A stretch of DNA of 41,544 nt from an uncultured Prochlorococcus sp. GTDB taxonomy: Bacteria > Cyanobacteriota > Cyanobacteriia > PCC-6307 > Cyanobiaceae. The stretch is taken from assembly GCA_902622625.1 (NCBI GenBank), contig CACNQS010000012.1, positions 1 through 41,544 of the forward strand. The letters run 5' to 3'. Both the position numbers and the translations under genes were made by a program. The notes under the pieces were generated by a model. That model saw only the letters and a program-made list of their open reading frames with translations. It had not been told where the DNA came from and made no database searches. Positions 1-41,544 of this stretch are shown piece by piece (the first letter of the stretch is position 1; the number at the start of each line of letters is the position of its first letter).

Positions 1-904
1 TATAGAAGAGGGACATGAAGTAAGATGCTTTGTAAGAAATCCAAGAAAAGCTTCCTTTCTACAAGAATGGGGTTGTGAGCTAACAAAAGGTAATTTACTA
101 AATTCTTCTGATATCGAATATGCATTACAAGATATTGAAGTTGTTATTGATGCAGCAACTAGCAGGCCAGATGATCCTAAAAGTATTTATGAAATTGATT
201 GGGATGGAAAACTTAACTTATTCAATGCTTGCGAATCTTTAAAAGTAAAAAGGGTAATATTCCTCTCTATCCTCTTAACTGAAAAATTTAGAAATGTTCC
301 TTTAATGGACATCAAATTTTGCACTGAAAAACTCCTTGAGAAATCTGATTTAGACTATACAATCTTCAAATGTGCAGCTTTTATGCAAGGAGTTATTGGT
401 CAATTCGCAATCCCAATCTTGGATAGTCAAGCAGTGTGGATGAGTGGGACTCCAACTAAAATTGCTTATATGAATACTCAAGATATGGCGAAAGTTGTTG
501 TAGCAGCAGTAAATAATCCAAAAACTCACAGAAAATCATTGCCATTAGTCGGTCCCAAAGCATGGGATTCAAATGAAGTTATATCTTTATGTGAAAAATT
601 TAGTGAAAAAAAGGCGAAAATTTTTAGAGTTTCCCCCTTCCTTATTAGTGTCACTCAAAAAGTAGTTTCCTTCTTTCAAGATTCTCTTAATGTTGCTGAG
701 CGATTGGCTTTTGCTGAAGTAACTAGTAGTGGTGAATCATTAGATGCTGACATGAGCAAAACTTACGAAATATTGGAACTTAAAAAAGAGAATATGACCT
801 CACTAGAGAGTTACATAAAGGATTACTATCAACAAATACTTAAAAGATTAAGGGAAATGGAAGCAGATCTTAATATTGAAGAAAAAAAGAGATTACCTTT
901 TTAA
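1..904 (+). CDS. ycf39: Ycf39-like NAD(P)-binding protein, 5' end missing
   Basis: An open frame runs from base 2 to the stop at 902-904, so the gene begins before the window; the ATG at 305 is internal. About 300 residues are present. The first residues continue a Rossmann-type NmrA/atypical SDR fold (EGHEVRCFVRNPRKA, then VVIDAATSRPDDP, then VKRVIFLSILL). Ycf39 homologues in cyanobacteria and plastids (HCF244 in plants) assist photosystem II assembly and early D1 synthesis, and are associated with Hli proteins. The family call is firm; the role is from family knowledge. A serine replaces the glycine-rich context at some SDR positions, as usual for this non-classical group. Confidence 0.85.
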   Translation, partial: IEEGHEVRCFVRNPRKASFLQEWGCELTKGNLLNSSDIEYALQDIEVVIDAATSRPDDPKSIYEIDWDGKLNLFNACESLKVKRVIFLSILLTEKFRNVPLMDIKFCTEKLLEKSDLDYTIFKCAAFMQGVIGQFAIPILDSQAVWMSGTPTKIAYMNTQDMAKVVVAAVNNPKTHRKSLPLVGPKAWDSNEVISLCEKFSEKKAKIFRVSPFLISVTQKVVSFFQDSLNVAERLAFAEVTSSGESLDADMSKTYEILELKKENMTSLESYIKDYYQQILKRLREMEADLNIEEKKRLPF

Positions 905-966
905 TATTGCAATTTTAGAATCAGATAGTATATTTGTACTATATATTAAATAAATATTATTGACCT

Positions 967-1179
967 ATGTCTGTTTCTAAGTCTAAAAACCTTGAACGAA
1001 AACTAGATAATTTTGCAAAAGAAGCAAAAAATGAATTGAATAATGTTTGCGGATCTTCATTATGGGAAAGTCTTGGGTTTGTTTTTTTTGATCAATTAGA
1101 AGATTCTGAAAAAATTGCGAAAGCAAATTTTTACTATGGACAACTTCAAATAATTAATGAAATTAAATTTTCAATTTGA
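967..1179 (+). CDS. Small conserved-type hypothetical protein
   Basis: A 70-aa frame with ATG start, between ycf39 and infA on the same strand. It is soluble and charged, with Lys/Glu/Asn-rich N-terminal half and a hydrophobic patch (LWESLGFVFFDQ). No signal peptide or membrane helix is seen. I do not recognise the family. Codon use resembles its neighbours, and position inside a co-directional run supports a real gene. Confidence 0.6.
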   Translation: MSVSKSKNLERKLDNFAKEAKNELNNVCGSSLWESLGFVFFDQLEDSEKIAKANFYYGQLQIINEIKFSI

Positions 1180-1269
1180 ATTGAATTGCATATTTTTAAG
1201 TATGTAATTTTTTTAATCAATTTTGGCCAATCTTTTTCTGATAATATGTACTTAGTAAAAGATTAATTA

Positions 1270-1536
1270 ATGATTGAAACTTCAGGTGTAATAGAAAAAG
1301 AGCAGGGGAATGGATTTTATTTGGTTACCTTAGAACAACCTGAAGGACATCAATGTTTATGTAGAGCTGCAGGTAAGTTGACTAAATTTAGAATTAAATT
1401 ATTAGCTGGAGACAAAGTGTTAGTTGAGATAAGTCCTTATGATCTTTCTAGAGGGAGAATAACTTATAGAGAGAGGAATGCAGGCGGTGCTAAACCTACT
1501 ACTAATAAAAATAATCCCAAGAGAAATAATAAATAA
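1270..1536 (+). CDS. infA: Translation initiation factor IF-1
   Basis: An 88-aa protein with the single S1/OB fold of IF-1: VIEKEQGNGFYLVTLE near the start, the GHQCLCRAAGKL loop, KFRIKLLAGDKVLVEISPYD, and the GRITYRER end. IF-1 binds the 30S A site with IF-2 and IF-3 during initiation. It carries a basic, Asn/Lys-rich tail of about 18 residues (TNKNNPKRNNK) beyond the usual about 70-residue core, as picocyanobacterial versions often do. It sits convergent to trxB with only 8 bases between stops. Confidence 0.85.
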   Translation: MIETSGVIEKEQGNGFYLVTLEQPEGHQCLCRAAGKLTKFRIKLLAGDKVLVEISPYDLSRGRITYRERNAGGAKPTTNKNNPKRNNK

Positions 1537-1544
1537 AAGTTATT

Positions 1545-2921
1545 TTAGATAATATTTTTTATCGCTTCTTTAAACTCACTTCTTTGCTTAACACCTTGCC
1601 ATTGTTTTTTTAATAATTTTTCTTTAAAAAGTTGAACTGTTGGTGTGCCGTTAATACCAGCTTGTTTTGCAATATCTTGATCTTTATCAATATCTATTTC
1701 AACACCAAGAACCGCACCATCAAGTTCTTTAATTACCCTTTTTAACTGAGGTTTTAAAACATGACATGGGCCGCAACTTGGAGAACTAAAAATTACTAAG
1801 ATAGGTTTTTTACTCTCGTGATAAAGTTTCCTTAAAGCATAACTGCCTTTTTGCCATTCAGAATTTGAATCAAAAGTATCTTCATTAACTTCTTCTTCAT
1901 TAAAATCTGATGAATTAAGTTTTTTTTCTGGTTCGGGTGTTTCTCTAACTATAGTTTTTGCTAAGTTTTTCTCGGCTAGCCACCTTTCTGTAGCTAATGC
2001 TGCCATGCACCCAGTTCCTGCAGCTGTAACTCCTTGTCTCCACTCAGAATCGACAACGTCACCCGCTGCGAAGATGCCTTCAATAGATGTTTCTGGCCTT
2101 CCTGATTTGCAAGCAATATATCCTTTATTATCTAAATCAATTTTGTTGCCTAAGAACTTCGTATTTGGTGTGTGCCCTATCGCGTAAAAAAGACCTTTTA
2201 TATTGATTTCCCCTTTACCTTCTTGAGAGTGAATAGTTTCTATCTTCTCAAGCCATTCAGAGCCATCCGCCTTATCAACTTTTGTATTCCAATGAATTTC
2301 TATCTTTGGATTAGCTTTAACTCTATCTACCATTGCTGCGCTAGCCCTTAATTTTTCTGATCTAACAATTAAATGCACTTTGCTTCCATACTTTGTGAGA
2401 TATGCTGCTTCTTCACATGCAGAGTCGCCCCCTCCAATAACAGCTAATTCTTCTCCTCTAAATTGTGGGGTCGCTCCATCACATATCGCACAAGCACTTA
2501 TTCCTTTACTCCAGAATTTATCTTCATTTATCACGCCTAATCTATTTGCACTTGCTCCTGTTGCAATAATAATTGAGTTAGATTTTATAGTTCCTTCTAA
2601 AGTTTTTAATTCAAAGGGATGTGAATCAGTATTTATTGAGACAACATCACTTTCGTATAAATTAGTACCCCATCTTTCGGCTTGAGCCTTCATTAGATCC
2701 ATCAATTCAGGACCTAGTACTCCATCTGGGAAACCTGGATAATTTTCAACAAATGTTGTAGTCATTAATTGGCCACCAGGAATTCCACCTGAATTAAATC
2801 CTGTTACTAGTAATGGTTGAAGATTTGCTCTTGCTGCATATATTGCAGCGGTGTAGCCTGCAGGTCCTGAGCCTATAATCACAACATTTTCTACGTTTGA
2901 AGTGTTCTCTTTACTCTCCAT
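1545..2921 (-). CDS. trxB: NADPH-thioredoxin reductase C (TrxR-thioredoxin fusion)
   Basis: A 458-aa fusion. Residues about 12-320 are a thioredoxin reductase: FAD-binding GSGPAG (17-22), redox pair C144/C147 in SACAICDGA, NADPH-binding GGGDSA (163-168), and GIFAAGDVV (about 282-290). A charged linker (about 325-355) leads to a thioredoxin domain with CGPC (C383, C386). This is the NTRC architecture, which in cyanobacteria and chloroplasts reduces 2-Cys peroxiredoxins with NADPH and links pyridine nucleotides to redox control. Both active sites are intact. It is encoded alone on the minus strand, convergent with infA. Confidence 0.92.
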   Translation of the reverse strand: MESKENTSNVENVVIIGSGPAGYTAAIYAARANLQPLLVTGFNSGGIPGGQLMTTTFVENYPGFPDGVLGPELMDLMKAQAERWGTNLYESDVVSINTDSHPFELKTLEGTIKSNSIIIATGASANRLGVINEDKFWSKGISACAICDGATPQFRGEELAVIGGGDSACEEAAYLTKYGSKVHLIVRSEKLRASAAMVDRVKANPKIEIHWNTKVDKADGSEWLEKIETIHSQEGKGEINIKGLFYAIGHTPNTKFLGNKIDLDNKGYIACKSGRPETSIEGIFAAGDVVDSEWRQGVTAAGTGCMAALATERWLAEKNLAKTIVRETPEPEKKLNSSDFNEEEVNEDTFDSNSEWQKGSYALRKLYHESKKPILVIFSSPSCGPCHVLKPQLKRVIKELDGAVLGVEIDIDKDQDIAKQAGINGTPTVQLFKEKLLKKQWQGVKQRSEFKEAIKNII

Positions 2922-3001
2922 TTATTTCCTAATTTCACTTTTAATAATAATAAACAAACCCAAATAATGTAGGGCGGGTTTCACTCGATCGATTTTGTTA
3001 T

Positions 3002-3226
3002 TTAATCGTTTACTTTTTGGTCTAATAATTTTTTTAATTCCTTTGGGAAGTTTAAAACAGAATCTTTTAAATTTTCGTTCTTTTCTCCAATATGTAATAT
3101 CCACTCTCTAAATTCCTCTGCAATTGCATAACTATCTTCATATCTTTCTAGAGTATCCATTGCAGATATTCTGTTGGTTGCCCAACAGGTTGCAATGTCG
3201 ATTCTTTTTCTAATGAAATTTTCCAT
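3002..3226 (-). CDS. Hypothetical protein, 74 aa
   Basis: A soluble charged protein, ATG start, 80 bases upstream of NTRC on the same strand. It begins with a basic helix (MENFIRKRIDIATCWATNR) and ends Lys/Glu-rich. No membrane segment. I do not recognise the family. A second frame on the same strand (2922-3104) overlaps it and looks like a shadow. Confidence 0.55.
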   Translation of the reverse strand: MENFIRKRIDIATCWATNRISAMDTLERYEDSYAIAEEFREWILHIGEKNENLKDSVLNFPKELKKLLDQKVND

Positions 3227-3380
3227 TGAAACTTAAAAGTTGTATATAGATAAGCACATCAAACAGCTTATGTATTGTCTAATAAGTTACAACTTCGCAC
3301 TTCCAAACAATAATTTAATCTTTAATTTATATTTGAGACAATTTTCGAAGGAATTATAAAGAAAATATAAAGAAAAAGTA

Positions 3381-3959
3381 TTAAACTGCCTCGCTGTGAT
3401 TAGCGAGTAATCTTTCAACTTCCTCAAAACCCTCTTTAGCTGAATTTATTGCAAGTTCCTCGCTCACTTTTTCTTCTGAAATTAATTTTGCGGATATTTT
3501 CTTTAGAAGAGATTCTTTCTTTTCTCTTAGTGAAATGACAATTTCCTCTTCAATGATAGATTTTATTGCCTTAGAAATTATTTTTTTGTCATTTGCTTCC
3601 TCAAATGTGCCCTGGACTAATTCCTGAATAAATAATCGATGCACCTCACTACTTCTTAGAAAGCTTTCAGTGGCATTAATAATTCCTTCAACAAGAGCTT
3701 CATCTGGTTCAGAATCATTTTCTGCGAGCTTAAATTCCCAATCTAAATGTCTTCTTTGCCAACCCGCTGAGTGGAGACTAGGCATGACTGTCTGTGAATA
3801 AGTATCTACCGACATTTCATAAATTCTCTCTGCTAATTTTTCGCACCAGTCTTTACCATGCTTTTCTAGGTTTTTCTGCATAGCTTGCCTTGGAACAGCA
3901 TGACCACCATGATGACTGTGACATACTCCATCTGGACATTCGATTGCTTTTATACTCAT
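3381..3959 (-). CDS. Conserved-type hypothetical protein with His-rich N-terminus
   Basis: A 192-aa soluble protein, divergent from pntAA. The N-terminus has Cys/His residues (CPDGVCHSHHGGHAVPRQ) that could bind a metal; the remainder is mostly helical and charged (IEEEIVISLREKKESLLKK). No signal peptide. I do not recognise a named family; length and intact frame in a core region suggest a conserved cyanobacterial gene. Confidence 0.65.
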   Translation of the reverse strand: MSIKAIECPDGVCHSHHGGHAVPRQAMQKNLEKHGKDWCEKLAERIYEMSVDTYSQTVMPSLHSAGWQRRHLDWEFKLAENDSEPDEALVEGIINATESFLRSSEVHRLFIQELVQGTFEEANDKKIISKAIKSIIEEEIVISLREKKESLLKKISAKLISEEKVSEELAINSAKEGFEEVERLLANHSEAV

Positions 3960-4040
3960 TGGAATATTTAGTACCTATATATTCTAGATAGCTATTTTTT
4001 ATAGAAAAGAAAATATATTTTTAACAAAAATCCAAGACTT

Positions 4041-4068
4041 TTGACTTTCTTCAATTTATATTTAGTAT
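4041..4068 (+). promoter_or_regulatory. Possible sigma70-type promoter for the pnt operon
   Basis: TTGACT at 4041-4046 and TAGTAT at 4063-4068 are separated by 16 bases, about 20 bases before the TTG start of pntAA. This fits a housekeeping promoter, although the leader would then be very short. Inferred by eye. Confidence 0.35.
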
Positions 4069-4086
4069 GTTAAAAAAATAAATAAA

Positions 4087-5217
4087 TTGACAAAGATACT
4101 TATTCCTTCCGAAACAAGCTCTGGAGAAAGGAGAGTTTCAGCTACTCCAGAAGCGGTAAAGAAATTAAAAAGCCTTGGATGTGATGTTTATATTGAAAGT
4201 TCAGCGGGGAAATTATCAGGATTTAGTGACTTCTCATATGAAAAATCGGGTGGAACAATAATAAGTAACTTAGATCAAAAAATTTGGGGTGAAGCTGATC
4301 TAATATTTTGTGTTCAAACTCCATCGGAGGATAATTTAACTAAATTAAAGAAAGGCGCTGTTCTTCTTGGTCTTCTTAACCCATACGGTAATAAGGAGCT
4401 TCTCAAGATTATAAATAGTAATAAGATTTCAGTTTTATCACTAGAATTGCTTCCGAGGATTAGTAGAGCGCAATCTTCTGATGTTCTTTCTTCACAGGCC
4501 AATATCGCTGGATATAAAGCAGTTCTTTTAGCTGCAAGTGAGTTAGATAGATATTTCCCAATGCTTATGACTGCAGCGGGCACAGTCCAACCTGCCAAAG
4601 TAGTGGTTCTTGGTGGTGGCGTTGCAGGATTGCAGGCAGTTGCGACAGCAAAAAGACTTGGTGCAATAGTATTTGTATCTGATATTAGACCCGCTGTTAA
4701 AGAACAAGTAGAGTCCCTTGGAGCAAGATTTATAGAACTTCCTGAAGTGGATGAAAAACCTGGAGAAGCTGGAGGTTATGCAAAAGCTGTAACACCCGAA
4801 TTCCTCGCAAAACAGAAGGCTACTTTAACTAAATATTTATCTGAAGCTGATGTTGCTATATGTACTGCGCAAGTTCTTGGTAAAAAGGCCCCTGTTTTAA
4901 TAGACGCTCCCATGATTGAAAAAATGAGACCTGGTGCCGTAATTATTGATTTAGCAGTTTCTCAGGGAGGGAACTGCGCAGGAACAAAATCAAATAAAAC
5001 TATTATCAAAGATGGTGTAAAACTTATAGGAGCGGGCGAATTACCCTCTTCAGTTCCTTATGATGCAAGTTCACTTTATGCTAAGAACTTAACATCTTTG
5101 ATTACACCATTTATAAAAGATGGTGTAATTAAATTAGATAAAGAGGATGAACTCATTTCTGGATGTTTATTAAGCGACGAAGGAGTTGTTCTTCAAAATA
5201 AAGTTTTTGAAAATTGA
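4087..5217 (+). CDS. pntAA: NAD(P) transhydrogenase subunit alpha part 1 (NAD-binding dI)
   Basis: A 376-aa protein matching domain I of proton-translocating transhydrogenase: the N-terminal ETSSGERRVSATPEAV motif shared with alanine dehydrogenase and the NAD-binding loop VVLGGGVAGLQAVATAKRLG followed by an acidic SDIRP. It passes hydride between NADH and NADP with PntB, coupled to proton movement. The frame starts with TTG at 4087, directly at the conserved N-terminus, and no ATG lies nearby. First gene of a pntAA-pntAB-pntB operon; 12 bases separate it from pntAB. Confidence 0.92.
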   Translation: MTKILIPSETSSGERRVSATPEAVKKLKSLGCDVYIESSAGKLSGFSDFSYEKSGGTIISNLDQKIWGEADLIFCVQTPSEDNLTKLKKGAVLLGLLNPYGNKELLKIINSNKISVLSLELLPRISRAQSSDVLSSQANIAGYKAVLLAASELDRYFPMLMTAAGTVQPAKVVVLGGGVAGLQAVATAKRLGAIVFVSDIRPAVKEQVESLGARFIELPEVDEKPGEAGGYAKAVTPEFLAKQKATLTKYLSEADVAICTAQVLGKKAPVLIDAPMIEKMRPGAVIIDLAVSQGGNCAGTKSNKTIIKDGVKLIGAGELPSSVPYDASSLYAKNLTSLITPFIKDGVIKLDKEDELISGCLLSDEGVVLQNKVFEN

Positions 5218-5229
5218 GGTTTTAAAATT

Positions 5230-5523
5230 ATGTCTTTTATAAGTCTTCTTTGGGTTCTTTTACTTGGTAGTTTATTAGGCCTCGAGTTAATTGGAAAAGT
5301 TCCTCCTACCCTTCACACACCTCTAATGAGTGGAGCAAATGCAATCTCAGGAATAACAATGCTTGCAGCATTAACTTTAATTGTAAAAGCAGAAGGTAAC
5401 GTACCACTTTTAATCATTGGTTCAGTTTCTCTTGGATTTGCTCTTTTCAACGTTGTAGGCGGTTTCTTTGTAACTGATCGAATGCTCGCGATGTTTAGTC
5501 GTAAACCATCAAATAAGAAGTAA
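5230..5523 (+). CDS. pntAB: NAD(P) transhydrogenase subunit alpha part 2 (membrane)
   Basis: A 97-aa membrane protein with about three helices, corresponding to the C-terminal membrane part of PntA, which is a separate gene in cyanobacteria. It contains the conserved TPLMSGANAISGI stretch. It forms part of the proton channel with PntB. It lies between pntAA and pntB, 8 bases before pntB. Confidence 0.92.
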   Translation: MSFISLLWVLLLGSLLGLELIGKVPPTLHTPLMSGANAISGITMLAALTLIVKAEGNVPLLIIGSVSLGFALFNVVGGFFVTDRMLAMFSRKPSNKK

Positions 5524-5531
5524 TTTTCAAC

Positions 5532-6971
5532 ATGAATCTACCTGTAATCATTAAATTCGTTATTGATCTTCTAGCAGTACTTTTACTGGCTTTGGGAATA
5601 AAAGGGTTGTCAAAAGTAAAGTCAGCAAGGGACGCTAATAGATTAGCTGCATTTGCAATGTCGCTATCAGTAGTAGGATTACTTTCTTATTATTTAGGCA
5701 CTTCTGGAATTGCTATTCAGTCTTGGATTTGGATAATAATTGGATCAATCATAGGTAGTTTATTCGGAGCAATTCTTGCAAAAAAAGTACCTATGACTTC
5801 TATGCCTGAAACAGTGGCATTGTTCAATGGTTGTGGAGGAATGTCATCACTTTTAGTGGCCCTAGGAGTAGCTATTTTTCCTATATCTAGTGGCCAAGAA
5901 AATTTTGATTTTTTTAAGTCACTTATTAACGAAGTTTCAATATCTGTTTCTATATTTGTTGGTGCGATAACTTTTACAGGATCAATTGTAGCGATGGCTA
6001 AGTTACAGGGGTGGTTGTCAACTCCAGGATGGACTCAGAGCAAAGTTAGACATTTTGTAAATATTGTTTTTGCAGTAGCTTCCTTGATAGCCTTTTTTGA
6101 TTTGATAAAAGGCAATACAAGTTCTATTTGGCTTTTAGTTATAGTTTCTTCTTTATTAGGTATTGGAGTTACTTTGCCAATTGGTGGAGCTGATATGCCA
6201 GTTGTTATATCTTTATTAAATAGCTATTCAGGGATTGCAGCGGCAGCGGCAGGTTTCGTTGTAGATAGTCAGCTTTTGATAGTAGCAGGCGCAATGGTTG
6301 GAGCTGCAGGTCTAATACTTACTCAAGTAATGTGCAAGGGTATGAATAGATCATTGGTCTCAGTTCTTTTTGGAGGATCTTTATCTGCGCAAAGTACGGC
6401 CTCTTCTGGATCAGGAGAATATACAAATATAACTTCTTGCAGTGTTGAAGAATGCGCGTTGACTTTAGAGGCAGCTAACAAGGTAATTATTGTTCCTGGT
6501 TATGGTCTAGCGGTAGCTCAAGCTCAACATACTTTAAGGGAAGTGACAAAAAAACTAGAGCAAAATGGTATTGAAGTTGTTTACGCAATTCATCCTGTTG
6601 CAGGGAGGATGCCTGGACATATGAATGTACTTTTAGCAGAAGCAGATGTTCCTTACGAACAACTTAAAGAGATGGACGTTGTAAATCCTGATTTTCCAGC
6701 AACGGATGTTGTTTTAGTTTTAGGAGCAAATGATGTGGTTAATCCTCAAGCTAAAAATGATAGCTCTTCTCCTTTATATGGCATGCCAGTTCTTGATGTG
6801 CAGGAAGCAAGAACGGTATTTGTAATTAAACGTGGTATGAGTGCAGGTTACTCCGGAATAAAAAATGACTTATTTGATCTGCCAAATACTTCTATGGTCT
6901 TTGGGGATGCGAAGAAGGTATTAAATGATCTAATTGGAGAATTAAAGGATCTTGGAGTTGGGGAGAAATAA
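5532..6971 (+). CDS. pntB: NAD(P) transhydrogenase subunit beta
   Basis: A 479-aa protein. About 9 membrane helices fill residues 1-270, including TLPIGGADMPVVISLLNSYS. The C-terminal NADP-binding domain III follows, with IIVPGYGLAVAQAQ, HPVAGRMPGHMNVLLAEA and VLGANDVVNP. With PntAA and PntAB it makes a proton-coupled transhydrogenase in the membrane. The gene end overlaps the next gene's likely start by 20 bases. Confidence 0.93.
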   Translation: MNLPVIIKFVIDLLAVLLLALGIKGLSKVKSARDANRLAAFAMSLSVVGLLSYYLGTSGIAIQSWIWIIIGSIIGSLFGAILAKKVPMTSMPETVALFNGCGGMSSLLVALGVAIFPISSGQENFDFFKSLINEVSISVSIFVGAITFTGSIVAMAKLQGWLSTPGWTQSKVRHFVNIVFAVASLIAFFDLIKGNTSSIWLLVIVSSLLGIGVTLPIGGADMPVVISLLNSYSGIAAAAAGFVVDSQLLIVAGAMVGAAGLILTQVMCKGMNRSLVSVLFGGSLSAQSTASSGSGEYTNITSCSVEECALTLEAANKVIIVPGYGLAVAQAQHTLREVTKKLEQNGIEVVYAIHPVAGRMPGHMNVLLAEADVPYEQLKEMDVVNPDFPATDVVLVLGANDVVNPQAKNDSSSPLYGMPVLDVQEARTVFVIKRGMSAGYSGIKNDLFDLPNTSMVFGDAKKVLNDLIGELKDLGVGEK

Positions 6972-8040
6972 TAGTATATTTTTTAATTTTTCAGATTACG
7001 TAAAAAATAAGCCATTTCGAGAAGTCTTACCTTGGATAGGTGGCGACTTACAAACTTTGAGAGATACTTTTGTTATTGATTTTGGTAAATCAAAAAAAAA
7101 TAAAAAAATATTCTTTCCGATTAATAAAATTCTTTCAAAAAAATTTGAATATGATTATCTTCTAGGATTTTTAGAATTACCTGAAAACTTGAACTCACTT
7201 AGGGGTTTTGCAATCGTTACACATGGTTTAGGGGGTTCAACTAAACGGTTTGGTTTAAGAAGAATATCTAGAAAATTAGCAAATAATGGTTTTGGAGTTC
7301 TTAAATTGAATTTAAGAGGATCTGGATCTGCGAGATATTTAGCTAAAGGAAATTATTGTGCTAGATGCTCCAGTGATGTTATTTCAGCAATTAATTATTT
7401 TAAAAAATTTGTCAATTTAGAGTTCAAAGGTCTTATGAAAAGGAATAATAATCTTCCAATTTACGGAGTTGGATTATCTTTAGGCGGGACAATTCTTTTA
7501 AATGCCTGCTTAGATTTCGATGAAAACAAAGGAGAAAAACTTTTAGATGGCCTAGCCTGCGTGAGTAGCCCTTTAGATTTATCATCATGTAGTCTTTGTA
7601 TTGAAAAACCTAGAAATTATATCTACCAAAAATGGTTACTTCATCGCTTAAAAAATCAGTTATGGGACGGATTTAATGATGAAGGCAAAATACTTAATAA
7701 TGAGAAATTAAGAAAAAAAATTAAAGCTTTAAAAAGTATAAGGGAATTTGATCAGAAATTTACAGCTCCTAGTTGGGGATTTAATTCTTTAGAAGATTAT
7801 TATGTTAAAGCTTCTCCAATATTTAGAATCCAAAACTCAATAAAAAAATTACCTCAAATGCTTTTTATTCATGCCAAGGATGATCCTTGGGTTCCATATA
7901 ATGCAACTTTGAATTTAAGAGGAAAATTTATTGATAAATTTACTATTTTTATAACTGAAAAAGGAGGTCATAATGGTTTTCACTCTATTAATGGCTGCTG
8001 GTCAGACGAAGTAGTAAAGAACTGGTTTATTAGTATCTAG
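6952..8040 (+). CDS. Alpha/beta hydrolase, YheT-like
   Basis: A 362-aa protein with HGLGG (about 91-95), the nucleophile elbow GVGLSLGG with Ser176, an acidic residue in HAKDDPWVPY and a late histidine in EKGGHNGFH, which gives a complete Ser-Asp-His set. The layout matches the COG0429/YheT family of esterase-like hydrolases, whose substrates are not settled. The best start is TTG at 6952, inside the last 20 bases of pntB; no ATG is available before the conserved core. Its tail overlaps the convergent ferredoxin-like gene by 11 bases. Confidence 0.75.
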   Translation: MELGRNNSIFFNFSDYVKNKPFREVLPWIGGDLQTLRDTFVIDFGKSKKNKKIFFPINKILSKKFEYDYLLGFLELPENLNSLRGFAIVTHGLGGSTKRFGLRRISRKLANNGFGVLKLNLRGSGSARYLAKGNYCARCSSDVISAINYFKKFVNLEFKGLMKRNNNLPIYGVGLSLGGTILLNACLDFDENKGEKLLDGLACVSSPLDLSSCSLCIEKPRNYIYQKWLLHRLKNQLWDGFNDEGKILNNEKLRKKIKALKSIREFDQKFTAPSWGFNSLEDYYVKASPIFRIQNSIKKLPQMLFIHAKDDPWVPYNATLNLRGKFIDKFTIFITEKGGHNGFHSINGCWSDEVVKNWFISI

Positions 8041-8371
8041 GACTATTTAAAAATGGTGTTTTTTTAAAAATCCATTTTTCTATTGGCTTATCGTTAATAA
8101 TATGTGAGGTAAAAATTTCTGAAATTTTTTCTGGAGAAACTTTCTCGTACCAAATACCATCAGGCCACACAAGAAGAATTGGGCCGTTCTTACATATCCT
8201 TAAACAGTCAGCTTTTGACCTTAATATATGAACGTTTTTTGTACAGGGATCATTCTCAAATTTTTTTAAAGTCTTTTTCAGACATTCCCATGTTTTTTGA
8301 CCTTCATTGCCTTTAAAACATTTCTGTTTTGTGGGTGTTGCGCATAGTAGAAGATGCTTTTTAATATTCAC
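8030..8371 (-). CDS. Thioredoxin-like 2Fe-2S ferredoxin family protein
   Basis: A 113-aa soluble protein with four likely cluster cysteines: LLLCATPTKQKCF near the start and ADCLRICKNGPILLVWPDG in the middle. This is the pattern of thioredoxin-fold 2Fe-2S ferredoxins. The electron partner is unknown. It begins 2 bases after the dxr stop, so it is probably co-transcribed with dxr. Confidence 0.75.
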   Translation of the reverse strand: MNIKKHLLLCATPTKQKCFKGNEGQKTWECLKKTLKKFENDPCTKNVHILRSKADCLRICKNGPILLVWPDGIWYEKVSPEKISEIFTSHIINDKPIEKWIFKKTPFLNSPRY

Positions 8372-8373
8372 TT

Positions 8374-9603
8374 TTATCCAATACTTACGTATTTTTTCCC
8401 TTTTTTAATTTCTTGCTCAACAAAAAGTCTGGCCCAATTGTCTACTTCAAGAATATCCTCCAATTCGGGACTCGAATTCAAATTCTCCATATGTGATTCA
8501 CAAGCTTTACTTATAAAAATTGGAATTTCTTGAAAAGAAATTTTTTCTTTGAGGAATTGTTCAACAGCCATTTCATTAGCAGCATTTAAGACTGCAGGCA
8601 TAGTCCCAGAAGATTTTCCTGCGGCATAGGCAAGTCCCATGCATGGATATTTCAACTTGTCTGGCTCTTTAAAAGTTAATTTTCCAATTTCACTTAGGTT
8701 TAATCTTTTCCAATTTGTTTTAAATCTTTCCGGCCAACTCATCGCATATAAAATCGGTAGTTTCATATCTGGCCAACCTAATTGAGCTAATACTGAAGAA
8801 TCTTCCAACTCAATCATTGAATGAATAATACTTTGAGGGTGGATAACTATTTCGATATTTTCGTAAGAGGTCCCAAATAAATAATGAGCTTCTATTACTT
8901 CTAATCCTTTATTCATAAGAGTTGCAGAATCTACAGTTATTTTTTTTCCCATATCCCAATTAGGATGTGAAGTCGCATCTTCCACTGTGACATGCTTTAA
9001 ATCCCTAACGGCCCAATCTCTAAAAGCACCACCAGAAGCTGTTAAATGTATGGCTTTTAAACCTTTAGGTATCTCTCCTGTTGAAAAATCTGCATTTTCA
9101 TAATTGGGTAATCCCTGTAAACATTGAAAGATAGCAGAGTGTTCTGAATCAGCGGGTAAAAGCCTACTATTGTTTTTCTTCAATGCAGGAATAACAATTG
9201 GCCCTGCTGCAATTAAAGTTTCTTTGTTAGCAAGTGCAATATTTTTCCCCGCATTAATTGCTGACATTGTTGGAATTAAGCCTGCACAGCCTACTATCCC
9301 AGTTACCACAGTATCTGCCTTATCCCATGCTGCAACTGCGTTAATCCCCTCTTTCCCACCCAAAACTAGGGGATCATTTTCCAAATCTAAGTTATTAATA
9401 TTATCTTTTAAATCTTCTATAAGATTTTCATCCTCAATTGCAACTACCTCTGGGTTATGTGTTTTAACTTGTTCAGTTAATAAATTAATATTTTTTCCAG
9501 CGGAAAGAGCTACGGCTTTAAAATTATCAGGCTGCTCACTAGCTATTTCGAGAGTTTGAGTTCCTATTGAACCAGTAGAACCGAGCACAGTAATGTATTT
9601 CAA
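8374..9603 (-). CDS. dxr: 1-deoxy-D-xylulose 5-phosphate reductoisomerase
   Basis: A 409-aa enzyme of the MEP isoprenoid pathway, converting DXP to MEP with NADPH. The N-terminal NADPH loop [13 protein letters not shown] is clear, followed by [28 protein letters not shown] and [20 protein letters not shown], which hold the metal and substrate residues. Full length for the family. It lies 82 bases downstream of cysS on the same strand. Confidence 0.95.
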
Positions 9604-9685
9604 TTTTCTCTGATATTTCTAATATCTTCCCATTTAAAGGTGTATTTAAAAAACAAAAATTTCAAATTGGTTTTTTTCTTAAAAT

Positions 9686-11155
9686 TTAGACCCTTATCCA
9701 TGTTGTTATTTCCTTTGATTGATCAATAAGTTCAATACCTTTTTCTTTTAAAAAATTCCTGATTTCATCAGCCTTCGCATAATTCTTTTCCTTTTTTGCT
9801 TTCAATCTTTCATCAATAAGCGATGATATTTCGTCATCTTTTATTTTACTTTCTTTTACTAAAACCTCTTTTTTAAGACCAAGCACCTCAGTCAACTTTT
9901 CAAGAGTTTTAAAATTTTCAATTAGAAAAAATTTTTCATTTAGGTCTATTTTAAAACCTTCAACCCTTTGAAATTGGTTTAAAAAGTTTTTTAATGGTTT
10001 TGCTAAATCGTAAATAATTGCAATTGCACCTGCTGTATTAAGGTCATTCCCCAGAGCCTCAGAAAATTTAAGATATTTTTGAGATAATTCAAAACTTATT
10101 TTTTCTTTATATTCTTCTTCGATAGATTCATTTTTATCAATAGATTTAAAAGCATCTTTTGTAAGGTCCATAAAAGAAAGGGCTATATTAATATTTTTCC
10201 AAGCTTCTGAAGCACTCCTTAAAGCTTCTTCAGTAAAATCAAGTGGTTTTCTATAGTTCACAGTCATAACAAAATATCGCAAAGTCATAGGGCTTAAACC
10301 TGACTTAATTAGCTCTCTGATGGTTTTAAAATTTTTAAGGGATTTACTCATCTTTTGCCCATTTACATTGACCATCCCATTGTGTAACCAATAGTTCGCT
10401 AGCTTTTTGCCATTGGCTGCTTCTGATTGGGCGATTTCATTCTCATGATGTGGAAAAATCAAATCAGAACCACCTAAATGGATATCAATAGTATCTCCTA
10501 ATTCATCTTTAACCATCGCCGAACATTCAATATGCCATCCTGGCCTACCTTTACCCCATGGCGAATCAAAAAATGGTTCATCATCTTTGGCTTTTTTCCA
10601 TAGTGCAAAATCTTGCGGATTTAGTTTTTTACTATTTTCATCATTAGCCATTCTTCCTTGCTGATTGATATTTTGTTCTCGTATATTTTGATTACTTAGC
10701 TTTCCATAATTTTTATTTTTAAAAACAGAATAATAAACATCTCCATCCCTAGAGTACGCATAACCTTTGTCCTCAAGGATTGTTATGAAGGAGCAGATAT
10801 TGCATATATGATTCGTTGCTCTTGGCATACTATCCGGACGCATTATTCCTAAAGAATCCATATCTTTATGAAATTCAATAATATTTTTTTCAGATACTTC
10901 CTTCATTGAACTGCTTTCTTCTTTTGCTCTTTTTAAGATCTTGTCATCAATATCTGTAAAATTTTGAACATACTTCACTTTGAAATCACTGTAAATTAAA
11001 AATCTTCTCAATACATCCCAAGCTATATAACTTCTGGCATGACCAAGATGACATAAATCATAAACAGTAACTCCACAACAATAAATTTTAACTACATCAT
11101 CGATAGGCTTAAAAACCTCAACTCTTTTGGTTAAAGTATTAAAAAGTTTGATCAT
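9686..11155 (-). CDS. cysS: Cysteinyl-tRNA synthetase
   Basis: A 489-aa class I synthetase. It shows the zinc-binding YCCGVTVYD, the HIGH-type HLGHARSY motif, GRPGWHIECSAM, HHENEIAQSEAA and the KMSKS loop (GQKMSKSLKNF). Full length with no gaps. It follows polA by 24 bases on the minus strand, probably in one transcription unit with polA, dxr and the ferredoxin-like gene. Confidence 0.96.
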   Translation of the reverse strand: MIKLFNTLTKRVEVFKPIDDVVKIYCCGVTVYDLCHLGHARSYIAWDVLRRFLIYSDFKVKYVQNFTDIDDKILKRAKEESSSMKEVSEKNIIEFHKDMDSLGIMRPDSMPRATNHICNICSFITILEDKGYAYSRDGDVYYSVFKNKNYGKLSNQNIREQNINQQGRMANDENSKKLNPQDFALWKKAKDDEPFFDSPWGKGRPGWHIECSAMVKDELGDTIDIHLGGSDLIFPHHENEIAQSEAANGKKLANYWLHNGMVNVNGQKMSKSLKNFKTIRELIKSGLSPMTLRYFVMTVNYRKPLDFTEEALRSASEAWKNINIALSFMDLTKDAFKSIDKNESIEEEYKEKISFELSQKYLKFSEALGNDLNTAGAIAIIYDLAKPLKNFLNQFQRVEGFKIDLNEKFFLIENFKTLEKLTEVLGLKKEVLVKESKIKDDEISSLIDERLKAKKEKNYAKADEIRNFLKEKGIELIDQSKEITTWIRV

Positions 11156-11179
11156 CTTAACTTAAGTTTTTCATAAGGT

Positions 11180-14111
11180 TTATTTTGTCTCCATCCAATT
11201 GTCTCCAATACCAATATCAACTAAAAGAGGCACACTTAATTTTACACAATCTTCCATAGTCTTCTTTACTAATTTCGTCGTAATTTCCAAAGAATCTGGT
11301 TCAACTTCAAACAATAATTCATCATGTACTTGTAAAAGCATTTTTGCGGGAACATCCATTTCTATGAATTTCTTATTTAGTTGAACCATTGCAATTTTAA
11401 TAATGTCTGCACTTGAACCCTGAATTGGGGCATTTGCTGCGGCTCTTAATGACTGTGCTTCCATGCCAGCTCTTCTTGCAGATTGCAAGTCAATTTCATA
11501 AGGATCTTTTCCTATTAATCTTCCAAGTCCATTTTTATCAAACTTAAATTCTCTCTTTCTACCAAAAATTGTTTTTACATAACCTTTTGATAAGGCAAGC
11601 CTTTCTTGAAGTTCAAGAAATTTGAAAATTTTTGAATATCTTTCTTTATACTTTATTAGGAATTCTTTTGCCTCTGGAGTACTTACTCCTGTTGAACGGG
11701 CAAACTTTTTTATACCCATACCGTAGATAACTCCAAAATTTATTGTTTTCCCAACTCTCCTTTCATCGGATGATATTTCTTCTTTCTCGAAAATTAATCT
11801 TGCAGTCAAAGAATGAATGTCATCATTTTTGTGAAATGCATTAATTAATATTTCTTCATCCGCTAAGTGAGCAAGTATTCTTAATTCGATCTGAGAATAA
11901 TCAGCTGATAAAAGTTTCCAATTTTTTTTCAGGCAAGAATGCTTTTCTGATTCTCCTACTAAATTCAGTCCTAACCGGAATATTTTGAAGATTAGGATTG
12001 CTACTACTGAGTCTTCCAGTTGCTGTAGCAGCTTGATTAAAGTTTGTATGAACCCTTCCTGTCTTTTCGTTAATAAGATTTGGAAGAGCATCAATATAAG
12101 TACTAAGTAATTTGCTGAGAGTTCTATGTTTTATTAAATGTTGGATTATTTCATGCTCGTCGACTAATCTTTCCAGAACTACTGCATCTGTACTCCATCC
12201 TGTTTTTGTTTTGCGTGATTTCTTTTTATCCAAATTTAATTTTTCAAATAAGATCTCACCGAGTTGTTTTGGTGAAGATAGATTAAAATTTTCTTCTGCT
12301 AATTCATAAACTTTACTTTCAATATCTTCTAAGGTACTTTTTAGTTCTTTTGAGAGTTTATCTAAATAAGGGATATCGATGGTTATTCCATTTATTTCCA
12401 TTTGAGACAATACCGGCTCTAAAGGCAGCTCGATTTCTTCGAACAATTTGATTAATTCATCTTTTTCCTTTGAAAATCTTTCTTTAAAAATTTTGACAAT
12501 CTTAAAAGTTAGAAATACATCATAACCGCAGTAAATACTTGCTTCATCAATATCAACAAATGAAAAGTCTTTATTTTTTCCAACTGTCTCCTTAAATGAA
12601 GGGGGCTTAAATCCAAATAATCTAAAACTAATTTCACTTAACCCATGCTTCTCCTGGTTATTAAGAAGGTAGTCTGCTAACAAGGTGTCAAAGGTTACGC
12701 CTTTAAGATCAAGTCCATGATTAAAAAATATTTGCCTATCAAATTTAGAATTTTGGAGTGCCTTTTCTTTTTTCGGATCTTCTATCCAAGTTCTTAGTTT
12801 TGAGAAAACATCTTCAATTGATAATTGATTGGGTGTCTCTTTATTTGTTTGATGACCAAGAGGAATATAAAATAATTCATCATATTCCACTCCAAGACAT
12901 AACCCTATCCCAACAAGTTCCGCATCGATTGGATTTAAACTATTGGTCTCTGTATCTAAAGCAACTATCTCATTCGTCTTGTCTAATCTTTGAATTAATT
13001 TATTAAGTAATTCGAAATCATTTACAATAGTTACCTTAATTTTAGGGATTTTATTTTCACTATTTTCTAATTCATTTTTACTGGAGACTTTTGGTGTATT
13101 CCCCTCCTCTATAGCCACGTTATTTTTGTCAAAACCACCTTTACTAAAAGTTGAATTGAAAATATCAATTTGCCGAAGCAGTGTTGATAATTCTAATTTT
13201 TGTAGAGACTCTGAAAGAAGCTCTTGATTTATATTTTTTAATTCATAACCATCACTTAATATCAAAGGTACTTCGGTATTTATTTTTGCTAGATCCCTAG
13301 AAAGAAAAGCATTATGCTTATCGTTTCTGAGCTTTTCTATCACCGAACCTTTGATGAATCCTTTGTATTTTTTATCATTATTTTGCTGAATCTTGTCCAA
13401 GGCCTGATAAATCCCATCAAGTGTATCGTTTTCTTTTAATAGATTAATTGCAGTTTTTGGGCCTACCCCTTTAATACCAGGAATATTATCAGAACTATCA
13501 CCAGTTAGAGCTTTAAGATCAACTACTCTTTCTGGCGCAACACCTAATTTTTCTTTTACTCCATTTTCATTCATAAGAGTTGGATTACCACTTTTTGCAT
13601 ATGGACCACCACCCATATAGAGTACATAAATATCTTTTTGATCATCTACTAATTGAAATAAGTCCCTATCACCAGAGAGAATATTCACGCACCATCCTTT
13701 AGAAGAAGCATCATTTGCAATTGTTCCTAGGAGATCATCTGCTTCGTAACCTGGAGATTTAAAAATTGGTAAATTAAGGCTTTCTTCTAAAATGATTTCT
13801 AGTTGTTCAATATCCTGAAAAAAAACATCAGGTGCTACATCTCTATTGGCCTTATAGTTTGGATCTAATTCATGTCTGAAAGTTGGTTTTTCGGTATCAA
13901 ACGTAATACAAACACCCTCAGGACTAATATTTTTGCAATTATCCAGAAGGCTTTTTAGAAATCCATAAGTGACACTTGTTGGAAATCCTTCTTTGGTGGT
14001 TAAACCCCCATCAATCCCTTTGCTAAATGCATAGAAGCTTCTAAAAGCAAGTGAGTGGCCATCGACTAAAAGTAAAATTGGTTTTTTAGAGTTTTCAGAT
14101 TTTAAACTCAT
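11180..14111 (-). CDS. polA: DNA polymerase I, interrupted by a one-base frameshift
   Basis: Two minus-strand frames together encode one PolA of 976 residues. The first (ATG at 14111) holds the 5' nuclease domain (LLLVDGHSLAFRSFYAF), a 3'-5' exonuclease domain with ALDTETNSL, and the start of the polymerase domain up to RRIRKAFLPEK. The second frame continues from KNWKLLSADYSQIELR to GIGDNWMETK and has motifs A, B (GVIYGMG region) and C (VHDELLFEV). The switch is at eight T on the plus strand, 11922-11929 (A8 in the mRNA); seven A would restore one frame. It may be a sequencing error, a true mutation, or transcript slippage. The start overlaps the upstream gene by 4 bases. Confidence 0.9.
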
Positions 14112-15169
14112 TTTCTCTTCTTAGCCCAAGGTGGAATATCAATAAAGATTTGCTCTCCAGGTTCTAATCCATCAATGACTGAAGTTTTATTTCCACTACT
14201 AATACCAATTTCGATTTTCTCAAATTTAGGAGAATTGTTTTTATCAACTTTCAAAATTCCTTTTTCACCTTTTTCAGTGACAATAGAAACTGTTGGTACT
14301 AAGATTTTTTCTTCATTACCTTCAACTCTAAATTCAAGATCTGCAGTCATTCCAATTTTAATTTCTTCAGAAATATCTTTAAAATTTAAAGTTACTTCGA
14401 ATGAGGTTACATTATTATCTTTTACAGCTCTTGTAGCTATTTTTTTAACTATGGCACTATATTTTTTTGAGGGATAAGCCTCAATTCTTACTAAGGCTTC
14501 TTGACCTATTTTTATTCTGCCAATGTCACTCTCAGGAACTTTAGCAACAATTTCTAGGCCTTCTGATAGTTCAAAAATAAAGTTTTTGGTTTTAGGGTCT
14601 GAACTTAAGTTTGTACTTGGTGTGACATAAGATCCTATCTCAGCATATTTTGCAGTTATCTTTCCTCCATAAGGAGCTTTAATTAGATAGAAACTTTTTT
14701 CAGCTTTTGCATCATTAAGTTTTGCACTACTAATGTTGTAGTTATTTTTATAATTTTCATAGTCTTCTTTACTTACCGCGCCTTCTTGATATAAATATTC
14801 CCTTCTTAAAAATTCAGATTTTTGTTTTTCTACATTTAATTCAAGTTCTTCAATTTTATAGATAAAGTCTTCATCATCAAGAGAAGCTAAAACCTGATCT
14901 TTTTTTACAAGATCGCCCTCATCTACTTTGATTTCTTTTATTACGCCTTGCTTCCGAGGCCCAATATTGCTTGTCCTTATTGCTTTTACCTCACCACTAG
15001 TATTAATTGAATCTGAGAGGATTCCTTTTTCAACTTGAACTACAAAATCAGAAATATCTTTTGACTTATTTTTCTTGAAGGAATTGGTTATAAAAACGAA
15101 AAATATAGCTAGAGAAAGCAATATAATTCCACTTCTTAGATTTATATTTTTTTTTATTAAATCAAACAT
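14108..15169 (-). CDS. Membrane fusion protein (HlyD/RND adaptor family)
   Basis: A 353-aa protein with one N-terminal membrane helix (IILLSLAIFFVFITNS), a first lipoyl half (GVIKEIKVDEGDLVKKDQVL), a coiled-coil hairpin (about 105-160), a second lipoyl half (YLIKAPYGGKITAKYAEIGS) and beta-barrel regions. Such periplasmic adaptors work with ABC or RND transporters; no transporter gene is next to it here. The stop overlaps the polA start by 4 bases (ATGA), suggesting coupled translation. Confidence 0.85.
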   Translation of the reverse strand: MFDLIKKNINLRSGIILLSLAIFFVFITNSFKKNKSKDISDFVVQVEKGILSDSINTSGEVKAIRTSNIGPRKQGVIKEIKVDEGDLVKKDQVLASLDDEDFIYKIEELELNVEKQKSEFLRREYLYQEGAVSKEDYENYKNNYNISSAKLNDAKAEKSFYLIKAPYGGKITAKYAEIGSYVTPSTNLSSDPKTKNFIFELSEGLEIVAKVPESDIGRIKIGQEALVRIEAYPSKKYSAIVKKIATRAVKDNNVTSFEVTLNFKDISEEIKIGMTADLEFRVEGNEEKILVPTVSIVTEKGEKGILKVDKNNSPKFEKIEIGISSGNKTSVIDGLEPGEQIFIDIPPWAKKRK

Positions 15170-15313
15170 TTCTTTTTAAAAGCAGAAGTAGAGAATATTT
15201 AGGAACTAAATAAATAATCACGACGATTATAATTAACTTATCCAAGATTGGTTAAGTAAATACTATATTACTAGAAGATGTTTTCTTGATAATTTTTCCA
15301 TAAGTTTTTTCAA

Positions 15314-16405
15314 ATGTTAAAAGCAGGTATTATTGGATTACCAAATGTTGGAAAATCAACCCTATTTAATGCACTTGTAGAAAATGCTAAGGCCCAAGCG
15401 GCTAATTTCCCCTTTTGTACTATAGAACCTAATAAAGGCATAGTTTCGGTCCCAGATCAAAGGTTGCAAGAGTTAGGTAACTTGAGTTCTAGCCAAAATA
15501 TTATCCCAACAAAAATTGAATTTGTAGATATCGCAGGACTTGTAAAAGGAGCTAGTAAAGGCGAAGGTTTGGGAAATAAATTTTTATCAAATATTAGGGA
15601 GGTTGATGCAATAGTTCATGTTGTAAGGTGCTTTGAAGATAGTGATGTAATTCATGTTTCTGGAAAGGTAGATCCCCTGGATGACATTGAGATAATTAAT
15701 CTGGAATTGAATTTAGCTGATTTATCTCAACTCCAAAAAAGAAGAGAAAGAATTAAAAAACAGGTTAGAACTAGTAAAGAGGCAGCTAAAGAAGATACCT
15801 TACTAGAAAAAATTGAAGAAGAGCTAGAGAAAGGCCTTTCAGTTAGATCAATATCTTTGAATGAAGAAGAAAATTTAATAATTAAGCAATTAGGCTTCCT
15901 TACTGCTAAACCAATTATTTACGCAACTAATTTGAATGAAAATGATTTAGCTGAAGGTAATGATTTTTCATCAACAGTTCAGAGTTTTGCAAGCAATGAA
16001 AATACAGAATGTATAAAAATATCAGCGCAAGTCGAATCTGAATTAATAGAGTTAGAACCAGAAGATAAAAAAGACTACCTTATTGGCTTAGGAGTAGAAG
16101 AAGGGGGATTAAGTTCTTTAATTAGATCAACATATAAATTATTGGGATTAAAAACTTATTTCACTACCGGAGAAAAGGAGACAAAAGCTTGGACAATAAA
16201 AGATGGGATGACTGCTCCTCAGGCAGCAGGAGTAATTCATACTGATTTTGAAAAAGGATTTATAAGAGCTCAGACTATTTCGTATCAAAATTTAATTGAT
16301 TCAGGTTCAATTTCCAATGCAAAAACTAAAGGTCTTTTAAGAAGTGAAGGTAAGGAATATATTGTTAACGAAGGTGATGTAATGGAGTTCTTATTTAACG
16401 TTTAG
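15314..16405 (+). CDS. ychF: Ribosome-associated ATPase YchF
   Basis: A 363-aa OBG-family protein. G1 is GLPNVGKST (8-16), G3 region FVDIAGLVKGASKGEG with the hydrophobic residue typical of this family, and the nucleotide-specificity region YATNLNEND where the altered NxxE motif favours ATP. The C-terminal TGS-like domain ends with KEYIVNEGDVMEFLFNV. YchF associates with ribosomes and stress responses. Full length, ATG start, divergent from the fusion protein gene. Confidence 0.95.
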   Translation: MLKAGIIGLPNVGKSTLFNALVENAKAQAANFPFCTIEPNKGIVSVPDQRLQELGNLSSSQNIIPTKIEFVDIAGLVKGASKGEGLGNKFLSNIREVDAIVHVVRCFEDSDVIHVSGKVDPLDDIEIINLELNLADLSQLQKRRERIKKQVRTSKEAAKEDTLLEKIEEELEKGLSVRSISLNEEENLIIKQLGFLTAKPIIYATNLNENDLAEGNDFSSTVQSFASNENTECIKISAQVESELIELEPEDKKDYLIGLGVEEGGLSSLIRSTYKLLGLKTYFTTGEKETKAWTIKDGMTAPQAAGVIHTDFEKGFIRAQTISYQNLIDSGSISNAKTKGLLRSEGKEYIVNEGDVMEFLFNV

Positions 16406-16413
16406 TAAGTCTC

Positions 16414-16572
16414 TTAAGGCTTACTATTCTGCTTTTTGAATTTAAATTCAAAAAATGAAATTAATAAAATTAAGATACATCCCAAGCAACTTCCTATCAA
16501 CCCAAAAACAATGGTTGTAAAGCCATCATCGTAGCCATATTGTAGTTTTGGTAAGTGAGGGGGTATAGGCAT
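16414..16572 (-). CDS. Small single-helix membrane protein, 52 aa
   Basis: ATG at 16572, stop at 16414. A proline-rich N-terminus (MPIPPHLPKLQYGYDDG) precedes one membrane helix with two cysteines (LIGSCLGCILILLISFF) and a basic tail. Its ATG overlaps the stop of the upstream 53-aa gene in a TAATG, implying coupled translation. Family not recognised. Confidence 0.55.
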   Translation of the reverse strand: MPIPPHLPKLQYGYDDGFTTIVFGLIGSCLGCILILLISFFEFKFKKQNSKP

Positions 16573-16733
16573 TATTTTTCAACAGAATTTTCAATATCTT
16601 CCAGTAAATGTTTAGTTGATCTACTAAAACCATTTGTTTTTAAATAGTTTTGAGCCTCTCTAAATTTTTCAGCTACTCTTTTTGCATAAGGAGTATTCAT
16701 GGAATTTTGAGTCATGTTGAAAATGCGACTCAT
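16572..16733 (-). CDS. Small soluble hypothetical protein, 53 aa
   Basis: ATG at 16733, stop TAA sharing one base with the next gene's ATG (TAATG). A basic and charged helical protein (AKRVAEKFREAQNYLK). Later ATGs at codons 7 and 12 are also possible starts. Convergent with ychF. Family not recognised. Confidence 0.5.
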   Translation of the reverse strand: MSRIFNMTQNSMNTPYAKRVAEKFREAQNYLKTNGFSRSTKHLLEDIENSVEK

Positions 16734-16874
16734 TTTATAATCTGATTTAGGTAACCCCTTGATAAGTATTCAAAAATACAAGAATATAAAAATAGGATTT
16801 TTTGCTTACTAAGAAATTTATTGTGAAAAGTTCTTGATTTTCCAAATAAAGTTTTCAAATTAGAAAAATTGACA

Positions 16875-17159
16875 ATGACAAATATATTATTAATTCTTTT
16901 TTTTGTACTTTTATTTTTATTACTTTTTTATTCAAAACGGAATAGAGGGTTAGCTCAAAAAACAACAATTAGTCCAACTTATGTACCTTTCTTAAAAGAA
17001 CAAGAATTTAATCCTGACATAAGTACTGATAATTGGGATTTACACAAACTTAGATTAGATAAATTTAAAAGATCACAATATAAGGGATTAACCTTCTTCG
17101 TAAGTTCAGAAAATAAAATTTACTATCTTTCTGAAGAAGGGGATAAGGTTTATTGCTAA
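16875..17159 (+). CDS. Membrane-anchored hypothetical protein, 94 aa
   Basis: I prefer the ATG at 16875 to the TTG six bases earlier. One strong N-terminal helix (ILLILFFVLLFLLLFY) is followed by a basic stop-transfer stretch and a soluble domain ending GLTFFVSSENKIYYLSEEG. Family not recognised. Confidence 0.6.
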   Translation: MTNILLILFFVLLFLLLFYSKRNRGLAQKTTISPTYVPFLKEQEFNPDISTDNWDLHKLRLDKFKRSQYKGLTFFVSSENKIYYLSEEGDKVYC

Positions 17160-17212
17160 CTGGTGAAATTAATTTTATAAATAAGAAAAGCCGATAGAAA
17201 TTAAAAATATTA

Positions 17213-17464
17213 ATGAAGTATTTTTTTTTGTTATCAGAAAAGTTCTATAAGTTTATCGAATGGGAGTGGAATACTTTAAAAAATCTAAGGAGAACAAAAA
17301 GAAAGAATTTTTTTAAAAGAGGATCATTTGCGTTATTTAGTTTATTCTCTATTCTTTTTTTAATATTTTCTCCTCCTATCGCTTTTGGATTGTTATTTGG
17401 AGAGGGATTGAAATTTAGTACTTTTTTTATTTGGATATGGATTTTAAATTTGAAGTTTTTTTGA
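17213..17464 (+). CDS. Small membrane protein, 83 aa
   Basis: ATG start. A basic central stretch (RRTKRKNFFKRG) precedes a helix (FALFSLFSILFLIFSPPIAF) and a second aromatic hydrophobic segment (FFIWIWILNLKFF). Family unknown. Confidence 0.5.
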   Translation: MKYFFLLSEKFYKFIEWEWNTLKNLRRTKRKNFFKRGSFALFSLFSILFLIFSPPIAFGLLFGEGLKFSTFFIWIWILNLKFF

Positions 17465-17522
17465 AAATGTATAATTTATTTCCCGAGATTATTTAAAATT
17501 AAGAATATAAAAAAATAAACTT

Positions 17523-17738
17523 ATGCCAAAAATATTCAAACAAAATAAGTTCGCTTTGTTGGGAGCGAATATATTAATAATTTTACTTTGGGTAACTATA
17601 TCTTCCTTTTTGATGAGTTTATTTCAAAGTGAAAATGCCCCATTTTATATATATAAAATTTCTTTTTTAATCAGATTCCTTCCTCCTATTTGGGTTACAT
17701 GGTTCCTTTGGATAAAAAGAGGTGGTCTAAAAAGATAA
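17523..17738 (+). CDS. Two-helix membrane protein, 71 aa
   Basis: ATG start. Helix 1 is ALLGANILIILLWVTISS and helix 2 is FLIRFLPPIWVTWFLWI, ending with a basic tail. Followed by a good terminator at 17832-17868. Family unknown. Confidence 0.55.
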   Translation: MPKIFKQNKFALLGANILIILLWVTISSFLMSLFQSENAPFYIYKISFLIRFLPPIWVTWFLWIKRGGLKR

Positions 17739-17831
17739 ATTACAAAAGCATTTTTACGGATTTACTATAAAAACAAATCAGTTAAGATTTGTAAGCTTAC
17801 TTGAAATTTTCATGTAAGAATTAGGTAATTG

Positions 17832-17868
17832 AGAGATTGTTTTTAGCTAAGAAACAATCTCTTTTTTT
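17832..17868 (+). terminator. Rho-independent terminator
   Basis: AGAGATTGTTT (17832-17842) pairs perfectly with AAACAATCTCT (17852-17862), then a run of T to 17868. It would end the transcript of the 17523-17738 gene. Confidence 0.85.
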
Positions 17869-17884
17869 ACAAATATTTTTTCTC

Positions 17885-17923
17885 ATAAAAAAGTGTTTGT
17901 CAGTATCCCTATTGACAAACACT
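17885..17923 (-). terminator. Rho-independent terminator of the hli cluster
   Basis: An 11-bp stem, 17892-17902 with 17913-17923 (AGTGTTTGTCA and its complement), followed on the minus strand by a T run (A run 17886-17891 on plus). Back to back with the plus-strand terminator. Confidence 0.75.
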
Positions 17924-17944
17924 CATGACGATCACTTTTAAAAG

Positions 17945-18124
17945 TTAAACAGACAATCTATTATCAATTTCTACAACTCCAGAATCCATAAGACGGCCGA
18001 TTTTAATAACTAAAGCCATATCCAGCCTTGAAAATTCAGATTGATGGTTAGTTATCCAATCAAGTTCAGAAAGAGTTATAACTCCCAAAGTATTTACTTT
18101 AAGAAAAAGTAAGCCTAAATTCAT
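17945..18124 (-). CDS. Hli-cluster small protein, 59 aa
   Basis: ATG at 18124, one base before the stop of the neighbouring hli gene. Soluble, with ITLSELDWITNHQSEFSRLD and LVIKIGRLMDSGVVEIDNRL, which reads like a small helical fold. No Hli motif. It is the last gene before the minus-strand terminator, so it belongs to the hli transcript. Function unknown. Confidence 0.6.
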   Translation of the reverse strand: MNLGLLFLKVNTLGVITLSELDWITNHQSEFSRLDMALVIKIGRLMDSGVVEIDNRLSV

Positions 18125-18125
18125 T

Positions 18126-18254
18126 TTAAAAGATACCTGGTATTATCCATCCGAATAAGCCATAATTTACAACTAATGCAAATAAGCCCATCATTGCCAT
18201 TCTTCCATTAGTTCTCTCGGCATTTTGCCAATAAGTAGTTTTTGAATTTTCCAT
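18126..18254 (-). CDS. hli: High-light-inducible protein, 42 aa
   Basis: A one-helix chlorophyll a/b-binding-like protein with the motif ERTNGRMAMMGLFAL and the tail FGWIIPGIF. Hlips bind chlorophyll and carotenoid and protect photosystem II intermediates under stress. Stop is next to the start of the 59-aa gene downstream. Confidence 0.9.
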   Translation of the reverse strand: MENSKTTYWQNAERTNGRMAMMGLFALVVNYGLFGWIIPGIF

Positions 18255-18289
18255 TTTTCTGATTTGTAGGAATGTTAAATAGTAGGTTT

Positions 18290-18550
18290 TTAAACGAAAC
18301 CAGGAATTATTTGACCTGTTGTTAGGTATGCTCCAACAGCAGCAATTAATCCAAGCATTGCGAATCTGCCGTTAAGAGTTTCAGCAACAACTTTTTCTTT
18401 TTCGATTGTTTTGACTTTTGTGTTTGTGTTTTTCATTTGATTAGAAGATGAATAATTTAAATTTTCGTTTTGAAATTGCTTAGTTAAATAAGCAACGAGG
18501 ATGGCTGTAAAGAATACAATTAAGCCTAAGAAACCTGAAAGTGGACTCAT
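18290..18550 (-). CDS. hli: High-light-inducible protein with an extra N-terminal helix, 86 aa
   Basis: The C-terminal 36 residues are a standard Hlip (AETLNGRFAMLGLIAAVGAY then GQIIPGFV). Before them lies a separate hydrophobic helix (FLGLIVFFTAILVAYL) and a Lys/Asn/Thr-rich linker. I start at ATG 18550, whose A is shared with the stop of the preceding hli gene (TAATG); an in-frame start at 18625 would overlap that gene by 76 bases and reads as out-of-frame copy of it. Confidence 0.85.
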   Translation of the reverse strand: MSPLSGFLGLIVFFTAILVAYLTKQFQNENLNYSSSNQMKNTNTKVKTIEKEKVVAETLNGRFAMLGLIAAVGAYLTTGQIIPGFV

Positions 18551-18756
18551 TAAAAAATGCCAGGAATAATTTGTCCGGTTGAAACGTAAGCACCTACTAA
18601 CGCAACAAGGCCAATCATTGCCCAACGACCGTTAACTTTTTCTGCATTTTGTGGGTAGCTGTCGTAAGAAACAGACTCATCTATGTAGGGACGTGTCTCA
18701 GTAGGAAACATATTTTGTCTGCCACCTGATTCAGTAGTAACGTTTGAATTAGCCAT
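18550..18756 (-). CDS. hli: High-light-inducible protein, 68 aa
   Basis: Has a soluble N-terminal extension of about 38 residues and then the Hlip core AEKVNGRWAMIGLVALVGAY and GQIIPGIF. It is the first gene of the minus-strand hli cluster; the next hli gene starts in its stop codon (TAATG). Candidate RpaB box lies just upstream. Confidence 0.9.
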   Translation of the reverse strand: MANSNVTTESGGRQNMFPTETRPYIDESVSYDSYPQNAEKVNGRWAMIGLVALVGAYVSTGQIIPGIF

Positions 18757-18768
18757 TAAAGTTGTGTA

Positions 18769-18786
18769 ATTGTTAATTAATGTAAC
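18769..18786 (-). promoter_or_regulatory. HLR1-like (RpaB) element
   Basis: On the minus strand the bases read GTTACATT, AA, TTAACAAT. The HLR1 consensus bound by RpaB is two (G/T)TTACA(T/A)(T/A) repeats with 2 bases between; here the first half fits fully and the second has one mismatch. It lies 13-30 bases before the first hli ATG. RpaB control of hli genes is established in cyanobacteria; this site is inferred. Confidence 0.45.
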
Positions 18787-18817
18787 ACTACTATTAACAA
18801 ATGTAAAGCATTAAGCC

Positions 18818-18834
18818 GAAATTAAGTTAATTTC
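18818..18834. promoter_or_regulatory. Perfect palindrome, possible operator
   Basis: GAAATTAA, G, TTAATTTC: 8-base arms around one central base, in the divergent hli spacer. The regulator is unknown. Confidence 0.35.
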
Positions 18835-19060
18835 AGGATATTTACTACATAACTGTTACAGGACCGTGACATATGCATTTAAATATTTGTTTTTTAGGCT
18901 TGCTAGGCTTTACAGATTGGCTCAAAAACTATTGAGAGTTCAATTTGTTGTTTAAGTATTTATTTTTAAATCCTTAGAAAGATATCAATTTGGTAGAAAA
19001 AACTACATCATTCTGAAATTTGAATAATTAGTTTTTAGATATAATTTATTTCACTTTATT

Positions 19061-19189
19061 ATGGAATTCGCAAAAAAAATCATGACCGAAAAAGCTGAAA
19101 AGCTTAATGGTAAAGCAGCAATGCTTGGAATGTTTGCTCTTGTAGGAGCCTACTATTTTACTGGTCAAATTCTTCCAGGTATTTTCTAA
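19061..19189 (+). CDS. hli: High-light-inducible protein, 42 aa
   Basis: A compact Hlip: AEKLNGKAAMLGMFALVGAY with tail GQILPGIF. Arg of the usual NGR is Lys (NGK). Divergent from the hli cluster and followed by its own strong terminator. Confidence 0.9.
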   Translation: MEFAKKIMTEKAEKLNGKAAMLGMFALVGAYYFTGQILPGIF

Positions 19190-19212
19190 TAAAATTCTTT
19201 TTAAAGTTTTTC

Positions 19213-19236
19213 AGGGCTTTATCAAGCCCTTTTTTA
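19213..19236 (+). terminator. Rho-independent terminator of hli
   Basis: AGGGCTT (19213-19219), loop TATC, AAGCCCT (19224-19230), then TTTTTT. Confidence 0.85.
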
Positions 19237-19252
19237 CTGGTTTATGACCTTT

Positions 19253-19990
19253 TTAATTATCTAATATTTCAAATAATTTACTTATTAAAAGCTTTCTTTT
19301 TGAAAAAGTTTTATCAATATATTTTTTATTCTCTTTTTTTAAAATTTCCTGACCATTTAAGCCTAATCCTTTAAGGACAAACTCTTTGTCTTCTTTAATC
19401 CAGTTATTTATCATTCCCCCCGTCGTCTCTATATGGAATTGTAATCCGTAAGCAAAATTACCAATCCTAAAAAACTGTTCCTTACAACGTGCACTACTAG
19501 CAATGAGTACTGCTTTATTAGGTAATAAAATCCTATCTCCATGCCAGTGTAGTACATGAAAAGGGTCTTCAAACAGTGCTTTAAAGTCTTTATTCGATTT
19601 GTCTATAAAAATTTGAGACCATCCAATTTCTGGTAATGCTTTTGGAGGTGATCCATATTTAAGAATTTCTACATCTCCCCCAGCAGCACTCGCAAGCAAC
19701 TGAGCACCTAAGCAAACACCGACTATAGGTCTCTCATTTTCTAATTCTTTTTTTATAAAATCTCTTTCTAATTTAAGCCATGGATATTTTCCGCTTCCAA
19801 TATCTTTAACACCCATTGGTCCACCCATAATTAAAATTAAGTCACCTTTTTTTGTTTGCGGCAGAGCATTTTTATTATCTAAACGAATAATTTCTATTTT
19901 TAAATCTCTTTCTTTAGCAAATTGCTCAAAAAGACCAGGCCCCTCTATTTCTAAATGCTGCAAAACTAATAGGCGTTTTATTTCCTTCAT
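19253..19990 (-). CDS. Class I glutamine amidotransferase-like protein
   Basis: A 245-aa stand-alone GATase1 domain: oxyanion region LIMGGPMGV (about 53-61), nucleophile Cys93 in GVCLGAQLLA, and His186/Glu188 in YGLQFHIETT. All three catalytic residues are present. It resembles GMP-synthase-like amidotransferases without the synthase domain, so the amide acceptor is unknown. Its start overlaps the upstream gene's stop by 4 bases. Confidence 0.85.
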   Translation of the reverse strand: MKEIKRLLVLQHLEIEGPGLFEQFAKERDLKIEIIRLDNKNALPQTKKGDLILIMGGPMGVKDIGSGKYPWLKLERDFIKKELENERPIVGVCLGAQLLASAAGGDVEILKYGSPPKALPEIGWSQIFIDKSNKDFKALFEDPFHVLHWHGDRILLPNKAVLIASSARCKEQFFRIGNFAYGLQFHIETTGGMINNWIKEDKEFVLKGLGLNGQEILKKENKKYIDKTFSKRKLLISKLFEILDN

Positions 19991-20283
19991 TCACTTTCCA
20001 TTATTTCAGCTGATTCAGAACAGACATTAACGCTAAACCACTTCATTGCCGACCAAGTATCTTCTTGGTATGTACCTGCTGCAATACTTACAAAACAATC
20101 ATTTTCATACCAACTTCGATAACTGGGAGTTACTCCCGTTCCTTTTAATCTATTTTCTAAGCCTTTCCCATATTTTTTAATAACAAGATTTATAGCTTCA
20201 TTCTCAATTTCTCTTTGCTTTTCATCAGCAAAACCTCCTAGTGGAGTAAAAAAAAGAATTGATGCAATAAGTAAACGTATCAT
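19987..20283 (-). CDS. Secreted hypothetical protein, 98 aa
   Basis: A signal peptide (MIRLLIASILFFTPLGGFAD, cleavage likely near Ala19) precedes a small domain with two cysteines (NDCFVSIAAG and VNVCSES) that may form a disulfide in the periplasm. Its stop overlaps the amidotransferase start (ATGA). Family not recognised. Confidence 0.65.
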   Translation of the reverse strand: MIRLLIASILFFTPLGGFADEKQREIENEAINLVIKKYGKGLENRLKGTGVTPSYRSWYENDCFVSIAAGTYQEDTWSAMKWFSVNVCSESAEIMESE

Positions 20284-20295
20284 TGAGTCTTTAGT

Positions 20296-20586
20296 TTATA
20301 TGTAGCTGATTTCATATCGATTAATTAATTTTTTAAAATCATCTACTCTCTTTTGTCCATTTTTTAATGGTCTTGAGGAGTCAAGAACGGCTGCACAACA
20401 TAATTGCCAGCAAGATTTTTCATCTAGTCCCAACTTCTTGCATATATTTTTTGGAGCTTTGATAACTGTATTTATTTCTGCAATATGTTGAGTGGTTTCC
20501 CATAATTCTCCTTCAAGAAAATCAATTTCAATACTTGATAATAATTCTGTAGCAACGTAATCCTTAATTAGCTCAGTTAATTCCAC
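20296..20586 (-). CDS. Hypothetical protein, 96 aa
   Basis: Soluble, with a Cys-rich middle (SCWQLCCAAVLDSSRPL). It is 12 bases upstream of the secreted protein gene, so the three genes 20586-19253 look like one operon. Function unknown. Confidence 0.6.
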   Translation of the reverse strand: MELTELIKDYVATELLSSIEIDFLEGELWETTQHIAEINTVIKAPKNICKKLGLDEKSCWQLCCAAVLDSSRPLKNGQKRVDDFKKLINRYEISYI

Positions 20587-20698
20587 GATATTTTATTAAA
20601 GCAGATAAGTTAAATAATCTCTTAGTATTTTTATAGCAGGATAAAAAAAAAGGAACTAGTTTCTACCTCATCTTGAATATCATGCAGATTTTAAGAGA

Positions 20699-20836
20699 CT
20701 ACATCATTTCGTATTGATCAAGTTTGGTTTTTAATTTTGTTGCTTGTTTAATCAATGACAAAGATTCTTTTCTGCCTGTTGAATTATTAGCTTGGACTAT
20801 AAGATCGGCGTATTTCTTTGCGATTTTTTTTTCCAT
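20699..20836 (-). CDS. Small helical protein, 45 aa (paralogue of 25738-25872)
   Basis: ATG at 20836. Basic and helical. YADLIVQANNSTGRKESLSL aligns without gaps to YYEIMRQADNAVGRKEVVSL in the 44-aa gene at 25738-25872, sharing the (A/D)N..GRKE..SL.K.A core. Two diverged copies in one window support a real family of unknown function. Confidence 0.65.
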   Translation of the reverse strand: MEKKIAKKYADLIVQANNSTGRKESLSLIKQATKLKTKLDQYEMM

Positions 20837-21137
20837 AATTTAAGATATATAAATACCGTTTTTGAATCTTGAAACTAGCGAGTCACAACTAGAAGTAGAT
20901 AAGGAGTCAACGGTAAAAACCTCAGAGTCAACAAATTGGAACGGGTTAACTCGTGTTTTTAATTTATAATCAATTAATAAAAAAGCTGTTTGTATCTATG
21001 ATTACATTGTTTTCAAACCCTGATTTAATTTATAGTTATCCATGAATTGGATTGAAAATTTTCAATCATCTTTTTAATGCAATATATAAAAAAAGGGGGT
21101 TAAAAACCCCCTTCGGTTTATTAAAAGACCTAATTTA
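20837..21137. other. Gene-free region with a short direct repeat
   Basis: About 300 bases without a convincing gene. GAGTCAAC occurs at 20904-20911 and again at 20925-20932, 21 bases apart, near two helical turns, 70-100 bases upstream of the 45-aa gene. A near-complement GTTAACTC follows at about 20946. This could be a promoter region with an operator; nothing else is seen apart from the terminator at 21088. Confidence 0.35.
21088..21112 (-). terminator. Rho-independent terminator
   Basis: AGGGGGTT pairs with AACCCCCT around a 3-base loop; on the minus strand it is followed by seven T. It ends the transcript of the 35-aa gene. Confidence 0.85.
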
Positions 21138-21245
21138 CTAATTACCTAAACCTAGAGGAGCCCAAAGAGTTGCTTCAGAACCTATAACAGGGACAACTCC
21201 TGTAGTTTTTGGATTAGAAACTTTATTTTTAACACCGAATTCCAT
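21138..21245 (-). CDS. Small hypothetical protein, 35 aa
   Basis: ATG at 21245. Non-membrane sequence with NPKTTGVVPVIGSEATLWAP and a GLGN end. A clean frame followed by a strong terminator suggests an expressed gene. Family unknown. Confidence 0.55.
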   Translation of the reverse strand: MEFGVKNKVSNPKTTGVVPVIGSEATLWAPLGLGN

Positions 21246-21302
21246 ATTTTAGGAAACTCTTAAGCTCATAAAAACATAAAGGCTTTTTCTTGCCCGGATC
21301 AT

Positions 21303-21572
21303 TTATCCGTAATTATGAGATACTTCTGTCCACCCTTTTTGGTGCAGTTCGTGCCACTTTTCCCAGGCTGAATCTATGTTGAGTTTTTCAGAGGATTTGT
21401 ACCCTCCAGGTTCTCCAAGGTGATTTGTGTAGAAAAGATGAGTATGAATTTTTAAATTAGGTTTAGGAGAATTTTTGCATTCTTCGAAAAAGATAATTTT
21501 GCTGCCTTCGGGATTTAGTAGGCATCCGTTAGGTTTGCTAGTGCTACAACCAAATGAGTACTTAGGATCCAT
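21303..21572 (-). CDS. DUF1651-like small protein, 89 aa
   Basis: Ends with the pattern AWEKWHELHQKGWTEV, like the A...(Y/W)..L...GW..V end of DUF1651 proteins at 30939 and 33709. The N-terminal part holds several cysteines (FGCSTSKPNGCLL, ECKN) not seen in those two. A clear promoter precedes it. Confidence 0.65.
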   Translation of the reverse strand: MDPKYSFGCSTSKPNGCLLNPEGSKIIFFEECKNSPKPNLKIHTHLFYTNHLGEPGGYKSSEKLNIDSAWEKWHELHQKGWTEVSHNYG

Positions 21573-21581
21573 ACTTTACCT

Positions 21582-21597
21582 TTAATCGGCCGGTTAA
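21582..21597. promoter_or_regulatory. Near-perfect palindrome before a DUF1651-like gene
   Basis: TTAATCGGCCGGTTAA: all but one symmetric pair match. It is GC-rich at its centre, unusual for this AT-rich spacer, and lies in the probable leader 10 bases before the ATG. Confidence 0.35.
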
Positions 21598-21620
21598 TTA
21601 TTGATACGTTTGTACTATAA

Positions 21621-21647
21621 ATTATATCCTCCTTGTTTTGCTGTCAA
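21621..21647 (-). promoter_or_regulatory. Sigma70-type promoter
   Basis: On the minus strand, TTGACA (21647-21642), 15 bases, TATAAT (21626-21621). Both hexamers match consensus; the spacer is short. It reads toward the 21572 start. Confidence 0.55.
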
Positions 21648-21721
21648 TCTTTTTAAGGTTAAGTACTTATTTACTAATAATTATTTTGTTTTTTAATAAA
21701 TAAGATAATTTCTTTAAGCAT

Positions 21722-21904
21722 ATGAATTACAGGGAAGATTTAGAAATCAAACTACAAAAAGTAACACTTGCAATGCAGGAAGTTGTAGATGATATCCATA
21801 AAACTGATCCTGAGAAGCAAAGAATAATTTCCAAACTTATTGAATTTAAAGAAGCAATCATTTCAAAGGGAATTGAACTTAACATTGAATTAGAGGCAGC
21901 CTAG
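21722..21904 (+). CDS. Small helical protein, 60 aa
   Basis: ATG start. An acidic, fully helical sequence (EIKLQKVTLAMQEVVDDI and KLIEFKEAIISKGIE) with heptad-like spacing. No membrane segment. Family unknown. Confidence 0.6.
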   Translation: MNYREDLEIKLQKVTLAMQEVVDDIHKTDPEKQRIISKLIEFKEAIISKGIELNIELEAA

Positions 21905-21977
21905 AAATTTTGAATATCTCATGAATGTTAAATAACTTTTAGAATAATGTTATTAACTAAGAAGGATTATTTTTCAA

Positions 21978-22139
21978 ATGCAGCCGGGTACTTTTGAATT
22001 ATTGATCCTAGTATTTATCTTTTTAGGTCTTCAAGCCTGGTGGATTATCCCAATAGTTATTAAGAACAATAAATTAAATAATAGAGGTAAGGATTTAAGA
22101 GAGGAAATTAAGCAATTAGAAAAGTTATACAAAAAATAA
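21978..22139 (+). CDS. Small membrane protein, 53 aa
   Basis: ATG at 21978. One helix (LLILVFIFLGLQAWWIIPIVI) followed by a charged cytoplasmic-type tail (DLREEIKQLEKLYKK). A good frame between two plus-strand genes. Family unknown. Confidence 0.6.
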   Translation: MQPGTFELLILVFIFLGLQAWWIIPIVIKNNKLNNRGKDLREEIKQLEKLYKK

Positions 22140-22192
22140 ATTAGTTTATTATTTTTGCAAACTACCTATTATTATTGAAACTCAAATATCTA

Positions 22193-22615
22193 ATGAAATT
22201 AAAAAAATTTATTCCATTTTGCTTCCTTTTTATTGGAACTTTAGCTTTACCACAACCTTCTCTTGCTGAAGAAAAGATTGAAGTTATACCTATTATTCAA
22301 AGTTCAAAAGGACTAAGTGGTAAAAATTTTAATTATCTTGAGGGTAAGCCTGAATTAAGACTCTTAAAAGTAAAGATTCCATCAGGGATAGAAACCCCAA
22401 TTCATACGCACCCTGCCCCAATGTTGATTCATGTCACCAGAGGAAGATTAAAGCATGTGAGGGGTGAAGAAATTAATTTCTTTAAAGCGGGTGATGCATT
22501 TATAGAGAGTAATAATGGGGCCCCACACTATGTGAAAAATGTTGGAAAGAAGCCGGCCATACTTCATGTGGGAGTTGTATCAGTAGTTGGAATGCCCACG
22601 GCAATAAATAAATAA
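22193..22615 (+). CDS. Secreted cupin-domain protein
   Basis: I start at ATG 22193, which gives a clean signal peptide (KKFIPFCFLFIGTLALPQP, cleavage near SLAEE); a TTG 18 bases earlier is less likely. The mature part is a one-domain cupin: HTHPAPMLIHVTRGRLKHV gives the two metal-type histidines of motif 1, and GDAFIESNNGAPHYVKNVG is motif 2 with its histidine. Substrate unknown; periplasmic. Confidence 0.8.
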   Translation: MKLKKFIPFCFLFIGTLALPQPSLAEEKIEVIPIIQSSKGLSGKNFNYLEGKPELRLLKVKIPSGIETPIHTHPAPMLIHVTRGRLKHVRGEEINFFKAGDAFIESNNGAPHYVKNVGKKPAILHVGVVSVVGMPTAINK

Positions 22616-22657
22616 GATTTTTCTCAAAGTTGTTCTACCAGTATGAGGATTGAACTT

Positions 22658-24364
22658 TTATGAAGAACAACTGTAATGAGATACTCCTCCATAGTTAAAG
22701 TATTGGCTTGGCTTTAATCGATTATATTTTTGATCTATTTCTGGGGGTTGTTCTGCATATGGATTGCTAAAGACATCCTGTAACTCTTTTATTTTTTTGT
22801 AATTTCCCTTTTCAGCTTCTTCATATGCGGGAACGACCATCCATTCGCGCCAAGTATAGACTGGATTAAGGGATTTCATTGATGCCGATTTTGCTTTAAT
22901 ATTTCCCTCTTTCTTCAAGACTGATTGCCAGTTTTCAAGCCATACTTCCCACCTATTATTGAGCTCGTCATTAATTGGTAGATAGAAACAGTCTTTTAAA
23001 AAATCTAAGTTATCAGGTATTTCAGAGAGTTTACGGAACAAAATTGTATAGTCTGCTTTTGAAATGACCATGAGATTAAAAAATTCATTTATTAGAGTTT
23101 CGTTGTAATGTTCTAAACCAAGCTTGTTTGCCCACATTTTCATCAATTCCTTATTCATTAATTCAGAGAAGTCTTTTTCGATTTGATCTAACTTTTCTTG
23201 GTCTTGTTTGCTTTGTGAAAGTAACGGACTAAGAGATGAACAGAATGTTTTAAAGTTAATTGCCGCTGCAGAAGGCTGGTTAAAAAATGAGAAATGTTCA
23301 CCTCCACCTGTCCATGGCTGAAATCTTGGATCAAATAATTCACAGAATCCAAAGGGGCCATAATCCAAGGTATAACCTCCAGCAGCACAATTATCACTAT
23401 TGAAATTACCCTGGCAATACCCAACTCTCATCCAGTTAGCTATAAGTGATATAAGTCTTGATCTGTATAAAGAAGCCAGTTTTATTACTTTACTTTCAAT
23501 TGAAATCTCATATTCAATTTCATCTTTATAATTTCTATCAATAAGATGTTGAACTATCATCTTTAGTTCATTGAGGGCCTCATCATGCGCATTATTACGA
23601 ACTCGTCTTGCAAAAAGTTCAATCTGGCCTACACGTAAAAAAGATGGAGCGACTCTCGTAGTAATTGCCGCTTGATTATCAAGCATGATATCAGGTTCAA
23701 AATATCTGGACCCTTTGGAATACCACGGTCTTCTAACTATTTCTGACCGTGAGACATAAAGTGTTAAAGATCTTGAAGTAGGTATTCCCAAGGTATTCAT
23801 TAATTCCTGTGCGAGAAATTCTCGTACGCTAGACCTTAAGACAGCTCTACCATCTGCTCCACGACAATAGGGAGTTGGACCTCCTCCTTTAAGTTGCATT
23901 TCCATTCTTTTCCCATTGAATAAACCTTCAAAAACAGAAATTGCTCTGCCATCGCCATAACCATTGCCAGTGCCAAAAGGACATTGCTGGGTATATTCAG
24001 TCCCGTAAATTGATAATGCATAACCTGTTGCCCAACCAACAGGACTCATTGGATATTTAGCAACAGAAATATCACCTGAGAAAAAACGACAAAAATTTTG
24101 GTCTTTAGTAAGATCTGAGCTTAGCCTTAGTTCTTTAAAAAGTTTGTTGCTATGGGAAATATATTCTGGATCTGGAATAGCAGTTGGAACAACTGGTACG
24201 TAATGACCTGAATATACTGAACGCGGCTTATGATCATTTCCATCTTTTCTTGATTTAGGATCTGCTTTAAGAGAATTCATAAAAGAATAGTCAGATAGTA
24301 GAGAAAATTCATAAAAATTTTCTGTAAGCTTTCCTTTTAATGAATCAGATTTGGTTGACATCAA
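22658..24364 (-). CDS. selO: SelO-family protein AMPylase (YdiU/UPF0061)
   Basis: A 568-aa pseudokinase-fold protein. It has the N-terminal HYVPVVPT, GTGNGYGDGRAISVFEG, the nucleotide-binding MQLKGGGPTPYCRGADGR, and the active-site loop GNFNSDN with Asp324, Asn325 and Asp334 in LDYGPFGF; the 10-residue spacing fits the metal and base residues known from E. coli SelO. SelO transfers AMP from ATP to Ser/Thr/Tyr of target proteins under redox stress. The protein ends CSS, with Cys at the antepenultimate position where animal SelO has selenocysteine. ATG ATG start; either could be used. Confidence 0.93.
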   Translation of the reverse strand: MMSTKSDSLKGKLTENFYEFSLLSDYSFMNSLKADPKSRKDGNDHKPRSVYSGHYVPVVPTAIPDPEYISHSNKLFKELRLSSDLTKDQNFCRFFSGDISVAKYPMSPVGWATGYALSIYGTEYTQQCPFGTGNGYGDGRAISVFEGLFNGKRMEMQLKGGGPTPYCRGADGRAVLRSSVREFLAQELMNTLGIPTSRSLTLYVSRSEIVRRPWYSKGSRYFEPDIMLDNQAAITTRVAPSFLRVGQIELFARRVRNNAHDEALNELKMIVQHLIDRNYKDEIEYEISIESKVIKLASLYRSRLISLIANWMRVGYCQGNFNSDNCAAGGYTLDYGPFGFCELFDPRFQPWTGGGEHFSFFNQPSAAAINFKTFCSSLSPLLSQSKQDQEKLDQIEKDFSELMNKELMKMWANKLGLEHYNETLINEFFNLMVISKADYTILFRKLSEIPDNLDFLKDCFYLPINDELNNRWEVWLENWQSVLKKEGNIKAKSASMKSLNPVYTWREWMVVPAYEEAEKGNYKKIKELQDVFSNPYAEQPPEIDQKYNRLKPSQYFNYGGVSHYSCSS

Positions 24365-24670
24365 ATTTTCTATCTATTCTTGTAGGCGTTCTAATTTCTT
24401 TAAATAAAACATCTAAATGTATTTTATATAGTTTCTATTAGGGATGGTTTTTACCGATACGTTTGAGATTTAATATAAGGTAAATTTTAATACTTCATAA
24501 AAAAAAGGTTCCGCAGTAAAACATTTTCTTGAGAAAAATATTTTTTAAATTAAAATCAATCTAAATCTCAGAGATTTTATAAGATAAATTAAATTTATAA
24601 GTTTGAGAATAAAAAATGATGAAAGGGTTGATTTTTTTTCAGAATTCGTTTCTTTAAAGATATATCATTT
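24365..24670. other. Gene-free region, nothing definite seen
   Basis: About 300 very AT-rich bases upstream of selO and before a small plus-strand gene. Short frames here are below 15 codons. It should contain the selO promoter, but I see no convincing hexamers or hairpins. Confidence 0.4.
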
Positions 24671-24796
24671 ATGGTACTACTCATGGTTATGCCCCAATCT
24701 ACCTTGGAAAGCTTATTATTTTTTTTGATACTCTCTCTTCTTGCAACGTACATAGTTAATTTAAAGTATTCTTCGAAATTAAAAATACAGAAGTAG
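24671..24796 (+). CDS. Small membrane protein, 41 aa
   Basis: ATG at 24671, with further ATGs at codons 5 and 7. One helix (LESLLFFLILSLLATYIV) followed by a basic tail (KYSSKLKIQK), giving an inside-C topology by charge. Family unknown. Confidence 0.45.
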   Translation: MVLLMVMPQSTLESLLFFLILSLLATYIVNLKYSSKLKIQK

Positions 24797-24826
24797 TTTT
24801 TTATCTATCTTTTTTCTTTATTAGAT

Positions 24827-25024
24827 TTATTTCCTTGGATCACTCCAAGTCTCTTTGTATAACCAGCTCAAAAAGGTAAGAGTAAGTATATTCCCAAATG
24901 CATATGTTATTCCTAATAATGGGTCGTAAATATTGGCAATAATCGTAGACATTATAAAGATTATTAACCCTGAAACAACCAAATCCTGAATAGGCAAATG
25001 GTTAAAATTCACCGAATTTATCAT
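24827..25024 (-). CDS. Two-helix membrane protein, 65 aa
   Basis: ATG at 25024. Helices are LVVSGLIIFIMSTIIANI and LGITYAFGNILTLTFLSWL. Convergent with the 41-aa gene. Family unknown. Confidence 0.6.
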   Translation of the reverse strand: MINSVNFNHLPIQDLVVSGLIIFIMSTIIANIYDPLLGITYAFGNILTLTFLSWLYKETWSDPRK

Positions 25025-25106
25025 TTGATAATTGTTTTTAATAGATTAAATTAATTATAAAACCAACAAGAACCATATTTTTTTGTAATGCAATATCATT
25101 TAAGGT

Positions 25107-25337
25107 ATGAATAATTTTAGGATTGCTAAAATAATTATAGTTTTTTCATCATTATCGTATTTGAGTGTTTCTTTTTTAAGGAATTATAATTCTCCAGAAA
25201 ATATAGAAAAAAGGTGTATTCTTAAATTTGAAAAAGATTTTAAAAATAATTTGGAAATATCTCATGAAGAATGGAATCAAATTTTAGATTTAGCTGATAA
25301 TAATTATTTAAAATGTATGGGAATACCTCAGTATTAA
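25107..25337 (+). CDS. Secreted or anchored hypothetical protein, 76 aa
   Basis: ATG start. An N-terminal signal or anchor helix (IAKIIIVFSSLSYLSVSFL) and a soluble part with two cysteines (KRCILKFEKDF and YLKCMG). Two bases separate its stop from the next ATG, so it is probably co-transcribed with the DUF2839 gene. Confidence 0.6.
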   Translation: MNNFRIAKIIIVFSSLSYLSVSFLRNYNSPENIEKRCILKFEKDFKNNLEISHEEWNQILDLADNNYLKCMGIPQY

Positions 25338-25339
25338 TT

Positions 25340-25555
25340 ATGGGAGAGGCAAAGAGAAGAAAAAATTTAGGTATTCCGCCTAGAGAAAAAACTGAAGATA
25401 TAAAGTTGCCTCAACTTGATAAAAAAGCCATACAACAAAAAGTAAGGTCTACATTGTATAAATATCCAATTATCCCTTTTCTTTTTTATGGAGCTGCAAT
25501 ATTGATCCTAATCGGAGGTTTATTTTATGTTTTCAAATCCTTCAATATTGCTTAA
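25340..25555 (+). CDS. DUF2839 family protein, 71 aa
   Basis: The ATG at 25340 gives the diagnostic N-terminus MGEAKRRKNLGIPPREK. One membrane helix follows near the end (FLFYGAAILILIGGLFYVF). A longer frame from 25313 overlaps the upstream gene and lacks family support. Function unknown; second copy at 27761. Confidence 0.8.
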   Translation: MGEAKRRKNLGIPPREKTEDIKLPQLDKKAIQQKVRSTLYKYPIIPFLFYGAAILILIGGLFYVFKSFNIA

Positions 25556-25737
25556 TTAAAAGGATTATTAATTTTGATATTTATGATTTTTTGGCATCAT
25601 CAATTAAAAAAACTTGAAGTTTAATAAATGAGCAATTTTTATTGTGCAAAAAATAATCAAAGAAATAATATATGGGAATTATTTACAGTTGACACCATCA
25701 TAGGGTGTTGTAATTTTAGATTAAATTAAAACTATTT

Positions 25738-25872
25738 ATGAAGAAAATAAATAAAAAATATTATGAAATAATGCGTCAAGCTGATAACGCAGTTGGAAGA
25801 AAAGAAGTAGTTAGTTTATTAAAAAAAGCTGCAATTATTATGTCTAAATCAGAGGAAAACTTAGCTGCTTAA
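25738..25872 (+). CDS. Small helical protein, 44 aa (paralogue of 20699-20836)
   Basis: ATG at 25738. Basic N-terminus, then MRQADNAVGRKEVVSLLKKA, matching the other copy over its core. A hairpin-like ACACC...GGGTGT motif at 25690-25710 lies before it. Function unknown. Confidence 0.6.
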   Translation: MKKINKKYYEIMRQADNAVGRKEVVSLLKKAAIIMSKSEENLAA

Positions 25873-25881
25873 ATTAAAAAA

Positions 25882-26013
25882 CTATTTTATTAGGATAAAT
25901 AAAACACCGTAAAGAATGATTGATGAGGATGCAGCCATAATGATAAATGGTAGTATCATGCCTGAGTTTAACCATCTTAAAAGTCTAATTTTTTTGTTAA
26001 TTACTCTTGGCAT
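25882..26013 (-). CDS. Small membrane protein, 43 aa
   Basis: ATG at 26013. Basic N-terminus (RVINKKIRLLRW) and a long hydrophobic stretch (GMILPFIIMAASSSIILYGV). Convergent with the 44-aa gene, 9 bases apart. Family unknown. Confidence 0.5.
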   Translation of the reverse strand: MPRVINKKIRLLRWLNSGMILPFIIMAASSSIILYGVLFILIK

Positions 26014-26237
26014 CTTTTCTGATTCTCTTAATTGCAACCTAACAAGTAAATAAATGGTGTAAATGATTAATTAATCTTTTTAAATATCATTCTTTAGCTA
26101 TTTTGGAATTAAATTTTCTAAAGAAAATTATTTTTATTGCATCTGGTTTTTTATCTTAAGAGAAATTTTTAGGTAATTAATACCTTGTATTCTGCAAATT
26201 TCTTATGCAAGATTTAGAAATATTAGATTTCTAAATA

Positions 26238-26513
26238 ATGATTAAAAATTTTAAAGATGGCTCTGAAGAATTTAAAGATCATGATTCAGAACTCTTACTT
26301 AAGATTCTAAATAAGACATCACTGGAGAATGAAAAAGGCGATGATAAAGAACTATTTGTAGATGAAAATTGGAAAATTAATTCAAAAAATATGAGTAATA
26401 TAATTCATTCAGATAATTCAAATTTGAAAAGAATATTATCAGATATTTTCCCTAATAAAAAAATAGTGATTCAGGATAATAATGATGGGTCGCAAACAAT
26501 TTTCTTATCCTAA
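26238..26513 (+). CDS. Hypothetical protein, 91 aa
   Basis: ATG start. Soluble, acidic, rich in Asp, Asn and Lys, ending with a beta-like IVIQDNNDGSQTIFLS. Located just upstream of the riboswitch. Family unknown. Confidence 0.55.
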   Translation: MIKNFKDGSEEFKDHDSELLLKILNKTSLENEKGDDKELFVDENWKINSKNMSNIIHSDNSNLKRILSDIFPNKKIVIQDNNDGSQTIFLS

Positions 26514-26620
26514 TTAAGGAAATATTAAAACCTTGTTTATACTGTCTATTCAATATTTATTTTTTGAGAAAAATTTAGTAAAAATTACTCTCGCAGAATT
26601 TTTTTAAAGATGTTAACGAT

Positions 26621-26682
26621 CACTTACGTTCATCCAAGTTTATATCTCTGGACGCATGAAATGGGAGTAAGGAACGGGATTC
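26621..26682 (+). ncRNA. Glutamine-riboswitch-like leader (Downstream-peptide motif type)
   Basis: The bases CGTTC (26627-26631) pair with GAACG (26672-26676) to close the element; TCC (26633-26635) pairs with GGA (26650-26652); CAT/ATG around GAA (26655-26663) makes a further hairpin. The ordered landmarks GTTCATCC, GGACG, GGAGTAAGGAACG match what I know of the glnA and Downstream-peptide RNAs of cyanobacteria, which bind glutamine. It sits about 20 bases before a 56-aa gene, the usual position. No covariance search was run. Confidence 0.75.
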
Positions 26683-26701
26683 TCATTAACTGCAAAAAAT
26701 C

Positions 26702-26872
26702 ATGAATAACCTCTTACAAATAAGAGAAAAAATCAAAAGAGCCAATAGGCTATATGAAGCCCAACTTTTGGCTACTAAAAGTGGAGAAGTAACTCCATAT
26801 AGAAGATCCGTCTTTGAAGAAAGAATCAAGAAAACACAAAAAGAAATGAAATTGAAAGACTCAAAAAATTAA
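26702..26872 (+). CDS. Riboswitch-associated small protein, 56 aa
   Basis: ATG at 26702. A charged, probably all-helical protein: IREKIKRANRLYEAQLLATK, then SGEVTPYRRSVFEERIKK. No membrane helix. Downstream-peptide riboswitches typically precede short proteins that adjust nitrogen metabolism; it may be related to small PII-interacting regulators such as PirA, but I cannot verify similarity from memory. A strong terminator follows. Confidence 0.75.
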   Translation: MNNLLQIREKIKRANRLYEAQLLATKSGEVTPYRRSVFEERIKKTQKEMKLKDSKN

Positions 26873-26897
26873 ATTCTTATTTGAAACTGATCAATTA

Positions 26898-26926
26898 AGA
26901 GAGGGTTTTATCCCTCTCTTTTTTTA
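26898..26926 (+). terminator. Rho-independent terminator
   Basis: AGAGAGGG (26898-26905), loop TTTTAT, CCCTCTCT (26912-26919), then T-run. It ends the riboswitch-controlled transcript. Confidence 0.9.
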
Positions 26927-27064
26927 TTTTTATAAAAACAACGTAGTTATTAATTTATTTTTTCGATTATTGATTATTAAAAAGAAAATGATTTTGATGC
27001 TTTTACTATTGATTTAAATTATATAAATGGCAAATTTAATTCAGTAATTAAGAGGTAAATAAAT

Positions 27065-27355
27065 ATGTTTAAAAAGAAAAATAAAAAAATTAAAACCGCA
27101 CCCATCAAATCAAATTTAGAACAAGTTTTATGGTTCATGGAGAATTATTTGCCCCAAAAGAAAAATCATGGTGTTCAAAAAAAATTGTATGTGGATAATC
27201 TAGAAGTAGAGACTATTAAGATATTTTCTAAATTAGCCTCTACATGTTCTAAAACATTATTTCCAACTACAAAAAATACGACAATCTCTTTTACCTTTGG
27301 TAATTGGGCCTTGCCTTACCTGAAATTGCTTAAGAAAATAGGAATAGCTAAGTAA
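27065..27355 (+). CDS. Basic hypothetical protein, 96 aa
   Basis: ATG start. A very basic N-terminus (FKKKNKKIKTAPIKS) and a soluble body with LEQVLWFMENYLPQKKNHG. The charge would suit nucleic acid binding, but that is only a guess. Family unknown. Confidence 0.6.
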   Translation: MFKKKNKKIKTAPIKSNLEQVLWFMENYLPQKKNHGVQKKLYVDNLEVETIKIFSKLASTCSKTLFPTTKNTTISFTFGNWALPYLKLLKKIGIAK

Positions 27356-27508
27356 GAAAATTGTGATCAGCTAGAACTAGATTTATCCCGCAAATAAAAA
27401 TAAATAAAGATTAAAAAGTCTCTGAAACTTCTTTTCGAAATTTAAGGAAAAACTTACTTTACATAAAAAATACAATTGCTAAGTTTAAGATGAGAGATCT
27501 ATTCATTA

Positions 27509-27655
27509 ATGTTTTTAAATTATCTGCCTAGTGAGATGGTTGAAGTTGTTGGTTTGACAATGATTTTTTCATTTCTAGTTGGAACTATCTTAATTTTGTT
27601 ATTTACATCAGATCAGGCAAATACAAAGAATCTATATTTAAAGAAGGCTAAATAA
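27509..27655 (+). CDS. Small membrane protein, 48 aa
   Basis: ATG at 27509. One helix (VVGLTMIFSFLVGTILILLF) followed by a basic tail. Good frame, plus-strand neighbours. Family unknown. Confidence 0.5.
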   Translation: MFLNYLPSEMVEVVGLTMIFSFLVGTILILLFTSDQANTKNLYLKKAK

Positions 27656-27760
27656 ATTTTAAATAATTTTTTATCTATAAAAGACCTCTGTTTTTAATAA
27701 AGTTAACTCGCAGGTGTAGAACATAATTTTTAATATTGATACATAAACAAATTTAAGATT

Positions 27761-27958
27761 ATGGGCGAAGCTAAAAGAAGAGAAGAGTTAGGATTGCCAC
27801 CTAGACAAAAAAATGAATTAAATAAATCTGATAGATACCTTTCATGGCTTCCAATTAGTAAATCAAGAATTAAAAAATACCCTTATATGGGTGTAGCAAC
27901 AATGGCACTTGGAGCGATAATTTTCTTAGTAAGTGGGGGGGCAAATAGTATTAATTAG
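27761..27958 (+). CDS. DUF2839 family protein, 65 aa
   Basis: Starts MGEAKRREELGLPPRQK, the family signature, then one C-terminal helix (YMGVATMALGAIIFLVSGG). Paralogue of 25340-25555. Function unknown. It is convergent with the metal operon. Confidence 0.82.
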   Translation: MGEAKRREELGLPPRQKNELNKSDRYLSWLPISKSRIKKYPYMGVATMALGAIIFLVSGGANSIN

Positions 27959-27986
27959 TTAGATTTTGGCTTGGCTTAGAATATAT

Positions 27987-28247
27987 CTAAGATTTTTTTT
28001 GTAATAGTTTAACGCCAGATATTATTGAGATTATTGAAGCTGTACCAAGAAATATCGAGTAAAAAGGTTGCAAATTAATAATGCCGAAATTACCTGTATG
28101 CCATTTTATTAACCAAAAAGCATCTATCCCTAGTGGTTGAAGAATACTATAAATAGTCCCAGATACAATAGTAATTAGTAAAGGGATTGCTGAAATTGCG
28201 GTTATTTTTCGGTGAATTTTTCTTTGATTTTTTTTTAATTTTTCCAT
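27987..28247 (-). CDS. PepSY-TM-like membrane protein, 86 aa
   Basis: Two main helices: ITAISAIPLLITIVSGTIYS and FYSIFLGTASIISIISGV. A histidine precedes helix 1 (KIHRKI) and another lies in the loop (IKWHTGNFG), a layout like short PepSY-associated membrane proteins. Its start follows the DUF3721 stop with no gap, so it is the last gene of the metal operon. Function unknown. Confidence 0.65.
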   Translation of the reverse strand: MEKLKKNQRKIHRKITAISAIPLLITIVSGTIYSILQPLGIDAFWLIKWHTGNFGIINLQPFYSIFLGTASIISIISGVKLLQKKS

Positions 28248-28469
28248 CTATTTCCTCAAATAAATGTGTAATTCTTTTTCGTTTTTGCAGGGCATCCATT
28301 TATCTTGATTCTTATGTATACCTTCGCAACCAAGTTCTAAAGATCTATTTTTGGCCTCCTCTTCAGAAAGAAACGTACCCCTCATATGTGCATGCGAATA
28401 ACTATTGAAATTTAGAGATAAGGAAAATAAAAAAATAAAAAATTTAAAATTTCTAAGAAAAAAATGCAT
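28248..28469 (-). CDS. Secreted DUF3721 family protein
   Basis: 73 aa. Signal peptide (NFKFFIFLFSLSLNFNSYSHA) then the DUF3721 pattern: EEEAKNRSLELGCEGIHK and DKWMPCKNE. It has histidines near the cleavage site (HAHMRG) and two conserved cysteines that may bind metal. Periplasmic; function unknown. Neighbour of a DUF411 gene. Confidence 0.75.
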   Translation of the reverse strand: MHFFLRNFKFFIFLFSLSLNFNSYSHAHMRGTFLSEEEAKNRSLELGCEGIHKNQDKWMPCKNEKELHIYLRK

Positions 28470-28490
28470 TATTTCAAATAAGTATTTGTA

Positions 28491-29009
28491 TTAAGGAGAG
28501 ATTTTATCAAATAGTTTTGTTTTGCCATTTTTACTAAATGAAACTACTTTGTAGTTCTCGTAATCATGAGAGTGGGAATCGTGAGAGTGCATTTCCATCC
28601 CTGGTGAACCGAGTGGCATGCCCGGAACTGCAATCCCATTTATATTTGGTTTTTCTCTAAAAAGTTTGTTGATTGATTCAATAGGGACATGTCCTTCAAT
28701 AGTATAGTTAGCTATTTGGGCAGAGTGACATGATCTCAGATTATTGGGGATTTGATATTGGTTTTTAATTACTGAAACATCCTCAACAATATTATCAAAA
28801 ACTTCTAATCCATTATCTCTTAAATGATTAATCCATTTTTTGCAACAACCACATGATGCTGATCTGTAAGAAACAACTTTTGGGATATCTATATTTTCTT
28901 GCGTAGCTGCACTAATCCTATGAATGTTAATTGTATTTGTAATAAGAATTCCAGAAAAAATTAGATAATTTAAAAGTCTTCTTTTCATAAATATTTTATT
29001 AAATGCCAT
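28491..29009 (-). CDS. DUF411 metal-binding protein
   Basis: 172 aa with an N-terminal signal or anchor (LLNYLIFSGILITNTINI); a second start at Met8 (28988) would suit a signal peptide better. The DUF411 domain has YRSASCGCCKKW (Cys53, 55, 56), LRSCH (Cys94, His95), EGHVP and AVPGMPLGSPGME. A His/Met-rich run (MEMHSHDSHSHD) follows. DUF411 proteins are often encoded near copper-resistance genes; copper binding is likely but inferred here. Confidence 0.85.
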   Translation of the reverse strand: MAFNKIFMKRRLLNYLIFSGILITNTINIHRISAATQENIDIPKVVSYRSASCGCCKKWINHLRDNGLEVFDNIVEDVSVIKNQYQIPNNLRSCHSAQIANYTIEGHVPIESINKLFREKPNINGIAVPGMPLGSPGMEMHSHDSHSHDYENYKVVSFSKNGKTKLFDKISP

Positions 29010-29070
29010 ACTAATTACGACGATTAAATTTAATATGCAAACTAACCATAATTGAAAATTTATTAAATCG

Positions 29071-29523
29071 CTATTTAATTAAAATTAAGACACTCATAAT
29101 TGCCATTAAAAGATTTTCGATAAAACTAATAATTCCCAAAGGAGTTTTTGCATATCCACCAATACATGCACAATTTAATTTTAATTTATCCAAATAAACA
29201 GCCTTAAATACTGAAATCATTCCAGAAATTCCTAAAATTAGGGCAATAAAAATAATTAAAGAGGGTGGAGAAGAATTAAGAAAACTTATTCCAATTAATA
29301 ATTCGCAAAAAGGATAAATATATATCCAGCCATTAAATTTAGAAGATATTAAATCATATTTCTTATAACTTGTTCCAAAAGCTTCAATATCCATAAGCTT
29401 GAGCATCGCTAAAAGACAAATTGATATCCCCATGAAAATTTGGAAACTTTTAAGTAATGAAATGGTTATCAGAAATGAAGTACCAAAGACTGCAATTAAA
29501 GGGGTAAATGACTTAATCTTCAT
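29071..29523 (-). CDS. MauE/DoxX-like membrane protein
   Basis: 150 aa with four helices, including PLIAVFGTSFLITISLL and IIFIALILGISGMISVF. LKLNCACIGGYAKTPLG holds a CxC pair before the last helix, as in MauE-like proteins thought to support disulfide or cofactor maturation in the cell envelope. It lies 2 bases after the 76-aa gene and 61 before DUF411, in the metal operon. Confidence 0.7.
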   Translation of the reverse strand: MKIKSFTPLIAVFGTSFLITISLLKSFQIFMGISICLLAMLKLMDIEAFGTSYKKYDLISSKFNGWIYIYPFCELLIGISFLNSSPPSLIIFIALILGISGMISVFKAVYLDKLKLNCACIGGYAKTPLGIISFIENLLMAIMSVLILIK

Positions 29524-29525
29524 TT

Positions 29526-29756
29526 TTAACTTTTGAGGATAGATTCACAAATACTAGATGGATTTGCTTGTTTAACTATTTTTAGTCTTTTGATAAGTTT
29601 GTCTCGATCTATTTGATGTTTTAAATAATTAATACATAATTTTTTTTCCTTATATACCTCCGATATTGGAGTAATCTTTAAAGCAATTGCAAAAGTACCA
29701 ATAACTAGAAGAATGTTTGTAGCTAGTCGAATATTTGGTCGAAAATTTGATCTCAT
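29526..29756 (-). CDS. Anchored hypothetical protein, 76 aa
   Basis: One N-terminal helix (LATNILLVIGTFAIALKI) and a basic outer domain with two cysteines (KKLCINYLKHQ and SSICESILKS). Its ATG overlaps the stop of the upstream 38-aa gene (ATGA). Part of the metal operon; function unknown. Confidence 0.6.
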   Translation of the reverse strand: MRSNFRPNIRLATNILLVIGTFAIALKITPISEVYKEKKLCINYLKHQIDRDKLIKRLKIVKQANPSSICESILKS

Positions 29757-29869
29757 TCGTATTCTTTATTTCTGTCAATAATTTCTCTTAAATATATATC
29801 CTTTAGCTCGTCATTGTATCCATTTTCTTTTGCAAATTCCTCTAATTCCTTTAACTCTTTTTCTGTCAT
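29753..29869 (-). CDS. Small acidic helical protein, 38 aa
   Basis: ATG at 29869, overlapping the previous stop by ATGA; its own stop TGA overlaps the next ATG in the same way. Highly charged (KELKELEEFAKENGYND). The two ATGA junctions make it likely that it is translated. Function unknown. Confidence 0.6.
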   Translation of the reverse strand: MTEKELKELEEFAKENGYNDELKDIYLREIIDRNKEYE

Positions 29870-30012
29870 TGAGCAGATTTGGATATATTGTTTTTCATAT
29901 CTTCAATTTGGTTGATTAATTGATCTAACCATTCTGTATTATGTTCGGATCTTTTCTGAAAATATCTAATTTTAGGCTGATTGATTTCTAGCGTCTCATA
30001 ATCTCCACTCAT
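29866..30012 (-). CDS. Small hypothetical protein, 48 aa, first gene of metal operon
   Basis: ATG at 30012, stop overlapping the next start (ATGA). Soluble and polar (QKRSEHNTEWLDQLINQIE). It lies 25 bases from an inverted repeat that could be the operon's operator. Function unknown. Confidence 0.6.
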   Translation of the reverse strand: MSGDYETLEINQPKIRYFQKRSEHNTEWLDQLINQIEDMKNNISKSAQ

Positions 30013-30036
30013 AAATTCCCCCTAAATTTATACTCT

Positions 30037-30062
30037 GCATAATTTATCTAGAGAAATTATGC
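30037..30062. promoter_or_regulatory. Inverted repeat, candidate operator of the metal operon
   Basis: GCATAATTT (30037-30045) and AAATTATGC (30054-30062) are perfect 9-base arms around ATCTAGAG. The span of 26 bases suits a dimeric regulator. No regulator gene is nearby. Confidence 0.5.
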
Positions 30063-30157
30063 CCATCAATAGGCTCTAATACTTAATTGACATTTGTCAT
30101 GGGTAACAAGTCACTTTTTTAATAGTATAAATATCAAGGAATTTATCTCCCAAAAAT

Positions 30158-30262
30158 ATGGCAACTAATGAAGAACTTGAAAAAAGAATTGAGACTCTAG
30201 AAAAAGAAGTACAACACCTAAAAGCTGTTCTGCAATATCAAATGAGAAATAAGAAAAAGTGA
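30158..30262 (+). CDS. Tiny coiled-coil protein, 34 aa
   Basis: ATG at 30158. Heptad pattern with Leu/Ile/Val at core positions (LEKRIETLEKEVQHLKAVL) and a basic end. Probably a short dimer. Divergent from the metal operon. Confidence 0.55.
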   Translation: MATNEELEKRIETLEKEVQHLKAVLQYQMRNKKK

Positions 30263-30418
30263 TTCTTATTGCATAGTAATTTCTTTTGGTTGTTTAGGTA
30301 CCTAATGAAAAAAGCTAAATATTAAAAATTAGTCTTTAATTTATCACTTTTTGAAAAAATAACTTTAGTCATTGATATTCAGAACATATTTGTTTTTATA
30401 TATATAAAACTACTTGAT

Positions 30419-30535
30419 ATGGTTAACTCAATAGCTATTACATTGTTATTATTGGGCTCTTTAGTTGCTTACAAAAGACTCAAAAGAAAAAAACGGCAAT
30501 TTCACGCACCACCTACAAATCAGCTTCCTAGTTGA
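30419..30535 (+). CDS. Small membrane protein, 38 aa
   Basis: ATG at 30419. One helix (SIAITLLLLGSLVAYK), then a strongly basic segment (RLKRKKRQ) and a proline-containing tail. Convergent with the 37-aa gene, 3 bases apart. Confidence 0.5.
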   Translation: MVNSIAITLLLLGSLVAYKRLKRKKRQFHAPPTNQLPS

Positions 30536-30538
30536 AGA

Positions 30539-30652
30539 TTAAATTCCGTCTTCGTCTTCTCCAAAAGGATTGTATCTAATATCCCAGATAAGAACGACTG
30601 CTATAGATAAAAGCAATAGACCAAAAATAACTTGAGGAGGAGGAAATAACAT
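30539..30652 (-). CDS. Small membrane protein, 37 aa
   Basis: ATG at 30652. MLFPPPQVIFGLLLLSIAVV makes one helix, and the tail is acidic (GEDEDGI). RBS-like GGAGGAGG lies inside its start region on the plus strand and is not relevant. Family unknown. Confidence 0.5.
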   Translation of the reverse strand: MLFPPPQVIFGLLLLSIAVVLIWDIRYNPFGEDEDGI

Positions 30653-30685
30653 CAATGAAATATAACAATTATCAATAAGCTTTGC

Positions 30686-30853
30686 TTATGAAAATTTTAA
30701 AGGGTAATCGATATTGTTTGGTTCTAAATGTTTTATATAACATGCTGTTGTACAATCTACCCCCTCACTATTGATGCTACAAGAAGTTATACATTCAAAA
30801 AAACTTTCCAAAGCATCTGAATCTTTAATATTAGAATAAATTTCATTTTTCAT
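30686..30853 (-). CDS. Small twin-CX3C protein, 55 aa
   Basis: I take ATG 30853; an upstream ATG at 30886 adds 11 residues. The core has two CX3C pairs, FFECITSCS and DCTTACY, separated by 8 residues. This could form two disulfides or bind a metal in a helical hairpin. No signal peptide. Function unknown. Confidence 0.6.
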   Translation of the reverse strand: MKNEIYSNIKDSDALESFFECITSCSINSEGVDCTTACYIKHLEPNNIDYPLKFS

Positions 30854-30938
30854 GATCAATCTTCCATTCTGAAGCTTATCTAGCAATTAATTTTTAATAA
30901 TGTCAAATTTTAGGTAAAGTACCTATTCACCATTTTTT

Positions 30939-31187
30939 TTAAAAAAAACTGTTGAGTCGATAAGTTTCTTTCCACCCTTCTTCTAATAGTTTTTTATATT
31001 CTTTTCTCGCTTTTTCGATAGATTCAACCCTAGAGCCTTTCATAATTGGCTTACTTGATTGCTTAAGCAAACAACCATAAGAGATTAAAATTGCATTAAT
31101 CAAAGAAGGGTTCTTAGAACTATCATCAAAAGGTTCAAATACTTTAATCCTCGATCTGGCATTATTGATTAAAGTAAATTTTTCCAT
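30939..31187 (-). CDS. DUF1651 family protein, 82 aa
   Basis: Has the family layout: a short beta-like start, KPIMKGSRVESIEKARKEY, and LLEEGWKET near the end. Related to 33709-33954 and, more distantly, to 21303-21572. Function unknown. Its ATG lies 1 base after a minus-strand terminator T-run. Confidence 0.75.
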   Translation of the reverse strand: MEKFTLINNARSRIKVFEPFDDSSKNPSLINAILISYGCLLKQSSKPIMKGSRVESIEKARKEYKKLLEEGWKETYRLNSFF

Positions 31188-31212
31188 AAAAAAAGGGCGT
31201 TAGCTTCGCCCC
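31188..31212 (-). terminator. Minus-strand hairpin terminator without a gene upstream
   Basis: GGGCG (31195-31199) pairs with CGCCC (31207-31211); seven A precede on the plus strand, so the minus strand has a T run. No minus-strand gene lies upstream until 32087, which suggests an unannotated RNA. Confidence 0.6.
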
Positions 31213-31354
31213 AATCAAAAAGCGGGATAATCCCCATCACCCAACCTTTTTAAAATCTTAGCACTACATATGGTGTTTGTAAGTATTTAAAATTACCTAT
31301 TTATGGGGTTGTTTGTTTCTGTTTAATTTGTCATTATAGGAGTCCCCATCACCT
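31213..31354. ncRNA. Candidate small RNA region
   Basis: No gene from 31188 to 31481. The stretch is bounded by outward-pointing terminators on both strands. TCCCCATCACC occurs at 31231-31241 and 31343-31353. A minus-strand TATAAT lies at 31338-31333 and could start an RNA of about 140 bases ending at the minus terminator. One or two small RNAs are likely; the exact ends are not visible. Confidence 0.4.
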
Positions 31355-31378
31355 AGGCTCGTAAGAGTCTTTTTTTTT
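31355..31378 (+). terminator. Plus-strand hairpin terminator without a gene upstream
   Basis: AGGCTC (31355-31360), loop GTAA, GAGTCT (31365-31370) with one G-U pair, then T to 31378. All genes in the preceding 800 bases are on the minus strand. Confidence 0.6.
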
Positions 31379-31481
31379 GCTATTTTTCCTTTTAGGCTTT
31401 AGCCCTTTTTAATTAGTGTTTAAAAACTTTTTATTTAATTTTTAAATTTAATAATTAATAATTAAAAAAATAGTTTTAATA

Positions 31482-31793
31482 ATGCAAACTTACATCGTTC
31501 ACTGGCAGTTTCCAGATCAAGAAAGTCATATGCAAGGGGCCGAAGCTTTTGCGGGTTTTGTTGAAGGAGGATGCGAAGGTGATGAATTTGATGGGTTTAA
31601 AGTTCTTAATCGAGTAGTAAATCCTGAGGGAGCTAATGGTTGGGCAATAGTTGAATCTTCAAATCATCAGAACATTTGGAAATGGAGTAGTATCTGGGTC
31701 GATAATTTTGGCGTAGAAATAGAAGTCACACCAGTTCTGACTGATAAAGAATTTCTTTCCGTCCATAAAGAAATTGCAGCGGCCTCAAACTAA
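31482..31793 (+). CDS. DUF3303 family protein, 103 aa
   Basis: A ferredoxin-like fold small protein: YIVHWQFPDQESHMQGAEAF, then GANGWAIVESSNHQNIWKW and VTPVLTDKEF. One of three paralogues in the window (35353, 35837). Function unknown. Confidence 0.8.
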   Translation: MQTYIVHWQFPDQESHMQGAEAFAGFVEGGCEGDEFDGFKVLNRVVNPEGANGWAIVESSNHQNIWKWSSIWVDNFGVEIEVTPVLTDKEFLSVHKEIAAASN

Positions 31794-31852
31794 TAGTTAA
31801 TCTTTTGCGTGTTTGACTGATGATTTAATATAAAAGGGTACTACATATTTTT

Positions 31853-32020
31853 ATGGGAAAATTTTCTTCTGAAGAAATTGAAAGTCAATACAATTTAATA
31901 AAAATGCTTTTAGCTGAACCTGAAAAGTATAGAGATGCAATTAATGCAATAAAAAAAGATATTGCATATATGCCCATAGAGCTTAAAAAAAAACTTGACG
32001 AAGAAAAGATTAACTTATGA
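31853..32020 (+). CDS. Small helical protein, 55 aa
   Basis: ATG at 31853. Charged, with SSEEIESQYNLIKMLLAEPE and IPELKKKLDEEK-like ends. 59 bases after the DUF3303 gene. No membrane segment; family unknown. Confidence 0.55.
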   Translation: MGKFSSEEIESQYNLIKMLLAEPEKYRDAINAIKKDIAYMPIELKKKLDEEKINL

Positions 32021-32086
32021 ATTAATCGTATAACGCGTTAATCATAATCGATAATTTTTGAAAATTATTAAATAGTCATTCTTAAA

Positions 32087-32251
32087 CTAACCGAGAGAGT
32101 CTAAATCTCTACGATGGTGAACTGTATTTGCGTAATCTTGTAGAACTTTTTGTTCTCTCATTAAATCTGCAATTGTTGGATAATCTTTTGCATTATCAAG
32201 ATCTCTTGCATTTTTATCTTGAATTGCGAATGGTGATCTTTTTAAATTCAT
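32087..32251 (-). CDS. Small polar protein, 54 aa
   Basis: ATG at 32251. Polar, Asp/Arg-rich (DKNARDLDNAKDYPTIADLM), ending HHRRDLDSLG. Eleven bases after the 61-aa gene's stop, so probably co-transcribed. Function unknown. Confidence 0.55.
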   Translation of the reverse strand: MNLKRSPFAIQDKNARDLDNAKDYPTIADLMREQKVLQDYANTVHHRRDLDSLG

Positions 32252-32262
32252 AATTAATTTCC

Positions 32263-32448
32263 TCAAAATTTTTGTTGGATTCTGATTACAGATCCTGGAT
32301 TGTCATGTACGTAAGTGTTGAATTCTCTCGCAAGCATTAGGCAATCGTATGCATCGCGCGCGTAGAAGCCAACTTCATGTGTCTTGTTTGTTGAATCTTT
32401 GTAACTCAACACATATTTATTACAAGATTTTATTGGTGTTGAAGGCAT
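32263..32448 (-). CDS. Hypothetical protein, 61 aa
   Basis: ATG at 32448. A compact alpha-beta sequence (YVLSYKDSTNKTHEVGFYAR, then LMLAREFNTYV). It contains two cysteines. Family unknown. Confidence 0.6.
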   Translation of the reverse strand: MPSTPIKSCNKYVLSYKDSTNKTHEVGFYARDAYDCLMLAREFNTYVHDNPGSVIRIQQKF

Positions 32449-32696
32449 TTAATTTATCTCTGTTACTACTAAGTTCTAACTAGGCATGCTTATTAATCGA
32501 CTAATAAAAATGTACGGTTTAAGGCACAAACATATACGGATAGAGGACCAACAACTTAATTTAAAAATAAATATAATGACTAAGTATATTTTAAAAATAA
32601 AGTCAATATTTCCGTTACTCTTATAAAAATATTTTCAGTGATTACCTATCTTTTGTAAGAAACTTTTTATTGATAATGTTTTTATAAACAAATGAA

Positions 32697-32846
32697 CTAT
32701 CTTGCTAAAAAAGTTTGTTCGAGATTATAAATATATTTTTCTCCATCATCATCATCACCATCGTCGTCATCATGGAAGGAAGAGATTAATACATAAACTC
32801 CCCCAAGACCTAATAACATAGATAAATAAAGAATAGGATCTGTCAT
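32697..32846 (-). CDS. Small membrane protein with acidic cluster, 49 aa
   Basis: ATG at 32846. One helix (ILYLSMLLGLGGVYVLISS) then HDDDDGDDDDGEK, which may bind cations. Encoded by repeated ATC on the plus strand, a simple repeat prone to length change. Family unknown. Confidence 0.55.
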   Translation of the reverse strand: MTDPILYLSMLLGLGGVYVLISSFHDDDDGDDDDGEKYIYNLEQTFLAR

Positions 32847-33037
32847 AATTCAAGTTTGAAACATTTAAATTAAATTTGAGGAAGCTTTCCAATATCTATA
32901 TTTTCTTTTAATTATTTGGATAAAAAACTTTCTACAATCAAAAAATTGTTATTTATTTGAGAAAACTGAAAGTAGATCTAAAATAAGGTAAATTTAATTT
33001 TTTTTTTAAGTTAGTTTTAAGAATATTTTAAAAATCA

Positions 33038-33676
33038 ATGTGCGGAAGATTTGAGCTGAAAACTAAATTTGAGAAGTTGCCAAAGGTTTTGAAACAAGAC
33101 TATCCAATTGGACTTGACTCTAAATATGATACTCAAAGTCTAATAAGACCTAGTGATCCTGTTCTTGTAATTAAAAACGAAGGAAAAATTAAAACTACTT
33201 TTATGACATGGGGCTTTATTTCTCCTTGGGCCAGAGATCCATTTGATAAAAAGAGACCAAGACCATTTAATGCAAGATCAGAAACTGTAGAAGAAAAAAA
33301 ATTATTTAGTGGAAGTTGGAAACATAAAAGGTGCCTAATACCTGCGAGCGGTTTTTTTGAAAAAAAATATCGTGTTCGAAAATCTAATTATGAGACTTTT
33401 TGGTTGGGCGGAATTTGGAGTAAGTGGACTTCACCAGATGGAGCAGAACTTGAAAGTTGCTGCGTTTTAACAACTGAACCAAATGATTTAATTAAACCTC
33501 TACATCACCGCATGCCTGTGATCGTTCCTAATGGATATGAGGAACAATGGACAGAGCAAGTCAAAGATGCAGATGAATTAAGAGGATTATTTGCAATCAT
33601 GATGAGTTGGTCCCCTGATGGTTGGCTAGTAGAGGATGTAAAGAAAAAAGAAACTGATCAAATGAGTTTGTTTTAA
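33038..33676 (+). CDS. SRAP (HMCES/YedK) abasic-site peptidase
   Basis: 212 aa. MCGRF puts Cys2 at the mature N-terminus; PFNARSET (Asn78), IPASGFFEKK (Glu108) and LHHRMPVI (His156) complete the active site. SRAP proteins crosslink to abasic sites in single-stranded DNA and shield them. The usual GFYEW reads GFFEK here, so the aromatic and tryptophan are substituted. Full length, ATG start. Confidence 0.92.
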   Translation: MCGRFELKTKFEKLPKVLKQDYPIGLDSKYDTQSLIRPSDPVLVIKNEGKIKTTFMTWGFISPWARDPFDKKRPRPFNARSETVEEKKLFSGSWKHKRCLIPASGFFEKKYRVRKSNYETFWLGGIWSKWTSPDGAELESCCVLTTEPNDLIKPLHHRMPVIVPNGYEEQWTEQVKDADELRGLFAIMMSWSPDGWLVEDVKKKETDQMSLF

Positions 33677-33708
33677 ATGGAACACTTACTAATTCCAAGG
33701 TTAGATTA

Positions 33709-33954
33709 ATGGCTAAATCTTATTGGTTGATTAATTCAAATAGATCAGAAGTTAAAAGATTTATGAAAAACGATAAGAGTATTGATGGAGTTTTTGAATA
33801 TATGTTTATAGATACTGGAAAAATAGTGGGGGGATTAGGAAACAAACCACCAGTAATGACAAATACAGTTGCTGTTGAAATAGATTTAGCTAGAGAAATT
33901 TATGAAAGATTACTTTCTAAGGGATGGAGGAAAATTGAAAAAAATTGGAATTAA
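33709..33954 (+). CDS. DUF1651 family protein, 81 aa
   Basis: Starts YWLINSNRSEVKRF and ends REIYERLLSKGWRKIE, the family layout. 32 bases after the SRAP gene, possibly the same transcript. Function unknown. Confidence 0.75.
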   Translation: MAKSYWLINSNRSEVKRFMKNDKSIDGVFEYMFIDTGKIVGGLGNKPPVMTNTVAVEIDLAREIYERLLSKGWRKIEKNWN

Positions 33955-34104
33955 AAAGAGAGTTAGATCTGTGCGGTATAAATTACTGATGAAAATAATC
34001 TGAGACTCAATAATGAGAATTTTAACTAAAATTGACACCCGATCTAAAATATTAGGAGATTAGTAAATTATTTTTTTAATGCAGATAAAGATGAAACATA
34101 TAAA

Positions 34105-34827
34105 ATGGCTACCAGAATAAATAAATATTTAAGTGAAGTCGGTTATTGTTCTAGGAGAGAAGCAGATAGATTAATCCTAGAAGGAAAGGTAACCATTAAT
34201 GGCAAAATTCCAGAAATAGGAACTAAAGTAGAAGTTAGTGACCAAGTTGAAGTTAAAGGTCAAAGAATAGAAAAATCAAAGAGACAAAAAAACATATACA
34301 TAGCCTTTAATAAACCTGTAGGAATTGTTTGCACAACAGATAGGAAAGTAGAACCCAATAATGTAATAGATTTCATTAAATATCCTAAAAGAATTTTCCC
34401 CATAGGAAGATTAGATAAGCTCAGTGAAGGATTGATTTTCTTAACTAATGATGGAGATATCGTAAATAAAATTCTCAGAGCAAGAAATAATCATGAAAAA
34501 GAATATATCGTAAAAGTTAATCGTCCTATTAATAGCGACTTTATTCAAAGTATGAGTAATGGAGTTGAAATATTGGACACAATAACTAAAAATTGTTTCG
34601 TAAAACAATTGGGGCCAAGAGATTTTAAAATAATACTCACACAGGGACTTAACCGTCAGATTAGAAGAATGTGTGAGGCCTTAGGATATAAAGTAAGATC
34701 ATTAAAGCGTGTAAGAATTATCAATATTAACTTAGACGTGCCAACAGGAAAATATAGAGAACTTACTAAAGAAGAACTTTTGGAATTAAATAGATTACTC
34801 GAAAATTCCTCAAAAACATATGAATAA
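34105..34827 (+). CDS. rluF: RluF-like rRNA pseudouridine synthase
   Basis: 240 aa. An S4 RNA-binding domain (INKYLSEVGYCSRREADRLI, about 5-50) precedes the RsuA-type catalytic core with FPIGRLDKLSEGLIFLTND; the Asp of GRLDK is catalytic. The NNHEKEYIV stretch favours RluF. It would modify 23S rRNA near U2604. Ends RQIRRMCEALGYKV region intact. Confidence 0.85.
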   Translation: MATRINKYLSEVGYCSRREADRLILEGKVTINGKIPEIGTKVEVSDQVEVKGQRIEKSKRQKNIYIAFNKPVGIVCTTDRKVEPNNVIDFIKYPKRIFPIGRLDKLSEGLIFLTNDGDIVNKILRARNNHEKEYIVKVNRPINSDFIQSMSNGVEILDTITKNCFVKQLGPRDFKIILTQGLNRQIRRMCEALGYKVRSLKRVRIININLDVPTGKYRELTKEELLELNRLLENSSKTYE

Positions 34828-34859
34828 TCAAAAGACAATAAAGTAATTGGAAGTTTAAG

Positions 34860-34952
34860 TTAATTGGCCAAAATAAATAAAAATAAAGTTACAACAAAAG
34901 CAGTATATTGAAGCCAATATGTTGCACATTTATCTAAACAAATTTTTGGCAA
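34860..34952 (-). CDS. Possible small membrane protein, 30 aa, TTG start
   Basis: TTG at 34952. PKICLDKCATYWLQ leads into a helix (FVVTLFLFILAN). 16 bases downstream of the hli stop on the same strand. Weak start and short length make this uncertain. Confidence 0.3.
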   Translation of the reverse strand: MPKICLDKCATYWLQYTAFVVTLFLFILAN

Positions 34953-34968
34953 AATTAAACCTAGTAAT

Positions 34969-35223
34969 TTAGAGGATTGGATAAGCTATCCATCCAAACA
35001 AGGAATAGTTAATAATGACAGCCATGAAACCTATCATTGCAAGCCTTCCATTTGTTCTTTCAGCAATAAACCAATAGGTATTTGGCCATTCAAACCCTCC
35101 CCCTATGTTGGATTTTTGATCTTCTGTAATTGTGTCCTTTTTAGGAGCATTGTCTTGGTCAAGATAAAAATTACTATCTGGGTAAAAGCTTTCACTTGAA
35201 AAGTTATCTTTAAATTTATTCAT
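34969..35223 (-). CDS. hli: High-light-inducible protein with long N-terminus, 84 aa
   Basis: About 50 polar residues, then the Hlip motif FIAERTNGRLAMIGFMAV and tail FGWIAYPIL. The tail departs from the PGIF ending of the other copies. It stands alone, away from the 18-kb cluster. Confidence 0.88.
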   Translation of the reverse strand: MNKFKDNFSSESFYPDSNFYLDQDNAPKKDTITEDQKSNIGGGFEWPNTYWFIAERTNGRLAMIGFMAVIINYSLFGWIAYPIL

Positions 35224-35352
35224 TATTATTTAAGAGTTTAATTTCTAATATATTAAAAAATAAAATGCTAAATAGGTGAAATAAGCATTATTTTTTTGAA
35301 TTGCTGCATAATTGCTAAGTCTTATATTTTTATATAATTAAAAGGTGTTTCA

Positions 35353-35634
35353 TTAACAGTACAGAGCTACTGTTTGATCTAAATCCGCACAAGGTTCAAT
35401 AGAAAATTCCAATAACTCTCTCCAAGCACTCCACTGTTTCCAAATAGTTTCTAAAGAATCAGCATCTACAACAGAGTAACCATTGCCATGTTGAGGTAAG
35501 AAAATCCAAGATTTAACGTCATAACCCTCTGGTCTATTTTGTGGCCCTCCTTTGTCGTACCATTCTTTTAACATTTTGGATCCCTTGTCTTGGGCGTTTG
35601 CATCAGTGAATTTATAAGAAATTAGAAACAGCAT
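35353..35634 (-). CDS. DUF3303 family protein, 93 aa
   Basis: FLISYKFTDANAQDKGSKML, GYSVVDADSLETIWKQW and LEFSIEPCADL match the fold layout of the other two copies, with more divergence and a Cys-containing end. Divergent from the copy at 35837. Confidence 0.72.
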   Translation of the reverse strand: MLFLISYKFTDANAQDKGSKMLKEWYDKGGPQNRPEGYDVKSWIFLPQHGNGYSVVDADSLETIWKQWSAWRELLEFSIEPCADLDQTVALYC

Positions 35635-35836
35635 AAAAAGGTGCTAACTTTCTCTTATTTTAGTTTGAATTTAACTTAAAAGTAGCTTGAAATAATAGTT
35701 GAATCGTAAATATGACCTGTACTCTCAATTAATGGTTTCACTAATGTATCTTTCGAAATGGGCAATTAAAAATATTTATTTTCAGAAATTATTTTTTTTG
35801 CTAGTAATAGAAAGCCAATAAAAATTAAAAAATAAA

Positions 35837-36109
35837 ATGCTTTATGTTCAGCATTGGTCATTTAAGGCCGGATATCATCAAAAAGGTGCAGAAAAATTTC
35901 TTGGTGGTGGAGGAGATTATCCTGGAGTTGAGATGATTGGAAGATATCACGCACCAGGTTCTTTAGAGGGTTGGATAGTTTTAAAGACTAATGATCCAAA
36001 GGCAATATATCAACATGCCGCTGAATGGGGTGAATTTCTCAATTGGGAAACCACACCTGTATTTACTGATGAAGAAGCTGGTCCAATAGTTGCCAAAGTC
36101 TACTCATAG
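35837..36109 (+). CDS. DUF3303 family protein, 90 aa
   Basis: YVQHWSFKAGYHQKGAEKFL, SLEGWIVLKTNDPKAIYQHA and TTPVFTDEEAGP. The clearest family member here. A terminator follows at 36137-36160. Confidence 0.82.
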   Translation: MLYVQHWSFKAGYHQKGAEKFLGGGGDYPGVEMIGRYHAPGSLEGWIVLKTNDPKAIYQHAAEWGEFLNWETTPVFTDEEAGPIVAKVYS

Positions 36110-36136
36110 ATAGAGATTGACAGTCGATCTACAATA

Positions 36137-36160
36137 AGGGGCAATTAGCTCCTTTTTTTT
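36137..36160 (+). terminator. Terminator abutting the next start codon
   Basis: AGGGGC (36137-36142), loop AATTA, GCTCCT (36148-36153) with one G-U pair, then T to 36160. The ATG of the next gene is at 36161. Confidence 0.65.
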
Positions 36161-36424
36161 ATGAACACTCTCATAATTTCAACTTTTAGCTGTACATTTG
36201 ACGAATTTAAAAATGATGTAACAACATTATTTCTTGAAGAAATGTGTAAGGAGTTTGTAACTGATTATGAGTTTGTAAAAGTCAATGAACACAAATCTCA
36301 TTTATTAATGAACTGTACCGACTTAGAAAAACTAGGTGCAGAGATGGAATCTCCTTTCGCAAAGGAATGGGATAAAAAGAATAATTGTAAGGATACCGTA
36401 TATTCGATCAAACTTGTTGCGTAA
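36161..36424 (+). CDS. Hypothetical protein, 87 aa
   Basis: ATG directly after a T run, with no Shine-Dalgarno between. A small alpha-beta protein (NTLIISTFSCTFDEFKND, HLLMNCTDLEKLGAEME, DTVYSIKLVA), size and ends like DUF3303-type folds. Family unsure. Confidence 0.6.
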   Translation: MNTLIISTFSCTFDEFKNDVTTLFLEEMCKEFVTDYEFVKVNEHKSHLLMNCTDLEKLGAEMESPFAKEWDKKNNCKDTVYSIKLVA

Positions 36425-36436
36425 ATAAAACTCTTA

Positions 36437-36661
36437 CTAATTTTCTAGAACTCCTGCTACTTTTCTTTCCGCTAGTCTTTTTTTTAGAATTGAATAATTT
36501 TGTGAAGCCCATTTTCGAGAAATATCAAATTCAGCATCTAACTGCTCTCGCAGTAATTTTGCAATTTTAAATACTTCTACGAAGCCTAGATAAATTATTA
36601 CCAGCACCTTAGTTATGTTTACTGCTACAGCTGCTATCTTTTCAATTTTTTGATCTTGCAT
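36437..36661 (-). CDS. Membrane-helix hypothetical protein, 74 aa
   Basis: ATG at 36661. One helix (AAVAVNITKVLVIIYLGFVE) and a basic helical tail (REQLDAEFDISRKWASQ). Convergent with 36161-36424. Family unknown. Confidence 0.55.
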   Translation of the reverse strand: MQDQKIEKIAAVAVNITKVLVIIYLGFVEVFKIAKLLREQLDAEFDISRKWASQNYSILKKRLAERKVAGVLEN

Positions 36662-36768
36662 TTGAATTTATTGAAGCCCACTAAAATTACCAGTTGTAAG
36701 AAATTATGCAAATTAATTAGAGAAAAATCTTATGGGTGTTATTCTCATGGGGCATTGGATATGAAGTA

Positions 36769-36891
36769 TTGAAGGGATTTTTAAAGGAGCTTTGGCAGAA
36801 TCATCACGATCCATTCCATGCAATTTATGGAATAGCTGGAGTAATAGTATTGTTGGTAATTTATAACCATTTACTAAATAAATATCAGTAA
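36769..36891 (+). CDS. Small YQ-ending membrane protein, copy A, 40 aa
   Basis: Starts at TTG 36769 by comparison with copy B; a GTG at 36736 would add 11 residues. FLKELWQNHHDPFHAIYGIA then one helix (GVIVLLVIYNHLL) and the end NKYQ. Copy B at 39554 and a distant copy at 37711 share the plan. The stop codon lies in a 143-nt repeated element. Confidence 0.6.
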   Translation: MKGFLKELWQNHHDPFHAIYGIAGVIVLLVIYNHLLNKYQ

Positions 36892-37024
36892 CAAGAAACC
36901 CTTCCAGAAATTCCAACTACTGAAAGGGTTATTAAATCGACTCGCAACTATATAGAATCAATTTATGTCTTGCAGCAAACGTAGAGTGAGCTGATGAGGT
37001 TTGGCCTCAATTAATTTATAGCAA
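36882..37024 (+). repeat. 143-nt conserved element, copy A
   Basis: Matches 39676-39818 with 6 substitutions and no indels. It begins in the last codons of the YQ gene and is otherwise noncoding. It has a hairpin of about 10 pairs (AACCCTTCCAG with CTGAAAGGGTT), then GACTCGCAACTATAT, CTTGCAGCAAACGTAGAG and TGAGGTTTGGCCTCA, which can also fold. Probably a structured RNA or 3' UTR. Confidence 0.75.
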
Positions 37025-37045
37025 AAGAATATCAAATAAACTTAT

Positions 37046-37231
37046 TTAAACTTCCCAATCTATGTCATAGTTGTCATCCATATCTTTTTCATAAACCCTC
37101 GCAAGTTCTCGAAGTAAAGTTTTTACTTCCATATCTGTAGCTCCAGATTGGTCTTGGAACTTGGTGCAAATTGCCTTTAGTTCCTCATAAGCTTGTTCTA
37201 GCAATATTGTTTTTTGATCTGGATTTGCCAT
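37046..37231 (-). CDS. Hypothetical protein, 61 aa
   Basis: ATG at 37231. Helical and acidic (LLEQAYEELKAICTKFQ, TLLRELARVYEKDMDD), ending DIDWEV. It starts next to the stop of the 49-aa gene, with no gap. Function unknown. Confidence 0.6.
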   Translation of the reverse strand: MANPDQKTILLEQAYEELKAICTKFQDQSGATDMEVKTLLRELARVYEKDMDDNYDIDWEV

Positions 37232-37381
37232 TTAATTTTTGTCAACTACTTCTCCGCCATACTCTCTTGCTATTACATCTAAGCATCTAAGAATATCCTT
37301 GTTTTTTAATAGATCTGTTTGCTCTAAATAATTAAGAAGAGTTCTTATTTGTTCGATAGTATTTTCTTCTAATTCCTTCAT
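37232..37381 (-). CDS. Small helical protein, 49 aa
   Basis: ATG at 37381. EENTIEQIRTLLNYLEQTD and LRCLDVIAREYGGEVVD. Directly upstream of the 61-aa gene (TAA then ATG), so co-translated. Function unknown. Confidence 0.6.
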   Translation of the reverse strand: MKELEENTIEQIRTLLNYLEQTDLLKNKDILRCLDVIAREYGGEVVDKN

Positions 37382-37572
37382 AAGTCTCTTTCTATTAACT
37401 CTATCTTATATCTAACAGGAGCTTCTCCGAATGCTAAGACTGTTGATCTTGTTGCATTTGTTTTCTCTTCAGTCTTTCGTATTCAACTATTAAAAATATC
37501 TCCTTTAAGGTCTTCTAAAAAATTGGCAGTTTTAATGAAATTTGCTTTTATGAGTGTAGAGTTATCTTTATT

Positions 37573-37698
37573 ATGCAAATCTCATTTTTTGCAAAATTAG
37601 CTTTGTTTTTAACTCTTTATTGTATTTCTGATTTATCAATTAAAAATAATCTTTTGAGAAAAGCTATGAATAGAGCTCATAGAGCTAAAAAAATTTAA
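37573..37698 (+). CDS. Small membrane protein, 41 aa
   Basis: ATG at 37573. One helix (FFAKLALFLTLYCISDL) and a basic tail rich in Arg and Lys. 12 bases before the next gene. Family unknown. Confidence 0.5.
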   Translation: MQISFFAKLALFLTLYCISDLSIKNNLLRKAMNRAHRAKKI

Positions 37699-37710
37699 AC
37701 TTCCCAATCA

Positions 37711-37824
37711 ATGGAATTTTTAACTAATTTTTGGAATAATCAACCCACTACAGTTATGGGAATAGGTGTAGCAATATTTGTATTATTAGGAATTTATATA
37801 TCTTTACTCCAGACATATCAATAA
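37711..37824 (+). CDS. Small YQ-ending membrane protein, diverged copy, 37 aa
   Basis: ATG at 37711. EFLTNFWNNQPTTVMGIGVA then FVLLGIYISLL and the end QTYQ. It shares FL..(F/L)W.N, GI, (V/I)LL.IY..LL and YQ with copies A and B. It is not followed by the 143-nt element. Confidence 0.6.
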   Translation: MEFLTNFWNNQPTTVMGIGVAIFVLLGIYISLLQTYQ

Positions 37825-37825
37825 A

Positions 37826-38143
37826 TTAGTTAATTATTTTTTTAATTTTTTCTAGATTCCATTTATCAAATATTAATTTCATTTCTCTTTCGTAGTATCT
37901 TACTTTCTTCTCGAAAGGTAGTTGTTGAATAATTATCCCAAAGGGAAATTTAAAAAAAGAAGAGACATAAACAATATAAAACTCGATAAATGAAGGTTTT
38001 GGTGGGAGAGGTAAATTTTTTATATATGCCCAATCAATGCAAGGTTTTAGTTGCTTATCACTAGCGATAATATTTTTTTTACATCTCCACCAAGAGAATA
38101 GATAAATGCAAATAAAAATCGGTAACGGAAGAAGTCGCAACAT
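37826..38143 (-). CDS. Membrane-associated hypothetical protein, 105 aa
   Basis: ATG at 38143. N-terminal helix (LPLPIFICIYLFSWW), Pro-rich middle (NLPLPPKPSFIEFYIVYV) with a second hydrophobic part, and a basic end. Convergent with the YQ gene, 1 base apart. Family unknown. Confidence 0.6.
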   Translation of the reverse strand: MLRLLPLPIFICIYLFSWWRCKKNIIASDKQLKPCIDWAYIKNLPLPPKPSFIEFYIVYVSSFFKFPFGIIIQQLPFEKKVRYYEREMKLIFDKWNLEKIKKIIN

Positions 38144-38230
38144 TAATAAAAAAAGGTATTTCTTCAGGAGTTATTGATACAGGATAACCAAGCCTTAATT
38201 TACCTGCGGTCCAAGTAGTAAGCGTTTCTT

Positions 38231-38614
38231 TTATTCCCAAGCTTTCATATCAGTAGTTCCTTGTGATCTTTGCATCCAGGCATATTTCCATGTACCTTTT
38301 TCATTTTTAAAAATGCAAGTGTAAGTTGAAAGATCTTTATTTTGATTTCCTTTATAACTGAAGATTTCAATCAAAGTGAAAACCGCGTATGCCATCTCAC
38401 CGTAAATTTCAATTTTGTGGGTTTTGATTAGTTCTGAGGATTCTGCAACTAATTCTTTACTATCAAACATTCCAACTAATCCCTGCGCAGAAATTGGATT
38501 CCCACTTGGCCTTACAGCCAAAAAATCTTCAGTTGTATTCGGTATTAGATAAGAAGAATTTTCACTGGTTGCATAACCATAAATTAAATTTTCTATGGCT
38601 TTTGTACTTGACAT
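38231..38614 (-). CDS. NTF2-like protein, 127 aa
   Basis: Sequence plan of an NTF2-like cone: N-terminal helices (KAIENLIYGYATSENSSYL), then strands (IEIYGEMAYAVFTLIEIFSY, STYTCIFKNEKGTWKYAWM). Probably the picocyanobacterial DUF3804 group, from memory. Function unknown; the fold often binds small molecules. Confidence 0.65.
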   Translation of the reverse strand: MSSTKAIENLIYGYATSENSSYLIPNTTEDFLAVRPSGNPISAQGLVGMFDSKELVAESSELIKTHKIEIYGEMAYAVFTLIEIFSYKGNQNKDLSTYTCIFKNEKGTWKYAWMQRSQGTTDMKAWE

Positions 38615-38710
38615 TAAATAATGAGATAATTGCCTCTCATTGTAGATCGACTTTCAAAAAAATAAATTTTGGAGAACTGAAATTTTAAGTTAATCTCAAA
38701 TTGAGATCAA

Positions 38711-38735
38711 ATTGACATTAAAAAGTGATGTCAAT
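38711..38735. other. Hairpin ATTGACAT / ATGTCAAT
   Basis: Perfect 8-base arms around nine bases, upstream of the NTF2-like gene and 58 bases from the tRNA fragment. A T-run follows weakly on the plus strand (TTTT). It could be an operator or weak terminator. Confidence 0.35.
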
Positions 38736-38792
38736 TTTCCCATTAAAAAGGCTAGTCTGGGTAACTCTTTAGTATGACTTGGTTTTTAAGAG

Positions 38793-38840
38793 TCGGGGTG
38801 ACAGGATTCGAACCTGCGACCTGGTGCTCCCAAAGCACTC
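38793..38840 (-). repeat. 3' fragment of tRNA-Pro(UGG), probable attachment-site scar
   Basis: On the minus strand the 48 bases hold the anticodon loop TTTGGGA (anticodon TGG), the variable region, the T arm GCAGGTTCGAATCCTGT and the acceptor strand CACCCCGA. The 5' half is absent: bases beyond 38840 do not pair as a D arm or acceptor. Integrases that use tRNA 3' ends leave such copies. The next 100 bases contain GGACTAAT twice. Confidence 0.8.
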
Positions 38841-39082
38841 GCTAAAACAAGGATATTACTGAGACTTAATGCTATAACAGGACTTTTAGAGTAATAAGTA
38901 TGGACTAATTCGGACTAATAAGCCTAATTTTGGGTGCATTTTTGGTCCATTTTAGAAAGATACAAAATATAATTTACCAGCATTAGGTGGATTAGTTCCC
39001 CATCAATTGCCTAAAGACTAGCTTTCCCCTTATTTTTTTGTAAGTATGCGGTATATAGGCTTTCTCATAGGGGTTGACGATT

Positions 39083-39358
39083 ATGAAAATTCCAATCGAA
39101 ATGTTGAAAGAAATTAGAGAATGTGGGTACGATAAAAAGCTTGTATATAACTACATAAAAGAGCTATTAGACAGCGATAAAGAAATTAAAGAAAATAACA
39201 ATCTAGAGCTTTTAGACAATTACTTATTAGACAAAGATCCACAAGAAGTATCTAAAAATGCTCCTGAGATACTGATGGCAGCGGAGCTTTTGGACGCTTA
39301 TTTATTGGATAAAAGATTTATGAGAGAGCTTGAAGATGAAGAATATGATGCTGCTTAA
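39083..39358 (+). CDS. Acidic helical protein with internal repeat, 91 aa
   Basis: ATG 39083 is preceded by AGGGG at 39069-39073, preferred over TTG at 39074. LELLDNYLLDKDP (about 45-57) and AELLDAYLLDKRF (about 68-80) form an internal duplication. Highly charged, no membrane helix. Lies just after the tRNA fragment. Function unknown. Confidence 0.65.
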   Translation: MKIPIEMLKEIRECGYDKKLVYNYIKELLDSDKEIKENNNLELLDNYLLDKDPQEVSKNAPEILMAAELLDAYLLDKRFMRELEDEEYDAA

Positions 39359-39430
39359 TTAGATAAAGTACCTATTTTTTCCTATTTATTTAAAGGTTAT
39401 TCTTTTGAGCAAATAATTAGGATTAAGCCA

Positions 39431-39553
39431 ATGATGAAACTTGCAATCATTTTCTTACCAGTTCTCTTTGCAGTTATTTGGGCTGCTTTTGTTGGGTTAA
39501 GAATAAATAAAGTAGAAATTAGAGATGGAAAAAGAAAATTAGTTAATTATTAA
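39431..39553 (+). CDS. Small membrane protein, 40 aa
   Basis: ATG ATG start at 39431. One helix (LAIIFLPVLFAVIWAAFVGL) and a basic tail. The helix recalls PsbY, but the match is too loose to name it. Its stop is followed directly by the TTG of the YQ gene. Confidence 0.5.
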   Translation: MMKLAIIFLPVLFAVIWAAFVGLRINKVEIRDGKRKLVNY

Positions 39554-39685
39554 TTGAAAAGCTTACTACTCCCACTACAAGAGCTTTGGCAGAGTCATCA
39601 TGACCCAACTCATGCAGCTTATGGTATTAGTGGATTAATAGTATTGTTTATAATTTATAATCAATTACTCAATAAATATCAGTAA
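39554..39685 (+). CDS. Small YQ-ending membrane protein, copy B, 43 aa
   Basis: TTG 39554 is the only possible start, as a stop codon ends the preceding gene in the same frame. LQELWQSHHDPTHAAYGIS, helix GLIVLFIIYNQLL and end NKYQ. Close to copy A (about three quarters identical from ELWQ on by eye). Probably translated by coupling to the 40-aa gene. Confidence 0.6.
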   Translation: MKSLLLPLQELWQSHHDPTHAAYGISGLIVLFIIYNQLLNKYQ

Positions 39686-39818
39686 CAAGAAACCCCTTCA
39701 GAAATTCCAACTACTGAAAGGGTTATTAAATCGACTCGCAACTATATTGAATCAATCTATGTCTTGCAGCAAACGTAGAGTGTGCTGACGAGGTTTGGCC
39801 TCAATTAATTTATAGCAA
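39676..39818 (+). repeat. 143-nt conserved element, copy B
   Basis: Second copy of 36882-37024. The hairpin left arm is AACCCCTTCAG instead of AACCCTTCCAG; both pair with the same right arm with one C-A mismatch at different places, so the fold is kept. No coding frame is shared. Confidence 0.75.
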
Positions 39819-39833
39819 TAATTTTAAAAATAA

Positions 39834-40010
39834 CTTCTAAAAATAGAAGTCAAAGATTTTTCAAGTGCTGAAAAAGAAAAATTTGTTCAATTTACTCTTG
39901 TTGAGACAGATAGAAAAGGCGGAAAATATAGAATTGTTAATTGTTATCCAAATAAAGATCCGAAAAAATCGGTAATTAAAACAATCAAGACTAACTACAA
40001 GTTAAATTAG
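39834..40010 (+). pseudogene. Gene remnant without a start codon, about 58 codons
   Basis: An open frame (IEVKDFSSAEKEKFVQFTL, GGKYRIVNCYPNKDPKKS) ends at TAG 40008-40010. After the stop at 39831-39833 no ATG, GTG or TTG occurs before the coding-like part. It lies 15 bases after the repeat element, so the 5' end may have been lost when that element arrived. A rare ATA start cannot be ruled out. Confidence 0.45.
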
Positions 40011-40107
40011 TCTTAGGTTAACTAGATCAAATGAAAATATTTAAATGAGATTTAAAGCTGCTTTAAACTAAATAATCTATATAAAAAGAGTAGAAATATT
40101 TTTTATT

Positions 40108-40275
40108 ATGCATCCAAGCAAAGTAGTCAAAGATCCAAAAATCAACGATACTTATTACGATCCAGATGTAGATAAGCTTTATCAATATGTAAAAATTGGT
40201 GACTTTCCGCCAGAATGGGTAGTGACAAATATAGATGAAGATGACGATTATTATTACGCTTCGATGGGATATTAG
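40108..40275 (+). CDS. Acidic Tyr-rich protein, 55 aa
   Basis: ATG at 40108. Polar and acidic (INDTYYDPDVDKLYQYV; VTNIDEDDDYYYASMGY). No membrane helix. Followed by a long hairpin. Function unknown. Confidence 0.55.
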   Translation: MHPSKVVKDPKINDTYYDPDVDKLYQYVKIGDFPPEWVVTNIDEDDDYYYASMGY

Positions 40276-40305
40276 TTTTAATATCTATTATTAAATTCAA
40301 TAAAT

Positions 40306-40347
40306 TTGTCTCTTTAAAATTTTGTGTGAGGAAGATTAAAGAGACAA
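40306..40347. other. Large inverted repeat upstream of phoB
   Basis: TTGTCTCTTTAA (40306-40317) and TTAAAGAGACAA (40336-40347), perfect 12-base arms, 18-base loop. No T run follows, so it may be a hairpin at the 3' end of the 55-aa gene or an operator. Confidence 0.45.
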
Positions 40348-40491
40348 TCTAAATATAGATAAAAGGGTTTAAGGGAAAATTAAAAAGGAAATAATATTAA
40401 ATGAAAAAAATAATAATTCAATGTAAATTAATTATGAAATAATTAGATCAAATAATTTTGATTATATAAAATAAAATTGTTGGAACTTTCA

Positions 40492-41151
40492 ATGGCTATT
40501 AAAGATCATAAAAGTTTGCAAGACTCAATAATTCTTCTTGTAGAGGATGATAAGAGTATTAGGCTTACAGTCAGTGAAACCTTGAGAAGCGAAGGTTTTA
40601 GAGTATCAAGTTTCAAAGACGGTTTAAGTGCCTTAGATTTTATTAATAATGATATTAAAAAAGATGTTGACCTAATAATTCTAGATTTAATGTTGCCAGG
40701 ACTAAATGGATTAGAGTTATGTAGAAAAATAAGAAATGATGAAGACTATACACCCATACTAATTTTGAGTGCTAAAGATAATGAATCAGACAGGGTTCTT
40801 GGATTAGAGGTTGGTGCCGATGATTATTTAACAAAACCTTTTGGTTTAAATGAATTAATTGCTAGATCTAGAGCCTTAATAAGAAGATCTAAACGTAATA
40901 AAAAATATATAGAAAAATCAAAAACTGTTCTCGAGTTTAATCATATAAAAATGTTTTTGGAAGAATGTAGGGTAACTTCTTTTGATAGAGAAATAACATT
41001 ATCTCCAAAAGAATTTAAATTATTAGAGTTATTTATGAAAAATCCAAAAAGGGTATGGTCAAGAGATTTAATACTTGAAAAAATATGGGAAATTGACTTT
41101 ATTGGTGATACTAAAACTGTAGATGTTCATGTTAGGTGTCTCATGAACTGA
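40492..41151 (+). pseudogene. phoB: phoB response regulator, C-terminus lost
   Basis: An OmpR/PhoB-type regulator: receiver domain ILLVEDDKSIRL, phosphoacceptor Asp in LIILDLMLPGLNG, KPF; then a winged-helix domain through LSPKEFKLLELFMKNP and TKTVDVHVR. After VHVR the family continues with about 25-30 residues (W..R.KI ... GFGY); here three foreign residues and a stop follow. The recognition-wing loss should abolish DNA binding. ATG at 40492 is chosen; TTG at 40477 is possible. Confidence 0.85.
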
Positions 41152-41544
41152 AAACTCCTCTTACATCACTTATCTTAATTGGGGAAAGACTTGAATCAGT
41201 AGTATCAAAAAAGGATAGGTATCTTGTTAAAAGACTTAAGAAAGAGTCAAAAAGATTAAGAAAAATGGCCGAAGAGACTTTAGAGCTTTCTAAGCTAGAA
41301 AGTAACGAAGATTTTAATAAAAACAAAAAAATATCTATTTCAGATTTGATTATGGAATCTTGGCAAACACTAAAACCGCTTGCAGAAAAAAAGGATATAA
41401 AAATAAATTTATTTTCTCCAACAAAATATTATATATCTGGGGATATTGAAAATTTAAAAAGAGCATTTATAAATATTTTAGATAACGCTATTCGTTATTC
41501 CCCATCAAAAGAGGGCATACAAATTGAAATTTTTAAGAGAGCTA
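41139..41544 (+). pseudogene. phoR: phoR histidine kinase remnant, N-terminus lost, cut by window end
   Basis: In a different frame from phoB, starting at the H box SHELKTPLTSL (His at 41142-41144) followed by the HisKA helices (KRLKKESKRLRKMAEETLE) and the N box NILDNAIRYSPSKEG. All sequence before the H box (membrane, PAS) is gone and there is no start codon at the join. The fragment is probably not translated. Confidence 0.85.

Follow-up and report, generated by a model that had tools for sequence, protein, structure and literature searches.

A putative antisense small RNA against rpoD4 and a candidate decoy of its target, divergently arranged in a repeated module of Prochlorococcus

Two intrinsic terminators, one on each strand, face outward from an intergenic gap in an uncultured Prochlorococcus, and the question raised by this locus is which transcripts they end. 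The gap lies on a contig of 41.5 kb, which is the whole stretch of DNA analysed here (the window); it belongs to a draft genome of 1.26 Mb and is assigned by sequence searches to high-light Prochlorococcus. A sequence-only reading had recognized both terminators, described each as lacking a gene upstream on its own strand, given the gap between them as 140 bases with one sequence contained in it twice, and proposed overlapping antisense small RNAs as the explanation. Both terminators are indeed present, with a distance of 142 bases between their stems, and the repeated sequence is the 11-mer TCCCCATCACC, which occurs exactly at the two motif positions listed in Table 1 and at no further position in the window. 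Moreover, the closest same-strand upstream genes are ~0.8 kb away on either side; thus, the description of the terminators as orphans is fair. The minus-strand terminator also lies directly before the ATG of a small DUF1651-like open reading frame (ORF; 31187-30939, minus strand), for which the Pfam score of 17.5 is below the cut-off of 22. A riboswitch or leader function for this ORF was considered and rejected because the ORF changes at other copies of the locus and the intergenic stretch stays constant. A terminator U-run that directly adjoins the ATG of an ORF lying downstream is found both in the window (30939-31187, minus strand) and in MED4 (348968-349357, plus strand), and read-through at these terminators would yield mRNAs with the small RNA as a leader.

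A terminator pattern alone is not unusual in the window (10 were found against 3.7 ± 1.9 expected); therefore, comparison must decide. Conservation of the gap in other strains was examined with a query comprising positions 31140-31500, which has a related stretch in 112 of 197 related genomes. Positions 44-248 of this query, approximately from terminator to terminator, recur at separate loci with unrelated flanks and thus delimit a module, which is found in one to three copies per genome across high-light Prochlorococcus. In MED4, in whose genome Yfr13 and Yfr6 were found at their published coordinates, the module occupies 348775-348979. Altogether, 128 distinct copies were collected, many of them akin, and counts among them are therefore not counts of independent events. 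Each copy contains both motif copies, and the motif-to-motif spacing within the genus is always 111-114 bases. The minus terminator is kept on its strand in 123 of the 128 copies and the plus terminator in 126 (2 and 0, respectively, in the wrong-strand controls), and, given this comparison of homologous copies, the predicted terminators are far beyond chance. Within the module, conservation is highest at the plus terminator, at the palindrome CACTACATATGGTG, and in both CCCCATCACC copies. That the motif does not vary in the fetched sets is partly due to selection because most sets were found via the motif, and searches for the exact motif miss variants, e.g., CCCCATCACT, that still pair through G-U. 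Three module copies (L082, L083, and L085) keep both motifs and have apparently lost one of the two terminators. Conservation thus argues well for two unannotated small RNAs, which are very probably encoded here, one per strand.

The module did not match any known family or mobile element among those searched. In particular, no match was found in the phages and plasmids searched; 93 viral contigs share a 15-mer with it, and only 1 of these 93 has a weak 24-base match. Rfam 15 gave no match at or above the gathering score at the module or at 12 related loci, and permissive thresholds gave chance matches only. Elsewhere in the window, Rfam matches comprise two Yfr13 RNAs (36911-37008 and 39705-39802, both on the minus strand) as well as one Yfr19 and one glutamine-II riboswitch, listed at 17795-17876 (plus) and 26624-26686 (plus). 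A coding role of the module was rejected because indels break the short frames that follow the motif.

Table 1. Features of the module, in window positions, and of the related solo locus in MED4 (last line, MED4 positions)
Feature	Position	Strand	Description
Whole module	31183..31385		Stretch also present at separate loci within the genus; flanks differ
Minus-RNA intrinsic terminator	31188..31212	-	Stem 31212-31194 GGGGCGAAGCTAACGCCC, then TTTTTTT
Predicted minus RNA (putative decoy), ~61 nt	31188..31248	-	Inferred from -10 box and terminator
Minus RNA hairpin	31217..31251	-	AAAAAG...CUUUUU stem, UGAU-GGGG-AUUA apical part; from folding
Motif copy 1	31231..31241	-	Minus-strand reading GGTGATGGGGA, resembles rpoD4 start-codon region
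Minus -10 box TAAGAT	31255..31260	-	TANNNT
Central palindrome CACTACATATGGTG, proposed operator	31262..31275		In solo copies, constant spacing to the second site with unrelated sequence between
Second upstream site CTATTTATGGGGTTG of plus promoter	31297..31311	+	Counterpart of solo CTACAGATAGGGGGTTG
Predicted plus -10 box CATTAT	31332..31337	+	CATGAT in others; same motif distance as solo AAAAAT
Predicted plus sRNA, ~38 nt	31341..31378	+	5' seed, then terminator hairpin; from solo-copy homology
Motif copy 2, seed UCCCCAUCACC	31343..31353	+	5' end of plus sRNA
Plus-sRNA intrinsic terminator	31355..31378	+	Stem 31355-31370 AGGCTCGTAAGAGTCT, then T9
Solo sRNA in MED4 (predicted)	~936795-936839

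The extent of the plus-strand RNA is suggested by a paralogue that lacks a partner on the other strand. Exact CCCCATCACC or GGTGATGGGG sites number four in the genome to which the window belongs: two in the module, one at a solitary (solo) sRNA locus (C34:5968), and one at the start of a sigma-factor gene (C30:8646). The solo locus is present in 55 of the 119 genomes searched, all of the same genus and MED4 among them (palindrome at 936711, motif at 936799). It is built from the palindrome CACTATCTGTAGTG, followed 43 ± 1 bases on by GGGGGTTGC and then by TTTAAAAATAAGG, TCCCCATCACC, and a terminator. Although fixed in length, the stretch separating the two upstream sites is random in sequence, and each site changes independently of the other, as would be expected of DNA bound by protein; an RNA stem between them was rejected since the site pairs vary independently, as DNA sites would. 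With its upstream half being operator-like DNA, the solo RNA should begin just 5' of the motif and measure ~45 nt. The stem of this predicted RNA covaries, with 95.4% of cells paired and 8 cells changed on both sides, and 0 of 500 shuffles reached as high a value. The corresponding parts of the module lie at near-solo distances (palindrome, 31262; GGGGTTG, 31305; CATTAT, 31332; motif, 31343), and CTATTTATGGGGTTG and its solo counterpart CTACAGATAGGGGGTTG, in particular, are nearly equally distant from the motif. The predicted plus -10 box is poor and non-consensus, and the start of the plus RNA has been placed by homology to the solo copies. Within the same genome, the palindrome pattern occurs only at the module and at the solo sRNA locus. 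Extra CACTA-N4-TAGTG palindromes off sRNA loci were noticed in MED4 (G014:C1, 531520-531533) and MIT9515 (G021:C1, 1262318-1262331), and these are possible further sites of the same factor.

On the minus strand, beside the palindrome, TANNNT is kept in 126 of the 126 copies that have a scorable palindrome, and its inner bases vary (TAAGAT in 78 copies, TAGGAT in 19, TAAAAT in 7, TATTAT in 5, TATGAT in 5, and others in the remainder); such a hexamer with three free inner bases has the look of a cyanobacterial -10 box. The start of the minus RNA was placed 7 nt past this box, at ~31248. For the MED4 copy, the corresponding predictions are ~348839 for the minus and ~348931 for the plus start, and the solo RNA of MED4 is predicted to start at ~936796. 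According to folding, the predicted transcript carries GGGUGAUGGGGAU inside a GGGG-loop hairpin, by which the motif would be partly hidden.

The fourth exact site offers a candidate target. There, at C30:8646, the ATG that starts a gene for a 339-aa sigma factor (AGGAGGCCAGGGTGATGGGGATCC) lies within the complement GGTGATGGGG; the protein contains TIGR02997 and sigma-70 regions 1.2, 2, 3, and 4. The MED4 orthologue of this gene lies at ~1632707. PMM1697 of MED4 has been named RpoD4 (PMC2921402); judging from position, and by type, the orthologue, a group 2 stress sigma factor, fits PMM1697/RpoD4. Across 50 genomes of the genus, the rpoD4 start reads GAGGCCAGGGTGATGGGGATCC without variation, and complementarity to the start-codon region is conserved. 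The whole rpoD4 leader is conserved as well, and invariance of the start region alone is therefore no proof of pairing. Beyond the pairing site, the 60-base leader is almost invariant in the genus (L194, 1440-1505, and its orthologues), which suggests further control. The chance of finding the 10-mer at any start codon of the same genome is ~0.002-0.007, and among the one-mismatch sites checked in this genome, only two have a long-frame ATG near the motif, both of which seem to be gene-internal. Pairing between the plus RNA and the rpoD4 start is predicted at -15.2 kcal/mol, compared with -5.4 ± 2.3 for shuffled sequences, and the corresponding predictions are -15.5 kcal/mol for the plus and minus RNAs and -16.8 kcal/mol for the solo RNA and rpoD4. 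Relative to shuffled controls, the predicted binding is stronger by ~4 (plus RNA) and ~5 (solo RNA) standard deviations. Another small RNA, Yfr1, was predicted to bind PMM1697, yet this gene is among its non-targets (PMC3142192); a less strong connection between an sRNA and this sigma factor has therefore failed before.

Both the motif and its presumed target extend beyond the genus. Of 300 family genomes, 232 contain CCCCATCACC with a T-run following within 12-34 bases, in 53 of 59 genera and often several times per genome, and the reversed-pattern control is found in only a handful of genomes. GGTGATGGGGATNCC is present in 177 of the 300 genomes and in 42 of the 59 genera, with a reversed control close to 0; of 30 such sites that were fetched, 29 are rpoD4 starts encoding MGIPL. 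Operator-like sites accompany most of the fetched sRNA loci. In these searches, both of which were exact, the sRNA motif and the rpoD4 motif do not strictly co-occur across genera: one genus (g56) mostly has the target without the sRNA, and two (g53 and g92) mostly have the sRNA without the exact target. A second kind of CCCCATCACC terminator (GATAGTRGAT..GTCCCCATCACC.GGCCCGGAGTGC..GCACCCGGGTTTTTT) was observed at L474, L489, L491, L499, L502, L503, L531, and L543; at several of these loci it is located just 3' of an apparent ..VGSGFDTSD gene end, without operator sites, and it may represent a 3'-end-derived sRNA with the same seed.

Homologous minus arms are also present in other genera, where a second arm is located 144-204 bases upstream at 34 distinct loci. 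These arms often consist of TTGACA-N5-TANNNT, followed by GGCCGGGUGAUGGGGAUC, the other stem half, and a terminator; TANNNT is found 12-17 nt upstream in 32 of the 34, and TTGAC in ~20. GGCCGGGUGAUGGGGAUC is the rpoD4 sequence less one A. Moreover, the flanks, which lie outside the search pattern, match rpoD4 too, with G at -6 in 33 of 34 arms, C at -5 in 30 of 34, and mostly AUC. Thus, GGCC-GGGUGAUGGGGAUC of a minus arm stands against GGCCAGGGUGAUGGGGAUC of rpoD4, and a GGGG loop is present in both folds, that of the rpoD4 start being GGG.GAU-GGGG-AUC.CCC. On account of this flank match and the GGGG-loop fold of rpoD4, the minus RNA resembles the start of the presumed target. The minus-arm stem contains compensating pairs (CCG/CGG, CUG/CAG, and CCA/UGG), and its G-U cells fit the minus strand; in other genera, the hairpin covaries to a modest degree (both sides changed in 6 cells; 6/500 shuffles).

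We propose that the module probably encodes both an antisense sRNA directed at rpoD4 and a decoy that imitates the target of this sRNA. If transcribed from the start placed above, the plus RNA would expose UCCCCAUCACC at its 5' end, pair with GGGUGAUGGGGA around the rpoD4 AUG, and block translation; the solo sRNAs would likewise pair at the rpoD4 start and block its translation. Since the 11-mer is read in one sense at one end of the module and in the opposite sense at the other, the two RNAs are complementary in trans. The minus RNA, with GGGUGAUGGGGAU in its GGGG-loop hairpin, would mimic the rpoD4 start and thereby titrate both the plus RNA and its solo paralogue, and it is the resemblance described above that points to this decoy role. 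The balance would probably be set by a factor that binds the common palindrome. The palindrome directly adjoins the minus -10 box, where repression would be expected, and its centre is ~72 bp upstream of the plus start, from where activation is possible; in this position, one factor could both repress the decoy and activate the sRNA.

Both RNAs might be real without the minus RNA being a decoy. It could instead be a regulator with targets of its own or encode a mini-peptide (MGIKRS-like in some genera), and its resemblance to rpoD4 would then reflect common pairing with a C-rich partner. A short ORF does start at the motif ATG in many arms, but the frame is not kept: its length and its sequence past codon 3 differ between arms, and the orthologues of the window carry indels in it. 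Similarly, other C-rich RNAs are conceivable partners of the GGGG loop, but agreement with rpoD4 goes beyond the seed, to the flanking GGCC and the AUC that follows, and we therefore consider such a non-decoy role unlikely.

A further alternative concerns the geometry of the pair. The sequence-only reading stands as far as two unannotated RNAs, one per strand, are concerned; their overlap, by contrast, probably does not, given the divergent promoters. The minus -10 box is located to the left of the palindrome and the plus promoter to its right, so the RNAs point outward; most likely, they are short and divergent and share neither an overlap nor a common template. If they did overlap, as had been proposed, two ~139-nt RNAs would run across the middle and pair in cis, the minus RNA starting downstream of TATAAT (31338-31333) and the plus RNA downstream of a GATAAT that immediately precedes motif copy 1. 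These boxes are kept in 109 and 112 of the 128 copies, respectively, and overlapping noncoding RNA pairs, Yfr8/Yfr9 and Yfr6/Yfr14, have been proven in MED4 (PMC2518516). However, TATAAT is partly forced by overlapping plus-strand signals, whereas the TANNNT beside the palindrome varies just as a -10 box should. Moreover, the inter-operator sequence of the solo loci, random and fixed in length at 43 ± 1 bases, fits DNA-binding sites rather than RNA, and in other genera the motifs lie further apart, at 144-204 bases, with the arms intact. Overlapping transcripts are thus decidedly unlikely.

The module might also be a dispersed DNA element that insulates or marks loci and yields no functional RNA. 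Its copies at unrelated loci and the outward-facing terminators around an operator would suit such an element, but both the arms with the motif and the stems of the hairpins show conservation and covariation, and at another place in the genome the motif corresponds to a start codon, which makes this explanation very improbable. A type I toxin-antitoxin system, in which one strand would encode a short toxic peptide and the opposite strand an antisense RNA, is scarcely credible: small paired RNAs on both strands in multiple copies would be in keeping with it, and the same idea has been raised for Yfr8/Yfr9 (PMC2518516), but no peptide is conserved, and indels break the short frames among orthologues and paralogues.

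Several described systems bear comparison with the divergent sRNA and its putative decoy. Like the module, Yfr8/Yfr9 and Yfr6/Yfr14 of MED4 consist of RNA genes that occupy both strands of a single intergenic region, and Yfr8/Yfr9 is located in genomic island 1, near the MED4 module copy. Unlike the module RNAs, they are 290 and ~250 nt long, overlap, are unrelated in sequence, and contain peptide frames. Identity with either pair was rejected: MED4 339887-340241 (Yfr8/Yfr9) has no significant BLAST match to the module, and for 627729-628062 (Yfr6/Yfr14) there is neither a significant match nor a conserved 33-aa frame in the module. The closest parallel is provided by Yfr1 and Yfr2 of picocyanobacteria, two short sRNAs that interact through nearly complementary exposed motifs (PMC6778093) and of which Yfr2 is multicopy. 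In contrast to the module, their motifs are GGAAACA and ACUCCUCACAC, they do not form a single divergent module, and they involve no start-codon mimicry; neither of the two motifs is found in the short RNAs predicted here. Yfr103, of 290-328 nt, has been described in marine Synechococcus and low-light Prochlorococcus, and high-light strains are not listed (PMC5069720). It is comparable to the module in being multicopy and very abundant and in having an imperfect palindrome upstream of its start (-29 to -58). Its length compared with the ~38 nt predicted for the plus sRNA argues against identity, the two having been compared by description only. Seven Yfr103-type paralogues are reported in CC9605, and six sRNA sites were found here in G408, which we take to be that strain.

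Bacterial sRNA sponges and target mimics include the chb mRNA, a decoy of ChiX, and SroC, which acts on GcvB. Like these sponges, the minus RNA would contain a copy of an sRNA pairing site and titrate the sRNA. The ChiX and GcvB sponges derive from mRNAs or processed fragments, whereas the candidate decoy here would have a dedicated gene beside that of its sRNA, with a common operator. Voigt reportedly carried out dRNA-seq of MED4 and MIT9313 in 2014, and the module RNAs may have an earlier name in that work on MED4 transcript starts.

Protein regulators are scarce in both Prochlorococcus and marine Synechococcus, though all MED4 sigma factors cycle over the day (PMC2663038). It is plausible, and we regard the case as evenly balanced, that marine picocyanobacteria possess a family-wide switch in which a dedicated gene, arranged divergently to an sRNA and under joint control with it, yields an mRNA look-alike that neutralises this sRNA and sets RpoD4 translation. 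The design principle would be simple: one short direct repeat, read outward from divergent promoters, would give rise to an RNA and its antidote. If this is true, an sRNA-decoy pair acting at the start codon of a sigma factor would constitute a missing layer of day-cycle control in organisms that are among Earth's most abundant phototrophs.
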